Part shown: positions 1 through 64,000 of the stretch, piece after piece
Layout of the letters: each line of letters starts with the position of its first letter
How positions within the stretch are numbered: the first letter of the stretch is position 1
Source: Clostridia bacterium
GTDB lineage: Bacteria > Bacillota > Clostridia > Oscillospirales > Acutalibacteraceae
NCBI GenBank assembly: GCA_017624675.1
Contig: JAGAMO010000002.1
Span: 96,425 to 160,424 of the forward strand
DNA: 64,000 nucleotides
Reading direction: 5' to 3'
Notes under the pieces: generated by a model
Told to the model about the DNA's origin: nothing
The model's input: the letters and a program-made list of their open reading frames with translations, nothing else
The model's database searches: none
Position numbers and translations under genes: made by a program

Positions 1-135
1 GGTTATAAGTGTAGCCAAACCGATGATTACCATACACGCCATTAAAACGCCTATAGAAGCAATACTCATCAAGCGGTTAACCCAAAGGTTTTTGAAGCCC
101 TCACCTACTAAGTACCTGATACTTGTTATTTTCAT
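1..135 (-). CDS. ftsX: FtsX cell-division ABC permease, N-terminal 45 residues (cut by window edge)
   Basis: The reading frame starts with ATG at 135 and runs off the window. Its start overlaps the TAA of ftsE by one base, which indicates translational coupling. The visible protein begins [18 protein letters not shown] and enters a hydrophobic stretch, matching FtsX: a short cytoplasmic amphipathic segment followed by the first transmembrane helix. FtsX pairs with FtsE and, in Gram-positive bacteria, activates peptidoglycan hydrolases at the membrane. The assignment rests on the N-terminus and on the adjacent ftsE. Confidence 0.9.
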   Translation of the reverse strand, partial: MKITSIRYLVGEGFKNLWVNRLMSIASIGVLMACMVIIGLATLIT

Positions 136-860
136 TAGGCTTCACCTCCCGCAGCGTTATCAGCAACAATTCTGCCGCCGTCAAGCATAATAACCCTGTG
201 GTTAAAGTCACGTACAAGGTTATGGTCGTGTGTTACCATTAAAACGGTGGTGCCTAGCTTGTTAATTTCGGTAAGCATTGAGACAATTTCATAAGACATA
301 TTGGGGTCAACATTACCTGTAGGCTCGTCCGCAATAATAAGGTCGGGGGAATTAACAAGCGCACGGGCAAGACCGACACGCTGCTGCTCACCGCCCGAAA
401 GCTGAGCGGGCATTGAACGGGCTTTGTGACCAAGCCCTACCTTGCTTAATGCCTTTGAAACCTCGCGGCGAATATCTCTGCCACTGGCACCTACAACATA
501 CATTGCAAAGGCAACATTATCAAATACATTCATTGTGGGGATTAAACGGAAATCCTGGAAAACGATTCCCATAGTACGGCGAAGCAAAGGCACATGTTTG
601 CGCTTCATAGTGGTAAGGTTAAAACCGTTAACGGTAATTTTACCGGTGTTAGCCTTTTCTTCACGCATAATAAGCTTCATAAATGTACTTTTACCCGCAC
701 CCGAAGAACCCACGACGAATACAAACTCGCCGGGATTTATCTTGATATTAACATCCTCCAAGGCGTGGGTGCCTGTTTGGTATGTTTTAGAAACCCCGCG
801 AAACTCGATTATAGGTTTTTGCGGTTTTATATTTTCACTTGGCACGATTTGGTGTTCCAT
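135..860 (-). CDS. ftsE: Cell-division ATP-binding protein FtsE
   Basis: This is a 241-residue ABC ATPase with Walker [10 protein letters not shown] at 51-59, Q-loop Gln102, signature LSGGE at 154-158, Walker B LIIADE at 174-179 and switch His211. The DEPTGN version of Walker B and the immediately following ftsX identify it as FtsE rather than a generic exporter ATPase. With FtsX it forms the membrane complex that gates peptidoglycan hydrolases during division. An N-terminal extension of about 17 residues precedes the usual start of the fold. It lies 17 bp downstream of the PucR-type regulator gene, so the two may share a transcript. Confidence 0.95.
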
Positions 861-877
861 GTAAAGTTTATCATTCC

Positions 878-1954
878 TTAATATTTAATTGGGTTATTTT
901 TTAAATACTTGTTAACCATTAAAGCAATCTTGAAGATAATTGCGTGGTCAAATTCTCTTAAGTCAAGACCTGTGATTTTCTTGATTTTCTCAAGTCGGTA
1001 AACCAATGTATTTCTGTGAACAAAAAGTTTTCTTGATGTTTCGGAAACATTGAGGTTATTTTCAAAGAAACGCTGAATTGTGAATAATGTCTCTTGGTCG
1101 AGAGTCTCGATAGAACCGAGTTTAAATACCTCTTTTAAGAAGGTTTCACAAAGTGTTGTGGGCAACTGATAGATAAGACGGGCGATTCCTAAATTATCAT
1201 AGGAAACAATAGTCTTTTCATTATCAAATACCTTGCCAACCTCCAAAGCTGTTTGAGCCTCTTTGAAAGAACGAGCCAAATCCTTAAGATTGTCCACAGT
1301 AGTGCCAATACCGATAACTGCGTGAACAAAGAACTCGCCCGACATAGTATCAGCAATGGTTGAAGCTAACTTCTGAATAGTTTTGGGGTCAATACCGGGT
1401 TTTGTTTCCTTAACCAAGGCAACATCGTTTTCGTTAATAACAATTACAAAATCCTTTGATTTATCGGGGAAAAGATTTTGAACTATATCATAAACCGAAA
1501 CATCGTTGTGTTCAACAGAACGGATTAAGAATACTGTGCGGTGAACATCGCTGTTAAAATAAAGTTCACGAGCCTTAATATAAATATCTCCCGGTAAGAT
1601 ATTATCAAGAATTACATTTTTGATAAAATTACTGCGGTCATATTTTTCATCGTAATAAAACTTTATGTTTGCAAAAGAAACTGCTAAAACACTCGCATAT
1701 TTTGAGGCTAAAACATCGTCGCCCTCCACAAAAACAGTATAATTTGCAGACTGGGTTATTCCAAGGCTTTTATAGGTATTGCCGTCAAAGGCTACCGTTT
1801 CATTAGAACTTACAGTACCAACAGACATTGTTTCGCCGATTTTGCCAAGTTCTGAACAAGCAATAATAGTAAAGTTTTCATCAACCACACCAAAAGTTCT
1901 GTCGATAGACTCCTTCATCTGATGGATAACTCCCTGAAATAAGCGGTTTGACAT
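878..1954 (-). CDS. PucR/CdaR-type transcriptional regulator
   Basis: The 358-residue protein ends in a PucR-type helix-turn-helix: NLNVSETSRKLFVHRNTLVYRLEKI, here given as NLNVSETSRKLF followed by VHRNTLVYRLEKI, near residues 300-340. A central region resembles the GGDEF-like module of sugar-diacid regulators (CdaR). The ligand is unknown. The start at ATG 1954 is chosen because AAGGA and GAGG lie just upstream. In-frame TTG at 1990 and ATG at 1966 are alternatives but have poorer ribosome binding sites. A promoter is visible at 2013-2041. Its position directly ahead of ftsEX is common in clostridia, but any control of ftsEX is inference. Confidence 0.85.
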   Translation of the reverse strand: MSNRLFQGVIHQMKESIDRTFGVVDENFTIIACSELGKIGETMSVGTVSSNETVAFDGNTYKSLGITQSANYTVFVEGDDVLASKYASVLAVSFANIKFYYDEKYDRSNFIKNVILDNILPGDIYIKARELYFNSDVHRTVFLIRSVEHNDVSVYDIVQNLFPDKSKDFVIVINENDVALVKETKPGIDPKTIQKLASTIADTMSGEFFVHAVIGIGTTVDNLKDLARSFKEAQTALEVGKVFDNEKTIVSYDNLGIARLIYQLPTTLCETFLKEVFKLGSIETLDQETLFTIQRFFENNLNVSETSRKLFVHRNTLVYRLEKIKKITGLDLREFDHAIIFKIALMVNKYLKNNPIKY

Positions 1955-2012
1955 ATCCTCACACATCCTTTGATTTATATATAGATACAATTAAATAAAA
2001 CTATACACATAC

Positions 2013-2041
2013 ATTCTACACAAAATTTTAGCATTTTGCAA
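2013..2041 (-). promoter_or_regulatory. Sigma-A-type promoter for the PucR-type regulator (and perhaps ftsEX)
   Basis: On the minus strand, TTGCAA (2041-2036), a 17-bp spacer and TAGAAT (2018-2013) lie about 60 bp ahead of the start codon. Confidence 0.55.
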
Positions 2042-2102
2042 GTAATATTCTTAAAAATACACAAAAAAGTTACAAAATAATTACAGTAATTTTTGCCAAA
2101 AG

Positions 2103-2130
2103 AAAAAGCCCTCTAAAATTAGAGGGTTTT
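2103..2130 (-). terminator. Terminator after abrB
   Basis: The inverted repeat CCCTCTA/TAGAGGG (2109-2126) is followed on the minus strand by CTTTTTC. It sits right after the abrB stop codon. Confidence 0.85.
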
Positions 2131-2134
2131 AGGG

Positions 2135-2395
2135 TTATTCTGCACTATCTAACATGGAGTGCATTTTCTCAACGCACTCTTTACAAATCAGATAATCATT
2201 GTAAGTTATAACATCGGTCAAAGAGTCACAAAAGAAGCAAGTGGGATGATATTTTTGTAATATTACCTTGTCGCCCTCCAGAAAAATTTCAAAGCTATCC
2301 TCGTCATTTTTAATATTTAACTGAGCGCGAATTTCCTTAGGAATTACTACTCTTCCCATCTTGTCAACCTGACGGATTATTCCGGTAGATTTCAC
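2135..2395 (-). CDS. AbrB/SpoVT-type transition-state regulator with C-terminal Cys motif
   Basis: The 86-residue protein starts MKSTGIIRQVDKMGRVVIPKEIR, shown here only in part as GRVVIPKEIR, which is the swapped-hairpin AbrB DNA-binding fold (residues 1-50). The C-terminal part carries CFFC and CKEC, four cysteines placed as for a small zinc site. This arrangement is common in clostridial AbrB-family proteins. It has its own consensus promoter inside the end of ung and its own terminator, so it is a single-gene unit. Its targets cannot be told from the sequence. Confidence 0.9.
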   Translation of the reverse strand: MKSTGIIRQVDKMGRVVIPKEIRAQLNIKNDEDSFEIFLEGDKVILQKYHPTCFFCDSLTDVITYNDYLICKECVEKMHSMLDSAE

Positions 2396-2416
2396 ATTAT
2401 CATCTCCTTTACAATT

Positions 2417-2445
2417 ATTATAACCTAAATGTCAAATATTGTCAA
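2417..2445 (-). promoter_or_regulatory. Consensus sigma-A promoter of abrB
   Basis: The minus strand shows TTGACA (2445-2440), a spacer of exactly 17 bp and TATAAT (2422-2417). The -35 box overlaps the TGA stop codon of ung (2444-2442). Both hexamers match the consensus perfectly. Confidence 0.85.
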
Positions 2446-3110
2446 TCTATTTGCCAGTCAATCTCTTTTATACCGTTTGATTTAAGGATTTCGTTGGTTT
2501 TCGAAAAATGTCTGCAACCAAAGAAACCGCGACTTGCAGACAGGGGGCTTGGATGAACGCAAATCAGTTTTTTATGTATTGGGTTTGTTATGATTTCCGC
2601 CTTTTTCTGAGCGTTAGCACCCCACAGCAAAAATACAATGGGAGTATCCTTGCAGTTAAGCTCAGATATCACCCTATCAGTGAATTTTTCCCAACCTTTT
2701 CCCTTGTGACTATTGGGATTCGCTTCCCTTACAGTCAGCACATTATTAAGCATTAAAACGCCCTGTTTTGCCCAACTTACAAGCTCACCGTGTAAAGGAA
2801 TTTCAAAGCCGATATCGGTTTTCAGTTCCTTGTAAATATTCTTCAAAGAGGGCGGCACCGCTACACCTTTTTTGACCGAAAAGCAAAGTCCGTGAGCCTG
2901 TCCTTCTCCGTGATAAGGGTCCTGACCGATTATAACCGCCTTTGTATCGGCAAAAGAGGTGTATTTTAAAGCATTAAAAATATCATTCATATGGGGGTAT
3001 ATTTTGCAGGTGGAATATTCGCTTTTTAAGAACTCTCTAAGCTCCTTGTAATAAGGCTTTTCCCACTCGTCGGCTAAAATACTGTCCCAGTCGTTTCCAA
3101 TTTTTACCAT
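2442..3110 (-). CDS. ung: Uracil-DNA glycosylase (family 1)
   Basis: This is a 222-residue enzyme that removes uracil from DNA in base-excision repair. The water-activating loop GQDPYHG places the catalytic Asp at residue 64, and the C-terminal [14 protein letters not shown] segment is the DNA-intercalation loop. Length matches the family. The ATG at 3110 is preferred over an upstream in-frame start that would overlap lysA by 19 bases; it lies 2 bp after the lysA stop. ung is therefore the third gene of a dapA-lysA operon and should respond to lysine through the riboswitch. That is an unusual partner for a repair gene. Confidence 0.95.
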
Positions 3111-3112
3111 AC

Positions 3113-4408
3113 TTAAACATCCAGTCTGCAAATATCTTCTACAGTCTCTCTTTTGACTACAATTCTGTCAGCTTTATCCTTAATCATAACAACAGGAGGT
3201 TTTGGAATTCTGTTATAATTTGAAGCCATTGAATAGTTATAAGCGCCCGTTGTAAGCACCGCCAAAATGTCCCCTCTCTGAGGCTTTGGCATATTTATAT
3301 TCTCTGCCACAATGTCGCCCGACTCACAGCATCTTCCCGCAACATCGGCAACAAAATTCTTTTCCTCATTCATTTTGTTTGCAATTTCCACAGTATACTT
3401 TGACTCATACAAAGCAAAACGGGGATTATCTGGCATTCCGCCATCCACCGAAACATAGTTTTTATAGCCTGTAATTTCCTTTACACTTCCAACAGTATAA
3501 AGTGTCATACCCGCGTCGGCAACAAGGCTTCTACCTGGCTCCATCTTGATTTTTGGTATGGCTATACCGTGTTTTTCACACTGTTTATTTAAAACTTCTG
3601 CAATCTCGCAAATTTTCTCTTCATAGTCAATTTCGGGGTCATCTTCTGTGTATTTAACACCAAAACCGCCTCCCAAATTGAGCATTTCGGATGTGAAACC
3701 TAAAGATTTTTCAACCTCTGCTAAAAATCCAAACATCATATCCCCTGCAGTAACAAAGGGCTCTGATTCGAAGATTTGAGAACCTATATGACAGTGGAAT
3801 CCTAAGAGTTTCACATTTTCACATTCTAAGATTTTTTGTGTAAGCTCCAGAGCCTGTCCTGTCTCAATAGCAACTCCGAATTTAGAGTCAACCGAGCCTG
3901 TGACAATCTTTTGGTGGGTGTGCGGGTCAATACCGGGTGAAACTCTCAAAAGAGCCTTTTGTACCACGCCCATTTCACCTGCAATTTGGTTCAAAGCAAC
4001 CATTTCATCTTCGTTATCAATAACGAAACAACCCACACCGTTTTCTATTGCAAAACGAATATCAGCGTCGGTTTTATTGTTGCCGTGGAAGAAGCACCTT
4101 TCCATTGGGAAACCTGCCTTCAAGGCAGTGTAAAACTCTCCCGAAGAGACAGTGTCAATGTCAATTCCCTCGTCATTTGCAATTTCATAAATGCACTTTG
4201 CACTAAATGCTTTACTTGCAAATTCGGGCGCGGAGCCTTTTGGGAAATACTTTAGCATTGCTTCCTTGTAGCTTCTTATATGCTCTCTTATTTTATTTTC
4301 GTCCATCAGATACAAAGGTGTGCCGTATTTTTGAGCCAAGAGCACAGTATCCATACCTGCAAAGGTTAAATGTCCCTCATTATTGAGGGACACATTGTTA
4401 CAAATCAT
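3113..4408 (-). CDS. lysA: Diaminopimelate decarboxylase
   Basis: This is a 431-residue PLP enzyme of the alanine-racemase fold (type III) that converts meso-diaminopimelate to L-lysine, the last step of lysine synthesis. The PLP lysine is Lys66 in FASKAFSAK. The HIGSQIF segment, the GGGFGVKY glycine loop, EPGRSLV and the CCESGD active-site cysteine region are all present. It follows dapA by 14 bp and precedes ung by 2 bp, all under the lysine riboswitch, so first and last steps of the pathway are repressed together by the end product. Confidence 0.96.
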
Positions 4409-4422
4409 ATAAAATTTCCTCT

Positions 4423-5310
4423 TTAAATATTGATTCCTACGTTCTTCATTTCCTTATAAAGAACTTCACGGGCAGCATCTTCCATTGGGGTTAAGGGCAA
4501 ACGGAGGTAATCTTCACAAAAGCCCATTTTAGCCATAGCAGCCTTAACAGGAATGGGGTTAACCTCGCTGAATAGGGCATTTACCAAGGGCAAATACTTC
4601 AACTGCATTTCACAGGCTTTCTTAACATCACCCTCTTCGAATGCGCGACACATTTCACTAGACTCCTTGGGCAAAAGGTTTGACAACACTGAGATACAGC
4701 CCTTGCCTCCTAAAGACATAATGGGAACAACCTGGTCATCATTACCCGAATAGATAACAATATTATCGCCGCAAAGGTGTGCAATTTCAGCTACCTGAGA
4801 AATATCGCCGCTGGCTTCCTTGATAGCGTTAATCATAGGATGTTTTGAAAGTTCTAAAACAGTAGCAGGTTTAATGTTAACACCTGTGCGTGAAGGAACA
4901 TTATAAAGAATAACGGGAACGGTTGAAACATCTGCAATTGCAGTAAACATCTTAACAAGTCCGTTTTGGGTTGCCTTATTGTAATATGGAGTAACAACCA
5001 ATACACCGTCAACACCAACACTACAAGCATATTCGGTGAGTTCCAAAGCATAAGAGGTATCGTTAGAACCTGTACCTGCAATTACGGGAACTCTGCCCGC
5101 AATATGTCTTACAGCAAAGCTGATAGCCTCTTTATGCTCTGCATCAGTAAGGGTCGAGCCTTCACCTGTTGTTCCGCAAACCACGACAGCGTCTATTCCC
5201 TCGTTAATTTGCCAGTCAAGTAGTTTTCCAAAGGCTTCAAAATCTATTCCGTTTTCATTTGTAGGGGTAATAATGGCTGTAGCCATACCTTCAAAAATAG
5301 GGGTTTTCAT
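4423..5310 (-). CDS. dapA: 4-hydroxy-tetrahydrodipicolinate synthase
   Basis: This 295-residue TIM-barrel aldolase condenses pyruvate with aspartate semialdehyde, the entry step to diaminopimelate and lysine. Schiff-base Lys164 (NAIKEASGD), Tyr136 in YNVPSRTG and the GTTGEG loop (46-51, Thr47-Thr48) are present. The start at ATG 5310 follows GGAG at a good distance; longer in-frame extensions run back into the riboswitch terminator and are not real. It is the first gene of the lysine-riboswitch operon dapA-lysA-ung. Confidence 0.96.
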   Translation of the reverse strand: MKTPIFEGMATAIITPTNENGIDFEAFGKLLDWQINEGIDAVVVCGTTGEGSTLTDAEHKEAISFAVRHIAGRVPVIAGTGSNDTSYALELTEYACSVGVDGVLVVTPYYNKATQNGLVKMFTAIADVSTVPVILYNVPSRTGVNIKPATVLELSKHPMINAIKEASGDISQVAEIAHLCGDNIVIYSGNDDQVVPIMSLGGKGCISVLSNLLPKESSEMCRAFEEGDVKKACEMQLKYLPLVNALFSEVNPIPVKAAMAKMGFCEDYLRLPLTPMEDAAREVLYKEMKNVGINI

Positions 5311-5335
5311 AGTAAAATCTCCTTTAAAATAAACA

Positions 5336-5362
5336 TAAAAAATAGCCGATTGCTCGGCTATC
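5336..5362 (-). terminator. dapA: Regulated intrinsic terminator of the lysine riboswitch
   Basis: On the minus strand the hairpin ATAGCCGA-GCAA-TCGGCTAT (5361-5342) is followed by a T run (TTTTTTA) just before the dapA ribosome binding site. Its 5' arm GATAGC (5362-5357) is also exactly complementary to GCTATC (5423-5418), the closing strand of riboswitch helix P1, giving mutually exclusive pairings. Confidence 0.85.
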
Positions 5363-5417
5363 CAAAAATCAGAAAAGCATAACAACCATTACATTTTATG
5401 CCCTTTAATCTGTTTTT

Positions 5418-5578
5418 GATAGCACTCCGCAAATGCGACAGTAAAGGGGATATTATTCCCAATTACCAGAAAAGCCTTATGCCTTTGGCTCTCTTCGGCG
5501 ACCGTTCCTTTCGTTTAGGGTATCTTCCTGCCGGATTTAGCACCCCTAAATTACTTATAACAAGCCGCACCTCTATCT
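5418..5578 (-). promoter_or_regulatory. Lysine riboswitch (L box)
   Basis: Read on the minus strand, this leader contains the L-box landmarks in order: GATAGAGGTGCGG, AAGTA, GTCGCCGAAG, CTGG, ACTGTCGC and GGAGTGCTATC. P1 is formed by GATAG at the 5' end and CTATC at the 3' end. Lysine binding stabilises P1 and should free the downstream terminator hairpin, which switches off dapA-lysA-ung. The promoter start point falls at the very beginning of the aptamer. The family assignment is established knowledge; the switch partners are visible in this sequence. Confidence 0.95.
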
Positions 5579-5587
5579 TCCTAAATT

Positions 5588-5616
5588 AATCTACCATAAA
5601 ACGCAAAATTTGTCAA
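5588..5616 (-). promoter_or_regulatory. Promoter of the lysine-riboswitch operon
   Basis: TTGACA (5616-5611), 17-bp spacer and TAGATT (5593-5588) on the minus strand place the start of transcription at about 5581, immediately ahead of the aptamer. Confidence 0.8.
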
Positions 5617-5620
5617 GTCG

Positions 5621-6961
5621 TTATCTATTGTGTTTGTTCTCCCTTTCTTTGCCGTTATAGGGAATATATCTCACTTTGCGTTTCTTGATTTTTGTATAAT
5701 TCATAATTACACACCATACGGCAAAACCTACAACAGCCAAGCCTAATATCACATACACAACTATCATAGCTTTTGAAGTGAATATGCTCTTTATTACATC
5801 GGCGGTTTTTAACACAGCGTTAGCCTTAACATTTTCGCCCACAACCAAGTTAACTTTTCCTATAACCTTTTCGGCAAAAACAACCTCTGCCTCGCCCAAA
5901 ACCGCTCCCTTTTTAACGGGTGCTTTAACGCTTTCGGAATAAAGTTTTGTGTTTATAACAATGGTCGATTCGTCCGCATCTTTTGGCAAAACCGAAATAA
6001 ATGGTTTATCAAAATAAAGGGGCACAAAATCGGTTTCCATTGAAAGTTCTAAGGGAATTTCGCATACAGGCTCTGTAGAGTTTGCAATTTCTTTAAACTC
6101 AAAGTTATTAAACGCCCATCTAAAAAGGTTGGCGCACTCAACAAGTTCTTGCCTTTTCGACGGATTATTAGGAGAATTCATTAAAATGCAAAGATAGTTA
6201 TAACCATTATAAGAAGCGGTTGAGACAATACATCTGCCCGCCTCATCGGTATAACCCGTTTTGACACCCGAGGCATAGCTGTATTCATAGCCCGAATTAC
6301 TTCCCACAAGCAAGAAATTGGTTGTGGATAAAATTCTCTTGTCTTGCATATTGGTTGCGGGTAAAGTATATCTCGGTTTTGCACAAATTTCCTTAAAAGT
6401 TTTATTTTTCAAAGCATATTCGGTCATTTTATAAATATCAGCAACAGTAGTATAGTGCTTTGAATCGTGAATACCCATTGGGTTTGTGAAATTGGTGTCA
6501 TTCATACCGAGTTTTTTTGCGGTTTCGTTCATTTTTTTAACAAAAGCCTCGTGTGAACCGTAAAAATAATCGGCAGCAAGGCAACTTGCATCGCCAAAAG
6601 AACACATAATTATCATATGAAGCAAATCGGTGTGGGTAAACTCCTCCCCAACCTTAGTGTGAGAGTCGGTGACGCCTGTGCCCAAGATATCATTTCTTGC
6701 TTTCTTAGTCATTGTGATTTTAGAGTCGGGAGAATATTTGTCGCTCTCCAAAACCACCAAAGCGGTCATTATATTTGTAATAGCGGCAGGATAAACCTTT
6801 TTATTTTCGTTTTTACTAAATAAAGCTTCGCCTGTATCTAAAGAAACAAGCATACCCGATTTTGCGGTAATTTCGAAGCCTGTAACCTCGTAAGCCGAGA
6901 TAGACATACAGGGAAAAATTATTAAAATTGACAAAATTATAAAAAATATTCTTTTAAGCAT
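5621..6961 (-). CDS. D-alanyl-D-alanine carboxypeptidase homologue with lost active-site residues
   Basis: The 446-residue protein has the layout of DacF/PBP5-type peptidoglycan carboxypeptidases: signal peptide (about 1-23), penicillin-binding catalytic domain (about 30-290), a C-terminal beta domain, and a membrane anchor (about 397-422) with a basic tail. The catalytic SxxK box, expected in the context YPASTTK, reads YPAAITN (residues 57-63), so the nucleophilic Ser and the Lys are Ala60 and Asn63. The SxN box reads SFG (121-123) rather than SGN. KTG (234-236) is intact. The codons around the first motif read clearly. I infer an inactive, possibly peptidoglycan-sensing or scaffold protein. 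It is divergently placed from a degenerate metallophosphoesterase and a PASTA pseudokinase gene. Confidence 0.85.
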   Translation of the reverse strand: MLKRIFFIILSILIIFPCMSISAYEVTGFEITAKSGMLVSLDTGEALFSKNENKKVYPAAITNIMTALVVLESDKYSPDSKITMTKKARNDILGTGVTDSHTKVGEEFTHTDLLHMIIMCSFGDASCLAADYFYGSHEAFVKKMNETAKKLGMNDTNFTNPMGIHDSKHYTTVADIYKMTEYALKNKTFKEICAKPRYTLPATNMQDKRILSTTNFLLVGSNSGYEYSYASGVKTGYTDEAGRCIVSTASYNGYNYLCILMNSPNNPSKRQELVECANLFRWAFNNFEFKEIANSTEPVCEIPLELSMETDFVPLYFDKPFISVLPKDADESTIVINTKLYSESVKAPVKKGAVLGEAEVVFAEKVIGKVNLVVGENVKANAVLKTADVIKSIFTSKAMIVVYVILGLAVVGFAVWCVIMNYTKIKKRKVRYIPYNGKERENKHNR

Positions 6962-7054
6962 AGAAATATCTCCGAATATGTGATATACTGTGTATATATT
7001 TTAACATAACTTACCCAAAAATAAAAGTATAATTTTAAGTGTGGTGAAAAAAAC

Positions 7055-7732
7055 GTGGTTTACATTACCGGTGATATGCACGGCTGTCTTGAAAGACTTT
7101 ACGATAAAAACTTTCGCAAATTAAAAGCGGGTGATGTTTTAATTGTTGCGGGCGATTTTGGTTTTATATTTGACGGTTCTAAAACCGAGCGTCAGGTTAT
7201 TGACTATCTTGCCACTCGCCGATTTGTTACCGCCTTTGTTGACGGCACACACGACAACATGAAAAAAATTAATTCCGCGAGAGAAACCTATTGGCACGGC
7301 GGAAAGGTGCATAGAATTAAAGGCAACCTTATCCATTTAATGAGGGGGCAGATTTTCAGCATTGAAGGCCACAGCTTTTTCACATTCGGCGGTGGTGAAA
7401 GCACCGATAAGGATATGCGAATTGAAAACGGTCTTTGGTGGCGTGAGGAAGAACCAACTCCACAGGAAATGGCAGAGGGCGCCAAGCGTTTGGACGAAGC
7501 CGGTTGTAAGGTTGACTACATTGTAACCCACGAGCCCCCATCCCTTGTTAAAAGTTCAATGCTCCTTTTAAGAGGAGACAGTGACCGCGTTAACAAATTG
7601 GGTGGTTATTTTGAAGAAATCGGTCGTTCTTGCGAATATAAACACTGGTATTTCGGCTCACTTCACGAGGATAGACGCATTACTCCACACCACACCTGTG
7701 TTTTCAAAAAAATGATAGCTATTGGCGACTGA
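7055..7732 (+). CDS. Metallophosphoesterase (calcineurin-like), two metal ligands substituted
   Basis: The 225-residue protein follows the calcineurin-like fold with motif I GDMHG (6-10), motif II GDFGF (33-37), motif III GTHDN (64-68), motif IV THEPP (His159) and motif V GSLH (201-204). Close relatives have GNHEN and GHYH. Here the metal-bridging Asn is Thr65 and the first His of motif V is Ser202, so metal binding is probably reduced or altered. The start is GTG 7055 behind GGTG. It is followed after 55 bp by a PASTA kinase homologue. Substrate is unknown. Confidence 0.8.
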   Translation: MVYITGDMHGCLERLYDKNFRKLKAGDVLIVAGDFGFIFDGSKTERQVIDYLATRRFVTAFVDGTHDNMKKINSARETYWHGGKVHRIKGNLIHLMRGQIFSIEGHSFFTFGGGESTDKDMRIENGLWWREEEPTPQEMAEGAKRLDEAGCKVDYIVTHEPPSLVKSSMLLLRGDSDRVNKLGGYFEEIGRSCEYKHWYFGSLHEDRRITPHHTCVFKKMIAIGD

Positions 7733-7733
7733 C

Positions 7734-7761
7734 TTGACAGTCGTGGTAAAATAAATATAGA
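7734..7761 (+). promoter_or_regulatory. Promoter for the PASTA pseudokinase gene
   Basis: TTGACA (7734-7739) lies just after the upstream stop codon. With a 16-bp spacer it points to TATAGA (7756-7761). An extended -10 TGGTAAAAT (7744-7752) sits within the same stretch, at 7 bp from the TTGACA, and could act without a -35 element. Confidence 0.5.
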
Positions 7762-7787
7762 AAACCATCAATTTCGGAGGATTATTT

Positions 7788-9446
7788 ATGATTAATACCG
7801 ATGGATTATGTTTAGGCTGTATGAGTGATAACGGTGGAGAAAAGGTTTGCCCTATCTGCGGATTTGACAGCGCTTCTCAAAACCCAAGTTTTGCTCTACC
7901 CTTAAAATCAGTCTTGGAAAACCGCTATTTTATAGGTAAAACCCTGTCGGTTGACGGTGAGGGTATTACATATATAGGTTGGGATAATTCAAAAAACTGC
8001 AAAATAACAGTCAAAGAATATTTCCCCAAGAATTTTGCCCGTCGAAATCCTGACAAGACTGTTTCGATTGACGAAAACGGCAAATACACCTTTAATGAGG
8101 GATTACTTGAGTTTTTAGATGTTAACCGCGCGGTTATTTTGTCTACCCTCCCCTCTTTAATGCCCATTTATGATGTATTCGAGGCAAACGGCACTGCATA
8201 CTCTGTTTGCGAACTCATCTCAGGCATTACTTTGGGCGAATTTTTAAACAAGAACGGTGGGACACTCAAATGGGAACAAGCCCGTCCCCTTTTCTTGCCC
8301 CTTATTGATACTATTGAGGGCATGAATGCCATTGGTTACATTCACGGCGGTATTTCCGAAAACAGCGTAATCGTTGGCAGAGACGGAAAGCTAAGAATTT
8401 CGGGTTATTCTGTAAAGAAGCTTCGTCGTGAAAGTGAGTTAGAGCCTTTGCTTTACAACGGCTTTGCCGCTTGCGAGCAATACGGCATAGAAGATATGAC
8501 GGTTGGCACCTACACCGATGTTTACGGTCTTTGCGCCACCCTTTTCAGAGTGCTCATTGGCTCGGTGCTCCCTACCTCTACACAGCGCTTAGAAAACGAT
8601 GTTATGACAATTCCCGCAAAATTTGCCGAGGAATTGCCCCACCAGGTTTTAGCGGCTCTTGCAAACGGATTGCAGGTAAGACCCCAAAATCGCACCAAAA
8701 ACATAGAACAGCTTAAAAACGAGTTGGTTTACGGAGAAATTGAAACTCCAGCGCCCGTAGAGAAAAAGACCGTTTCAAAAGAGGTTTCTTCTGTTTCTAA
8801 AAAGAAAAAGAATGATACAACAAAATATATTATCATTTCTGCTCTCTGCACTGTTGCAGTTTTGATATTACTTGTTCTATTACTGTTTAAAGACAGTATT
8901 TTCAAAAAGAATGACGATACAAGTTCAGGCGTTCAAAGTGTTGTTTCTTTTGAAGAGCCAGATGTTAACTCAATCGGCGAAATTGACAGTGGCGCTGAGA
9001 TTACTGCAAAGCTATACCCCGTTCCTGATTTAAAGGGTAAATATTTCTCAGAAATTATTGAAAACGACGAATGGGAAATGTTTGAGTTTGTATTGTCGAA
9101 GAAAGAATATTCAAACGACTGTCCTAAAGGCACCGTTTGCGGACAGTCATTAAAGGCTGGTACCGAAGCTGTCAGAGACACTAAGATTGAGGTTATAATC
9201 TCCTTAGGTGCTAAAGAATTTAACATTGCAAATGTTAAAGACCTTAGTGAGCAGGAAGCAAAATTAGAACTTTTAAAGCAAGGCTTTTTATATGAAAATA
9301 TAAAGGTTTTGGAGAAATATGACGAGGACAGCGAATCGGGCGTTGTTTTAGAACAAGTGCCCAAATTCGGTGAAAGTGTTACTGCCGAGGCAGTTGTTGA
9401 AATTTATATTAACTCCTACAAAGGCGATGCCTCATCTTCAAACTAA
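7788..9446 (+). CDS. Zinc-ribbon, pseudokinase and PASTA-domain membrane protein
   Basis: The 552-residue protein has an N-terminal zinc ribbon (Cys8, 11, 21, 24), a Ser/Thr kinase-like domain (about 45-315), a charged linker, one membrane helix (about 347-368) and two extracellular PASTA-like repeats (about 405-545). It resembles clostridial PrkC-like kinases (VKEYFP with Lys76, GFAACEQY and TDVYGLCATLF are recognisable). The catalytic loop HRD is HGG (186-188), so the catalytic Asp is missing, and the DFG triplet is SGY (205-207), so the metal-binding Asp is missing; Asn192 remains. I infer a pseudokinase that may still bind nucleotide and cell-wall muropeptides. Start ATG 7788 follows GGAGG. 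Confidence 0.88.
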   Translation: MINTDGLCLGCMSDNGGEKVCPICGFDSASQNPSFALPLKSVLENRYFIGKTLSVDGEGITYIGWDNSKNCKITVKEYFPKNFARRNPDKTVSIDENGKYTFNEGLLEFLDVNRAVILSTLPSLMPIYDVFEANGTAYSVCELISGITLGEFLNKNGGTLKWEQARPLFLPLIDTIEGMNAIGYIHGGISENSVIVGRDGKLRISGYSVKKLRRESELEPLLYNGFAACEQYGIEDMTVGTYTDVYGLCATLFRVLIGSVLPTSTQRLENDVMTIPAKFAEELPHQVLAALANGLQVRPQNRTKNIEQLKNELVYGEIETPAPVEKKTVSKEVSSVSKKKKNDTTKYIIISALCTVAVLILLVLLLFKDSIFKKNDDTSSGVQSVVSFEEPDVNSIGEIDSGAEITAKLYPVPDLKGKYFSEIIENDEWEMFEFVLSKKEYSNDCPKGTVCGQSLKAGTEAVRDTKIEVIISLGAKEFNIANVKDLSEQEAKLELLKQGFLYENIKVLEKYDEDSESGVVLEQVPKFGESVTAEAVVEIYINSYKGDASSSN

Positions 9447-9475
9447 AACAGATACACATATTTTTAAAAAAAGTA

Positions 9476-9505
9476 TAGACAAAGGCCCCCTTTTAATGGT
9501 ATAAT
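9476..9505 (+). promoter_or_regulatory. Promoter for rsmD-coaD
   Basis: TAGACA (9476-9481), an 18-bp spacer and TATAAT (9500-9505), preceded by TGG, which gives an extended -10. Confidence 0.65.
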
Positions 9506-9553
9506 GTGCTGTGTATAATACTTAAAGTATTAACTTTTTATTTTGGTGATGCT

Positions 9554-10096
9554 ATGCGAGTTATAACAGGCACACTAAAAGGCAAACGCCTTAACACCCC
9601 GGAAGGCAGAGATATTCGCCCCACGCCTGACAGGGTTAAGGAAGGTCTTTTTAGTGCTTTGCATTTTGATATTGAAGGCAGACGGATTTTAGATTTGTTT
9701 GCAGGGTCAGGTCAACTTGGCATTGAGGCTTTAAGCCGCGGTGCCGATTCCTGCGTTTTTGTAGACTCTTCTAAAGACGCTGTAAAGATAATAAAATCAA
9801 ACATTTCATCTTGTGGATTGGAAGAAAAATCCAAGGTTTATCAGTTGGACTTTCAATCTTACTGCGCTATGTCGAGAGACACTTTTGATTTTGTTTTCTT
9901 AGACCCACCATACTTAGCAGAGTTATTAACTCCTGCTATAAAGGCTGTTTTGCCTCTTATGAGTGATTACGGTGCCGTTATCTGTGAGCATCCGCCCGAG
10001 GTGCAAGTTCCAAATGAAATTGGCGGATTCTATATCCATAAAACCTATCGTTACGGCAAAGTTTTAATCACAGTTTACAGAAAGGGGGAGCCGTGA
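9554..10096 (+). CDS. rsmD: 16S rRNA (guanine(966)-N2)-methyltransferase RsmD
   Basis: The 180-residue SAM-dependent methyltransferase carries the SAM-binding LDLFAGSGQLGIEA (47-60) and catalytic DPPY (117-120). RsmD methylates G966 of 16S rRNA during small-subunit assembly. The start at ATG 9554 gives the usual N-terminus MRVITGTLKGKRL; a longer in-frame extension is not conserved. Its stop overlaps the coaD start (TGATG), and rsmD-coaD is a standard bacterial gene pair. Confidence 0.93.
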   Translation: MRVITGTLKGKRLNTPEGRDIRPTPDRVKEGLFSALHFDIEGRRILDLFAGSGQLGIEALSRGADSCVFVDSSKDAVKIIKSNISSCGLEEKSKVYQLDFQSYCAMSRDTFDFVFLDPPYLAELLTPAIKAVLPLMSDYGAVICEHPPEVQVPNEIGGFYIHKTYRYGKVLITVYRKGEP

Positions 10097-10590
10097 TGAA
10101 CGAAAATATAACGGCTTTATGCCCCGGAAGTTTTGACCCAGTAACCTATGGCCATCTTGATATTATCACAAGAGCGGCAGGTATGTTTAAAAAACTTATT
10201 GTGGTGGTAGCATCTAACTCTTCAAAGAATTGTTGCTTCACACCCGAAGAGCGTGTAGAACTAATTAAAAAGTGTATCACAGGCCTTGACAATGTTGAGG
10301 TTGTGCATTACGACGGTCTTTTGGCGGATTACGCCGCAAAGGTTGGCGCTACTGCCATTATAAAAGGTCTTCGCGCTATGTCGGATTTTGAATACGAATT
10401 CCAGATGGCTCTTACAAACAAAGAGCTTAATCCAAATGTTGAAACCCTGTTTTTAACCACTTCAGCGCAAAATATGTATCTTAGCTCAAGTATGGTTAAG
10501 CAAATAGCTTCCATGGGCGGCAATATTTCCCATTTTGTTCCAAGTGAAATAAAGCAGGATATAATAAATAGGATTACCACTAAAAAATAA
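10096..10590 (+). CDS. coaD: Phosphopantetheine adenylyltransferase
   Basis: The 164-residue nucleotidyltransferase makes dephospho-CoA from 4'-phosphopantetheine and ATP. The N-terminal PGSFDPVTYGH contains the T/HxGH nucleotide-binding motif, and the C-terminal SSSMVKQIASMGG is typical. ATG 10096 overlaps the rsmD stop and has GGGGGAG upstream; a GTG three bases earlier is possible. Confidence 0.95.
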   Translation: MNENITALCPGSFDPVTYGHLDIITRAAGMFKKLIVVVASNSSKNCCFTPEERVELIKKCITGLDNVEVVHYDGLLADYAAKVGATAIIKGLRAMSDFEYEFQMALTNKELNPNVETLFLTTSAQNMYLSSSMVKQIASMGGNISHFVPSEIKQDIINRITTKK

Positions 10591-10622
10591 ATGCCGATTT
10601 TCGGTTTACGGAGGAAGAAAAA

Positions 10623-11087
10623 ATGACATTAGACGAATTACTTGAACAGTTTGACGAGGTGCTTGATTCCGGTTTCAAAATCCCCGGCAAGAAAACAGTT
10701 GTTGACGTTGAGAAACTTCGCGCTGTTGTAGACGATATCCGTCTCAATATCCCTGCTGAAATTAAGCAGGCTAAAGGCATTGTGGCTGACAGAGCTGACA
10801 TTATCACCAACGCTAAGCGTGAGGCTGACGGTATTATCCGTAACGCCGAAGAAAAGGCAAAGGCTATGGTAGCTCAGGAAGAGATTGTTAAGCTTTCTCA
10901 GGCAAAAGCTGCTGAGATTATTGCTACTGCTCAGGGTAAAAGCCGTGAAATGAGAAAGGCTGCTCAGGATTTTGTTGACGATATTATGCGCCGCGCAGAC
11001 GAAGGTCTCACCGCAAATCTCGGTGAAATCCGCAAGACTCGCGCTGCTTTAAAGCAACCAATCCCCACCGCTACTAAAGAGCAGTAA
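10623..11087 (+). CDS. Coiled-coil protein, V-ATPase subunit H-like (function unknown)
   Basis: The 154-residue protein is dominated by a long helical region rich in Ala, Glu and Lys (about residues 45-125), reminiscent of peripheral-stalk proteins of rotary ATPases and often labelled as an ATPase in clostridial genomes. No rotary ATPase genes are nearby, and no catalytic motif is visible. It lies 32 bp after coaD with its own GGAGG and is the last gene before a terminator. A structural role is the most that can be inferred. Confidence 0.7.
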   Translation: MTLDELLEQFDEVLDSGFKIPGKKTVVDVEKLRAVVDDIRLNIPAEIKQAKGIVADRADIITNAKREADGIIRNAEEKAKAMVAQEEIVKLSQAKAAEIIATAQGKSREMRKAAQDFVDDIMRRADEGLTANLGEIRKTRAALKQPIPTATKEQ

Positions 11088-11113
11088 TATTCTGAATATC
11101 AATAATTTTCAAG

Positions 11114-11143
11114 AAAACGCACAGCCTAAACTGTGCGTTTTCA
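11114..11143 (+). terminator. Terminator after the rsmD-coaD operon
   Basis: AAAACGCACAG / CTGTGCGTTTT inverted repeat (11114-11141) with an A-rich 5' flank and a T-rich arm. It ends 40 bp before ileS. Confidence 0.8.
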
Positions 11144-11180
11144 GTGCTAAATAAACCCCTATTTGAAAGGAGTACTTTCA

Positions 11181-14100
11181 GTGTACGACAGTATTTCACC
11201 TAACGTTAATTTCGTTGAAGAGGAAAAGAAAATTGAAAAATTTTGGTCTGACGCCAAGATTTTTGAAAAGAGCATAGACTCAAGAGCAAAGGGCGAACCC
11301 TATGTATTTTACGACGGTCCCCCTACCGCTAACGGTAAACCTCATATCGGTCACGTTTTAACCCGTGTTATCAAGGATATGATTCCCCGTTACAGAACTA
11401 TGAAGGGCTGTATGGTTCCCCGCAAAGCCGGTTGGGATACCCACGGTCTGCCCGTTGAACTTGAGGTTGAAAAGCTTTTAGGTCTTGACGGTAAAGAGCA
11501 GATTGAGGAATACGGTTTAGAACCCTTTATTGCTCACTGTAAAGAGAGTGTTTGGAAGTATAAGGGTATGTGGGAGGATTTCTCAAAAACTGTTGGCTTC
11601 TGGGCTGATATGAACGACCCTTATGTTACTTATGACAATAATTTTATTGAGTCGGAATGGTGGGCTTTAAAGCAAATCTATGATAAAGGTTTGTTATACA
11701 AAGGCTTCAAAATTGTGCCTTATTGCCCCCGTTGCGGAACCCCCCTTTCTTCTCATGAAGTAGCTCAAGGCTATAAAAATGTTAAGGAACGCAGTGCGGT
11801 TGTACGCTTTAAGGTTGTAGGCGAGGACGCTTATTTCCTTGCTTGGACCACCACTCCTTGGACTCTTCCTTCAAACGTTGCTCTTTGTGTTAACCCCGAT
11901 GATACCTACTGTAAAGTAAAGGCTATTGACGGTTACACCTACTATATGGCTAAAGAGCTTTTAGACAAGGTGCTTGGCAAGTTAACAGATGAAGACACTA
12001 AAGCTTACGAAATTATCGAAGAATTCAAGGGTGCTGACTTAGAACACCGTGAATATGAGCCTTTGTTTGACTTTGCAAAGCCCGTTTGCGAAAAGCAGAA
12101 CAAAAAAGCATTCTACATCACTTGCGACAGTTATGTAACCATGAGTGACGGTACAGGTATCGTTCATATTGCTCCCGCTTTTGGTGAAGACGATGCTAAG
12201 GTTGGCAGAAAGTATGACCTTCCTTTCGTTCAGTTTGTTGACGGCAAGGGCGAAATGACCGAGGAAACACCTTATGCGGGTCTTTTCGTTAAGGATGCCG
12301 ACCCCAAGGTTTTAGTTGACCTTGAGGCTAAGGGTCTTTTGTTCGACGCTCCTAAGTTTGAGCACGACTATCCTTTCTGCTGGCGTTGTGACACTCCCCT
12401 TATTTACTACGCCCGTGAATCTTGGTTCATTAAGATGACCGAGGTTAAGGACGACCTTATTAAAAATAACGACACTATCAACTGGATTCCCGAAAGCATT
12501 GGTAAGGGTCGTTTCGGTGACTGGCTTAAGAATGTTCAGGACTGGGGTATTTCCCGTAACCGCTATTGGGGTACTCCTCTTAACATCTGGACCTGTGAAT
12601 GCGGTCATCAACATTCTATCGGCAGTATTGCTGAACTTAAAGAATTGTCTGACAACTGCCCCGACGATATTGAGTTGCACCGCCCATTTATCGACGCTGT
12701 AACCATCAAATGTCCTCACTGCGGCAAGGATATGCACCGTGTTCCTGAAGTTATCGACTGTTGGTTTGACTCAGGTTCAATGCCCTTTGCTCAACACCAC
12801 TATCCTTTCGAGAACAAGGACCTTTTTGAGTCTCAGTTCCCTGCCGACTTCATTTCCGAAGCAGTTGACCAGACAAGAGGCTGGTTCTATTCTCTTCTTG
12901 CAATTTCAACCCTTATTTTTGATAAGGCTCCCTTTAAAAACGTTATCGTTTTAGGCCACGTTCAGGATGAAAACGGTCAGAAAATGAGTAAATCCAAGGG
13001 CAATGCAGTAGACCCCTTTGATGCGCTTGAAAGCTTTGGCGCCGATGCGATCCGTTGGTATTTCTATACTAACTCTGCTCCTTGGCTTCCCAACCGTTTC
13101 CACGCAAAGGCTGTAACCGAGGGTCAGCGTAAGTTTATGGGTACTCTTTGGAACACCTACGCATTTTATGTGCTTTACGCTAATATCGACAAATTTGACC
13201 CCTCTAAATATGATATAAATAATTATGAACTTTCTATAATGGATAAATGGTTGCTCTCTCGTTTTAATTCAACCGTTCGTGCTGTGGATGAGAATTTGGC
13301 AAACTACCGTATTCCCGAAGCCGCACGCGCTTTACAGGAATTTGTTGACGAAATGAGTAACTGGTATGTTCGCCGCGGCAGAGAAAGATATTGGGTTGAA
13401 GGCTTGACCGACGATAAGATTGCGGCTTACCTCACCCTTTACACTGCTTTGGTTACCACCGCTAAAATCTCCGCACCTATGATACCCTTTATGGCAGAAA
13501 ACATTTATCAGAACCTTGTTCGCAATATTGATAAATCTGCGCCTGAGAGTATTCACCTTTGCGATTTCCCCGAGGTAGACGAAAACTTAATTGATGCTAA
13601 CCTTGAGGATCAAATGAAAAAAGTGCTCGAAATTGTAGTTCTTGGTAGAGCTGCCCGTAACGGTTCTTCCCGCAAAAACCGTCAACCCTTGGCTGCTATG
13701 TATGTTAAGTCAGATGGCGGTGTTGACGAGTTATATGCTTCAATTATCCGTGACGAGCTTAATATTAAAGAGGTTAAATTTACAGACGAGGTTGATAACT
13801 TTGTTACCTATAGCTTTAAGCCTCAACTTAAAACCCTAGGTCCTAAGTACGGAAAGCAGTTGGGCGAAATCCGCAACGCTTTAAGTGAGCTTGACAGTTC
13901 TGCAAAAACAGAGCTTGATGCAAACGGCTCAATAAAGCTTAACATTTCTATAGGTGAAATTGAACTTACTGCTGATGACCTTTTAATTGAAGCCAGTCAA
14001 AAGGAAGGTTTCTTCACTGTAAGTGACCGCGGCGTTACCGTAGCGCTTGACACTAACCTTACAACCGAGCTTATTGAGGAAGGCTTTGTAAGAGAACTTG

Positions 14101-14327
14101 TCAGCAAACTTCAAACAATGCGTAAGGAAGCAGGCTTCAATGTAACCGACCATATCGCAATCACTCTTAAGGGAAGTGAAGCTGTAACTGCTATTGCCGA
14201 AAAAATGACCGCAGACATTACAGGTGACACTTTGGCTGACAGTTTAAGTGTTACCGAGCCTATGGGCTTTGTAAAAGAATGGGATATTAACGGCGAAAGC
14301 GTTACTTTAGGTGTAGAAAAACTTTAA
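11181..14327 (+). CDS. ileS: Isoleucyl-tRNA synthetase, eukaryote/archaeal-like type
   Basis: The 1048-residue class I synthetase carries the HIGH motif in NGKPHIGHVL and the KMSKS motif in KMSKSKGN. The editing domain lies between them. The long form with CPRCGTPLSSHEVAQGY and without the C-terminal zinc finger of the common bacterial enzyme places it in the IleRS2 clade, which in other bacteria is linked to natural mupirocin tolerance. The GTG at 11181 is chosen because AAAGGAG lies 8 bases upstream; a TTG at 11163 overlaps that site. No T-box leader fits in the 75-bp gap. Confidence 0.95.
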   Translation: MYDSISPNVNFVEEEKKIEKFWSDAKIFEKSIDSRAKGEPYVFYDGPPTANGKPHIGHVLTRVIKDMIPRYRTMKGCMVPRKAGWDTHGLPVELEVEKLLGLDGKEQIEEYGLEPFIAHCKESVWKYKGMWEDFSKTVGFWADMNDPYVTYDNNFIESEWWALKQIYDKGLLYKGFKIVPYCPRCGTPLSSHEVAQGYKNVKERSAVVRFKVVGEDAYFLAWTTTPWTLPSNVALCVNPDDTYCKVKAIDGYTYYMAKELLDKVLGKLTDEDTKAYEIIEEFKGADLEHREYEPLFDFAKPVCEKQNKKAFYITCDSYVTMSDGTGIVHIAPAFGEDDAKVGRKYDLPFVQFVDGKGEMTEETPYAGLFVKDADPKVLVDLEAKGLLFDAPKFEHDYPFCWRCDTPLIYYARESWFIKMTEVKDDLIKNNDTINWIPESIGKGRFGDWLKNVQDWGISRNRYWGTPLNIWTCECGHQHSIGSIAELKELSDNCPDDIELHRPFIDAVTIKCPHCGKDMHRVPEVIDCWFDSGSMPFAQHHYPFENKDLFESQFPADFISEAVDQTRGWFYSLLAISTLIFDKAPFKNVIVLGHVQDENGQKMSKSKGNAVDPFDALESFGADAIRWYFYTNSAPWLPNRFHAKAVTEGQRKFMGTLWNTYAFYVLYANIDKFDPSKYDINNYELSIMDKWLLSRFNSTVRAVDENLANYRIPEAARALQEFVDEMSNWYVRRGRERYWVEGLTDDKIAAYLTLYTALVTTAKISAPMIPFMAENIYQNLVRNIDKSAPESIHLCDFPEVDENLIDANLEDQMKKVLEIVVLGRAARNGSSRKNRQPLAAMYVKSDGGVDELYASIIRDELNIKEVKFTDEVDNFVTYSFKPQLKTLGPKYGKQLGEIRNALSELDSSAKTELDANGSIKLNISIGEIELTADDLLIEASQKEGFFTVSDRGVTVALDTNLTTELIEEGFVRELVSKLQTMRKEAGFNVTDHIAITLKGSEAVTAIAEKMTADITGDTLADSLSVTEPMGFVKEWDINGESVTLGVEKL

Positions 14328-14341
14328 TAGGGGGATTTGTT

Positions 14342-14728
14342 TTGGAAAATAATGAAAACAAAATGGTTTTTGAGGATATTAGCTCCTCTTCTCCAAATTC
14401 CGTTAAAAAAGTTGTTAAACAAGCAGGAAAAATAGCTAAGACCACCGCCGTAGAGGTAAAAAAAGCAAGTGATGCTTACGGAAATTTAAATCACGAAAAG
14501 ATTGAAAAGGTTATTAAAATTATTTCATTTGTAGTAGCAATAGGCGTATTTTTGCTTTTCCTTGTGGCAGCGGGAATAATTTTCTTTCTTGACCACGCTT
14601 TGATATTCCTCAGCGCTTTAATACTTCTTTTCGGTTCTGGATTGGCACTTATCTGTCTATATTTAATCTACGCCCAAGGCTATATGATTGCCCAAAATAA
14701 AGAAATTTTGGAAAGACTCGGGAAATAA
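14342..14728 (+). CDS. Small membrane protein of unknown function
   Basis: The 128-residue protein has a basic, helical cytoplasmic N-terminus (1-58) and two adjacent membrane helices (about 60-83 and 85-112). The start codon is TTG behind GGGGG, 12 bp after ileS, so it is probably cotranscribed with ileS. No family was recognised. Confidence 0.7.
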   Translation: MENNENKMVFEDISSSSPNSVKKVVKQAGKIAKTTAVEVKKASDAYGNLNHEKIEKVIKIISFVVAIGVFLLFLVAAGIIFFLDHALIFLSALILLFGSGLALICLYLIYAQGYMIAQNKEILERLGK

Positions 14729-14737
14729 AATAAAAGA

Positions 14738-14766
14738 TTTACAATTCGAGAAAAATCACATATAAT
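14738..14766 (+). promoter_or_regulatory. Promoter of uvrA
   Basis: TTTACA (14738-14743), a 17-bp spacer and TATAAT (14761-14766). The -10 box lies inside a perfect 32-bp palindrome. Confidence 0.65.
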
Positions 14767-14783
14767 ATTATATGTGATTTTTT
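14751..14783. repeat. Perfect 32-bp palindrome between ileS operon and uvrA (terminator and/or operator)
   Basis: AAAAATCACATATAAT (14751-14766) is followed directly by its exact reverse complement (14767-14782) and further T residues. It can act as a terminator for the upstream gene. It also covers the -10 box and probable start point of uvrA, so it could be a repressor site. No LexA-like box was seen. Confidence 0.7.
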
Positions 14784-14801
14784 CTTTTTGGAGGATTAAT
14801 T

Positions 14802-17639
14802 TTGGCTATTGATAAGCTGATAATAAAGGGTGCAAACGAGAATAATTTAAAGAATATTGATGTGGAAATTCCAAGGGACAAGCTTGTTGTATTTACAGGT
14901 CTTTCGGGCAGCGGTAAATCTTCTCTTGCCTTTGATACCATTTATGCTGAGGGTCAACGCAGATATGTTGAGTCTCTGTCTTCTTATGCCCGTCAGTTTT
15001 TGGGTCAAATGGAAAAACCGAATGTTGACAGTATTGAGGGTCTTTCCCCCGCCATATCCATAGACCAAAAAACCACCTCAAAAAACCCCCGTTCCACCGT
15101 TGGAACTGTTACCGAAATTTACGATTATTTGCGTCTTTTATACTCCCGTGTGGGTATTCCCCACTGTCCTATTTGCGGAAAGGAAATAACCCAGCAAACA
15201 ACTGACCAAATTGTCGATGTTGTAATGAAATTAGAGGTTGGCACTAAAATCCAAATCCTTTCCCCCGTTGTTAAAAACCGTAAGGGTGAACACGCAAAAG
15301 AGCTTGAAAACCTTAGAAAATCGGGTTATTCAAGGGTTAGAATTGACGGAAATATTTACGATTTATCCGAAGAAATAAAGCTCCAAAAAAACAACAAGCA
15401 TTTTATTGAGGTTATTGTTGACCGCTTGGTTATAAAGCCTGACATTGTATCCAGACTCACTGACAGTATTGAAACCGCGGTTAATCTATCGGGCGGTTTG
15501 GTAGCGGTTGATGTTATCGGCGGCGAGGAACTACAGTTTTCACAAACCTATGCCTGTGATGAGCACGGCATAAGTATCCCCGAGCTTACCCCCACAATGT
15601 TTTCCTTTAATAATCCGTTTGGTGCTTGTCCTGTTTGTACGGGTATTGGAAACTTTAAAAAGATTGACCCCAGACTTATTATTCATGACGAAAATCTATC
15701 ACTTTTAGAGGGTTGCATTAAGGCAATGGGTTGGGGTGTTAATTCTTGGTTCAACCCCGATGCAGGTTCAGTAGCGCAAATGTATTACAAGGGCATAGCA
15801 GACCATTACGGCTTTGATGTTAATATCCCTTGGAAAGATATTCCCGAAGAAGGCAAAAATGCTGTACTATACGGCACAGGAGAGACAAAGCTTAAGCTTC
15901 ACCGCACATCCGACTTTGGCTCGGGCAGTTATTTTGCGCCTTTTGAGGGTGTTATTAATAATCTTGAACGCCGTTATAAGGACACAAGTAGTGACTTTGC
16001 CCGTAATGAATATGAAAGCTATATGCTTGAAAGTCCCTGCCCTGAATGTAAGGGGGCTAGACTTAAACCCGAATATTTGGCTGTTACTGTTGGCGGAAAA
16101 AATATTAAAGAATTTTGCGATATGTCGGTCACAGAGGAACTCGCATTCATTGACACCCTGAAATTCGGCGAACGTGATAGTATGATTTCCGCTCCCATTT
16201 TAAAGGAAATTAAAGAAAGACTTACCTTTTTGCAGAGTGTGGGCTTAGGTTACCTTGACCTTTCCCGTTCTTCGGGCACCCTTTCGGGTGGAGAGAGTCA
16301 GCGTATCCGCTTGGCAACTCAAATCGGCTCATCTCTTATGGGCGTTTTATATATTCTTGACGAGCCGAGTATCGGTCTGCATCAGCGAGACAACGAACGA
16401 CTGATTGCAACCCTTAAGAGACTCAGAGACCTTGGAAATACCGTTATTGTGGTAGAACATGATGAGGACACCATGCGTGCTGCCGACCATATTGTTGACA
16501 TCGGTCCAGGTGCGGGTATTCACGGCGGTAAGGTTGTATTCTCGGGCGACCTTGAAGCACTTGAAAAATGCGAAGCGTCCATCACAAGCGATTATTTAAC
16601 AGGTCGCAAAAAAATCCCTGTGCCTGAAAAACGCCGCAAAGGAAACGGCGCTTTCCTCACGGTTAAGGGTGCGGCTGAAAACAACCTTAAAAATGTTAAT
16701 GTTAAGATTCCCCTTGGAACATTCAGCTGTGTTACGGGTGTTTCGGGAAGCGGTAAATCTTCCCTTGTTAACGATGTTCTTTACAAGGTTTTGGCAAATA
16801 AATTAAACAACGCTAAAACCGTTGCGGGTAAATATAAATCTATCGAGGGTACCCAAAATCTTGACAAAATTATAAATATCGACCAGTCCCCCATTGGCAG
16901 AACACCCCGTTCAAACCCCGCCACATATACGGGTGTTTTCACCGATATTCGTGAGCTTTTTGCCGCTACTAAGGATGCTAAAATGCACGGTTACAATGCC
17001 GGCAGATTCTCCTTTAATGTTAAGGGCGGTCGATGTGAGGCTTGTCAGGGCGACGGTATTTTAAAGATTGAAATGCACTTTTTGCCCGATATTTATGTGC
17101 CTTGCGAGGTTTGCGGCGGTAGCCGTTACAACCGAGAGACACTTAATATCAAATACAAGGGCAAGAGTATTTATGATGTCCTTGAAATGACGGTTGAGGA
17201 GGGTATGTATTTCTTTGAAAGTATACCGAAAATTCAAAGAAAGCTTAAAACCCTTTACGATGTGGGTCTTGGATATATTAAAATCGGACAACCCGCTACC
17301 ACCCTTTCGGGCGGTGAGGCACAGCGTGTGAAACTTGCTACCGAGCTTTCAAAAAGAAGCACAGGCAAGACCATTTATATTCTTGATGAGCCCACAACAG
17401 GACTTCACACCGCCGATGTTCACAAGCTTATTGAGGTTTTGCAAAGATTTGTTGATGCGGGTAACACCGTGCTTGTTATTGAGCATAACCTTGATGTCAT
17501 CAAAACCGCCGACTATATTATAGATTTAGGTCCCGAGGGTGGAAATGGCGGCGGAAAGGTTGTTTGCAGCGGCACGCCCGAAAAGGTTGCTGAATGTGAA
17601 AGTTCTTATACGGGACAGTTTCTTAAAAAACTGCTGTAA
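14802..17639 (+). CDS. uvrA: Excinuclease ABC subunit A
   Basis: The 945-residue UvrA is the damage-recognition ATPase of nucleotide-excision repair. It has two ABC modules: Walker [10 protein letters not shown] (33-41) and a second GVSGSGKSS, two LSGGE signatures (LSGGESQR and LSGGEAQR), and zinc modules CPICG and CEAC...CEVC. Length is standard. The start is TTG 14802 with GGAGG upstream. Only uvrA is here; uvrB and uvrC are elsewhere. Confidence 0.97.
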
Positions 17640-17704
17640 ATTAACACATTATTAACCAAAATGTGCTAAAAAGAGTGTAGAATGTTAAAATAAGGAGTGA
17701 AAAA

Positions 17705-18541
17705 ATGTTCGGATATATTAAAATTTCCAAAGGCGAATTAAAGGTTAAAGAATACGAAATGTATAAAGCAGTTTACTGTTCCCTTTGCAAAACCTTAGGA
17801 AAGCATTACGGCATTTTGTCACGCCTGACACTAAGCTACGATTTCACCTTTTTAGCGCTTCTCAATATGTCGCTTAAAGAGGGGTGTGACCAAATCGAGC
17901 GAAAGCGTTGCACCTTTAACCCCTTGAAAAAGTGTAATTACTGCAAAAATACTGACAGTCTCTCGATGCCGTCGGCTGTTGCAATGATTATGCTATATTT
18001 TAAAATTCTTGACAATATAGCCGACGAAAAAGGCTTTAAAAAAATGGGTTTCACCCTTTTAAAACCCATTTTTAAAGGTGCCTACAAAAAAGCGTCAAAG
18101 AATTTTCCGCATATAAATGATATTGTAAAGGAATATATTGACACCCAAAACAGTTTGGAAAAATCGGGTTGCGAACAGTTAGATGAGGTTGCTGACCCCA
18201 CCGCCAAAGCACTTTCTAAAATATTTATGCTTTGCAGTGAAGATGAAACTCAAAAGTTGGTTTTGCAAAGACTTGGCTACTGTTTGGGCAGATATGTTTA
18301 TCTTTTAGATGCGGCGGCAGATTTTTCGAAAGACACAGAACAAAATAAATATAATGTCTTAAAGTTTACTTGCAAAACACAAGAGGATGTAAACAAAAAA
18401 ATAGAGCCTCAGCTTTATTTTTGCATTAACGAGGGTGCTAAAGCATTCGAACTTTTAGACATCAAAAAATATAAACACATTTTAGGAAATATAATCTATT
18501 TAGGTTTGGAAGACACCTTTAAAAAGGAGCTTGAAATATGA
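17705..18541 (+). CDS. DUF5685 family protein
   Basis: The 278-residue protein has CSLC (Cys25, Cys28) near the N-terminus and a second set Cys61, Cys69, Cys77 and Cys80 (CNYC), which together suggest a metal site, followed by a largely helical region. It resembles DUF5685 proteins of clostridia, whose function is unknown. Its stop overlaps the start of the J-domain gene (ATGA), which shows tight coupling. Confidence 0.75.
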
Positions 18542-19140
18542 AAGACCCCTATTCCGTTTTAGGCGTTAGCAAAAACGCTACCGACGAAGAAATTAAAAAC
18601 GCTTACCGTGAAATGGCGAGAAAGTATCATCCTGATAATTACCAGGATAATCCCCTTTCCGATTTGGCGGCAGACAAAATGAAAGAGATTAACGAGGCTT
18701 ACGACGCTATAATGAACAGCCGCAGAGGTCACAAAAGCACCTATGACGGCAATTTCAACCAAAGCGGTGCCTCCTCTTTCCCAGAAGTTAGGTCACTAAT
18801 TGCTCAAAACCGTTTGGAACAGGCGCAAGAGGTGCTTGACGGTGTTCCCATCGGCAACCGCAACGCCGAGTGGTATTTCTTAAACGGCACTGTTTTGCAC
18901 CGCCGTGGCTGGTTTGACCAGGCATATACCTCATTTGCTACCGCTTGCAGAATGGAGCCCACAAACCCCGAATACCGCAACGCTTTAAACCGTGCTCAAG
19001 CACAGGCTAACCGTGGATATAACCCCTATAGAAGCTATGGTAACGCAGGTGGCTGTGACGGTTGTGACTGCTGCACCAACCTTTTGTGTGCTGACTGCCT
19101 TTGCGAATGTATGGGCGGTGACCTAATTCCTTGTTGCTAA
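18538..19140 (+). CDS. J-domain protein with TPR-like segment and Cys-rich tail
   Basis: The 200-residue protein has an N-terminal J domain with HPD at 31-33, which stimulates DnaK-type ATPases, then a tetratricopeptide-like helical segment (about 85-150) and a C-terminal tail with ten cysteines in the last 30 residues ([16 protein letters not shown] and a final CC). It lacks the DnaJ G/F and zinc-finger domains, so it is a specialised cochaperone, not DnaJ itself. It is coupled to the DUF5685 gene upstream and a membrane protein downstream. Confidence 0.85.
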
Positions 19141-19141
19141 T

Positions 19142-19672
19142 ATGATTAAGAACACCCGTAAAATCACATTTTGCGCCATTATGTCTGCCTTGGCAGTTGT
19201 CTTTATGTTGCTGTCATACTTTCCTTACTTGACATACGCCATCCCCGCCATTGCAGGACTTTTCATAATGGTGACAGTGATAGAAATAAACCTTAAATGG
19301 GCTTTATTGTCTTATATGACATCGGCGGTGCTTGTCTTTTTATTTGCCGAGTTTGAAAGCCGTTTGCTTTACATTTTCTTTTTGGGGTACTACCCCATTT
19401 TAAAAGCAATAATAGAAAGAATCAAAAAGCCCGTAATTGAATGGTTTTTGAAAATTTTATCATTTAACCTAGCTGTCTTAGTAGTTTATATGATTTTCGC
19501 AAAACCGATGGGTATTGACTTTTCCGATTTTGAAACCCTTGGAAAATATGGCGCAATAATTGTTTTGAGCCTTGGAAATTTAGCTTTTGTTCTATACGAT
19601 ATTGCCGTTTCAAGAATGGCAACAGTTTATATGTGGGTGGTAAGACCGAAGCTTAAGAATATTTTAAAATAA
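19142..19672 (+). CDS. Multi-pass membrane protein of unknown function
   Basis: The 176-residue protein has five or six predicted membrane helices, beginning with FCAIMSALAVVFMLLSYFP. The size and hydrophobic layout recall small ECF-type substrate-binding membrane proteins, but no diagnostic motif was seen. It starts one base after the J-domain gene stop and closes a three-gene operon ended by a terminator. Confidence 0.7.
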   Translation: MIKNTRKITFCAIMSALAVVFMLLSYFPYLTYAIPAIAGLFIMVTVIEINLKWALLSYMTSAVLVFLFAEFESRLLYIFFLGYYPILKAIIERIKKPVIEWFLKILSFNLAVLVVYMIFAKPMGIDFSDFETLGKYGAIIVLSLGNLAFVLYDIAVSRMATVYMWVVRPKLKNILK

Positions 19673-19696
19673 GAGGAGAAATCCTCTTATTTTTTA
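19668..19696 (+). terminator. Terminator after the DUF5685 operon
   Basis: AATAAGAGGA-GAAA-TCCTCTTATT followed by a T run, starting within the last codons of the upstream gene. Confidence 0.85.
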
Positions 19697-19725
19697 TTGT
19701 TATTTTTTGTAAAATATGATAGAAT
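19697..19725 (+). promoter_or_regulatory. Probable promoter of pyk
   Basis: TTGTTA (19697-19702), 17-bp spacer and TAGAAT (19720-19725), ending 16 bp before the start codon. Confidence 0.45.
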
Positions 19726-19741
19726 AGCCTTGGTGATTAAT

Positions 19742-21157
19742 ATGTTTAGAAAAACAAAAATCGTATGTACAATCGGTCCTGCAAGCCAAGATGAATCCAC
19801 TATTGAGCAAATGTGCAAAGCAGGTATGAATGTGGCTCGGCTTAATTTTTCCCACAATACCCATGAGGACCATGCCAAAAGAATTGAAACCATTAAAAAG
19901 GTTCGCGAAAAATTAAATTTACCTATTGCTATCTTACTTGATACCAAAGGTCCTGAATACAGGATTAAAACCTTTAAAGAGGGTAAAATTTTTCTTAACA
20001 AAGGTGATATGTTTACCTTTACATCGGAAGAAATTGATGGTGACAACACCAAGGTTTCGGTAAACTACAAGGATTTACCCAAGGAAATGGAAAAAGGCGA
20101 CCTTATCCTCTTAAACAACGGTTTATTGACCTTTGAAGTTTTGGATTGCACCGATACCAATGTTAACACTGTTGTTAAAATTGGCGGCGAACTTTCCGAC
20201 CGAAAGAGTATGAGTTTCCCCAACAAAACCTTGAAACAAATTTATTTAAGTGAACAAGACAAGGCCGATATTCTTTTCGGTTTGGAGCACGGCGTTGATT
20301 TTCTTGCTTGTTCTTTTGTTTCTTGTCGCCAAGATTTAATTGACGTTAAAGAATTTTTAAAAGCAAACGGCGACCCTGATATTGATATTATCGCCAAAAT
20401 TGAAAATCGTTCAGGCGTTGATAACATTGAAGAAATTTGCCAAGAATGTGACGGTATAATGATTGCCCGTGGCGATATGGGGGTTGAAATTCCTTTTGAG
20501 GAACTTCCCTATATCCAAAAGAAACTTATCACCAAGTGCCGACTTTTAGGCAAACGGGTTATCACCGCTACCGAAATGTTGGAGTCGATGATTCAAAATC
20601 CACGACCCACAAGAGCCGAAATTTCCGATGTTGCCAACGCTGTTTACGACGGAACAAGTGCAATAATGCTTTCGGGCGAAACTGCCGCAGGAAAATATCC
20701 GGTAGAAGCAGTTGAGACTATGTCCCTTATTGCAAAAACCACCGAAGATACTATCAACTATTCCAAACGCTTTAAAAACAGTGAATTTAAAATCAAAAAC
20801 ACTGTGGATGCCATTTCCCACGCAACCTGCGGAATGGCTATTGATATTGGTGCTTCAGCCATTGTTGTTTGCTCTCTTTCGGGCAAAACGGTAAGAATGG
20901 TGTCTCGTTTCAGACCAAAAGCCGATATAGTTGGTTTTACCACTGTGGAAAAGAACTGGCGCAAGCTTTCGCTTTCTTGGGGCGTTATCCCCGTTTTGGG
21001 TGAAAATTATACCTCCACCGATGTTTTATTCTATACTGCAACCCTTAAAACAAAAGAACTTTTAAATCTTAAAGAAAACGATAAAATCGTGCTCACCGGT
21101 GGAGTTACAAACGGCAAATCCGGAAACACCAACCTAATTAAGGTGGAAATTATTTAA
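19742..21157 (+). CDS. pyk: Pyruvate kinase
   Basis: The 471-residue enzyme transfers phosphate from phosphoenolpyruvate to ADP in the last step of glycolysis. Recognisable are the N-terminal TKIVCTIGPAS, LDTKGPE, the active-site Lys region IIAKIENRSG, ARGDMGVEI and ATEMLESM. It is the short form without the C-terminal PEP-utiliser domain seen in Bacillus. Start ATG 19742 follows GGTGA. The next gene starts one base after its stop. Confidence 0.96.
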   Translation: MFRKTKIVCTIGPASQDESTIEQMCKAGMNVARLNFSHNTHEDHAKRIETIKKVREKLNLPIAILLDTKGPEYRIKTFKEGKIFLNKGDMFTFTSEEIDGDNTKVSVNYKDLPKEMEKGDLILLNNGLLTFEVLDCTDTNVNTVVKIGGELSDRKSMSFPNKTLKQIYLSEQDKADILFGLEHGVDFLACSFVSCRQDLIDVKEFLKANGDPDIDIIAKIENRSGVDNIEEICQECDGIMIARGDMGVEIPFEELPYIQKKLITKCRLLGKRVITATEMLESMIQNPRPTRAEISDVANAVYDGTSAIMLSGETAAGKYPVEAVETMSLIAKTTEDTINYSKRFKNSEFKIKNTVDAISHATCGMAIDIGASAIVVCSLSGKTVRMVSRFRPKADIVGFTTVEKNWRKLSLSWGVIPVLGENYTSTDVLFYTATLKTKELLNLKENDKIVLTGGVTNGKSGNTNLIKVEII

Positions 21158-21158
21158 A

Positions 21159-21869
21159 ATGAAGTATAAAATCGCAGATTTTAAATGGGACATTGACGAA
21201 AAATACAATACCTTACAAAAAGAGGGCGAAGATTATCTCGCCCAGTTTGACTCTGCCGATTTTTCCATTTCTATTACCGAACACGACCTTTTGATTGAAA
21301 ATTCTTTGTCCGAATTTCCTTGCAAAAAGGATTATCTTGAATACATAGCAGTGCTTAGAAAAATCGGTGAAATTATACCTCTTTATGACGGGTTTGTGCT
21401 TCACGGCGCTTGTGTTGATGTTGAAAATACAGGATTTGTTTTATTGGCGCCAAGTGGCACGGGAAAAACCACCCATCTTTTATCTTGGCAAAGCTATTTA
21501 AAAGAAAAACTTTGCATTGTTAACGGCGACAAACCTATTGTAAGGTTTATTGAAGACAAACCTATCGCTTTCGGCACCCCTTGGAAGGGCAAAGAAAAGT
21601 TAGGTAAAAACACGAAAACCGAGTTAAAACACCTTTGCTTTATTGAGCGAAGCGACACTAATTTTACCGAAGAAATAACCAAGGAACAGGCTATCAAACG
21701 CATTTTAAATCAGGTTTATATGCCAAGAACAAACCCGATGGCGACAGCCAAAACAATAGAACTTGTAGACCGACTTTTAGCCTCTTGCAAACTTTGGGTT
21801 ATTCACTGTAACCTTGACAAAAACGCAGGAGAAATTGCTTATAAAACTATAGCAACAAAAAAAGACTGA
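21159..21869 (+). CDS. HPr kinase-like P-loop protein
   Basis: The 236-residue protein has the P-loop APSGTGKTT (97-105) preceded by LHGACVDV and followed by NGDKP and GTPWKGK. This pattern is shared with HprK and PEP-carboxykinase-related proteins. It lacks the N-terminal domain of true HprK. It is translated immediately after pyk (one-base gap), which suggests a link to phosphoenolpyruvate metabolism, but the substrate is unknown. Confidence 0.7.
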   Translation: MKYKIADFKWDIDEKYNTLQKEGEDYLAQFDSADFSISITEHDLLIENSLSEFPCKKDYLEYIAVLRKIGEIIPLYDGFVLHGACVDVENTGFVLLAPSGTGKTTHLLSWQSYLKEKLCIVNGDKPIVRFIEDKPIAFGTPWKGKEKLGKNTKTELKHLCFIERSDTNFTEEITKEQAIKRILNQVYMPRTNPMATAKTIELVDRLLASCKLWVIHCNLDKNAGEIAYKTIATKKD

Positions 21870-21888
21870 TTTTTAATCAGTCTTTTTT
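21858..21888. terminator. Bidirectional terminator between the pyk operon and trmO
   Basis: GACTGATT-TTT-AATCAGTC (21864-21882) flanked by A and T runs on both sides, serving two converging genes. Confidence 0.85.
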
Positions 21889-22559
21889 ATTTGGGTCACA
21901 AAAAGTGTTTTTCCGTTCACTTTGAATTTTATACTGTGTTTTGCAAAGTCAAAGCCGTATTCTCGGTCGGGGTCGTCTTGATAAGCGGGTCTCGGATCGC
22001 TTTTTAGCACCTCAACTAAGGAATTATATTTTTCTTCGCTTAAAACCGCCTTGAACTCCTCGGGGATTTCGACCTCTAACTTGTCGCCGTATACCTCGTT
22101 GGCAAAACCGCCCGTAGCATCTTTCACACAGTCGGCAAAAGGAAGATATGGTTTTATATCCAAAATCGGTGTGCCGTCCATTAAATCGGCTCCCGAAATC
22201 ACCAAAACAGCACCGTCAGCGGTTTGCTTTACTTCTTCCAACTTAACGCAAGAAAGACCTATGGGGTTTGGTCTGAAGGGAGAACGGGTTGCAAAAACAC
22301 CCATCCTCTTGTTTCCGCCAAGTCTTGGTGGGCGGACAGTAGGTCGCCACTTGGTATCCTCTACCTCGGAAAAATCCCACAAAAGCCAGAGGTGAGAAAA
22401 TCCCTCAATACCCTTTAAAGCTGAACTGTCACGGTATTCTTCACAAAAAACAATTTCTCCTTTGAGTGCGGGGACCAGACCGCTTTGCCTTGGAACACCG
22501 AACTTTTCAGGAAAATCAGTTTTTATATGGGCTATTACCTTAAGCGTTCTGTTCTTCAC
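21873..22559 (-). CDS. trmO: tRNA (N6-threonylcarbamoyladenosine(37)-N6)-methyltransferase TrmO
   Basis: The 228-residue protein shows the TrmO/TsaA signature RSPFRPNPIGLS, the DIKPYLP segment and a C-terminal DPRPAYQ. TrmO adds a methyl group to t6A37 of certain tRNAs. The start is GTG 22559 and overlaps the end of the upstream membrane-protein gene by 20 bases, so the two are coupled. Confidence 0.92.
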   Translation of the reverse strand: MKNRTLKVIAHIKTDFPEKFGVPRQSGLVPALKGEIVFCEEYRDSSALKGIEGFSHLWLLWDFSEVEDTKWRPTVRPPRLGGNKRMGVFATRSPFRPNPIGLSCVKLEEVKQTADGAVLVISGADLMDGTPILDIKPYLPFADCVKDATGGFANEVYGDKLEVEIPEEFKAVLSEEKYNSLVEVLKSDPRPAYQDDPDREYGFDFAKHSIKFKVNGKTLFVTQIKKTD

Positions 22560-23169
22560 TTTTGTCAGCCTTTTTCACAAACTGATTACCGTAATCAAAG
22601 GGATTAAATTTCTCTAAAAACTCTTCCCACTCTGCCTCGTCGATTTCCTCGCCTTTTGCCACATTTACCGAGTACTTTTCGTAAATATCCTTTATAACCT
22701 TGTTATACATTTTCTTAAGCTTATAATCGGCTCTAACAGCGATTACAGTCATAACAAAAGAAAAGATTATTATAAGTGATAAAGGTATTAAATGTGCCCA
22801 AGCAAATTTGTGGTTTATCATAACCTCGGTGCCGTTTTGAAGCTGGGTGTTAAAAACAAACATAAGCATTACAGAGGACACGGTCAAGCTTAAAAAACCG
22901 ATTATATGCTTTTTAAAGAGCAACAAAACAAAACCTAAGACCAAAACGCCTGTGCAAATGGCGGGAGTAGTGGTTTCGTATACACGAGGTGTTGTATCCA
23001 ATGCCGCGCCTAAAAAATACATAGACTTTATAAACATTGCATAGATAAAAGACAAAATAAAGAATACCTTAGCCACCTTGTAAAGTCGGCCGTTTGTATC
23101 GGCATAAACTATACCGTTTTTTTCTTCGAGAATTCTCACTCTGTCAAGAACGCTTTTATACTTCTTCAT
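22540..23169 (-). CDS. Four-helix membrane protein of unknown function
   Basis: The 209-residue protein has a basic N-terminus, four membrane helices (about 33-53, 68-85, 88-108 and 123-145) and an acidic cytoplasmic tail. No family was recognised. It lies first in a two-gene operon with trmO and has its own promoter sharing a -35 region with the divergent trmL promoter. Confidence 0.7.
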   Translation of the reverse strand: MKKYKSVLDRVRILEEKNGIVYADTNGRLYKVAKVFFILSFIYAMFIKSMYFLGAALDTTPRVYETTTPAICTGVLVLGFVLLLFKKHIIGFLSLTVSSVMLMFVFNTQLQNGTEVMINHKFAWAHLIPLSLIIIFSFVMTVIAVRADYKLKKMYNKVIKDIYEKYSVNVAKGEEIDEAEWEEFLEKFNPFDYGNQFVKKADKSEEQNA

Positions 23170-23198
23170 AAAATTTACTCCTAAAATAATTTAAATAT

Positions 23199-23227
23199 AT
23201 TATATAACCTAAATCCTTTCTTGACAA
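23199..23227 (-). promoter_or_regulatory. Promoter of the membrane protein-trmO operon
   Basis: Minus-strand TTGTCA (23227-23222), 17-bp spacer and TATAAT (23204-23199). Its -35 overlaps that of the opposite promoter. Confidence 0.65.
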
Positions 23228-23248
23228 GTCTTTTTGAGGTTATATAAT
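23221..23248 (+). promoter_or_regulatory. Promoter of trmL
   Basis: TTGACA (23221-23226), 16-bp spacer and TATAAT (23243-23248), 18 bp ahead of the start codon. Confidence 0.7.
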
Positions 23249-23265
23249 AAATACAGGTGATAAAA

Positions 23266-23766
23266 ATGCAGATAAATATTGTAATGGTAGAGCCTGAAAT
23301 ACCCCAAAACACAGGCAATGTGGCAAGAACCTGTGCCGCAACGGGGGCTAGACTTCATTTAGTGGGCCCCATGGGCTTTAAAATCGACGATAAAAAGCTT
23401 AAAAGAGCAGGTCTTGATTACTGGCAATACCTTGACATTACATACTACGAGAATATTGACGAGTTTTTTGAAAAGAACAAGGGAGACTTCTATTTCTTCA
23501 CTACAAAGGCAAGGCACACTCACTCAGAGGTGGCTTACCCTGACAACTGTTACCTGCTTTTCGGCAAGGAAACAAAGGGTTTGCCCGAGGAGCTTTTGCT
23601 TAAAAATCCTGACACCTGCGTGAGAATCCCAATGCAGGGAGAAATTCGCAGTTTAAACCTTTCAAATGCCGTGGCTATCGCCACTTACGAGGCGCTCAGG
23701 CAATGGGATTATCCTGCCTTGCAAAATTTTGGTCAGTTGCATAACTACAAATGGGAAAACGACTGA
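23266..23766 (+). CDS. trmL: tRNA (cytidine(34)-2'-O)-methyltransferase TrmL
   Basis: The 166-residue SPOUT methyltransferase has the early VEPEIPQNTGNVARTC motif, the LLFGKETKGLP loop and the knot segment IPMQGEIRSLNLSNAVAIA. TrmL methylates the wobble base of leucine tRNAs. ATG 23266 with AGGTGA upstream is preferred to an earlier in-frame GTG. It is a single-gene unit. Confidence 0.94.
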   Translation: MQINIVMVEPEIPQNTGNVARTCAATGARLHLVGPMGFKIDDKKLKRAGLDYWQYLDITYYENIDEFFEKNKGDFYFFTTKARHTHSEVAYPDNCYLLFGKETKGLPEELLLKNPDTCVRIPMQGEIRSLNLSNAVAIATYEALRQWDYPALQNFGQLHNYKWEND

Positions 23767-23785
23767 TTTTTTTGCATTTTAACTA

Positions 23786-23813
23786 TTGAAAATAATACAA
23801 AATGTGGTAAAAT
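23786..23813 (+). promoter_or_regulatory. Promoter of the pgk-tpiA-gpmI operon
   Basis: TTGAAA (23786-23791), 16-bp spacer and TAAAAT (23808-23813) preceded by TGG, an extended -10. Confidence 0.6.
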
Positions 23814-23865
23814 AATAAGTGGTATATTTTGATTATAATCTATTATTCTGAAAGGAAGATATTAA

Positions 23866-25077
23866 ATGAACGCTCTTAACAAAAAAACCGTTGACGACAT
23901 TAATGTTAAAGGTCAAAAGGTACTTGTACGTTGTGACTTTAACGTGCCCCTCAAAGACGGTAAAATCACTGATGAAAACCGCATCAATGCAGCACTCCCC
24001 ACCATTAAGAAATTAATTGCCGACGGTGGCAAGGTTATTCTCTGCTCTCACCTTGGCAAACCCAAGGGCGAACCCAAGCCCGAGCTTTCTTTGGCTCCCG
24101 TAGCTAAAGCTTTAAGCGAGAAATTAGGCAAAGAGGTTGTTTTTGCTGCTGATGATAATGTTGTTGGCGAAAACGCTAAAAAAGCTGTTGAAGCTATGAA
24201 TGACGGCGACGTTGTTCTTTTACAGAACACCCGTTACCGTGCTGAAGAAACCAAGAACGGCGAAGCTTTCTCTGCTGAGCTCGGTTCCTTGGCTGACATT
24301 TTTGTAAACGATGCTTTCGGCACCGCTCACAGAGCACACTGCTCTACCGTTGGTGTTGTATCTTATGTTAAAGAAGCTGTTGCAGGTTACCTTATTGGTA
24401 AAGAGCTTAAATATTTAGGCAACGCTGTTGAAGACCCCGTTCGTCCCTTCGTTTGCATTTTGGGCGGCGCTAAGGTTGACAGCAAACTTCCCGTTATTGA
24501 GAATTTGCTCACAAAGGCTGATACTTTAATCATCGGCGGCGGTATGGCTTATACATTCCTCGCTGCTAAGGGCTTTGGTGTTGGTACTTCTCTCATCGAC
24601 GAGACCAAAATTGACTACTGCCGTGATATGATGGCAAAGGCTGAGGAAAAGGGCGTTAAGATTCTTCTTCCCGTTGACTGCACCATCACTAAGTCTTTCC
24701 CCGACCCCATCGACGCTCCCATTGATGTTACTGTTGTTGATGCTGACAAGATTCCTGCTGATATGATGAGTCTTGATATTGGCACAAAGACAGCTGAGAT
24801 TTATTCTGACGCTGTTAAGTCTGCTAAGACTGTTGTTTGGAACGGACCTATGGGCGTGTTTGAGAACCCCATCTTGGCTGCAGGTACTTTAGCTGTTGCT
24901 AAGGCTTTGGCTGAGACCGACGCTGTTACAGTTATCGGCGGTGGCGACTCTGCCGCAGCTGTTAACAACTTAGGCTATGGTGACAAGATGACTCACATCT
25001 CCACCGGTGGCGGTGCTTCTCTTGAGTTCCTCGAGGGTAAAGAACTTCCCGGTATTGCCGCTTTAAACGATAAATAA
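23866..25077 (+). CDS. pgk: Phosphoglycerate kinase
   Basis: The 403-residue enzyme makes ATP and 3-phosphoglycerate from 1,3-bisphosphoglycerate. Seen are the N-terminal [18 protein letters not shown], the GGAKVDSK segment and the nucleotide loop [11 protein letters not shown] near the C-terminus. GAAAGGAAG precedes ATG 23866. It opens a glycolytic operon with tpiA and gpmI. Its synonymous codon choice is markedly biased (GTT, GCT, GGC repeatedly), as expected of a highly expressed gene. Confidence 0.97.
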
Positions 25078-25088
25078 TTTTAAATCCA

Positions 25089-25117
25089 TTAGGGGTGAAG
25101 TTGAAGCTCACCCCTAA
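25089..25117 (+). other. Stable hairpin between pgk and tpiA
   Basis: TTAGGGGTGA (25089-25098) and TCACCCCTAA (25108-25117) form a perfect 10-bp stem. The following ATTTATAATG is a poor U-tract, so processing or transcript stabilisation is more likely than strong termination. Confidence 0.6.
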
Positions 25118-25152
25118 ATTTATAATGATTATGAAATATAGGAGAAATTAAA

Positions 25153-25920
25153 ATGAATAAGCAACTTAGAAATGCCGTTATTGCCGGCAACTGGAAAATG
25201 AATAAGACCCCCGCTGAGACAACCGCTCTTATAAACGAAATGAAACCCTTGGTTGCAGATGCTGACTGTGATGTAGTTCTCTGCGTTCCTTTTATTGACA
25301 TTGCTGCTGCTGTTGAGGCTGCAAAAGGCTCTAACATCAAAATCGGCGCTGAAAATGTACACTTCAAGGCAAGTGGCGCTTACACAGGCGAAATTTCTGC
25401 TGAAATGCTCGTAGCTTCAGGTGTTGAGTATGTTGTTATCGGACACAGCGAGAGAAGACAGTACTTCGGCGAGACCGACCAGACCGTTAACCTTCGTACA
25501 CTTGCTGCTTTAAACGCAGGTTTAAAGGCAATCGTTTGCGTTGGCGAAACTCTTGAGCAGAGAGAACTTGGCTACACCGAGACTCTTCTTAAATATCAAA
25601 CCAAAATGGCTCTTACCAATGTTACCGAAGAGCAGTTAAAGAATGTTATTATCGCTTACGAGCCTGTTTGGGCTATCGGCACAGGTGTTACTGCTACTGC
25701 TGACCAAGCTGACGAGGGCAACGGTTTCGTTCGTGAGGCTATTGCAGAAGCTTACGGCAAGGATGTTGCTGAGACTGTTACAATTCAATACGGCGGTTCT
25801 ATGAACGCAGGTAATGCTGACGAGTTGGTTGCTAAGGTTAATGTTGACGGCGGACTTATCGGTGGCGCTTCCTTAAAGGCTGCAGACTTCTCCGTTATCG
25901 TTAAAGCAGCTAGTAAATAA
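25153..25920 (+). CDS. tpiA: Triosephosphate isomerase
   Basis: The 255-residue TIM barrel interconverts dihydroxyacetone phosphate and glyceraldehyde 3-phosphate. The catalytic set is complete: Lys15 in GNWKMN, His98 in GHSERR, Glu170 in YEPVWAIGTG, and the phosphate-binding GGSM and GGA loops. GGAG precedes the ATG. It is the second gene of the glycolytic operon. Confidence 0.97.
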   Translation: MNKQLRNAVIAGNWKMNKTPAETTALINEMKPLVADADCDVVLCVPFIDIAAAVEAAKGSNIKIGAENVHFKASGAYTGEISAEMLVASGVEYVVIGHSERRQYFGETDQTVNLRTLAALNAGLKAIVCVGETLEQRELGYTETLLKYQTKMALTNVTEEQLKNVIIAYEPVWAIGTGVTATADQADEGNGFVREAIAEAYGKDVAETVTIQYGGSMNAGNADELVAKVNVDGGLIGGASLKAADFSVIVKAASK

Positions 25921-25932
25921 ATATTATCAATT

Positions 25933-25960
25933 TGTAGGGGAGGGTCTCCGTGCCCTCCCG
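25933..25960. repeat. REP-like hairpin between tpiA and gpmI
   Basis: TGTAGGGGAGGG (ending 25944) and CCCTCCCG (25953-25960) form a GC-rich hairpin GGGAGGG/CCCTCCC in an otherwise AT-rich gap. It resembles the short TGTAGGGG...CCCG palindromes dispersed in many gut clostridial genomes; this is recalled knowledge, not a search result. Confidence 0.5.
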
Positions 25961-25985
25961 TAATTTTAATTTCGGGAGAAAATTT

Positions 25986-27518
25986 ATGAAAAAACCTATT
26001 GTTTTAACAATTATGGACGGTTTCGGCTTTAACGATGATAAAAAGGTTAACGCCATTGAAGCCGCAAAAACACCCAGACTTGATAAAATTTTCAGCACTT
26101 GCCCCACCACACAAATCGGCGCTTCGGGTATGGATGTTGGTCTTCCCGACGGTCAGATGGGTAACAGTGAGGTAGGACACACAAATATCGGTGCAGGTAG
26201 AATTGTTTATCAGGAATTGACCCGTATTACAAAGTCTATTGCAGCTGGCGATTTCTTCAACAATACTGCATTCTTAAATGCTATTGAAAACTGCAAGAAG
26301 AATGACAGCGCACTTCACCTTTTAGGTCTTCTATCTGACGGTGGCGTTCACTCCCACAACGAGCATCTCTATGCTTTGGTTGAAATGGCAAAGAGAAACG
26401 GTCTTAACAAGGTTTATATTCACGCTTTGTTGGACGGTAGAGATGTTCCCCCATCTTCTGCTGCTGATTTTGTTGATGCTTTAGAAGCAAAGCTTACTGA
26501 AATCGGTTGCGGCAAGCTTGCTACCGTTATGGGTAGATTTTACGGTATGGACCGTGACAATCGCTGGGAGCGTGTTGGCAAGGCTTATGCGGCTCTTGTA
26601 TACGGCGAGGGCGTTCAAGCTACCGACGGTGCAAAGGCTATCCGTGAGTCTTACACCAAGAAAGATGAAGAAGGCAAATTCTTAACCGACGAGTTCGTTC
26701 TCCCCACCGTTATTGAGGGCACAGAAAGAATTAAAACCGGTGACAGTGTTATATTCTTTAACTTCCGTCCCGACCGTGCTAGAGAAATCACCCGCACATT
26801 TGTTGACGATGATTTTGCAGGTTTTACCCGTGTTGGCGGAAGACAAAAGGTATATTATGTTTGCATGACTCAATATGACGCTTCTATGCCTAATGTTGAG
26901 GTTGCTTTCAAGCCCCAGACCTTAGACAATACTTTAGGCGAGTTCTTGGCTAAGCAGAATATGACTCAGCTTAGAATTGCCGAGACCGAGAAATACGCTC
27001 ACGTTACCTTTTTCTTTAACGGCGGCCGTGAGGTTATGTTCGAGGGCGAAGACAGAATTCTTGTTAACTCACCCAAGGTTGCAACCTATGATTTACAGCC
27101 CGAAATGAGCGCTAACGAGGTTTGCGACAAGGTATGCGAGGCTATTGAAACCGGTAAATATGATGTTGTTATTTTAAACTTTGCAAACTGCGATATGGTG
27201 GGTCACACAGGCTTTTTTGATGCGGCCGTTAAGGCTGTTGAAACTGTTGACACCTGCGTTGGCAGAGTTGAGGACAGCGTTCTTAAAATGGGCGGTGTGA
27301 TGCTTTTAACTGCCGACCACGGCAACGCTGACCGTATGATTGATGTTGACGGTTCACCATTTACCGCTCACACCACAAACCCCGTTCCTTTCTCTGTTAT
27401 CGGCAAAGACTGTGAACTTCGCGAGGGTGGAAAGCTTTGTGACATCTCCCCCACCATTATTAAGTTGTTAGGTTTAGAACAACCCGCAGAAATGAGCGGA
27501 GAGTCAATTATTAAATAA
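25986..27518 (+). CDS. gpmI: 2,3-bisphosphoglycerate-independent phosphoglycerate mutase
   Basis: The 510-residue alkaline-phosphatase-fold enzyme converts 3- to 2-phosphoglycerate using manganese. Asp11 in MDGFGF and the phosphorylated Ser61 in GNSEVGH are in place, as is the C-terminal metal motif TADHGNAD. ATG 25986 with GGGAG upstream is preferred over an in-frame ATG 36 bases earlier that lies in the REP-like hairpin. It closes the pgk-tpiA-gpmI operon. Confidence 0.96.
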   Translation: MKKPIVLTIMDGFGFNDDKKVNAIEAAKTPRLDKIFSTCPTTQIGASGMDVGLPDGQMGNSEVGHTNIGAGRIVYQELTRITKSIAAGDFFNNTAFLNAIENCKKNDSALHLLGLLSDGGVHSHNEHLYALVEMAKRNGLNKVYIHALLDGRDVPPSSAADFVDALEAKLTEIGCGKLATVMGRFYGMDRDNRWERVGKAYAALVYGEGVQATDGAKAIRESYTKKDEEGKFLTDEFVLPTVIEGTERIKTGDSVIFFNFRPDRAREITRTFVDDDFAGFTRVGGRQKVYYVCMTQYDASMPNVEVAFKPQTLDNTLGEFLAKQNMTQLRIAETEKYAHVTFFFNGGREVMFEGEDRILVNSPKVATYDLQPEMSANEVCDKVCEAIETGKYDVVILNFANCDMVGHTGFFDAAVKAVETVDTCVGRVEDSVLKMGGVMLLTADHGNADRMIDVDGSPFTAHTTNPVPFSVIGKDCELREGGKLCDISPTIIKLLGLEQPAEMSGESIIK

Positions 27519-27520
27519 TT

Positions 27521-27554
27521 AAAAATTCCTGTAGATTAATCTACAGGAATTTTT
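27521..27554. terminator. Bidirectional terminator between gpmI and queH
   Basis: AAAAATTCCTGTAGA-TTAA-TCTACAGGAATTTTT, a 15-bp perfect stem with A/T flanks. The queH stop codon lies inside it. Confidence 0.9.
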
Positions 27555-28101
27555 CTTTTGCTTTATTAATTTGTTTTTGATAGCGGTCTTCCTCAGAAAA
27601 AACGCAACCGCAGTATTTTTGCATATAAAAACCTTTTTCTCTAGCCTTTCGGTTTCCCTCACGAAAGTTAGGTCTGAAATCACGGTAATAAAACTCGACC
27701 CCGTATTTCTCTGCCAATTCCTCTGCCTTTTTAACCATCATTTCGTGGTTTTGATAAAGGCTTGAAAAGAGAGTCGAAGTAAATCCGTCAAAACCGTTTT
27801 CTTTGGCATATTTTGCCGTTTGTTCAAGTCGCACCGAATAGCAGTATTCACATCTGTTATCAATATTTTCTGCCACATTTCGCACAAACTCTCTAAGACC
27901 GTAATCCTCCTTTACAACAAGGGGGATTTTTTGTTCTTCCATAAAATCTACAAGACAGTCTCGCCTTGCTTCGTATTCCTTAAAGGGATGAATATTTGGG
28001 TTATACCAAAAGGCAGTAATTTCTACACCCTCGGCTTTAAGGGGGTCGATACAAGAAAGTGAGCAAGGAGCACAGCAGCAGTGAAGTAAAATCTTACTCA
28101 T
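27541..28101 (-). CDS. queH: Epoxyqueuosine reductase QueH
   Basis: The 186-residue protein carries the QueH cysteine set: HCCCAPC (Cys8-10, Cys13), CEYC in the middle and YCGC near the C-terminus, which hold an iron-sulfur cluster and a second metal. QueH performs the last step of queuosine synthesis in tRNA and replaces the unrelated QueG in many Firmicutes. It follows secA with no gap. Confidence 0.93.
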   Translation of the reverse strand: MSKILLHCCCAPCSLSCIDPLKAEGVEITAFWYNPNIHPFKEYEARRDCLVDFMEEQKIPLVVKEDYGLREFVRNVAENIDNRCEYCYSVRLEQTAKYAKENGFDGFTSTLFSSLYQNHEMMVKKAEELAEKYGVEFYYRDFRPNFREGNRKAREKGFYMQKYCGCVFSEEDRYQKQINKAKEKFL

Positions 28102-30828
28102 TTACTCCATATCCTTTCCACAGCAACGCTTATACTTTTTACCGCTGCCACATGGACAAAGAGCGTTTTTGCCAACAACACCTTTACCCTTAACAGTCAA
28201 AGGCTTGTCGCCTGCCAAAGTTTCCTCGGCAACCTTTTCACGCTTTACTTCTTCGTTGGATTTAATTCTGACACTCAAAACTAACTTTGCAGTCTGCTCT
28301 CTTATTGCGTTAGTCATACCCTCGAACATATCAAAGCTCTCGTTGCGGTATTCAACAACAGGGTCATGCTGACCGTAGGCTCTAAGACCGATTCCGTGAC
28401 GGAGTTGGTCCATAGCGTCGATATGGTCCATCCAGTTGGTATCAACCGAGCGAAGCAACATTACACGCTCCATTTCACGCATAATTTCACTGCCGTATTC
28501 AGCCTCACGTGAATCGTAACGGGCATTTGCTTTCTCTTTTAAAAGCTCGGCAATTTCTTCTTTTGTAAGGGCTGTTAATTTCTCGGTTGTAAAATCAACA
28601 TCATCAGGCATTATAACCCAACCGTAGAAATATTCCTTAAGACCTGCTAAATCCCAGTTTTCGGTTGCGGGGTCCGAAAGATAAATATCAGTGTAAATAT
28701 CAATGGTTTCGTCCACCATTTTTCTTACAGTGTCCTTAATATCCTCGCCCTCAAGTACCTTGTTGCGCTGAGCGTAAATAATCTCTCGCTGTTTATTCAT
28801 AACATCGTCGTACTGAAGGACATTTTTACGAATAGCAAAGTTCATGCCCTCTTTTTTCTTTTGGGCGCTTTCAATAGACTTAGAAAGCATACCGCTCTCT
28901 AAAGGCATAGTTTCGTCAACCTTTAAAGTGTCCATCATAACGGAAATTCTCTCTCCGCCAAACAAACGCATCAAATCGTCCTCTAAAGATACGAAGAACT
29001 GGGTATTACCCGCATCGCCCTGACGACCTGCACGACCTCTTAACTGGTTGTCAATTCGTCTTGAATCGTGACGCTCGGTACCTATAATCGCAAGACCGCC
29101 GACATTTCTTACAGCCTCAGCCTCGGGTGCGATTTCAGCCTTGAACTTATTGTAATATTCCTTATAGGTCTCCCTAGCCTTTAGGATTTCCTCATCGTCT
29201 GTATCGGCAAAGCCTGTGGCCTCGGTTATCAATTCCTCGCTAAATCCATCGTGACGCAAGGATGCCTTTGCCAAATACTCAGCATTACCGCCAAGCATAA
29301 TATCGGTACCACGGCCTGCCATATTGGTAGCAATGGTAACAGCGCCGAGTTTGCCTGCTTGAGCTATAATCTCAGCCTCTTTTTCGTGGTGTTTAGCATT
29401 GAGCACTTTGTGTTCAATTCCGCGCCTTTTAAGCATTGCCGATAAAAGCTCGGACTTTTCAATTGTAACAGTACCAACAAGCACAGGCTGACCCTTTTTG
29501 TGGCACTCTATAATCTTTTCAATGGCGGAATTTAACTTTGCCTTTTCGGTCTTGTAAACAACGTCGTTTTCATCAATACGGGCAATTGGCTTATTAGTTG
29601 GAATTTCTATAACATCTAATTTGTAGATTTCTTGGAATTCTGCTTCCTCGGTCATTGCGGTACCTGTCATACCCGAAAGCTTCCCGTAAAGGCGGAAGAA
29701 GTTTTGGAAAGTGATGGTTGCAAGGGTCTTAGACTCCTTAGCGATTTTCACGCCCTCTTTAGCCTCAATAGCCTGATGAAGACCCTCATTATAGCGTCTA
29801 CCATACATAAGACGGCCTGTGTGCTCGTCAACAATTATAACCTCGCCGTCTTTAACCACATAATCAACATCACGCTTCATAATACCGTGAGCTCTGATAG
29901 CTTGGTTAATGTGGTGCGCAATAGCGATATTTTCAGTATCGTTAAGGTTTTCAATACCAAAATACTGCTCTGCCTTTTCAACACCCGCGGGGGTAAGAGT
30001 GGCGGTGTGAGCCTTTTCGTCTACAACATAGTCGCCGTCATAGTTAGTCTGCTCATCACTTGCCTTATCGTCCATCTCTTTAATTTTAAACATCTTAAGA
30101 CCCTTTGCAAAGCTGTTTGCCTTGCCGTAAAGGTCGGTGGACTTATTGCTGCTGCCCGAAATAATAAGCGGAGTTCTTGCCTCGTCAATCAAGATAGAGT
30201 CAACCTCATCCACAATGGCAAAGTTATGCTCTCTTTGTACCTTTTGCTCCTTATAAGTTACCATATTGTCGCGAAGATAATCGAATCCCAATTCATTATT
30301 GGTGCAATAGGTAATGTCAGCATTGTAAGACTCTTGCTTTTCCTCGTGGGTCATTCCGTGAATTATAAGACCAACCGAGAGACCCATAAAGCGATAGAGC
30401 TTACCCATCCACTCAGAGTCACGCTTTGCAAGATAGTCATTAACCGTTACAATATGAACGCCTTTGCCTGTAAGGGCGTTAAGGTATGCGGGTAAGGTTG
30501 CAACCAAGGTTTTACCCTCACCTGTCTTCATTTCGGCAATTCTGCCTTGGTGGAGAATAATACCGCCAATAATCTGAACGGGAAAATGTCTCATGCCAAG
30601 AACTCTGTCAGATGCCTCTCGACAAGCGGCAAAAGCCTCTGGCAAAATATCGTCAAGGCTCTCCCCTTTAGAGAGTCTTTCCTTAAACTCTGCAGTTTTA
30701 TTTTTAAGCGCTTCATCACTTAAGGTCTTGTATTCTTCCTCAAGCTCTAAAACCTTTTTCTGCAAAGGAAGAATTCTTTTAACCTCTTTTTCACTGTAGT
30801 TTCCAAATAAAGCATTAAGTAAACCCAT
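28102..30828 (-). CDS. secA: Preprotein translocase ATPase SecA
   Basis: The 908-residue motor drives protein export through SecYEG. Seen are Walker [10 protein letters not shown], the [11 protein letters not shown] box, the second helicase domain with [10 protein letters not shown] and GRAGRQGD, and the C-terminal zinc motif [14 protein letters not shown] that binds SecB or the ribosome. The full length and motif set indicate the housekeeping SecA rather than an accessory SecA2. Confidence 0.97.
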
Positions 30829-30910
30829 AATTTACCTCTAATCTAAATATATGTGATACTATTTTAACATAAATTTGTTAATAAATATAGTACTTTTTGC
30901 GAAAAAATTA

Positions 30911-30949
30911 AAAAAGTACAAAGCACTGACGGATACCCGTCAGTGCTTT
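30911..30949 (-). terminator. Terminator after the surface-protein gene
   Basis: Minus-strand AAAGCACTGACGG-GTAT-CCGTCAGTGCTTT (30949-30920) followed by GTACTTTTTT. Confidence 0.9.
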
Positions 30950-30953
30950 GCTT

Positions 30954-33900
30954 TTATTTTTCTTCTTTTTTTATTTTGTTGAGGTAAAATGTGGTGCCGA
31001 AAATTCCACCGCCGCTTACAAACAAGAGCGCAAACCAAAGATGGAGATTTGTTGTATCACCGGTCTTAGGACTTTCAGGATACTCAGGTTCAGGCTTCGG
31101 CTCGGTGGTTGGAGTATAATCGTAAACGTTCTCAAACTCAGCAACTACTACCGCCTCTTTTTTACCATTCTTTGTAAGTGTTGCAACCAACTCATTGTTT
31201 GCGTTCAGCTCGATTGCTACCGTAATGGTATATTCTGCGGTGCTGTACGAAACATTTGCTTTGCCGTCGTTTACTTCGGTCAGCTTGTAGGTGTAGATTT
31301 TATCTGCATCCTCTTCGCTGTAACCTAAGGCGAAGTTTGCTTTACCCTTAGAATCGGTCTTAACTCTGAGTTTTTCGTTGGTTTCTGTGTTTTCAAGCAG
31401 GAACTCAAAGCCTTCGGGAGTAAGCTTTTCACTACCCTTATTCACAACGGTTTTTTCTACCCCTATCTCAACCTTAATACCTTCCGGCTTTGGAACATAG
31501 ACATTGGTAAAATCAAGCTTTGTAACGGATACAGTTTCCAAAGAGTGTGCTTTGTCTATATTCATTACGTGCGCTTCCATTTCTCCATGACCATTATCAA
31601 GTACATTTACAGTTATGTGATACTCGGCAGAGTCGTAAAGCACTCGGTCGGTTTCGGCGGGAATATGCTCTTTAAGCACATAATAGTGATATCCTCTGTC
31701 GGCACTTGTATATTCTAAAGTAATAGAATATTTTCCTTCTCCGTTCGAAACAGTTGCGTTTCCACTCTTTATTAGAGAATCAATAGAAAAGTCGCTGTTT
31801 GCATTATACAAACCAAAGCTGAACTCTCCGCTATCTTTATTAAAGTACTTGGTGCCGCTAAAAGTCAGATTGGTGCCTGTTGCCGCATAGCTGTTCACAA
31901 AGGACAGGTTAATATCAGTAATTTCTATACCGTTAAGAGTCACCGTTTTTGTTACTCCGCCTTTGCTGTCATCCTTAAGGGCTACAACAAGTCTATATGT
32001 GTCATTTAGATTCGGGTCGGAGTTGTAGGTAACACCCCTCTTGTCCTGATTAGCATTCGGGATGACCTCTTTGATGGTGTAAACATATTCCTTGTTAAGA
32101 CCCCTTTCGTTTACAACGTCATAATGAATTGTTGGGAACAAGAAATTACCATCAGCATCGTTTTGAACCTTTGTGTCAAAAGGCATTGGTGCGCCCTGGG
32201 TTTCAGCAGTTATCTCAAACTCAAACTCGCCTTCAACAAGGCGTCTTCCGTTTAAAGTCTTATTACCACGGATAACTACTTCCTCGTTACCATTTACCAC
32301 ATAGGTGTTGTTGAAATTAAGAGCATCGGCATTGACATCACCTATACCAACCTTATGAATATGGGTTGCATTGGCGGTCAGAACCGTCTTGTTATTATTT
32401 ATAGCTTTGGTAACATCTACGGTAATGTGGTAAACGGTGTTATCGTAAATAATGCCATCAACTGTTGTTCCACCATTTTCTTCACGAACAACAAGATGCT
32501 TTGTTCCAACACTGTCAAATGTGATGTCGTCAAAAACATACTCACCATTTGCAGTCTGACTGTTTACAACCTTGGTTTGTTTTGCCTGTAAGCCACCAAT
32601 ATTAAAGGTTGCATCGGTTTCATACAATTCAAATGTAAAGGTATCGCCTTGTCTTAATGCCCCATCATTAAGGGTCTTTTTGCCACCAAAAGAAATGGCT
32701 GGTGTATGCAGATTGCTGTCATAGGTGTTAGTAATTGTAAGCGGCGCAGTAATATCGTTAATTTCTGTACCTAAGCCATTAACTGCGTTTGCATCGTAGT
32801 TGTAATGTTTAACTGTAGGAGCATCATTAGCCGCATCCCAAACAACGCTGACAACATACTTAACTGCAGTATCATAGGTCATACCAACAACCTGACTCTC
32901 CAAGGGAGGAAGCATTTCACGAATATAGTAGTATTTGGTGTTTGCATATTCATTTTTAAATACTGGGAATTTAATAGTTGCGCTACCGTCTGCCGCAGTA
33001 ATTGTATTGTAAACGGGAGCTGTTGACTCAGGAGTCTCAAACACACCAAACAAAATACCGCCGCTATGCTTGTTTACAGCTGCATTGTTTTCATCAACAA
33101 CCTTCTTGAAAAGAGGAATGTTTACCACAGAGGTCTGATAATAGTTCGTAAAGTTTTTAGTAATTTCATATCCGCTCTGACCTTCCTGAATTTCTTGGCC
33201 TGAAGGATATAGGCTAACTTTTCCTACCTTTAAGCTGCCCGAAGCATCATCTATAATCTCAACCGAGAAAATAGCAAAGGTGGCATCGTACTTAATGTTG
33301 GGAACTCTGTCTGCTACATCGCTTGGAAAAACTTCATACACCATAAAGCTGTATGTGCCAACCTTATTAAATACAAGAGGAGAAGTGCCGTTTTCTGCTT
33401 TTAGTTCATTTACATTAAGTGAATATGATTTTTGATTCTTATCAAGTGTCGCATATACGGGATCTCCTATTGCTATGTGGTCAGAATCTGTGCCGCCTAA
33501 GGTAATCTGCTGTAACGCAACCTGATAAACGTCCTCGTCTCCCCATACCTTTGTTGTTCCATCGTTGTTAAGAATGGTTTTCTCTCCGCTCATTTTGATA
33601 TTAGCCGAAACAGAAGAAGGGGAATAGTTGTTTACAAGCAAAGCCTCTGACTGAATATCGTTAGTCACTGTGCCTTTACGGAGGTTTTCATCTGTCACAA
33701 GAGTAAATCCACTTGTGATATTTTCTTCGGTTACTAAATACTCTACGCCTGCAGGAATATGTGTAAACAACGCATCGTGTCCGTCTTTGAGCTTCAAGGT
33801 GTAGACGCTATCCGAAACCTTAGTTGCAGTAGCAGGTGGTGCAATTTGTGCAAGGTCATTTGCATCCCCTGTAAACTCTACCTTTATATCGAACTCCTTG

Positions 33901-36900
33901 TTTGCAAGTTCAGTAGTAATATTAGTAAATGGATGGGTTACATCCTTTTCAACAAGAAGGCTACCATAACCCTTGGGAGAGTTTACAAAATCAACCTCTG
34001 AGAAAGCGTGAGATTGAACAATGTTGTTTGAGTTGGAAGCTGCCGCTGTATAGTATTGGTTATACTTCTCGGTTACTGTATATGCCACACCGGCGTCAAT
34101 ATCATAGATATATGCCACATCGCCATTTTTAAGGGTCAGGTTCAGTTTTCCAGCATTAACATCGGTGGAGTAGGTAGTAGGATTACCCACAGCATGTTCA
34201 ATATATACGGTGTAAGAATCTGCTACTTGAGACTCTTGAGTGCCTGTCAGTGAAATCTCAAAATCAAAGGAATCGGGGGCATTTGATACAACCTGACTAA
34301 CGCTTTTGCTTAATTTAATTCCTTGTGCAGGAGTTGCTTTTACAAGGCCGTTATTACCGTGATAGTTAAGTATATGATAGCCGTGGTGTTCTTCCGAATC
34401 GTGATAAACCATCTGAGGATAGGCAGAAAATCCCAAAGTGTTAGTTGGGTTTGCGGTTTTATGGCTGTGTGCCTGTTCTCCGTGAACCTCTTCTCCGAAA
34501 TAGAATTGAGGAGTTCCTTTCTTTACAAACCAACCCTGTTTGCCATCTATCTGAATAATGTTTTCGGCATCCTTTAATATTTCGGTAGCTATCGGGTCAT
34601 AGGCAGTTTTTAATGTGGCATTATTTGCGCTACCTTCAACCCACTTATATTCTATGAAATACGAACCGTTTTCATTAGGCTTAGAACCTGTATAAACATT
34701 ATAAGAGCTATCTAAAATCTGCATATTTTCGGTATAGTAAAAACGCTGATTTTCAAGGGAAGGAATAAATTGAGTAACGGTGGTATTCATAATTCCGTGA
34801 TTGAAAATGTGGGGGTCTACTACACTAGGTCTGACAAAAGTACTACCATTCACATCTCTCCAGCGATTTGTATAGAAGGTGTACACGCCGTTTGAATCCT
34901 TGCGGAAATCCTCGCCCACCTTTTCTGTAATATTTACAGGGGTAATTTCACTGTCAAGGCCAACCTCAAAAAGTAGGGAGATAGGCTTCTTCTGTTGACG
35001 AGTAATGCCTGTAATATTCTCAGAAGTTAAGGTGTCACCATCAACTGTAATGGTGTAGGTAACCATAGGCAGAAGTGCCGCAGGTATATTGATATCAACA
35101 ATTTGTCTACCTGTTTCGATATCCTCTTTTACACGAACTAAGGCATAAAGCATAGAGGTTTCAACGTGGTTCTGAGTAACGTCTCCCATATAAAAGTAAG
35201 AACGAACAACATATTTTGCATTATTTTGTGCCAAAGCATTGGCTTTAGTATATGGCGCAATATAATTGTTGTCCTCATCTGCATACCAGGCAATATAATT
35301 AGAAAACTCGTTGGCAGAGGTGTAGGAAATAAATCCGTTGTCCTTTGCAGTATTTAAAAGCAACGACGCTTCAGAAAGAGAAATGCTAAATCTCTCAGAA
35401 ACTGCACTAAGAATTTCATTTTCAAACCCTACAAGCTCATTCTCATCATAGTTATTGTTATCGTAATCTTCAACTAAGCCGGTTGTTGCAAACTCGGCGA
35501 ACATTCCGCCCGAAACTAATTTACCATCGCCGATATAGATTCCCTTTACATTCTTAACCTCCATATAGGAACCGATTTCGTCGGTAAAGGATACAAATCC
35601 GTCCTGAGCATGATTGTTGGAGGGAACTAAAGTGCTATAATAACGGGACTGAATTATGATTTCATCAACTATGGAATCGAATGCAGACTGAAGCTGAGAA
35701 GCCTGAGCCGCCTGCCAATAGCGATCAACATAGTCCAGTGTAGTTACCCTGTCAGGAGAAGACATTCTTGTAACTCTGAATGCAGTTTGATTATTTTCAT
35801 TGTTAATTGTAGCCGTTGAACCCTGTTCTATTCTAAGATACTGAGAAGCGTAGCTTGAAAATCTAGAGGCTAATGCGTTATTGGGGTTCATCGGGTCAAG
35901 CACATTCTGTGCATACTGATGGTTTGCAGAAAGTGCATATCCCAAGGTGTAAAAACGGGTATCCATTCCGTAATGAGCAGTAATTTCAGCCTCTGCCCAA
36001 GCGGCAGTCAGCATTGTACTAAAGGCAGTAACATCATCCTCACGGAAGTTGCTGCGGTCTGCATTACCGTTGGTAGCCGCATTATACCTGTTAATCGTAG
36101 TATTGGAGCCTGTTTGTGTGCGATAAGAAGGCTCTCCGTCGGTCATAAGCACCATAATGGGAATACGCTTGGTACCACCCTGAATTTTGCCATCCTCAAT
36201 AACCGTATCGGCAGATAAAAACTGCTCGGCCGCAGTGTAAATACCGCCCTGTGTATAGGTGCCCTGTGCCTGTGGAACATAATTTGCAGTAACAAACTGC
36301 TTGTTGCTGTTCTTTACATTAGAAGCAATGTATATTCGGTTTTCGTAGGTGTATGGGTCACGCCATGTGCCTGAGCCACCAGTCACGGTTCTTTCGTAAC
36401 GGAGAATATCACCATTGGCATTTTCAGAAGTATATCTGTCAAGTGGCAAAAGGACAGAAGATGTACCGTTATAAATTACCACTCCCACACGGTTATAGTT
36501 ATTAAGGGAAATTAGGCGTTTAATAGCTTCGTTAGCGCCGTATACCATATCATCGATAGAGGAGGTTGCCTCATCTCCGGTGCCCATACTTGTACTTGCA
36601 TCAAGCACTAATATTGTGTCTGTAGGATTGTGAGAATATCCCAAAACCTCAGAGTTAGAACCAAGCGCTGAAAGAGCAACCAAGAAGTTCTCATTACCGA
36701 AATTGTCATTTTCAAAGGAAAGGGAGGTTCTTATATCTCTAAAATAATCATCAGATAGTGCTTCGCTTGCAGTGTATACCGATTTATCTAAAAAGATACT
36801 TCCTGCTGCTCGGCTACTGCCTTCAGGAAACCATGTTTCCCATCCGTTTAATGTCTTTGGGTCGGCAACCGAGCTGCTGTTTGTTGCCACGGGAGCCGCC

Positions 36901-36983
36901 CATACGGAAATTGGCAAACAACTCATAAGCAATACAACTGAGAGAAAAATGCTTACGATTTTTTTAGTTAATTTTGTCTTCAT
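30954..36983 (-). CDS. Giant wall-anchored surface protein: vWA domain plus chain of isopeptide-type repeats
   Basis: The 2009-residue protein has a signal peptide (1-29), a von Willebrand A domain (about 120-440) with metal site Asp128-x-Ser130-x-Ser132 and TDGEPS at 281-286, a middle region with a His-rich patch (834-875), and about eight tandem Ig-like domains (885-1954). Each starts with a lysine after a strand (for example GEKT, GKKT, GNKT, GTKY, VEKT) and ends with an Asn in F-x-N-x-Y (FTNYY, ITNTY, FNNTY, FVNSY, FTNVY, FENVY), the pattern of FctA/Spy0128 pilin domains with Lys-Asn isopeptide bonds. The C-terminus has the sortase motif SPKTG (1971-1975), a membrane helix and KIKKEEK. 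The start at ATG 36983 has GGAGG 7 bases upstream. It is probably an adhesin or pilus-like stalk. No sortase gene is in the window. Confidence 0.88.
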   Translation of the reverse strand: MKTKLTKKIVSIFLSVVLLMSCLPISVWAAPVATNSSSVADPKTLNGWETWFPEGSSRAAGSIFLDKSVYTASEALSDDYFRDIRTSLSFENDNFGNENFLVALSALGSNSEVLGYSHNPTDTILVLDASTSMGTGDEATSSIDDMVYGANEAIKRLISLNNYNRVGVVIYNGTSSVLLPLDRYTSENANGDILRYERTVTGGSGTWRDPYTYENRIYIASNVKNSNKQFVTANYVPQAQGTYTQGGIYTAAEQFLSADTVIEDGKIQGGTKRIPIMVLMTDGEPSYRTQTGSNTTINRYNAATNGNADRSNFREDDVTAFSTMLTAAWAEAEITAHYGMDTRFYTLGYALSANHQYAQNVLDPMNPNNALASRFSSYASQYLRIEQGSTATINNENNQTAFRVTRMSSPDRVTTLDYVDRYWQAAQASQLQSAFDSIVDEIIIQSRYYSTLVPSNNHAQDGFVSFTDEIGSYMEVKNVKGIYIGDGKLVSGGMFAEFATTGLVEDYDNNNYDENELVGFENEILSAVSERFSISLSEASLLLNTAKDNGFISYTSANEFSNYIAWYADEDNNYIAPYTKANALAQNNAKYVVRSYFYMGDVTQNHVETSMLYALVRVKEDIETGRQIVDINIPAALLPMVTYTITVDGDTLTSENITGITRQQKKPISLLFEVGLDSEITPVNITEKVGEDFRKDSNGVYTFYTNRWRDVNGSTFVRPSVVDPHIFNHGIMNTTVTQFIPSLENQRFYYTENMQILDSSYNVYTGSKPNENGSYFIEYKWVEGSANNATLKTAYDPIATEILKDAENIIQIDGKQGWFVKKGTPQFYFGEEVHGEQAHSHKTANPTNTLGFSAYPQMVYHDSEEHHGYHILNYHGNNGLVKATPAQGIKLSKSVSQVVSNAPDSFDFEISLTGTQESQVADSYTVYIEHAVGNPTTYSTDVNAGKLNLTLKNGDVAYIYDIDAGVAYTVTEKYNQYYTAAASNSNNIVQSHAFSEVDFVNSPKGYGSLLVEKDVTHPFTNITTELANKEFDIKVEFTGDANDLAQIAPPATATKVSDSVYTLKLKDGHDALFTHIPAGVEYLVTEENITSGFTLVTDENLRKGTVTNDIQSEALLVNNYSPSSVSANIKMSGEKTILNNDGTTKVWGDEDVYQVALQQITLGGTDSDHIAIGDPVYATLDKNQKSYSLNVNELKAENGTSPLVFNKVGTYSFMVYEVFPSDVADRVPNIKYDATFAIFSVEIIDDASGSLKVGKVSLYPSGQEIQEGQSGYEITKNFTNYYQTSVVNIPLFKKVVDENNAAVNKHSGGILFGVFETPESTAPVYNTITAADGSATIKFPVFKNEYANTKYYYIREMLPPLESQVVGMTYDTAVKYVVSVVWDAANDAPTVKHYNYDANAVNGLGTEINDITAPLTITNTYDSNLHTPAISFGGKKTLNDGALRQGDTFTFELYETDATFNIGGLQAKQTKVVNSQTANGEYVFDDITFDSVGTKHLVVREENGGTTVDGIIYDNTVYHITVDVTKAINNNKTVLTANATHIHKVGIGDVNADALNFNNTYVVNGNEEVVIRGNKTLNGRRLVEGEFEFEITAETQGAPMPFDTKVQNDADGNFLFPTIHYDVVNERGLNKEYVYTIKEVIPNANQDKRGVTYNSDPNLNDTYRLVVALKDDSKGGVTKTVTLNGIEITDINLSFVNSYAATGTNLTFSGTKYFNKDSGEFSFGLYNANSDFSIDSLIKSGNATVSNGEGKYSITLEYTSADRGYHYYVLKEHIPAETDRVLYDSAEYHITVNVLDNGHGEMEAHVMNIDKAHSLETVSVTKLDFTNVYVPKPEGIKVEIGVEKTVVNKGSEKLTPEGFEFLLENTETNEKLRVKTDSKGKANFALGYSEEDADKIYTYKLTEVNDGKANVSYSTAEYTITVAIELNANNELVATLTKNGKKEAVVVAEFENVYDYTPTTEPKPEPEYPESPKTGDTTNLHLWFALLFVSGGGIFGTTFYLNKIKKEEK

Positions 36984-37047
36984 ATTTTTTCCTCCAAGGA
37001 TAACTTTTTTAGCTATTATCTGCGATTGAATTTTTAAGTGTTGCAAT

Positions 37048-37428
37048 CTATTCATTTTTTACATCCGCCCTTTCTTTACAACAGCGTTTGTTTTGTGGGC
37101 AATTACATAGACCGAACAGTTCTTCATATTTTTGAAAGAAACTACAATCAGAGCAACTACTGTCTTCATCGTTTTTTCCGTTATAGAATTCACATACATT
37201 TTGCATTTCTGTCGCTATAGGAATCCCTTCAGCCGTATAATGCGGTTCTTTGATAAAGTCCGGATAAATCGGTATTGGGTCATTAAACGGACTTTCTCTC
37301 TCAAAGCTTTCGTAATAACCATATAATAATCTAAATGTTTTACCGAAGATGGTTACTTCCTTATATAAGTCGCCCTCTTTGGGTGTAGGCGATTGTTCCA
37401 CGCCTTGCATTAAAACCTTTGTTAACAT
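37048..37428 (-). CDS. Small Cys-rich protein of unknown function upstream of the surface protein
   Basis: The 126-residue protein starts at ATG 37428 with AAAGGAG upstream. The last 35 residues hold seven cysteines (CEFYNG, CSDC, CNC, CC), which suggests metal binding. There is no signal peptide or membrane helix, so it is probably cytoplasmic. It ends 64 bp before the surface-protein gene and is likely in the same transcript. No family was recognised. Confidence 0.65.
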   Translation of the reverse strand: MLTKVLMQGVEQSPTPKEGDLYKEVTIFGKTFRLLYGYYESFERESPFNDPIPIYPDFIKEPHYTAEGIPIATEMQNVCEFYNGKNDEDSSCSDCSFFQKYEELFGLCNCPQNKRCCKERADVKNE

Positions 37429-37451
37429 ATTGGCTCCTTTCTGTCTTAAGG

Positions 37452-37499
37452 CAAAAAGAAAAATCTGCCATACCATTTGTTAATAATAGTATAGCAGAT
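37452..37499 (-). terminator. Terminator or attenuator between the regulator gene and the surface-protein genes
   Basis: Minus-strand ATCTGCTATAC / GTATGGCAGAT (37499-37463), an 11-bp stem with one G-U pair, is followed by TTTTTCTTTTT. It lies just ahead of the ribosome binding site of the 126-residue gene. Confidence 0.65.
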
Positions 37500-37586
37500 A
37501 TTTTTTTAGTTTAGTATATCCAAAAACAAAATTTTTAGTCATATTTTTTAGGGTGTACTATGTCCTTTTTTAAATAAAAGTGGCTA

Positions 37587-38834
37587 TTATAGAATTGCGG
37601 CAAAATTTTCTCTTGACATTCCTGTCTTATTAGAAACATTAGTAACAGCTTGTTTTACTGCAGATATTGACATATTAAGTGTTTCGGCTATTTGACTGTT
37701 TTTGAAACCGAAGGCCGCCAACTTTGCCACTTCGCGTTCTTTTGGTGACAGAGTTGTTGCCAGTTTCTTGCCGCGAACAGAGCCGCTGAGTTTTGTCCAA
37801 CCCGCCATATAAACATTATATAAATCACGAACTATATACCATACTTCAATATCTATTCTAGATATTCTTTGTTCCAAAAGAGCGCCTAAGGTACGCCCGT
37901 ATTCAGCTAAAATTCCAAACAGCTTATCCGGCAAAGCAAGTGCTAATGCATGGTCAATATGGTAGATTGCTTGCTTGTTGTTGCCGGCGGTATGATAAAT
38001 AGCAGCACAAGTCATTCGCAGATAGATTTCCGCAATGATTGAATTATCTACAACAGCCTGTGAAATCATAGGCTCTATGGTATTCGGTATCATAGTCAAA
38101 AGTGACAGACCTTGCATACCCTGTAACTCGAGCTGTTTTGTAGCAAGAGCGTAACCAATCGCATAGAGATACTTAGCGTAGAACACTTTAGCCGCAGGAA
38201 GAGCATCCTTATGCAAAGGCTCGAAACGGCCTAATTTAAACCATTCAGGAAAAGAAGAAACATCGTATAAAATGCTGTCAATAGCTGTTATTGAAAAGGC
38301 CATAATATCACGGTCTGCTTCTGATTTTGCAGGCGCTTCTGCTATATGTATTTTCGCTTGACGCCACATATTAAGGTCGCCGCGCCAAATAGCGCACAGT
38401 CCCAAAAGCATACCCGCCGATATAACTGCATAAAAGCCTGAATGTTTATGAAGCAGATAATATGCACTGTCATAAACTTCGTCAATATTTCCTTTAGAAT
38501 AGGCTATTTCAGCACTCAAAAGAATTTGCGCTTCGGGATTACTTTCAAGTGCGGCTATACTTTTTTCGGCATTACCGGCAACGCTATACAAATCGGTCAT
38601 ATGCAAAAAAGGAGTCTTTCTCGGCATAGGCATATCTTTTTCTAATAAGGAAGCTATATTATTCTTACTTGCTTTTGTTCTACCATCAATAGGCTTTTGC
38701 GTAGTTTTGGGAATCATCCATGCTTTGCCAAAGCGAGTGGCACCTTCAACCTTTCCATTAGCACATAATGTTTGTAGTCGTCTTGGAGAAATCCCCCATT
38801 TTTCAGCAGTTTCAGTTATATTTAAATACTCCAT
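37587..38834 (-). CDS. Regulator with excisionase-like N-terminal and LuxR-type C-terminal DNA-binding domains
   Basis: The 415-residue protein begins with a winged MerR/excisionase-like helix-turn-helix (about 1-50: ITETAEKWGISPRRLQ, GATRFGKAWMIP), continues with a helical TPR-like middle (about 75-330), and ends with a LuxR-type helix-turn-helix (about 362-415: LSPKEREVAKLAAFG, AETLNMSISAVKQ). Two different DNA-binding ends on one regulator is unusual. The start at ATG 38834 has an AGAAGGG site. Its promoter is flanked by an inverted repeat. It lies upstream of the surface-protein genes on the same strand and is their likely controller, which is inference. Confidence 0.8.
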   Translation of the reverse strand: MEYLNITETAEKWGISPRRLQTLCANGKVEGATRFGKAWMIPKTTQKPIDGRTKASKNNIASLLEKDMPMPRKTPFLHMTDLYSVAGNAEKSIAALESNPEAQILLSAEIAYSKGNIDEVYDSAYYLLHKHSGFYAVISAGMLLGLCAIWRGDLNMWRQAKIHIAEAPAKSEADRDIMAFSITAIDSILYDVSSFPEWFKLGRFEPLHKDALPAAKVFYAKYLYAIGYALATKQLELQGMQGLSLLTMIPNTIEPMISQAVVDNSIIAEIYLRMTCAAIYHTAGNNKQAIYHIDHALALALPDKLFGILAEYGRTLGALLEQRISRIDIEVWYIVRDLYNVYMAGWTKLSGSVRGKKLATTLSPKEREVAKLAAFGFKNSQIAETLNMSISAVKQAVTNVSNKTGMSRENFAAIL

Positions 38835-38860
38835 ACAATAGCCCTTCTGACACAAAACAT

Positions 38861-38915
38861 ATTATTCGCAAATACGCTTATTACAACCTCATTATACAGC
38901 GTTTTAACGAATAAT
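38861..38915. promoter_or_regulatory. Inverted repeat around the regulator promoter (candidate operator)
   Basis: ATTATTCG (38861-38868) and CGAATAAT (38908-38915) are perfect 8-bp inverted arms that flank the -10 box; the second arm touches the -35. Confidence 0.45.
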
Positions 38916-38919
38916 GCAA
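38891..38919 (-). promoter_or_regulatory. Promoter of the LuxR-type regulator gene
   Basis: Minus-strand TTGCAT (38919-38914), 17-bp spacer and TATAAT (38896-38891). Confidence 0.65.
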
Positions 38920-38966
38920 TATTTTTCTTCGTGCACATTTTATTTCTAAAATAATCCTAATATATA

Positions 38967-39008
38967 GATAAAAAACACCAAAAACGCTTAGGCTTTCTTG
39001 GTGTTTTT
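38967..39008 (-). terminator. Terminator after the DUF1015 gene
   Basis: Minus-strand AAAAACACCAA (39008-38998) pairs with TTGGTGTTTTT (38981-38971), followed by further T residues. Confidence 0.8.
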
Positions 39009-39015
39009 CTCAACT

Positions 39016-40206
39016 TTATTTTATTTTTCTTGCCTCTAAATAAAATCTCTTATCATCAGCAGTACCCATTGAAAATGTCTTGCGAGGCAGTGAACCGTCA
39101 GCCGAAACGGCGGGGAACAAATCCGCTTTTCCCATACCGTCAAATATAAAGCCCAGTGTATCAGGCTTTAAAGCCAACTTTTCGGTATTAGAAATTCCGT
39201 GGATATAGTCAACCTCAACTTCGGGATTACTCTTTATGTAATTATCTAAGAATTTCTGTAAATCAGCCACAGCCAAATGAGCGTTAGCTTTAACGCTGAT
39301 TTCTTTCTTATTCTCGCCCCAAACACAGGTGTATTTGTGGCAGTTTCCACTATTACACTCGCCGCCCATTGCAGTCACAAACTCGTTTATAAGTTTCTCG
39401 GGCTGAACACCGAAAACAATTCTGTAAATAGGCTCAAACTCCAAAGAGTTATCGTGAATATTTACTACCTCAACAAGGGCATAACGGCTTCCACTGTGGT
39501 TTTTATAGCATTCCTTAGCGGTAGCAAGTGAGTGATTTCCGTCACCCACAGCAAAAAGAAGTCCGTTGTTCTCCTCTTTAAGCTCAGCTAAAACCTTGTT
39601 TATATCGTCAGTTTTGCTCTCGGGAATTTTATAACCCTTAATAGCACCTGCGTTTTGCATAAGTTCAAAGTCATAAAGCTTCTCGAAAGAATTACTGGTT
39701 TCAAGCAAAGGCTCAATAAGGCTTCTTTTGGGGTCGTTTATGAGCAACATTACATGAGGGAGCTCCAGGGGTGCATCCTTACGAATTTCAACTCTTGGAG
39801 GAATTCTCTCAACAACGGTCGCCTCGGTTGCACGGGTGAGGGTGTCAGCACCCTTTTCGTAGCTGTATTCCTCTAAATCAATAAGACCCACAATACCTGT
39901 TCTTACCTTGCCGTTGTTTAAAGTGCGAACGGTTAAAATTAATGTGTTTTCAAAGGTATCAAACACATCGCCCTTAAGGTAAGCCTCCATATTGCTATTG
40001 ATTTTGGCTATTCTTCCACTATTATCCTTTGAAAGATACACCTCAGGCAAAACAATATTCAGCGCTGACGGGGTATCCCCTACATTAGCCTCGGTTTCTG
40101 CCCAATATTCAGGCTCACTGGTATATTGGTCACAAGCGATAACCGACCATTTGTCGAAATCTTTTTTGGGAAGTAAAATGTCAGCGGGGGTTAAAAATTT
40201 TTGCAT
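39016..40206 (-). CDS. DUF1015 family protein
   Basis: The 396-residue soluble protein shows the DUF1015 layout: N-terminal DKWSVIACDQYTSEPEYW, a middle AVGDGNHSLATAKECY segment and a C-terminal GFIFDGMGKADLFPAVSADGSLPRK part, shortened here to PAVSADGSLPRKTFSMG. The GDGNHS stretch recalls ParB-type CTPase/nuclease folds (GxxRxxA-like), but the activity is not established. ATG 40206 with AGGTGA upstream is preferred to a GTG nine bases earlier. It follows the lipoprotein gene by 9 bp. Confidence 0.85.
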   Translation of the reverse strand: MQKFLTPADILLPKKDFDKWSVIACDQYTSEPEYWAETEANVGDTPSALNIVLPEVYLSKDNSGRIAKINSNMEAYLKGDVFDTFENTLILTVRTLNNGKVRTGIVGLIDLEEYSYEKGADTLTRATEATVVERIPPRVEIRKDAPLELPHVMLLINDPKRSLIEPLLETSNSFEKLYDFELMQNAGAIKGYKIPESKTDDINKVLAELKEENNGLLFAVGDGNHSLATAKECYKNHSGSRYALVEVVNIHDNSLEFEPIYRIVFGVQPEKLINEFVTAMGGECNSGNCHKYTCVWGENKKEISVKANAHLAVADLQKFLDNYIKSNPEVEVDYIHGISNTEKLALKPDTLGFIFDGMGKADLFPAVSADGSLPRKTFSMGTADDKRFYLEARKIK

Positions 40207-40215
40207 TAAAGTCAC

Positions 40216-40947
40216 CTATTTATAGAAAGAAAATTCTATTGCAGTAATATTATCATCTATAGGGTTAATGTAAACAGTAATACCGTTTCTGCGGTCGCGT
40301 TTGGTTATAAAATAATCCAGATAATAACTGTTTTCACTCACAGCGTAGAAATGGGAAGGTGTTCCCAAGGTATTGATAATATCGGTAATAGCCATATTAT
40401 TGGTTATTCCGTTGATATTAAAGGGCGTGTAATTTGCACTGTCAATATAAAAATCATTATCAATTCTGAACTTTACAATATAGCATTTTGAAAGTTTAAC
40501 AGAAGAACGGGATGAATTATAAAGCTGTGCGGTTACCTTAAGCCCCTTTTCATTTTCCAAAACAACAGTAATGGTTTCATAAGCGAAAACCAAAGAATTT
40601 TCGTTGTATTCATTTCCATCACAAAGATGCCATCCAAGTTCGCTCATATCGCTAAGCTTTGAAGGCACAGGCAGTTCTTCATCTGCATAAGTAGCATCAA
40701 TTTCAAACTTTTTGCCCAAATAAATCTGAGCGTAATTTTCCTCATCAAAAAGGCTGATATCAAAGTAGTTAGACATTACTCTATCAGAGGACATAATTTT
40801 AGTTTCCTCTATATCCTGAGTTTCTTCCTCGACGGTCTCCTGCTTTTCGGAAACACCGTAATCAGGGTCAACATCATTACACGCAGAAAGGCCGAATACC
40901 AATATCATAGAGATGAGAAGTGATAATATTTTTTTAAAGTTTCTCAT
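40216..40947 (-). CDS. Predicted lipoprotein of unknown function
   Basis: The 243-residue protein has a lipoprotein signal with lipobox LSAC, giving lipidated Cys23, then an acidic linker (EETQDIEETK) and a beta-rich domain. No family was recognised. It has its own promoter and is followed 9 bp later by the DUF1015 gene. Confidence 0.75.
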   Translation of the reverse strand: MRNFKKILSLLISMILVFGLSACNDVDPDYGVSEKQETVEEETQDIEETKIMSSDRVMSNYFDISLFDEENYAQIYLGKKFEIDATYADEELPVPSKLSDMSELGWHLCDGNEYNENSLVFAYETITVVLENEKGLKVTAQLYNSSRSSVKLSKCYIVKFRIDNDFYIDSANYTPFNINGITNNMAITDIINTLGTPSHFYAVSENSYYLDYFITKRDRRNGITVYINPIDDNITAIEFSFYK

Positions 40948-40977
40948 GCTAAGTTTCTCCTTTAAGTTACTACTTAT

Positions 40978-41006
40978 ATTGTATAATTTATCCCTTAAAA
41001 AGTCAA
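40978..41006 (-). promoter_or_regulatory. Promoter of the lipoprotein-DUF1015 operon
   Basis: Minus-strand TTGACT (41006-41001), 17-bp spacer and TACAAT (40983-40978). Confidence 0.7.
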
Positions 41007-41017
41007 TAAAAACACAC

Positions 41018-41944
41018 TTAGTAGCCGCAGTTTGTCAAAAAATCCCTTAACTGATTAGTTATTTCGTTCTCATCCACCAAAAAGCTCATTCCGTGATAGG
41101 CCTTTTCCACCGTTACAATACGGGATTTTTCATCACATACAGCAAATGCCTCTTTAGACATTTCGCAAGGTACAAAAGTATCCGCCTCGCCGTGAATGAA
41201 TATTATAGGTAATTCGCATTTTTCAAGGCTTTTAAGTGTTGATACACCTTTAATAGAAAAGCCTCCAAAAATGCGGCAAAACGCGTTTAAAAATGGAATA
41301 AATATATCTGCTTTAATCTTTAAAAAGTTTTTAGCCACTGTCTTTATAATTTCCACAGGTGAGGTATATCCGCAATCAGCAACCACCGCCTTGACATTTT
41401 CAGGTAGCTTCATTCCCGCTGCCAAAAGCACCGTTGTGGCTCCCATAGACATTCCGCCAATGAGTATTTTCTCGGGTGAATATTTTTTATTTACAAAATC
41501 TATCCAAGAAACAACATCGCGGCTTTCTTTGACGCCAAAGGTTATAAGTCTGCCCTCGCTTCTGCCGTGTGCCCGTTGATCCACAAGCAAAACATTAAAG
41601 CCTAAATCGGTATATAACTTTAACGCACAGGAAAAATCCCTTGAAGACGAGGAACGGTAACCGTGAAACAAAATAACTGTATTCGTTTTTCCGTTGTCGA
41701 AATATCTAGCTTTTAGACATAACTTATCAAAGCTATAGGTTTCAACCCATTTACAGGGTGTGGAATTTATATGTTCAATTCCCTTTCCTACAGCCTCTTT
41801 AAACTCTCCCAAAACACTGTTACACGGGTCATTTACATCGTCAAAATTTCCTATATTCATTTTAACAAATGTGATACGAAAGAAATAAAGCATCACCAAA
41901 AGAAAAATAAGTATTAAAACCAAAAAAACTATCAAAACCGCCAT
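41018..41944 (-). CDS. Membrane-anchored alpha/beta hydrolase
   Basis: The 308-residue protein has an N-terminal membrane helix (1-22) and an alpha/beta-hydrolase domain: oxyanion HGYRSS, VDQRAHGRSEG, nucleophile Ser166 in GGMSMGA, Asp in HGEADTFVP and His in AYHGMS. The order matches the BAAT/FrsA-like serine hydrolases common in Firmicutes. The substrate is unknown. It lies 19 bp after DUF1622. Confidence 0.85.
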   Translation of the reverse strand: MAVLIVFLVLILIFLLVMLYFFRITFVKMNIGNFDDVNDPCNSVLGEFKEAVGKGIEHINSTPCKWVETYSFDKLCLKARYFDNGKTNTVILFHGYRSSSSRDFSCALKLYTDLGFNVLLVDQRAHGRSEGRLITFGVKESRDVVSWIDFVNKKYSPEKILIGGMSMGATTVLLAAGMKLPENVKAVVADCGYTSPVEIIKTVAKNFLKIKADIFIPFLNAFCRIFGGFSIKGVSTLKSLEKCELPIIFIHGEADTFVPCEMSKEAFAVCDEKSRIVTVEKAYHGMSFLVDENEITNQLRDFLTNCGY

Positions 41945-41963
41945 AAATTCACCTGAAAATCAA

Positions 41964-42299
41964 TTATTCATCTTTGCTATGCTTCATTTCAAAATGAATA
42001 AGCACACTTAAAATTGCTCTTAGCAAAATAACAGCGCCCAAAACCAAAAGCTCACTCATTTCTCTAATTAAAACAGTTTTGAGTATCTCTGCCGCCATTT
42101 TAAATTCAAGACCGGCTGCCAAACCCTCTGAAAAAGAATACATAAAGTTAAGCTTTTTATGAGTTACCATATCCTTTATATATTCCCAAAAAGCCGAAAT
42201 GCCACTCCAGCTTACAACGACAATACCCATAATCTCAAGAAGACTAATTATATAAGGTAATCCCGTTTCAACAATTGTTTCTAATATATTATTATGCAT
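41964..42299 (-). CDS. DUF1622 family membrane protein
   Basis: The 111-residue protein has a first membrane helix (about 12-35), a loop with a conserved-looking FSEGLAAGLEFKMAAEILKT segment given here as GLAAGLEFKMAAEILKT, and a second helix (about 82-101). This matches DUF1622, a small membrane family of unknown function. It starts the short operon with the alpha/beta hydrolase. Confidence 0.8.
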   Translation of the reverse strand: MHNNILETIVETGLPYIISLLEIMGIVVVSWSGISAFWEYIKDMVTHKKLNFMYSFSEGLAAGLEFKMAAEILKTVLIREMSELLVLGAVILLRAILSVLIHFEMKHSKDE

Positions 42300-42347
42300 A
42301 TTAAAGACCCTCCTTACTATTGTAGCAATTTTTCAGCCTATAATACT

Positions 42348-42380
42348 AAAAAAAGGAGAAACCCTTGCGAGTTTCTCCCT
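42348..42380 (-). terminator. Terminator of the str operon after tuf
   Basis: Minus-strand GGAGAAAC (42378-42371) and GTTTCTCC (42362-42355) with a long T run after it. Confidence 0.9.
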
Positions 42381-42393
42381 TAACAATTAGAAA

Positions 42394-43596
42394 TTATTCG
42401 TTGATAGCGGTAACAACACCGGAACCAACAGTACGACCACCTTCACGGATAGCGAAGCGGAGACCCTCTTCGATAGCGATAGGAGTGATAAGCTCAACGT
42501 CCATCTCTACGTTATCGCCAGGCATGCACATCTCTGTGCCAGCAGGAAGGGTGATAACACCGGTAACGTCAGTAGTTCTGAAGTAGAACTGAGGACGGTA
42601 GTTGTTGAAGAAAGGAGTATGACGTCCACCCTCTTCTTTGCTTAAAACGTAAACCTGACCATGGAACTTGGTGTGGGGGTTGATAGAGCCGGGTTTGCAA
42701 AGAACCTGACCACGCTCAATCTCGTCACGGCCAATACCACGGAGAAGAGCACCAACGTTATCGCCAGCCTCACAGTATGTGAGAGTCTTGCGGAACATTT
42801 CCATAGAGGTAACAACTGTCTTAGCACGCTCTTCGGTAAGACCGATGATTTCAACTTCGTCGCCTGCGTTTAATTGACCACGCTCAACACGGCCGGTAAC
42901 AACGGTACCACGACCGGAAATGGTCATAACGTCCTCGATAGGCATAAGGAAGGGAAGGTCAGCCTTACGGTCAGGAGTAGGAATGTAGCTGTCAACAGCA
43001 TCCATAAGCTCTTGGATAGGAGCATAAACTGCATCAGAGGGGTCTTTAGAATCACTGTCAAGAGCCTTGAAAGCAGAACCCTTAATGATAGGAGTATCAT
43101 CGCCGGGGAACTCGTACTTGTCAAGAGTCTCACGGATTTCCATCTCAACGAGCTCAAGAAGCTCTTCGTCATCAACAAGGTCAGTCTTGTTCATGAATAC
43201 TACAATGTAAGGAACGCCAACCTGACGAGCAAGGAGTAAGTGCTCCTTAGTCTGAGCCATAGGACCGTCAGTAGAAGCGATAACCAAGATAGCGCCGTCC
43301 ATCTGAGCAGCACCGGTAATCATGTTCTTAACATAGTCAGCGTGTCCAGGACAGTCAACGTGTGCATAGTGACGAGCATCGGTCTCGTACTCAACGTGAG
43401 CGGTATTGATTGTAATACCACGCTCTCTCTCTTCGGGAGCCTTATCGATGTTGGAGTAATCCTCAAAAGAAGCCTGACCCTTAAGGGAGAGGTACTTTGT
43501 GATTGCTGCGGTTAATGTGGTCTTACCATGGTCAACGTGACCAATGGTACCAATGTTTACATGGGGCTTATTTCTTTCAAAAGCCTGCTTTGCCAT
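42394..43596 (-). CDS. tuf: Elongation factor Tu
   Basis: The 400-residue GTPase delivers aminoacyl-tRNA to the ribosome. G1 [10 protein letters not shown]3 DCPGHADY and G4 NKTD are present, as are the beta-barrel domains with [13 protein letters not shown] and RTTDVTG. It is the last gene of the rpsL-rpsG-fusA-tuf operon. Codon choice is strongly biased, as expected. Confidence 0.99.
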
Positions 43597-43682
43597 TGTA
43601 ATTTCCTCCTAAATTGTTTAAATTTTAGTTTAAATATAGTTTACCAAATTTTATACTAAATTTCAAGTAAAACTTGAAAAAA

Positions 43683-45764
43683 TTAGTCTTTCTTAGCGCG
43701 AGTAGCAATAATCTTCTCAGAAATGCTCTTGGGTACTTCCTTGTAGCCGTCAGGCTCCATTACATACTGACCGCGTCCCTGTGTTTTGGAACGAAGGTCG
43801 GTAGCGTAACCGAACATGTCGCCGAGAGGTACTCTTGCATTAATCTGCTTAACGCCTGCTCTGTCCTCAAAGCCTTGGATTTCGCCACGGCGAGAGTTAA
43901 GGTCGCCGATAACGTCGCCCATATACTCTTCAGGAACAAGAACTGTAACCTTCATAATAGGCTCTAAGAGAACGGGATTAGCCTTTCTACAAGCCTCTTT
44001 GAATGCCATAGAACCGGCAATCTTAAACGCCATTTCAGAAGAGTCAACTTCGTGGTAAGAACCGTCGTAAAGTGTTACTTTAACGTCAACTACAGGGTAG
44101 TTAGCAAGTACACCTGCGTTAAGTGAGCCTCTGATACCTGCATCAACAGCGGGGATATATTCCTTAGGAATAGCACCACCGGTTACAGAGTTGATGAACT
44201 CGTAACCTGCACCAGACTCGTTAGGCTCAACAATAATCTTAACGTGACCGTACTGACCGGAACCACCGGACTGACGCTTGTACTTGGTTTCGTGGTCAAT
44301 CTTCTGACGGATTGACTCTTTGTAAGCAACCTGAGGAGCACCAACGTTAGCCTCAACCTTAAACTCACGAAGGAGACGGTCAACGATGATTTCAAGGTGT
44401 AACTCACCCATACCGGCGATAATTGTCTGACCGGTTTCCTCATCGGTGTAAGCCTTGAAGGTGGGGTCTTCTTCAGCAAGTTTTGCAAGGGAAAGACCCA
44501 TCTTTTCCTGACCAGCCTTGGTCTTAGGCTCAATAGCTACACGAATAACGGGCTCGGGGAAGTTCATTGACTCCAAGATAACGGGATGTTTCTCGTCACA
44601 AAGAGTATCACCGGTGGTTGTGTTCTTAAGACCAACAGCAGCGGCAATATCACCTGCATAGCAGGTTTCAATGTCTTCACGGTGGTTAGCGTGCATCTGA
44701 AGAATACGGCCCATACGCTCTTTATTACCCTTTACAGAGTTATAAACGCCTGCACCTGCATCAACAGTACCCGAATATACACGGAAGAAGCAAATCTTAC
44801 CAACGAAGGGGTCGGTAGCAATCTTGAATGCGAGCGCAGAGAAAGGCTCTGTGTCACTAGAATGTCTAACCTCTTCCTCTTCGGTGTCGGGGTTGATACC
44901 CTTAATAGCTTCAACATCAGTAGGAGCGGGCATATAATCAACAACAGCGTCAAGCAAAGGTTGAACGCCCTTGTTTCTGTAAGAAGTACCGCAACAGATG
45001 GGAACCATGCTGTTTGCGATGGTGGATTGACGGATAATCTTCTTGATTTGCTCAGTTGTGGGTTCTTCACCCTCAAAGTATTTCTCCATCAATTCCTCGT
45101 CCTGCTCAACGATGTGCTCGATAAGCTCGGTACGGTATTTGTCAGCCAATTCTTTCATATCATCAGGAATAGGCTCTACTCTAACGTCCTTACCAAGGTC
45201 GTCATAGTACATAATAGCATTCATCTCAACCAAGTCGATGATGCCCTTGAAGGTGTCCTCAGAGCCGATAGGCAACTGAATCGGAACACCGTTACAATTG
45301 AAACGCTCTTTAATCATAGAAAGAACGCGATAGAAGTCAGCACCCATAATGTCCATCTTGTTAACATAAATCATACGGGGTACTCTGTATTCGTCAGCCT
45401 GACGCCATACGGTTTCAGACTGAGGCTCAACACCGCCCTTTGCGCATAAAACGGTTACAGAACCGTCAAGTACGCGGAGTGAACGCTGAACTTCAACGGT
45501 GAAGTCAACGTGTCCGGGAGTGTCGATAATATTGATACGATGGTCTTTCCAGAAACAAGTAGTAGCAGCAGAAGTAATTGTAATACCTCTCTCCTGCTCC
45601 TGCTCCATCCAGTCCATGGTAGCGCCGCCATCATGAGTTTCGCCCATCTTACGGTTAATACCGGTGTAGAAAAGGATACGCTCAGTTGTGGTGGTTTTAC
45701 CTGCGTCAATGTGAGCCATGATACCAATATTTCTTGTCATTTCAAGAGATACTTTTCTTGGCAT
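43683..45764 (-). CDS. fusA: Elongation factor G
   Basis: The 693-residue GTPase drives ribosomal translocation. G1 [14 protein letters not shown]3 DTPGHVDF and G4 NKMD are intact, as are the later domains with [18 protein letters not shown] 45764 with GGAGG upstream gives the normal N-terminus; the ATG 12 bases upstream overlaps the binding site. A small CCGC/GCGG hairpin lies directly ahead of that site. Confidence 0.98.
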
Positions 45765-45813
45765 ATTAACCTCCAATCCGCATTAAGCGGAAACCAATAA
45801 AATGTGTTTTAAA

Positions 45814-46284
45814 TTACCATCTGTAATGAGCGAACGCTCTGTTTGCTTCTGCCATCTTGTGTGTATCTTCACGCTTCTTAGCGGCGCCGCCGATACCGTT
45901 AACAGCATCTAAAATTTCACCTGCAAGACGCTCCTTCATTGTTCTTTCAGAACGGTTGCGGCTATAAGTGGTGAGCCATCTCAAACCTAAGGTCTGTTTT
46001 CTTTCAGCTCTAACCTCAAAGGGTACCTGGTAGGTGGCACCGCCCTTGCGGACAGCCTTAACCTCTAACTGAGGCATAACATTTTCCATAGCCTGCTCAA
46101 ATACTTCAATGGGGTCTTTACCTGTTTTTTCACTGATAATGTCGAATGCGCCGTAAACAATTTTCTGAGCTACACCCTTCTTACCGTCAAGCATAATGTT
46201 GTTGATAAGGCGAGTAACAATCTTAGAATTGTAAACCGGATCCGCCAATACCTCTCGTTTAGCAATAAAGCCTCTTCTTGGCAC
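45814..46284 (-). CDS. rpsG: 30S ribosomal protein S7
   Basis: With GTG 46284 as start (GGAGG 7 bases upstream) the product is 156 residues, the standard S7 length, beginning [18 protein letters not shown]. Upstream in-frame ATG codons would add non-conserved residues. S7 organises the 3' domain of 16S rRNA and in E. coli represses its own operon. A 130-bp gap with rpsL lies upstream. Confidence 0.97.
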
Positions 46285-46414
46285 TTTGCTTCCCTCCTTC
46301 ATAGTAATGATATCATAGGTACTCGAGTAACTTCCCGTTGCACCAAGCAAAAGGCACATTATATATATAACAGCCACTGCTCGGATTGCAGTAGAAATAT
46401 TCTCAAATCAAAAA
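46285..46414 (-). promoter_or_regulatory. rpsL-rpsG intergenic leader, possible S7 autoregulatory site
   Basis: The 130-bp gap is long for this operon. It contains the stem CTACTGC/GCAGTGG (46394-46374), and the palindromes TACTCGAGTA (46320-46329) and ATGATATCAT (46307-46316) close to the rpsG start. E. coli S7 binds the equivalent gap; function here is inference. Confidence 0.35.
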
Positions 46415-46837
46415 TTACTTCGCACCTGTTTTTGGACGCTTTGCTCCATACTTAGAACGGCTCTGCATTCTGTTTGCAACACCTTGAGTATCAAGAGCAC
46501 CTCTTACGATGTGGTAACGCACACCGGGAAGGTCCTTAACACGTCCGCCACGGATAAGAACAACACTGTGCTCCTGCAAGTTGTGACCGATTCCGGGAAT
46601 GTAAGCTGAAACTTCGATTCCGTTGGAAAGACGTACTCTTGCGATTTTACGGAGAGCAGAGTTAGGCTTCTTAGGTGTGGAAGTCTTAACGGCTGTGCAA
46701 ACGCCGCGCTTCTGGGGAGAATCGTTGTCTGTAGCTTTTCTCTTCATAGAGTTGTAACCCTTTAAAAGAGCGGGAGCCTTAGCCTTCTTCTCAACAGTTT
46801 CACGACCGCTGCGAACCAACTGGTTAAACGTAGGCAC
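46415..46837 (-). CDS. rpsL: 30S ribosomal protein S12
   Basis: The 140-residue protein begins PTFNQLVR and carries [12 protein letters not shown] and the [14 protein letters not shown] loop of the decoding centre. The lysines in these loops are the wild-type, streptomycin-sensitive form. The start is GTG 46837 with AGGAGGTG upstream. It is the first gene of the str operon. Confidence 0.98.
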
Positions 46838-46903
46838 TGATTATTTCACCTCCTGTTTTTAATATCGCTGCGTGTGATAAGACACAATTCCGCATGCTAA
46901 AAT

Positions 46904-46932
46904 AGTTTATCACAATATCCTTGCAATGTCAA
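46904..46932 (-). promoter_or_regulatory. Promoter of the str operon (rpsL)
   Basis: Minus-strand TTGACA (46932-46927), 17-bp spacer and TAAACT (46909-46904), with an A/T-rich block upstream that could act as an UP element. The remaining 46933-47073 is AT-rich with no other signal seen. Confidence 0.8.
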
Positions 46933-47073
46933 ACTTTTTTTCAAAAAAATCATAAAAACACATATATAATAATATAGCACTGATTTTTACGCTGAAAATT
47001 CAATAAATACACCATATTAAAGGTCATTAATTTGTCTAAAATGCTAAAAGTGGTAAAAAAATCAAATTAGCAC

Positions 47074-47102
47074 TTTACAACTCTATCTTAATAAAGTATA
47101 AT
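47074..47102 (+). promoter_or_regulatory. Promoter of the amino acid ABC transporter operon
   Basis: TTTACA (47074-47079), 17-bp spacer and TATAAT (47097-47102), 32 bp ahead of the start codon. Confidence 0.8.
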
Positions 47103-47134
47103 GGCAACATAAACTTTTTTAAGGAGTAATTAAA

Positions 47135-47914
47135 ATGAAAAAAATTCTTGCACTTATTATGGTACTTTGTATGGTATTCGCCTTTGCCGGTTGCGGCAAT
47201 GACAAAACCATCGTTGTAGGTTACACAATTTATGAGCCTATGAACTACAAAAACGCTGACGGCGAACTTGTTGGCTTTGATACCGACCTTGCCAAAGCCG
47301 TTTTTGAAGAAATGGGATATGAGGTTCAGTTCCAAGAAATCGTTTGGGAAAGCAAATATACCGATTTGAACTCTGACACTATCGACTGTATTTGGAACGG
47401 CTTCACCGCAAACGCAGCTGATGACGATGGCGTTCAAAGAGCTGATAAGGTTGACTTCTCATATAACTATATGGAAAACCGCCAAGCAGTTGTTGTTAAG
47501 AAAGATTCTGGTCTTACCACTGCCGAAAGCCTTTCAGGCAAATTAGGTGTTGCCGAAAGCGGAAGCGCCGGTCAAACCTATGCAAAAGATTTCAAGGGTT
47601 CTAATTTCAAAGGCTTCATCAAGCAAACCGACTGCTTGTTCGAGGTTAAGTCAGGCACTGCTGATTTCGCAGTTGTTGACGTTCAGTTGGCTAAAAGCTA
47701 CTGCGGTAAAGGCGACTACGAAAATCTTATGATTGTTGAAGACCTTTCCAGCGATGTTGAATATTATGCAATCGGCTTCAAAAAAGGAAGCGAACTTACT
47801 GCTAAGGTTAATAAGACTTTAGAAAAATTAGCCGCTGACGGTACTATTGCTAAAATCGCAAAAGAATACGGTGTTGAGAATCCCGCTATCACCGATTTCT
47901 CAAACCAGAAATAA
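47135..47914 (+). CDS. Polar amino acid ABC transporter, substrate-binding lipoprotein
   Basis: The 259-residue protein has a lipoprotein signal (lipobox FAGC, Cys20) and the family-3 solute-binding fold: GYTIYEPMNYKNADG, GFDTDLAKAVFEEMG, a central KSGTADFAVVD and a C-terminal KEYG. This family binds polar amino acids such as glutamine, cystine or arginine; the specificity cannot be told. Permease and ATPase follow. Confidence 0.93.
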   Translation: MKKILALIMVLCMVFAFAGCGNDKTIVVGYTIYEPMNYKNADGELVGFDTDLAKAVFEEMGYEVQFQEIVWESKYTDLNSDTIDCIWNGFTANAADDDGVQRADKVDFSYNYMENRQAVVVKKDSGLTTAESLSGKLGVAESGSAGQTYAKDFKGSNFKGFIKQTDCLFEVKSGTADFAVVDVQLAKSYCGKGDYENLMIVEDLSSDVEYYAIGFKKGSELTAKVNKTLEKLAADGTIAKIAKEYGVENPAITDFSNQK

Positions 47915-47941
47915 TACATAAGTTTACTTGGAGTTTAATAT

Positions 47942-48637
47942 ATGTCTTTTTTAGAAGTCACATTATTTTTACTTGACGGCTTCAAAATATCTTTACTAAT
48001 CTTTGCGGTGACACTGCTTTGCGGTGCACCGCTTGGTTTGCCTATAGCCTTTTGTTCTATGAGCCGTTTCAAGCCTGTTCAGGCTGTTTCAAAGGTTTTT
48101 GTCTGGATTGTAAGAGGTATCCCCCTTATGCTTCAGATATTCATTATTTACTATGTGCCAGGTCTTCTTTTCCAGACCCCGATATTCGCCCACATTGACC
48201 GCTATATGGCATCTAATTTTAACATTTTAGATGCAGGAAGAATAACAGCGGTTTTAATTGCTTTTGTTATAAATTACGCTTGTTATTTTTCTGAAATTTA
48301 CAGAGGCGGAATTGAAAGCATTTCAAAGGGGCAGTATGAAGCGGGTTATGTTTTAGGTCTTACCAAATCACAGGTTTTCAAAAAGATTATTTTGAAACAG
48401 GTTGTAAAAAGAATTGTACCCCCTATGTCTAATGAGATTATAACCCTCATTAAAGATACTGCTCTTGCTAACTGTATTGTGGTTTGTGAAATCATTAAAC
48501 AGGCAAAGGAATTAGCGGCAACAAAAGCTCTTGTATGGCCGTTGTTCTACACGGGTGTGTTCTATCTTTTGTTCGTTGGAATTCTCACCATAGTTCTTGG
48601 CAAGGTAGAGAAGAAGCTAAGCTACTTTAAATCTTAA
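47942..48637 (+). CDS. Polar amino acid ABC transporter, permease
   Basis: The 231-residue membrane protein has the HisMQ-type layout with about five helices and the EAA loop EAGYVLGLTKSQVFKKIIL (near 138-156) that contacts the ATPase. The gene lies 27 bp after the binding protein and 13 bp before the ATPase. Confidence 0.93.
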   Translation: MSFLEVTLFLLDGFKISLLIFAVTLLCGAPLGLPIAFCSMSRFKPVQAVSKVFVWIVRGIPLMLQIFIIYYVPGLLFQTPIFAHIDRYMASNFNILDAGRITAVLIAFVINYACYFSEIYRGGIESISKGQYEAGYVLGLTKSQVFKKIILKQVVKRIVPPMSNEIITLIKDTALANCIVVCEIIKQAKELAATKALVWPLFYTGVFYLLFVGILTIVLGKVEKKLSYFKS

Positions 48638-48650
48638 GGGAGGGAAAGAA

Positions 48651-49412
48651 ATGTCTGTTTTAGAGGTTAAAAACATTAAAAAAAGCTTTGGCAAGACCGA
48701 GGTTTTAAAGGGCATCTCCTTCTCTCTTGAAAAAGGCGAGGTTTTATCAATTATAGGTTCATCCGGAAGTGGTAAAACCACCTTGCTTAGATGCCTTAAC
48801 TTTTTGGAGTTTGCAAGCGAAGGTACAATTTCGGTAAACGGCAAATTAATTTTTGACGGTCAGGCTGAAAATGAATTGAGCGACAGTGAAATTCGAAACA
48901 ACCGTCTTCATTTCGGACTTGTTTTTCAGTCCTTTAATTTGTTTCCCCAGTATAGTGTTTTAGAAAATATTACTCTTGCCCCTACCCTCTTGAACCGAGG
49001 CAGCGAGGAAGAAATAAAGGCAACCGCACTTTCTTTGATAGAAAGAGTGGGTCTGATTGATAAAATCAACAATTATCCTTGTGAACTATCAGGCGGTCAG
49101 CAACAGCGTGTTGCTATTGCAAGGGCATTAGCGCTTGAGCCCGAAATTCTTTGCTTTGACGAGCCGACATCGGCACTGGACCCCGAGCTTACGGGAGAGG
49201 TATTGCGCGTTATCAAAGACCTTAAAAATGAGGATAGCACAATGATTGTTGTTACCCATGAAATGGAATTTGCCCGCAACATTTCCGATAAGGTTATATT
49301 TATGGCCGACGGTGTTATTGAAGAAATGGGAACACCCGACGAGGTGTTCTTAAATCCCCGTTCAGAGAAAACCAAAAGTTTCCTTTTAAAGGATATTGAA
49401 ACGGTGGGTTAA
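48651..49412 (+). CDS. Polar amino acid ABC transporter, ATP-binding protein
   Basis: The 253-residue ATPase has Walker A GSSGSGKTT (36-44), Q-loop VFQSFNLFPQYS, signature LSGGQQQR, Walker B CFDEPTSALDPE and the switch histidine in VVTHEMEFA. It is of the GlnQ/HisP class. It is followed one base later by the TrpR-like gene. Confidence 0.95.
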   Translation: MSVLEVKNIKKSFGKTEVLKGISFSLEKGEVLSIIGSSGSGKTTLLRCLNFLEFASEGTISVNGKLIFDGQAENELSDSEIRNNRLHFGLVFQSFNLFPQYSVLENITLAPTLLNRGSEEEIKATALSLIERVGLIDKINNYPCELSGGQQQRVAIARALALEPEILCFDEPTSALDPELTGEVLRVIKDLKNEDSTMIVVTHEMEFARNISDKVIFMADGVIEEMGTPDEVFLNPRSEKTKSFLLKDIETVG

Positions 49413-49413
49413 T

Positions 49414-49677
49414 ATGGAAAAGCAACAGTTAAACGACGCTCTTTTTGAACTCATCGCTTCTCTTAAAACACCCGAAGACTGCAAAAAATTATTTGAGGAT
49501 ATGTGTACTCACAAGGAAATTGAACAGATGGCAGGTCGCATATATGCCGCTCGTTTGTTACTTGAGGGCAAAACCTACAGTCAAGTGACAGAATTGTGTG
49601 ACATTTCGTCGGCAACTCTCAGCCGAGTATCCCGTTGCGTTCAATACGGCGAAGGTTATAATAATTTTTTGAAATAA
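49414..49677 (+). CDS. TrpR-like protein of the YerC/YecD family
   Basis: The 87-residue helical protein matches YerC/YecD: an N-terminal helix, EIEQMAGRIYAARLLLEG and the recognition helix YSQVTELCDISSATLSRVSR. These are TrpR-repressor relatives. ATG 49414 lies one base after the ATPase stop, so it belongs to the transporter operon and may control it in response to an amino acid, which is inference. Confidence 0.88.
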   Translation: MEKQQLNDALFELIASLKTPEDCKKLFEDMCTHKEIEQMAGRIYAARLLLEGKTYSQVTELCDISSATLSRVSRCVQYGEGYNNFLK

Positions 49678-49681
49678 CCCC

Positions 49682-49709
49682 TTGAAAAGCCGCTAGTATG
49701 TGGTAAAAT
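49682..49709 (+). promoter_or_regulatory. Promoter of pduL-hemW-phosphatase operon
   Basis: TTGAAA (49682-49687), 16-bp spacer and TAAAAT (49704-49709) with an extended -10 TGG, nearly the same as the pgk promoter. Confidence 0.6.
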
Positions 49710-49741
49710 ATAGTTAAGTTAATAAAAAAGGAGAAATTCAA

Positions 49742-50314
49742 ATGGAAAAGACAGTTTTAGTAGAAATTTCAGCCCGTCATCTTCATGTGTCACAAAAAGA
49801 CCTTGAGATACTTTTTGGCGAAGGCTATAAACTCACAAATAAAAAGGACCTTTCTCAGCCAGGCCAGTTTGCTTGTGAAGAAAAGGTTACTATCGTAGGA
49901 CCCAAAGGCTCTTTAAAGGCTTCCATCTTGGGACCTGTTCGTCCTGATACTCAGGTTGAGCTTTCTCTTACCGACGCTCGTACCATCGGCGTTACCGCTC
50001 CCATCAGAGAGTCGGGAGATGTTAAAGAGTCAGGCGCTTGTAAGTTAATTGGACCTGCAGGTGAGGTTGAGCTTGAGGAAGGTGTAATTGCCGCTAAGCG
50101 TCATATTCATATGACCGTTGCTGACGGGGAGAAATACGGTATTACCGACAAGCAGATTGTATCTGTTAAAATTGACACCGACGGCAGAAGCCTTGTTTTC
50201 GGCGATGTTGTTGCCCGTGTAAGCGACAGCTACGCTTTAGCTATGCATATTGACACCGACGAAGCAAACGCTGCCCGTGTTACTGGCAACTGCACCGGTA
50301 TTATCCTTGACTAA
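49742..50314 (+). CDS. pduL: Phosphate propanoyltransferase PduL
   Basis: The 190-residue protein has two half-domains with metal-binding histidines: SARHLHVS (His13, His15) and AAKRHIHMT. PduL makes acyl-phosphate from acyl-CoA. There is no N-terminal encapsulation peptide and no microcompartment gene nearby, so it probably acts as a housekeeping phosphotransacetylase in acetate formation. Confidence 0.93.
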   Translation: MEKTVLVEISARHLHVSQKDLEILFGEGYKLTNKKDLSQPGQFACEEKVTIVGPKGSLKASILGPVRPDTQVELSLTDARTIGVTAPIRESGDVKESGACKLIGPAGEVELEEGVIAAKRHIHMTVADGEKYGITDKQIVSVKIDTDGRSLVFGDVVARVSDSYALAMHIDTDEANAARVTGNCTGIILD

Positions 50315-51392
50315 GCCGTTAGGTCTTTATATCCACATTCCCTTTTGCCTCAAAAAATGCAACTACTGTGACTTCTATTCGGTATCTGCGAACGAGGAAA
50401 TTAAAAGGGATTATGTAAAAGCATTAATTAAAGAAATTAAACAATGGGGTGACAAACTTAGTCGCCCCATTGATACTGTTTATTTTGGTGGAGGCACTCC
50501 CTCTCTCTTGGCAGAGTTTTTGCCCGATATTATGACTGGGGTGAAAGCTTCTTTTACTATTTGCGAAAACGCCGAGATTACAATGGAAATGAATCCTGCT
50601 GATAATTGCGAGGAGATTTTAAACTTTGCTTTAAAATCGGGCGTTAACCGACTGTCAATCGGTGCTCAAAGCGGAAGAGACACCGAACTTAAGGCTTTGG
50701 GTCGACGCCACACCGCAAAGCAAACAGTAGAGACTGTTAAACTTGCCCGTGAATTAGGCTTTGAAAACATTTCTCTTGATATTATGTTAGCTCTGCCAAA
50801 TTCAAATGAAAAAACTCTTGAAAAAAGTCTTGAGTTTATAACAAATTTAAATCCTGAGCATATTTCTGCCTATATTTTAAAGGTTGAGGCAAACACACCT
50901 TTCCATAAAACCTATGACACCTTGAATTTGCCTGATGAGGATGGTGCCGCCGACCAATATCTGCAAATGTGCGAGTATCTTAAAAACGCAGGTTATGGGC
51001 ATTATGAGATTTCAAACTTTGCAAAATGCGGTAAAGAAAGCCGCCACAATTTAAAGTATTGGAAGCTCGAGGATTATTTAGGAATAGGTCCCTCTGCCCA
51101 CTCGTTTTTAGAGGGAAAAAGGTTTTATTATAACCGCAATTTAAATGAATTTACAAAGGGCACCCCTCCCCTGCCAGACGGCGAGGGCGGAAGTGAGGAA
51201 GAAAGGGTTATGTTGGCTCTTAGACTCGCTGAGGGTCTTAAAATTGACCTAAACCCCAATCTTGTGAAGAAATGCGATTTGCTTTCTAAATGCGGTCTTT
51301 TAAATGTGAAAGACGGTTTTATATCTTTAACCGATAAAGGTATGCTTTTGTCTAACAGTATAATTACAGAAATTTTGGAGTGTATAAAATGA
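50307..51392 (+). CDS. hemW: Heme chaperone HemW (radical SAM)
   Basis: The protein of about 361 residues has the radical-SAM cluster CxxxCxxC in IPFCLKKCNYCDF and the following YFGGGTPSLL, as in HemW rather than HemN. TTG 50307 is used as start (8-base overlap with pduL); no ribosome binding site is clear, and GTG 50277 is an alternative. A GC-rich segment encoding GTPPLPDGEGGSEEE (about 51163-51205) departs from the usual HemW sequence. The stop overlaps the next start (ATGA). Confidence 0.9.
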   Translation: MTKPLGLYIHIPFCLKKCNYCDFYSVSANEEIKRDYVKALIKEIKQWGDKLSRPIDTVYFGGGTPSLLAEFLPDIMTGVKASFTICENAEITMEMNPADNCEEILNFALKSGVNRLSIGAQSGRDTELKALGRRHTAKQTVETVKLARELGFENISLDIMLALPNSNEKTLEKSLEFITNLNPEHISAYILKVEANTPFHKTYDTLNLPDEDGAADQYLQMCEYLKNAGYGHYEISNFAKCGKESRHNLKYWKLEDYLGIGPSAHSFLEGKRFYYNRNLNEFTKGTPPLPDGEGGSEEERVMLALRLAEGLKIDLNPNLVKKCDLLSKCGLLNVKDGFISLTDKGMLLSNSIITEILECIK

Positions 51393-51991
51393 GAACTCTT
51401 AAACTTCATTTAATTCGCCACGGTACAACCGATGCCAATGTTTTGGGTCAATATATCGGCTCTAGAACAGATGCGCCGCTCTCACCCGATGGTTTAAAGG
51501 AACTGCGTGATTTAAAAGAGGATATGGACTATCCCGAAATTGATTGTCTATATTCAAGTCCCCTGCTTCGTTGCAGACAAACAGCCGCTGTTCTCTACCC
51601 TAATTTAGGCATTACATCGGTTGAGAATTTAAAAGAATATGACTTTGGCGATTTTGAGGGCAAAACCGCCGCCGAGCTTGAAACCAATCCTGACTTTTTG
51701 GCTTGGGTATCGGGCAAAGCAACGCCACCAAACGGCGAAGACAACACCGAATTTATAAAAAGACTTTGCCTTGGACTTCAGCAAATTGTTATGGATATGC
51801 TAGAGAAGGGCAAAAAAGAGGGCGCCGTTATTATGCACGGCGGAGCCATTATGATGCTCCTTGGCGCCACCGCTGTTCCGAGACACCGCGCGGTTGAATG
51901 GACTGCTGACGCTGGCAGAGGCTATTCACTGCTTATAACCCCCTCACTTTACCATAAAAGCGGCATTGTTGAGGTTGTTGATATTGTTTGA
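51389..51991 (+). CDS. Histidine phosphatase family protein
   Basis: The 200-residue protein has the catalytic RHG motif in HLIRHGTTDAN, EYDFGDFEGKT and the second histidine in MHGGAIMMLL. This resembles the CobC/GpmB type phosphatases; substrate unknown. It overlaps hemW by 4 bases and its stop codon overlaps the serS -35 box. Confidence 0.88.
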   Translation: MRTLKLHLIRHGTTDANVLGQYIGSRTDAPLSPDGLKELRDLKEDMDYPEIDCLYSSPLLRCRQTAAVLYPNLGITSVENLKEYDFGDFEGKTAAELETNPDFLAWVSGKATPPNGEDNTEFIKRLCLGLQQIVMDMLEKGKKEGAVIMHGGAIMMLLGATAVPRHRAVEWTADAGRGYSLLITPSLYHKSGIVEVVDIV

Positions 51992-52016
51992 CAAAAAAAC
52001 CACACTATGATATACT
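51988..52016 (+). promoter_or_regulatory. Promoter of serS
   Basis: TTGACA (51988-51993), 17-bp spacer and TATACT (52011-52016). The -35 contains the TGA stop codon of the upstream gene. Confidence 0.75.
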
Positions 52017-52048
52017 GAATTGATGAATTTCCTTTGAGGAGAGTTAAA

Positions 52049-53344
52049 ATGCTAGATATTAAATTTATTTGCGACAACCCCGAAATTGTTAAAGAAAACA
52101 TTAAGAAAAAGTTCAGAGATAATAAGCTTCCTTTGGTTGATGAGCTTATTGCTCTTTACACCGAAAAGTGTGCCGCTAACACCCGCGCTAACGACCTTCG
52201 TGCAAACCGCAACAAGGTGAGCAAACAAATTGGTATGCTTATGGGTCAAGGCAAACGCGAGGAAGCCGAGGAAATGAAGCGCCTTGTTAACGAACAAGCC
52301 GCAGAGCTTAAAGCTTTGGAAGAAAAAGAAGCCGATCTTGGCAAAAAGGTTTTAGAAATTCAAATGAAAATCCCCAACATTGTGGACGATAGCGTTCCCG
52401 TTGGTCGTGACGACAGTGAAAATGTTGAGGTTACAAAATACGGCGAACAAACTGTTGCTGATTTTGAAATCCCCTATCACACCGACATTATGGCTTTGTT
52501 TGACGGTATTGATAAAGAATCAGCCGGTCGTGTTGCAGGCGAGGGCTTCTATTACCTTATGGGCGATATTGCAAGACTTCACTCAGCAGTTACTGCCTAT
52601 GCCCGTGACTTTATGATTGACAAGGGATTTACCTATTGTATTCCTCCCTTTATGATTAGAAGCAATGTTGTAACAGGCGTTATGAGCTTTGAAGAAATGG
52701 ACGCTATGATGTATAAAATTGAGGGCGAGGATTTGTACCTCATCGGAACATCAGAGCACTCTATGATTGGTAAGTTCATTGATACCATTACCCCCGAAGA
52801 AAAGTTACCTCTTACCCTTACAAGCTATTCTCCCTGTTTCAGAAAAGAAAAGGGCGCTCACGGTATTGAGGAACGCGGAATTTACAGAATTCATCAGTTT
52901 GAGAAGCAAGAAATGATTGTTATTTGCAAACCTGAGGAAAGTATGGAATGGTTTAACAAGATGTGGAGCTACTCGGTAGAACTTTTCCGCAGTCTTGATA
53001 TTCCCGTCAGAACTCTTGAGTGTTGCACCGGAGACCTTGCTGATTTAAAGGTTAAATCTTATGATATCGAGGCATGGAGCCCTAAACAGCAAAAGTATTT
53101 TGAGGTTTGCTCTTGTTCTAACCTTGGCGATGCTCAGGCACGCCGTTTAGGTATTAAGGTTAAGGGCGAAGACGGTAAGAAATATTTGGCACATACCCTT
53201 AACAATACCGTTGTGGCACCCCCAAGAATGCTTATTGCTTTCCTTGAAAATAATCTCCGTTTCGACGGCGAGAAATACAGCGTGGACATTCCTGTGGCTC
53301 TAAGACCATATATGGGCGGAAAGGAAAAAATCGAAGCTAAATAA
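52049..53344 (+). CDS. serS: Seryl-tRNA synthetase
   Basis: The 431-residue class II synthetase has an N-terminal coiled-coil arm for tRNA (about 30-115), motif 2 FRKEKGAHGIEERGIYR and motif 3 HTLNNTVVAPPRMLIAFLEN. The HTLNNT form of motif 3 is a Firmicutes variant of the usual HTLNGS. ATG 52049 follows GGAGAG. No T-box leader fits in the short gap. Confidence 0.96.
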   Translation: MLDIKFICDNPEIVKENIKKKFRDNKLPLVDELIALYTEKCAANTRANDLRANRNKVSKQIGMLMGQGKREEAEEMKRLVNEQAAELKALEEKEADLGKKVLEIQMKIPNIVDDSVPVGRDDSENVEVTKYGEQTVADFEIPYHTDIMALFDGIDKESAGRVAGEGFYYLMGDIARLHSAVTAYARDFMIDKGFTYCIPPFMIRSNVVTGVMSFEEMDAMMYKIEGEDLYLIGTSEHSMIGKFIDTITPEEKLPLTLTSYSPCFRKEKGAHGIEERGIYRIHQFEKQEMIVICKPEESMEWFNKMWSYSVELFRSLDIPVRTLECCTGDLADLKVKSYDIEAWSPKQQKYFEVCSCSNLGDAQARRLGIKVKGEDGKKYLAHTLNNTVVAPPRMLIAFLENNLRFDGEKYSVDIPVALRPYMGGKEKIEAK

Positions 53345-53346
53345 TT

Positions 53347-54435
53347 ATGAAAAGAATTATTACCCTTTTACTTGTTTTGACAATAGGGTTTGGTTGCGTG
53401 GGTTGCAAAAATGTAACTCCAACAGATAGTTCTTCTGCAGACTCGGTAACTGAAACTGTTGCCGAGTCTGTTTTTGAGGAAAGCTTTATACCCTCAACCA
53501 ACTCCGAGCCTATTGTAAATAATTTTGACATTACCCTGACCTTTTTAGGCGATATGATTTTGGCTAACCAAAAAGATGTGCATCCAAAGGGAAGATTTGA
53601 AGAATACGCCCAAAATAATCCGCCTGAATATTTTTTAAGTCGGGTTAAAGATATTTTATCGGCAGATGATTTCACATTGGCAAATCTTGAAAATGTTTTT
53701 TCTGACCGAGATTTGCCACCAAAAGAAAAGAACTACTCCCCTGCCTTTTGGTTTAAAACAAATGTTAAAAATCTTGATGTTTTAAAGAGTGGCAGTATTG
53801 ATTCGGTTTTAATTACCAACAATCACATTATGGATTATGGTGACGAGGGATACAAAGATACACAAGACGCTATAGCAAATGCAGGTATTAATTACGGCAC
53901 AGATTATAATGTTATCCGCCTTGAGAAAAACGGCTTCAAAATTGATGTTATTTGCACAGGACTTTGGGGGCAATACAACATTAATAACACTATAAACCGC
54001 TTGAAAAAGTCCGAAACAGAAAGCGATTTCCAAATTGTCTTTTTCCACGGCGGCACCGAGAAAATTCACGCTCCCGAACAATTCAAGGTTGACGCAGCCC
54101 ACGCTTTTGTTGACAACGGTGCGGATTTAGTCGTTGGCGGTCATCCCCATGTTTTACAACCAAGAGAAATTTATAACGGCGTTGAAATTGTTTATTCTCT
54201 AGGTAATTTTTGTTACGGCGGTGCCTTAAAACCCGAAAACCGCACTGTTATTTATCAATATACACTTACAGTTAATAACCAGAGTTTAGCGCTCGAAAAC
54301 AAATCATCAAATATAATTCCTTGTTACGTTTATACAGGAAGTTCCAACAACTATCAACCCGCACCTATAACAAACGAGGCTGAAAAACAAAAAGTTTTGG
54401 ACTTTATGAACTGGAAAACTGACAGTCCTGTATAA
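53347..54435 (+). CDS. CapA/PgsA-family lipoprotein
   Basis: The 362-residue protein has a lipobox GCVGC (Cys20), an acidic/Ser linker and a CapA-type metallophosphatase-like domain: TFLGDMIL, NLENVFSD, TNNHIMDYGDEG, FFHGG, VVGGHPHVLQP and YSLGNFCYGG. In Bacillus such proteins take part in poly-gamma-glutamate production, but no capB or capC is nearby, so the role is open. It starts 2 bp after serS. Confidence 0.87.
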   Translation: MKRIITLLLVLTIGFGCVGCKNVTPTDSSSADSVTETVAESVFEESFIPSTNSEPIVNNFDITLTFLGDMILANQKDVHPKGRFEEYAQNNPPEYFLSRVKDILSADDFTLANLENVFSDRDLPPKEKNYSPAFWFKTNVKNLDVLKSGSIDSVLITNNHIMDYGDEGYKDTQDAIANAGINYGTDYNVIRLEKNGFKIDVICTGLWGQYNINNTINRLKKSETESDFQIVFFHGGTEKIHAPEQFKVDAAHAFVDNGADLVVGGHPHVLQPREIYNGVEIVYSLGNFCYGGALKPENRTVIYQYTLTVNNQSLALENKSSNIIPCYVYTGSSNNYQPAPITNEAEKQKVLDFMNWKTDSPV

Positions 54436-54451
54436 ACCTTAATAAAAGCAA

Positions 54452-54484
54452 AAAACACAGAAGCATTAAGCTTCTGTGTTTTAT
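54452..54484. terminator. Bidirectional terminator between the capA-like gene and rpoC
   Basis: AAAACACAGAAGC / GCTTCTGTGTTTT (54452-54482), with T runs on both strands. Confidence 0.88.
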
Positions 54485-54489
54485 TTTGC

Positions 54490-57400
54490 TTATATTTCCT
54501 CAGCAACTTCTACAGTTTCTGAATCGTATAAAATTTCTTCTTCCTCACTTGAGAAATCATCATCACAGTTAATTTCGGCACATTTCATACCTGTACCTGC
54601 AGGTACCAATTTACCGATAATAACATTTTCCTTGAGACCGAATAAGGGGTCAACCTTACCCTTAATTGCAGCCTCGGTAAGAACACGAGTGGTTTCCTGG
54701 AAGGAAGCCGCAGACAAGAAGGATTCGGTTGCAAGAGAAGCCTTGGTGATACCAAGCAAGGTTGCTTGATATTCTGCCTTAGAAAGGCCTTCCTCACCTG
54801 CATCAATACGAGCCTGAATCTTCTTATTCTCGTCGTCAATTTCCTTGTATTCATAGCTTACATTCTGTAAAAGCTCGGTAGAACCGGAATCAGTAATCAT
54901 AAGCTTCTTCATCATTTGACGAACGATAACCTCAATGTGTTTATCGTTTATGTCAACACCTTGAGTACGGTAAGCGTTTTGGATTTCAGCAATAATATAT
55001 TGCTGAACAGCCTCAGGTCCCTGAGCCTCTAAGATATCCTGAGGATACTTAGAACCGGGGATGAGTAAATCACCTGCATGGACGAAGTCACCGTTGTTAA
55101 CCAAAGGACGAATGCCATAAGGAATAGTAACCTTTTCCTCGGTTGCAAGTTCATCATTTGTGATAATGATTACATTGCTCTTCTTCTCTTCAGTGATACG
55201 AACGGTACCGTCAATCTTAGCAATTAAGCCGCAACGCTTAGGTCTACGAGCCTCGAAGAGTTCTTCAACTCTGGGAAGACCCTGTGTGATATCTTCGGTA
55301 CTTGCGATACCACCGGTATGGAAAGTACGCATTGTAAGCTGAGTACCGGGCTCACCGATAGACTGAGCGGCAACGATACCAACAGCCTCACCTGTTGTAA
55401 CGGGTTTGGCGGTTGCAAGGTTTCTACCGTAACATTTTTTACATACGCCGTGATGGCTGTGGCAAGTAAGAACAGAACGAATTTCAATTCTTTCAATACC
55501 TGCATCAACAATCGTCTGAGCAGCGTCAGCGGTAATCATATCTTCCTTAGACCAAATAACCTCGCCGGTCTCGGGATGAACAGCATCGTTAAGCAAGTAT
55601 CTGCCCTCTAGACGCTCTGCCAAGGTTTCTAATACATGGTTACCGTCTTTAATATCAAAGATTGTAAGGCCTTCTTCGGTTCCGCAATCATCCTCACGAA
55701 CGATAACATCCTGAGCAACGTCAACAAGACGACGGGTTAAGTAACCCGAGTCAGCAGTACGAAGCGCGGTATCAGCAAGTCCTTTACGAGCACCACGGGA
55801 AGAAATAAAGTACTCAAGTACATTAAGTCCTTCACGGTAGTTAGCACGAATAGGAACCTCAATAACCTTACCTGCGGTGTTGGCAATAAGTCCACGCATA
55901 CCTGCAAGCTGTCTAATCTGAGCCATAGAACCACGGGCACCTGAGTCAGCCATCATAAAGATGGGGTTAAACTCATCAAGGTTGCCCTTAAGAGCTTCTG
56001 CAACATCCTCAGTTGCTTTGTTCCAAACTTCGATTACATGACGGCTACGCTCGTCGTTATTAATAAGACCTCTGCGATAGTCGCGGGTTACGCGGTCTAT
56101 CTGAGATTCAGCATCAGCCAAAATTTCCTTCTTTTCGGGAGGAATTACAGCATCAATAACCGCAACTGTAACAGCACCCTTGGTGGAATATTTGAAGCCT
56201 GTAGCCTTTACATTGTCAAGAACAATTGCGGATTCGCTTGTGCCGTGAATGTTAATGCAACGGTCAATAATCTTACCTAACTGTTTCTTGCCAACCTTGT
56301 TTTGAATAATATCATCGTTGCTTTCAACAATGTTCTTAGTGGGGTCTTTAAGCTTAAAGCACCACTCAAGGTCAAATTTGTGTTCGGGGTCCTCTCTGTT
56401 AACAAAGCCCAAATCCTGAGGAATAGACTCGTTAAAGATGAGGAAACCAACAGTACACCAAACGAGCTTATGCTCACCGTTTTCGTTATACATTCTAACG
56501 CGGATAGGAGCATGAAGTCCTACAATACCGTCGTTATAAGCCATCAAAGCCTCGTCCTTATCGCGGAATACCTTGTTTGCGCCGGGTTCGTTTGCCTTAA
56601 CGAGTGTTAAGTAGTAAGAGCCAAGCACCATATCCTGTGTAGGAACAGCAACAGGTTTACCGTCAGAAGGCTTGAGAAGGTTGTTAGCGGCAAGCATAAG
56701 GAAACGAGCCTCAGCCTGAGCCTCTGCAGAAAGGGGTACGTGAACAGCCATCTGGTCGCCGTCAAAGTCGGCGTTGTATGCGGTACATACCAATGGGTGA
56801 AGCTTTAATGCCTTACCCTCAACCAAAACGGGCTCGAATGCCTGGATACCCAAACGGTGAAGTGTAGGAGCACGGTTGAGGAGAACGGGGTGTTCTTTAA
56901 TAACGGTTTCAAGAGCATCCCAAATTTCGGTAGAAGCGCGTTCAACCATCTTTCTTGCAGACTTAATATTAACAACTGCCTTGGTTTCAACCAAGCGTTT
57001 CATAACAAAAGGCTTGAAGAGTTCAAGTGCCATTTCCTTAGGAAGACCGCACTGATACATCTTAAGTTCAGGACCCACAACGATAACCGAACGACCAGAG
57101 TAGTCAACACGCTTACCAAGAAGGTTTTGACGGAAACGGCCTTGCTTACCTTTAAGCATATCAGAAAGGGATTTTAAAGCACGGTTGTTAGGACCTGTAA
57201 CGGGTTTGCCACGTCTGCCGTTGTCAATCAAAGCGTCAACAGCTTCCTGAAGCATTCTCTTTTCGTTACGAACGATAATGTCAGGAGCACGGAGTTCTAA
57301 AAGTCTCTTCAAACGGTTGTTACGGTTGATAACTCTTCTATAAAGGTCATTAAGGTCGCTTGTTGCAAAACGGCCACCGTCCAACTGCACCATAGGACGC

Positions 57401-58110
57401 AAATCAGGCGGAATTACCGGAATAACATCAAGAATCATCCATTCAGGACGGTTGCCCGACTGTCTGAATGCTTCAACAACCTCAAGTCTCTTAATAATTC
57501 TGATTTTCTTTTGGCCTGTTGCGGTCTCTAGCTCCTCACGAAGCTCGTTGCAAGTAGCCTCAAGGTCAATTTCGCTAAGCAATTTCTTAATTGCTTCTGC
57601 GCCCATTCCTGCCTCGAAATCGTCCTCATACTTCTCGCGCATATCGCGGTACTGCTTTTCGTTGAGAAGCTGCTTTTTCTCAAGAGGTGTTGTACCGGGG
57701 TCGGTAACAATGTATTGAGAGAAGTAAAGCACCTGCTCTAAAGCCTTAGGGGTAACATCGAGTACTAATCCCATACGGGAAGGAATAGTTTTAAAATACC
57801 AGATGTGTGAAACGGGGGCGGCAAGTTCAATAGAGCCCATACGCTCACGGCGTACCTTTGCTCTTGTCACTTCAACGCCGCAGCGTTCACAAACCTTGCC
57901 CTTATAACGGATTCTCTTATACTTTCCGCAGTGGCACTTCCAGTCCTTCTGGGGTCCAAAAATGCGTTCGCAGAAAAGACCGCCTGTTTCGGGCTTTAAT
58001 GTTCTGTAGTTAATGGTTTCAGGTTTTGTAACCTCACCATGAGACCAGCTTCTAATCTGTTCGGGAGAAGCAAGACCTATTTTAATGGATTCAAATTCTA
58101 TATCTGCCAT
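54490..58110 (-). CDS. rpoC: RNA polymerase subunit beta'
   Basis: The 1206-residue subunit has the N-terminal zinc motif CHCGKY...CERCGVEV, the catalytic magnesium loop [16 protein letters not shown] and the second zinc region with [14 protein letters not shown]. Length is typical for Firmicutes. It begins 11 bp after rpoB. Confidence 0.98.
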
Positions 58111-58121
58111 AATGCCCTCCG

Positions 58122-61100
58122 TTACATTTCTTCATCGAAATCGGACTCGCCGAATTCATTGGTTTCTTCTTCGATTGCTTCGCCGTTTTCGTCCTCAAGG
58201 CCAAAGCCGTCAAGTCCGTCTACAACGGTTTCGCTTTCAAACTCACTGTCATCAGGGATAACGGGAGTTCCTAAACCTAAATCGTCATCATCATCAAAGG
58301 TTTGCTTAAGGTCAATTTCTTCGTTCATTTCGTCAAGAACCTTAACATCAAGACCCAAAGACTGAAGTTCCTTAATAAGAACCTTGAATGACTCAGGAAC
58401 GCCGGGTTTAGGAATGTTTTGACCCTTAACGATTGACTCGTAGGTCTTAACACGTCCAACAACATCGTCCGACTTAACAGTAAGAATTTCTTGTAGAGTA
58501 TAAGCGGCGCCGTAAGCTTCAAGCGCCCAAACTTCCATCTCACCGAAACGCTGACCGCCGAATTGAGCTTTACCGCCCAAAGGCTGTTGGGTAACGAGTG
58601 AGTAAGGACCAGTTGAACGAGCGTGAATCTTATCGTCAACAAGGTGATGGAGCTTGAGATAATACATATAACCAACGGTTACAGGGTTATCGAAAGGCTC
58701 ACCTGTTCTGCCGTCAAACAACTGGGTTTTAGCGTCCTCACGCATAGGAATCTTAGAGAAGTCAAGCTTCGCTGTATCCTTTAATTCATAATCATCAGCC
58801 TTGGTAAAGTTCTCTGCCATTGCAAAGCACTTGCGGATATCTTCTTCGTGTGCACCGTCAAATACAGGTGTGCAGATATTCCAGCCCAAAGCTCTTGCAG
58901 CGTAACCTAAGTGAACTTCAAGTACCTGACCGATGTTCATACGGGAAGGAACGCCCAAGGGATTAAGAACGATATCAAGAGGTGTACCGTCGGGTAAGAA
59001 AGGCATATCCTCGCTTGGTAAAATGCGGGAAACAACACCCTTGTTACCGTGACGTCCTGCCATCTTATCGCCGACAGAAATCTTACGCTTCTGAGCGATA
59101 TAGCAACGAACAACAACATTTACACCGGGGCTGAGTTCAGAGGAATCCTCGCGTGTGAACACCTTGACGTCAACGATAGTACCGTATTCGCCGTGGGGAA
59201 CACGCAATGAGGTATCTCTAACCTCTCTTGCCTTTTCGCCGAAGATGGCACGGAGAAGTCTCTCCTCACTTGTAAGCTCGGTTTCACCCTTAGGAGTAAC
59301 CTTACCTACCAAGATATCACCTGCGGTAACCTCAGCACCGATGCGGATAATACCGCGCTCGTCAAGGTCACGCAAAGCATCTTCACCAACATTGGGAATA
59401 TCTCTTGTGATTTCTTCGGGTCCAAGTTTAGTATCACGAGCTTCGATTTCATATTCCTCAATGTGAATTGAGGTATAGATATCGTCGCGAACAAGACGCT
59501 CATTAATTAAAACAGCGTCCTCGTAGTTATAACCTTCCCAAGTCATAAAGCCGATAAGCGCGTTACGACCTAAGGAAATTTCGCCTGTAGAGGTGGCGGG
59601 ACCGTCAGCGATTACATCGCCTTCTTTAATCTCTTGACCAACAGAAACGATAGGCTTCTGGTTGATGCAGGTGCCATGGTTAGAACGCAAGAACTTAATG
59701 AGGTTGTACTCATCAATTTCACCGTTCTTAGCTCTTACCTTAATTGTATCAGCCGAAACATAGGTAACCTCACCGTCACGTTTTGCCAAAACAACAACGC
59801 CCGAGTCAACAGCTGCCTTATATTCCATACCGGTTGCAACAATTGGGTTTTCAGGTTTAAGAAGCGGAACAGCCTGCTTCTGCATGTTCGAACCCATGAG
59901 CGCACGGTTGGTATCGTCATTCTCAAGGAAGGGAATCATTGCAGTTGCAACAGAAACTACCATCTTGGGAGAAACATCCATAAACTCAGCGCGGTTAGCT
60001 TCAATTTCCTGGAAACTATCACGGTAACGGGTGTTAACACGCTTATTAACAAAGCATCCGTTCTCATCTAAAGGCTCGTTAGCCTGAGCTACATAGTAAT
60101 CGTCCTCTTCGTCAGCAGTCATATACTGAACTTCGTCGAGAACTTTGCCGGTTTCGCGGTCAACCTTGCGGAAAGGAGTCTCAATGAAACCGTATTTATT
60201 AATCTTAGCAAAGGTAGCAAGATAGGATATAAGACCGATGTTAGGACCTTCAGGAGTCTCGATAGGACACATACGGCCATAATGGGTGTAGTGAACGTCA
60301 CGAACCTCGAAGGATGCACGGTCTCTTGACAAACCGCCGGGGCCCAAAGCAGATAAACGACGCTTGTGGGTAAGCTCGGATAAGGGGTTTGTCTGGTCCA
60401 TAAACTGTGACAAGGGAGAAGAACCGAAGAACTCCTTAATAGCTGCCACAACAGGACGGATATTAATTAAGGACTGTGGAGTGATATTGTCGGGGTCTTG
60501 TGACTGAAGAGTCATCTTCTCACGAACAACCCTCTCCATACGGGAAATACCGATTCTGAACTGATTCTGCAAAAGTTCGCCAACAGAACGGATACGGCGG
60601 TTTCCAAGGTGGTCAATATCATCAATGGTTCCTACATTATGAGGAAGTCCTAAGAAATAGCTGATAGAAGCGAAGATATCGTCAACAACGATGTGCTTAG
60701 GAATAAGAACATCTGCACTGTCAATAACAGCGTTGATAATTTCTTCCTTGCTGTCGCAGTTTTCAATGATTTCTTTTAACGCTGCAAAGGAAACCTTCTC
60801 ATAAATGCCTTCTTTTTCAAGATAAGACAAGTCCTCAGCAGTAAGCTCTACGAAGTCGGAAATGTTAACCATTCCGTTGGAAAGAACCTTAACCTCGCTT
60901 ACATTACCTTCGAAATCCATAACATTGATGTAAACCTCATTTACACCCTTCTTCTCGATTTCAAGGCTGAGTTCTCTTGAAATATTAGTGTCAGCATCTG
61001 CGATAATCTCACCTGTCATAGGGTCTACAACGGGGCGAGACAAAACAGCATCCTTAATACGGGAAGCTACGCTTAACTTTTTATTGTATTTATATCTACC

Positions 61101-61925
61101 AACGGGAGAAATGTCATAACGGTGAGCATCAAAGAATAACTGCTCTAAATAGTTCTGTGCTCCCTCGATGGTAACAGGCTCACTGGGACGAAGCTTTTTG
61201 TAAACCTCAACCAATGCTTCCTCAACACTCTTGGTATCATCAGCCTCTAAGGTTGCAGCAAGACGCTCATCATCGCCGAAAACCTGACGAATTTGGTCGT
61301 TGGAAGCTAGACCTAAAGCACGGATAAAGGTGGTTAAAGGAAGTTTGCGGTTTTTATCTATTCTTACATATAAAACATCGTTAACAGAGGTTTCATACTC
61401 AAGCCATGCGCCACGGTTAGGTATAATTGTAGAAGAAAACAGTCTTTTACCGGTTTTCTCGTCTACCTTTTCAGCAAAATAAACACCGGGAGAACGAACC
61501 AACTGAGAAACAACCGCACGCTCAGCACCGTTGATAACAAAGGTGCCCGATTCGGTCATTAACGGGAAGTCGCCCATTGAAACTTCGCTTTCCTTTATTT
61601 CGCCTGTCTCATTATTAACAAGGCGGGCAGTAACTCTCAAGGGGGCAGCATAGGTAGTATCACGAGCTTTACATTCAGCTACATCGTATTTCGGCTTTTC
61701 GTCGAAACGGTAGTCGATAAAGCTTAACTGCAAGTTGCCGCTATAGTCGGTAATTGCCGACATATCGCGGAATACTTCCTTAAGACCCTCCTCTACAAAC
61801 CATTTGTACGAGTCCTTCTGAATTTCAATGAGGTTAGGCATATCAATAACTTCATTGATTTTTGAGAAGGTCATACGGGTATTGTTGCCCATTGTAACAG
61901 GCTTTACCATTGAAGTTGACTCCAT
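58122..61925 (-). CDS. rpoB: RNA polymerase subunit beta
   Basis: The 1267-residue subunit has the rifampicin-pocket segment [18 protein letters not shown] with wild-type Asp, His and Ser, consistent with sensitivity, then [17 protein letters not shown] and the C-terminal [21 protein letters not shown] 61925 is used; a GGAGGAG lies 13 bases upstream, rather far, and ATG 61910 is possible. Unlike most Firmicutes, no rplJ-rplL lies upstream. Confidence 0.97.
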
Positions 61926-62060
61926 AGGTATACAATCACTCCTCCGTAGATTTTAAGCAATTTTATAACACTGATATTAAGGTTTTTTGTGCACTTTTTA
62001 TGTGAATTTGGGGACAAAAACCCATAATAAGTGCATAATACCCTATTATCACTAGTAATT
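61926..62060 (-). promoter_or_regulatory. Structured rpoB 5' leader
   Basis: The leader of about 130 bases contains a hairpin on the minus strand: TGCACTT (62035-62029) pairs with AAGTGCA (61996-61990), enclosing TGGG/CCCA (62024-62009). No T run follows, so it is not a terminator. No known leader family was recognised. Confidence 0.4.
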
Positions 62061-62064
62061 TATA

Positions 62065-62093
62065 ATTATATATTAAGTCAAGCTATAAGTCAA
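62065..62093 (-). promoter_or_regulatory. Promoter of rpoBC
   Basis: Minus-strand TTGACT (62093-62088), 17-bp spacer and TATAAT (62070-62065). A second TTGACT lies within the spacer. Confidence 0.82.
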
Positions 62094-62125
62094 GCGTTTT
62101 TTGGAATTTTTTTGTATTTTTTTAA

Positions 62126-62155
62126 TACAAAAAAGGAGCCTAAAAAGGCTCCTTT
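62126..62155 (-). terminator. Terminator after proS
   Basis: Minus-strand AAAGGAGCC-TTTTTA-GGCTCCTTT (62155-62132) followed by a T run. Confidence 0.9.
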
Positions 62156-62171
62156 AAAAATACATATTTAA

Positions 62172-63605
62172 TTAATATGCCTTACCCCAATAAAGCATTT
62201 TATCGGTCTTTTTGCCACAGCAAACACAGGTGTCACCGATTTGCTCCTGCTCGAAAGGCATACAGCGTGAAGTTACACCTGCAACCTCCTTCAGTTTGTC
62301 CTCGCACTCACGGTCGCCACACCACATAGCACGGATAAATCCGGGCTTATTGTCGGCAATGTCTTTCATTTCTTCAAGACTGTGAGCGTCATAGGTCATT
62401 TCGGCTCTGCGTTCTAAGGCTTTGTTGTAAAGACCGTCGTGAACAGCCTTCAAAAGCTCGGGAATTTTGGTCTCAAGCTCGTCAAGATTTACGAAAATCT
62501 TTTCACCGTTATCACGGCGAACAACAACACAAGAATTATTTTCAATATCCTTGGGTCCGAGTTCAATTCTAAGGGGCACACCCTTCATTTCATACTCGGC
62601 AAATTTCCAACCGGGAGACTGGTCGCTGCCGTCAAGCTTTGCGCGGCAAATATTTTTAAGTCTTGAATAAACCTCGTTAGCCTTTTCCATTACGCCCTCT
62701 TTATGAGATGCAATAGGAATAAGAACCGCCTGAATTGGCGCTACTACAGGAGGCAAAACCAAACCGCTGTCATCACCGTGGGTCATAATGAGCGCGCCGA
62801 TTAAACGGGTGGTAGTTCCCCAAGAGGTTTGGAATGGGTTAACCAAGTTATTGTTTTTATCGGTGTAAGAAATATCGAAAGCCTTAGCAAAACCATCGCC
62901 AAAATAGTGAGAAGTTCCGCTTTGCAAAGCCTTACCGTCGTGCATTAAAGCCTCGATGGTATAGGTGGCTTCGGCACCAGCAAAACGCTCTTTTTCAGTC
63001 TTTTGACCCTTAACAACAGGCATTGCCAAAACATTTTCGCAAAACTCAGCGTAAACATTTAGCATTAGAATGGTTTCAGCCTGAGCTTCCTCAGCAGTTG
63101 CGTGGAGGGTGTGACCCTCTTGCCATAAGAATTCGCGTGAACGAAGGAAAGGACGGGTGGTCTTTTCCCAACGAACAACGTTACACCACTGGTTATAGAG
63201 CTTAGGTAAATCTCTGTATGAGTGAACAATATTTTTAAAATGGTCGCAGAAAAGAGTTTCAGATGTGGGGCGAACACACATACGCTCCTCTAATTTTTCC
63301 TCTCCGCCGTGGGTTACCCAAGCAACCTCGGGAGCAAAGCCCTCAACGTGGTCTTTCTCTTTCTGCAAAAGGCTTTCGGGAATGAAAAGAGGCATATAAA
63401 CATTTTCGTGGCCTGTAGCCTTAAAACGATTATCCATTTCTCTTTGAATATTTTCCCAAATCGCATAACCGTATGGGCGGATAATCATGCAACCCTTAAC
63501 CGAAGCATAATCTACCAACTCTGCTTTAATACAAACATCGGTATACCATTTTGCAAAATCCTCATCCATTGAGGTTATGGATTTAACTAACTTTTCCTTA
63601 GCCAT
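62172..63605 (-). CDS. proS: Prolyl-tRNA synthetase, eukaryote/archaeal-like type
   Basis: The 477-residue class II synthetase has motif 2 [16 protein letters not shown] and ends in a cysteine module [18 protein letters not shown] with the conserved C-terminal Tyr of the eukaryote/archaeal ProRS form. It lacks the large editing insertion of the standard bacterial enzyme. ATG 63605 with AAAGGTG upstream gives the usual [11 protein letters not shown] start; longer extensions are not supported. It has its own promoter and terminator. Confidence 0.95.
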
Positions 63606-63641
63606 TATATAAACACCTTTCATAGGGTAATTATCTAAATA

Positions 63642-63670
63642 ATTATACGGCAAATTTACATTTTTTGCAA
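63642..63670 (-). promoter_or_regulatory. Promoter of proS
   Basis: Minus-strand TTGCAA (63670-63665), 17-bp spacer and TATAAT (63647-63642). No T-box leader is present. Confidence 0.7.
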
Positions 63671-63682
63671 CTGTTTTTTAAA

Positions 63683-63711
63683 TAAAAAAGCAACCGCGTT
63701 AGCGATTGCTT
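63683..63711 (-). terminator. Terminator of the rRNA operon
   Basis: Minus-strand AAGCAATCGC-TAAC-GCGGTTGCTT (63711-63688) followed by a T run, about 60 bp after the 23S 3' end. Confidence 0.88.
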
Positions 63712-63771
63712 AAAATTCACAGTGTACTCACACCCTGAAAACTGAACAAGTATGTGTAGAGAATCGAAATA

Positions 63772-64000
63772 GGTTAAGCCCTCGGTCTATTAGTACTGCC
63801 TAGCACACATGTCACCATGCTTACACATGCAGCCTATCAACCCGGTAGTCTTCCGGGGACCTTACTAGCTTATGCTATGGGAAATCTTATCTTGAGGTTG
63901 GTTTCACGCTTAGATGCTTTCAGCGTTTATCCAATCCGTACTTAGCTGCCCGGCTATGCCCTTGGCAGAACAACCGGTGCACCAGAGGTACGTCCATCCC
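63772..64000 (-). rRNA. 23S ribosomal RNA, 3' end (partial)
   Basis: On the minus strand the sequence shows the conserved 23S 3' portion, including GGATGGACGTACC near the window edge, the sarcin-ricin-downstream region and the terminal CGAGGGCTTAACC, which closes with the 5' end of the molecule. The exact 3' base is placed by comparison with other Firmicutes. The gene continues beyond the window. The flank contains TTGTTCAGTTTTCAGGGTG, which may pair with the 5' flank for processing. No 5S gene follows before the terminator. Confidence 0.95.

Follow-up and report, generated by a model that had tools for sequence, protein, structure and literature searches.

In gut Clostridia, a PBP5/DacB-like protein (PBP) is tightly paired with an altered metallophosphoesterase-family protein (MPE), and in some lineages also with a dead kinase. 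The three genes lie together in the window that we analyzed, which is 64,000 nucleotides of DNA from a member of the family Acutalibacteraceae (Table 1). A first-pass annotation had described three adjoining genes with intact reading frames and with damaged motifs in all three proteins. The ORFs and their domain matches agree with the positions, frames, and families that it gave, and both residue reading and comparison with relatives confirm the damage. The genes do adjoin, but their orientation needed correction: the PBP gene is divergent, and the MPE and kinase genes are in a row. The region between the PBP and MPE genes contains, by eye, two -10-like boxes that face each other, TGTGATATACT (plus strand) and TATGTTAAAAT (minus strand); it has no match to the strict pattern that we counted in relatives.

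Table 1. Features of the three-gene locus, in window positions.
Feature	Position	Strand	Remark
PBP5/DacB-like S11 D,D-carboxypeptidase homologue	5621..6961	-	446 aa; nucleophile lost
K234-T-G236 triad	6254..6262	-	intact; residue reading
S121-F-G123 (SxG) instead of SxN	6593..6601	-	residue reading
A60-I-T-N63 instead of SxxK	6773..6784	-	most relatives have S-x-x-K
PBP/MPE divergent intergenic region	6962..7054	.	93 bp
Metallophosphoesterase-family protein (MPE)	7055..7732	+	225 aa; metal site 2 altered
T65 replacing Asn of GNHE	7247..7249	+	residue reading
E115 (GGGE), enriched in altered MPE clade	7397..7399	+	alignment
E160, immediately after metal-ligand H159, enriched in altered MPE clade	7532..7534	+	alignment
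S202 replacing first His of GHxH	7658..7660	+	residue reading
Zn-ribbon, pseudokinase, hydrophobic segment, and two PASTA stretches	7788..9446	+	552 aa
H186-G-G188 replacing HRD	8343..8351	+	G188 at Asp position
G206 replacing DFG Asp	8403..8405	+	residue reading

Among 117 sampled genomes with a match to the MPE, we read the best copy from 111 (30 from loci, 76 from regions, and five via PBP loci; the best copies of G014, G024, G026, G091, G106, and G120 are outside the 111). Four second copies were also fetched. A PBP gene lies beside the MPE gene in 107 of these 111 family genomes; the other four are G070 and G036, at contig ends, G060, and G100, whose MPE is canonical. If we consider MPEs with at least 1.2 kb of upstream flank, 173 of 186 altered MPEs are linked to a PBP, versus 0 of 16 canonical MPEs, which are under-sampled as the loci were fetched with altered-clade queries. 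The 13 altered MPEs with no PBP in range include L239 and L248. Our final counts follow the removal of near-duplicates (from 180 to 173 pairs and from 194 to 192 MPEs), while earlier counts had at most exact copies removed. Nearly all of the non-redundant pairs (172/173) are divergent, with a median gap of 126 bp (n = 179, near-duplicates still included). No description of the PBP-MPE pair was found in the open-access literature that we searched.

The first-pass annotation made its proposal depend on a conserved neighborhood. This held for the pair, and the row of three genes recurs in 34 non-redundant loci, but the kinase gene adjoins the MPE gene in just 6 of the 117 genomes (by coordinates). 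We also looked for relatives with the same neighborhood and full catalytic motifs. The PBP's SxxK, with its Ser and Lys, is kept in 27 of the 34 rows, which goes partly against the proposal, but all 34 have SxG, so none has the full set.

In the 12 loci that we compared, the MPE shows the highest conservation of the trio. It has a calcineurin-like domain (PF00149 Metallophos, E = 7e-09) and no hydrophobic segment by hydropathy; PDB searches with it gave no useful match. Its motifs are GTHD for GNHE and GSLH for GHxH, so the two-metal ligand set (GNH + GHxH) is broken. T65 and S202 replace what we take to be metal 2 ligands, as in Mre11 or lambda phosphatase. The MPE retains D7, H9, D34, H66, H159, and H204, which are presumably the catalytic His plus five ligands of the metals, and metal site 1 is complete. 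Thus, two metal ligands are missing as first described, but the idea that the protein is non-catalytic fared less well: because the first metal site is complete and the catalytic His is present, the MPE may be altered rather than dead, as far as its sequence can tell.

Of the 111 best copies from the family, 110 carry the alteration; the exception is in G100. In the tree, for which only the order-level rows had their signature columns masked, the alteration is a single change (support 97), and the altered MPEs form one clade apart from the canonical homologues. Among rows in which residues 65 and 202 were both aligned, there were 192 altered and 17 canonical MPEs, and none were mixed. (A 970-aa ORF at G045:C123 falls outside the altered clade and is a canonical MPE by eye.) The retained residues are near-universal in the 192 altered MPEs: D7 is found in 188, H9 in 191, D34 in 192, H66 in 190, H159 in 185, and H204 in 192. 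Also, E115 is found in 177/192 altered MPEs versus 2/17 canonical ones, and E160 in 174/192 versus 0/17. These residues favor another explanation, in which the MPE is active, either with one metal or with a second site re-built from E115 and E160, and shares its regulation with an active PBP. The one true pseudoenzyme would then be the kinase, and the losses in the PBP would be secondary. However, both of the lost residues are presumably ligands of metal 2, and E115 is also present in some canonical class-level MPEs. We consider this explanation possible but rather unlikely.

The PBP of the window has an S11 domain (PF00768 Peptidase_S11, E = 1.7e-43) as well as PBP5_C, and its best match in PDB is 3mfd (E = 1.2e-32). 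Hydropathy alone predicts a hydrophobic N-terminus (about residues 1-21) and a C-terminal hydrophobic segment (about 403-423). Given AxxN in place of SxxK, this is, from its sequence, a homologue of the S11 D,D-carboxypeptidases that we do not count as an active one; SxN is also replaced, and KTG is retained. The nucleophile is indeed absent, with A60 where most relatives have Ser.

We counted a paired PBP only if it covered 330 residues of the query. After near-duplicates were removed, 140 of 173 MPE-paired PBPs keep SxxK, which suggests that PBP catalysis probably remains in use in most lineages. The Ser is lost in 26 of the 173. (These include L140, whose Thr might, judging by the residue, still function in catalysis.) The tree implies at least 12 separate losses, as compared to a mean of 24.4 in shuffled data, so the losses were inherited in groups. 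Loss of the Ser was not linked to changes at residue 65 of the MPE across 9 independent pairs (median p = 1); if phylogeny is ignored, residue 65 is not Thr in 13/26 cases with the Ser lost versus 39/154 with an intact PBP.

Could these losses reflect relaxed selection? The window's genome encodes three other carboxypeptidase homologues with SxxK and KTG (one has SGA for SxN), so the site of the paired PBP might have been lost neutrally, with the protein persisting for a structural reason or on its way to disappearing. The scatter of the losses across the tree fits this view, but forms without the Ser are old and constrained. The window's PBP shares AxxN with its relative L189 at 55-56% identity, with synonymous divergence saturated (clade support 98), and another lost-Ser pair, L271 and L274, has a dN/dS of 0.037 at a dS of 2.1, which is near saturation. 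Forms that lost the Ser also make up groups of 7 (support 100) and 6 (support 85), whose members cover 330 or more query residues. Furthermore, paralogous carboxypeptidases that are not paired with an MPE were intact in 30 of 30 cases, although these were the best 30 among 59 genomes with matches to an intact paralogue, a choice that favors intact forms. Relaxed selection seems unlikely to us.

The third protein has PASTA repeats (E = 2.5e-19), a hydrophobic segment (about residues 343-374, from hydropathy only), and Zn-ribbon cysteines (C8, C11, C21, and C24). Its Pkinase match, at 18.9 bits, is under the cut-off of 31.7 bits. As the first-pass annotation had it, both the catalytic and the metal-binding Asp are gone (G188 and G206), so neither HRD nor DFG is intact; S193 replaces the catalytic-loop Asn, and the beta-3 Lys (K76) is kept. 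We compared homologues from the best 30 loci among the matches listed, 39 regions chosen from the same list, and loci from two further fetches, with near-duplicates removed by catalytic-region sequence and the paralogues L002-L004 excluded. All 98 lack the HRD Asp, and 13 keep the DFG Asp. With this loss conserved across homologues, the protein is, by its motifs, an old pseudokinase. Another PASTA kinase, with HRD, is encoded elsewhere in the genome. PADLOC matched the protein to PASTA/Hanks-kinase defence models, which we read as unspecific.

Kinase adjacency is confined to one part of the family, as might be seen if gene order were inherited without joint function, but this is very unlikely, as the pair persists across the family, canonical MPEs in our sample are never linked to a PBP, and no other window gene that we examined lies beside the pair in 17 long loci, except for weak ABC-ATPase matches.

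We reject recent decay or assembly error, since the frames are open, AxxN is shared with L189, and the changes in the kinase and the MPE are widespread. We also reject a single event behind all three losses, as their histories differ. The first-pass annotation argued against a coincidence of decaying neighbors, and our results bear it out: the pair is conserved, the row recurs, and the altered sites are old. That altered sites were kept over evolution points to a preserved role. The annotation's non-catalytic module stands as a maintained module, but its joint lack of catalysis is only partly supported, given how many rows keep SxxK; the trio may have a joint sensing or scaffold function.

Our favored reading, which we hold tentatively, is that Acutalibacteraceae and some related families maintain a module of the cell envelope. 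Its core would be a divergent gene pair that encodes a PBP5-like protein, membrane-anchored on the outside of the cell, and, on the inside, an altered MPE (locations are predicted from hydropathy); the pseudokinase, predicted to span the membrane, would have joined in one part of the family. The useful property of the PBP may be to bind peptidoglycan stem peptides rather than to cleave them, so catalysis could be dispensable where other carboxypeptidases cut. The MPE might bind a phosphorylated or nucleotide ligand, or cleave it slowly with one metal, and so report the state of the envelope. The pseudokinase might sense the wall through its PASTA repeats and exert its effect through binding; one possible target is the other PASTA kinase of the genome. 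A more specific version is doubtful: three re-purposed enzymes that together form a transmembrane receptor for peptidoglycan, with a binding-only PBP that arose repeatedly as the wall sensor, the MPE as its cytoplasmic signalling partner, and the PASTA pseudokinase as a co-receptor through which the active PASTA kinase is tuned.

Pseudoenzymes have mostly been studied singly. In this gene pair, nature supplies the comparison: beside an altered MPE, one and the same PBP5-like gene occurs both with the nucleophile and, in 12 or more lineages independently, without it. A non-catalytic role for D,D-carboxypeptidase homologues in Gram-positive wall sensing becomes testable, and a widespread PASTA pseudokinase gains a genomic context.

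Among known systems, the window's PBP resembles Bacillus subtilis DacB and other PBP5-type S11 D,D-carboxypeptidases in its fold family, KTG, and PBP5_C. It differs from them in having AxxN and SxG and in the divergent pairing of its gene with an MPE gene. The pseudokinase resembles PASTA Ser/Thr kinases (PrkC/PknB/Stk1) in its kinase fold, single hydrophobic segment, and PASTA repeats; unlike them, it has an N-terminal Zn-ribbon, and its homologues uniformly lack the HRD Asp. According to the relevant passages of PMC9674922, Clostridioides difficile has a degenerate Hanks kinase, CD2148, beside an active PrkC, and CD2148 modulates the PrkC-dependent phosphorylation of CwlA. In CD2148, D and N residues are replaced by Ser, and its authors did not exclude that it is a pseudokinase; in contrast to the window's protein, it is described there as lacking PASTA domains. 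The DYD pseudokinases are described in parts of PMC12599244 as membrane-associated proteins of firmicutes with a DYD motif and Arg for the beta-3 Lys, and those parts describe no PASTA family among them. We found beta-3 Arg in 68 of the 98 kinase homologues, which mostly have xGF instead of DYD; the window's protein has SGY and keeps the Lys, which places it outside the DYD family. Finally, a metallophosphoesterase fold serves as a scaffold in VPS29 of the retromer, as described in a passage of PMC9636581 (there are also passages on VPS29 in PMC4772447). VPS29 is eukaryotic and the window's MPE is bacterial, and the likeness noted here is one of fold.

In neighborhood counts that are constrained by draft genomes (many loci have a flank of only 1.5 kb), the PBP adjoins the metallophosphoesterase (MPE) in 107 of 111 genomes read from the window's family, probably the Acutalibacteraceae. 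The pair is seen with the altered form of the MPE, which lacks both the GNH Asn and the first of the two His in GHxH (T65 and S202 stand there in the window). Where at least 1.2 kb of upstream sequence was available, a PBP adjoins 173/186 altered MPEs versus 0/16 canonical MPEs, which keep both residues. (These 173 linked MPEs and the 173 non-redundant pairs discussed below are separate counts.) The 13 altered MPEs that lack an adjoining PBP are at loci L202, L167, L236-L239, L242, L248, L265, L266, and L268-L270; the last five are from other families, and L202 has a PBP about 3.6 kb away. L239 and L248 (also L236-L238 and L242) offer a natural test of stand-alone MPE function. The named relatives are MAGs, many of them from animal guts, and include Candidatus Limimonas (L245), which NCBI places in the Acutalibacteraceae. 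The window's genome (window at G000:C15:96425-160424) is also a draft, of 1.58 Mb and 96.7% complete.

Both MPE residues are absent from 110 of the family's 111 best-copy MPEs (the exception is in genome G100), and all loci together gave 192 altered sequences, 17 canonical sequences, and no mixed cases. The altered MPEs form a single clade relative to 36 canonical rows (support 97; all trees were built with FastTree). A class-level sample gave an MPE match in 20 of 196 genomes. Both canonical motifs are present in 24 of the 25 class-level rows, and L344, with the second motif only, is canonical too; no PBP or kinase homolog was detected at these 25 loci. Within the altered clade, D7, H9, D34, H66, H159, and H204 are near-invariant, and most members carry E115 and E160. 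Under the Mre11/lambda phosphatase ligand scheme, metal site 1 is complete and site 2 lacks two ligands, a pattern more in keeping with an altered site than with a dead one. The altered MPEs at L019, L023, L024, and L033 have long charged or low-complexity C-terminal tails, which may be interaction segments.

Among 173 non-redundant paired PBPs, 140 retain the Ser and Lys of SxxK, and 78 have the full motif set. The nucleophile Ser is lost in 26, the Lys in 25, and both in 18, while the Asn of SxN is lost in 83. Ala (22), Gly (3), or Thr (1) replaces the Ser. Ser loss requires at least 12 events on the tree, in which one lost-Ser group has a support of only 20; since shuffled labels require a mean of 24.4 changes, the losses are inherited in groups. 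The PBPs of the window and L189 share AxxN and form a clade (support 98), with 55-56% identity and saturated synonymous change. Lost-Ser PBPs from another family of the order (L271 and L274) have a dN/dS of 0.037 at a dS of 2.1. At L106, L120, and L249, the PBP has lost the Ser, has KQT or KYT instead of KTG, and retains the SxxK Lys, a different route to active-site loss. For a DacB-like paralog, all of the best 30 matches have STTK, SGN, and KTG, and none is at the pair's place. The window's genome encodes three further carboxypeptidase homologs, each with SxxK and KTG; two have SxN and the third has SGA.

None of 98 non-redundant kinase homologs has the HRD Asp; 87 carry Gly in its place and 11 carry Ala. 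At the position of the catalytic-loop Asn, 72 have Thr and 16 still have Asn. Thirteen homologs retain the DFG Asp, and at the beta-3 Lys position 68 have Arg and 24 have Lys. All four Zn-ribbon Cys are present in every one of 108 aligned rows except the paralog L003. The HRD motif and the DFG Asp are retained in L002 (a related Zn-ribbon kinase) and L003 (a PASTA kinase), both from the window's genome. The window's kinase homolog thus belongs to an old pseudokinase group and is not a case of damage in this genome.

At 34 non-redundant PBP-bearing loci, the gene immediately downstream of the MPE is the kinase, but among the 117 sampled genomes in which an MPE was matched, only 6 have the two side by side. 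The PBPs of these 34 loci have SxxK (27), AxxN (2), SxxQ (2), AxxK (1), SxxT (1), or SxxV (1), and all 34 have SxG. The remaining window genes are mostly not common to the relatives' loci: beside the trio or pair at 17 long loci, other window genes gave only weak ABC-ATPase matches. A further set of loci includes exceptions: L056 (rsmD, coaD, and the 10623 gene upstream of the kinase), L057 (cdaR downstream of the kinase), and L151 (a weak dapA match close to the pair).

Features of the window, with the basis for each
Feature	Position	Strand	Basis
PBP5/DacB-like PBP	5621-6961	- (leftward)	Pfam Peptidase_S11 and PBP5_C
PBP-MPE intergenic region	6962-7054		
MPE	7055-7732	+ (rightward)	Pfam Metallophos
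Zn-ribbon/PASTA kinase homolog	7788-9446	+ (rightward)	Pfam PASTA; kinase domain scores under the curated cut-off
DnaJ-domain-like protein, cysteine-rich tail	18538-19140	+	By eye
2033-aa surface-protein-like ORF, sorting-signal-like end (PESPKTGD-hydrophobic-KKEEK)	30954-37055	-	By eye
CapA-like protein, further phosphoesterase-fold candidate, apart from the pair	53347-54435	+	By eye

Two facing extended -10-like boxes (strict pattern) were found in 35 of 174 PBP-MPE intergenic regions versus 0.36 in shuffles, an excess that is partly due to selection since the pattern was first spotted in close relatives and then counted. With any gap allowed, the boxes are face-to-face in 53 of the 174 and back-to-back in 10. 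If the facing boxes are genuine, the two start sites would overlap, with competition between them. The window's own intergenic region does not match the strict pattern, and a generic promoter scan of 5380-9550 gave a count no higher than in shuffles. Overlapping, competing promoters between the window's PBP and MPE are possible.

We favor the reading that the trio would be a wall-monitoring module, with binding outweighing cleavage for the PBP. Hydropathy predicts a C-terminal membrane anchor for the PBP, a soluble MPE, and a single membrane span for the pseudokinase. A term search of a bacterial pseudokinase review (PMC12599244) found PASTA in the reference list only. In C. difficile, PrkC-dependent phosphorylation is modulated by the degenerate kinase CD2148 (PMC9674922), and VPS29 is a phosphoesterase fold that serves as a scaffold (PMC9636581). 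These are precedents, not proof that the trio works in this way: CD2148 for a degenerate kinase as a modulator, and VPS29 for a phosphoesterase-fold scaffold.
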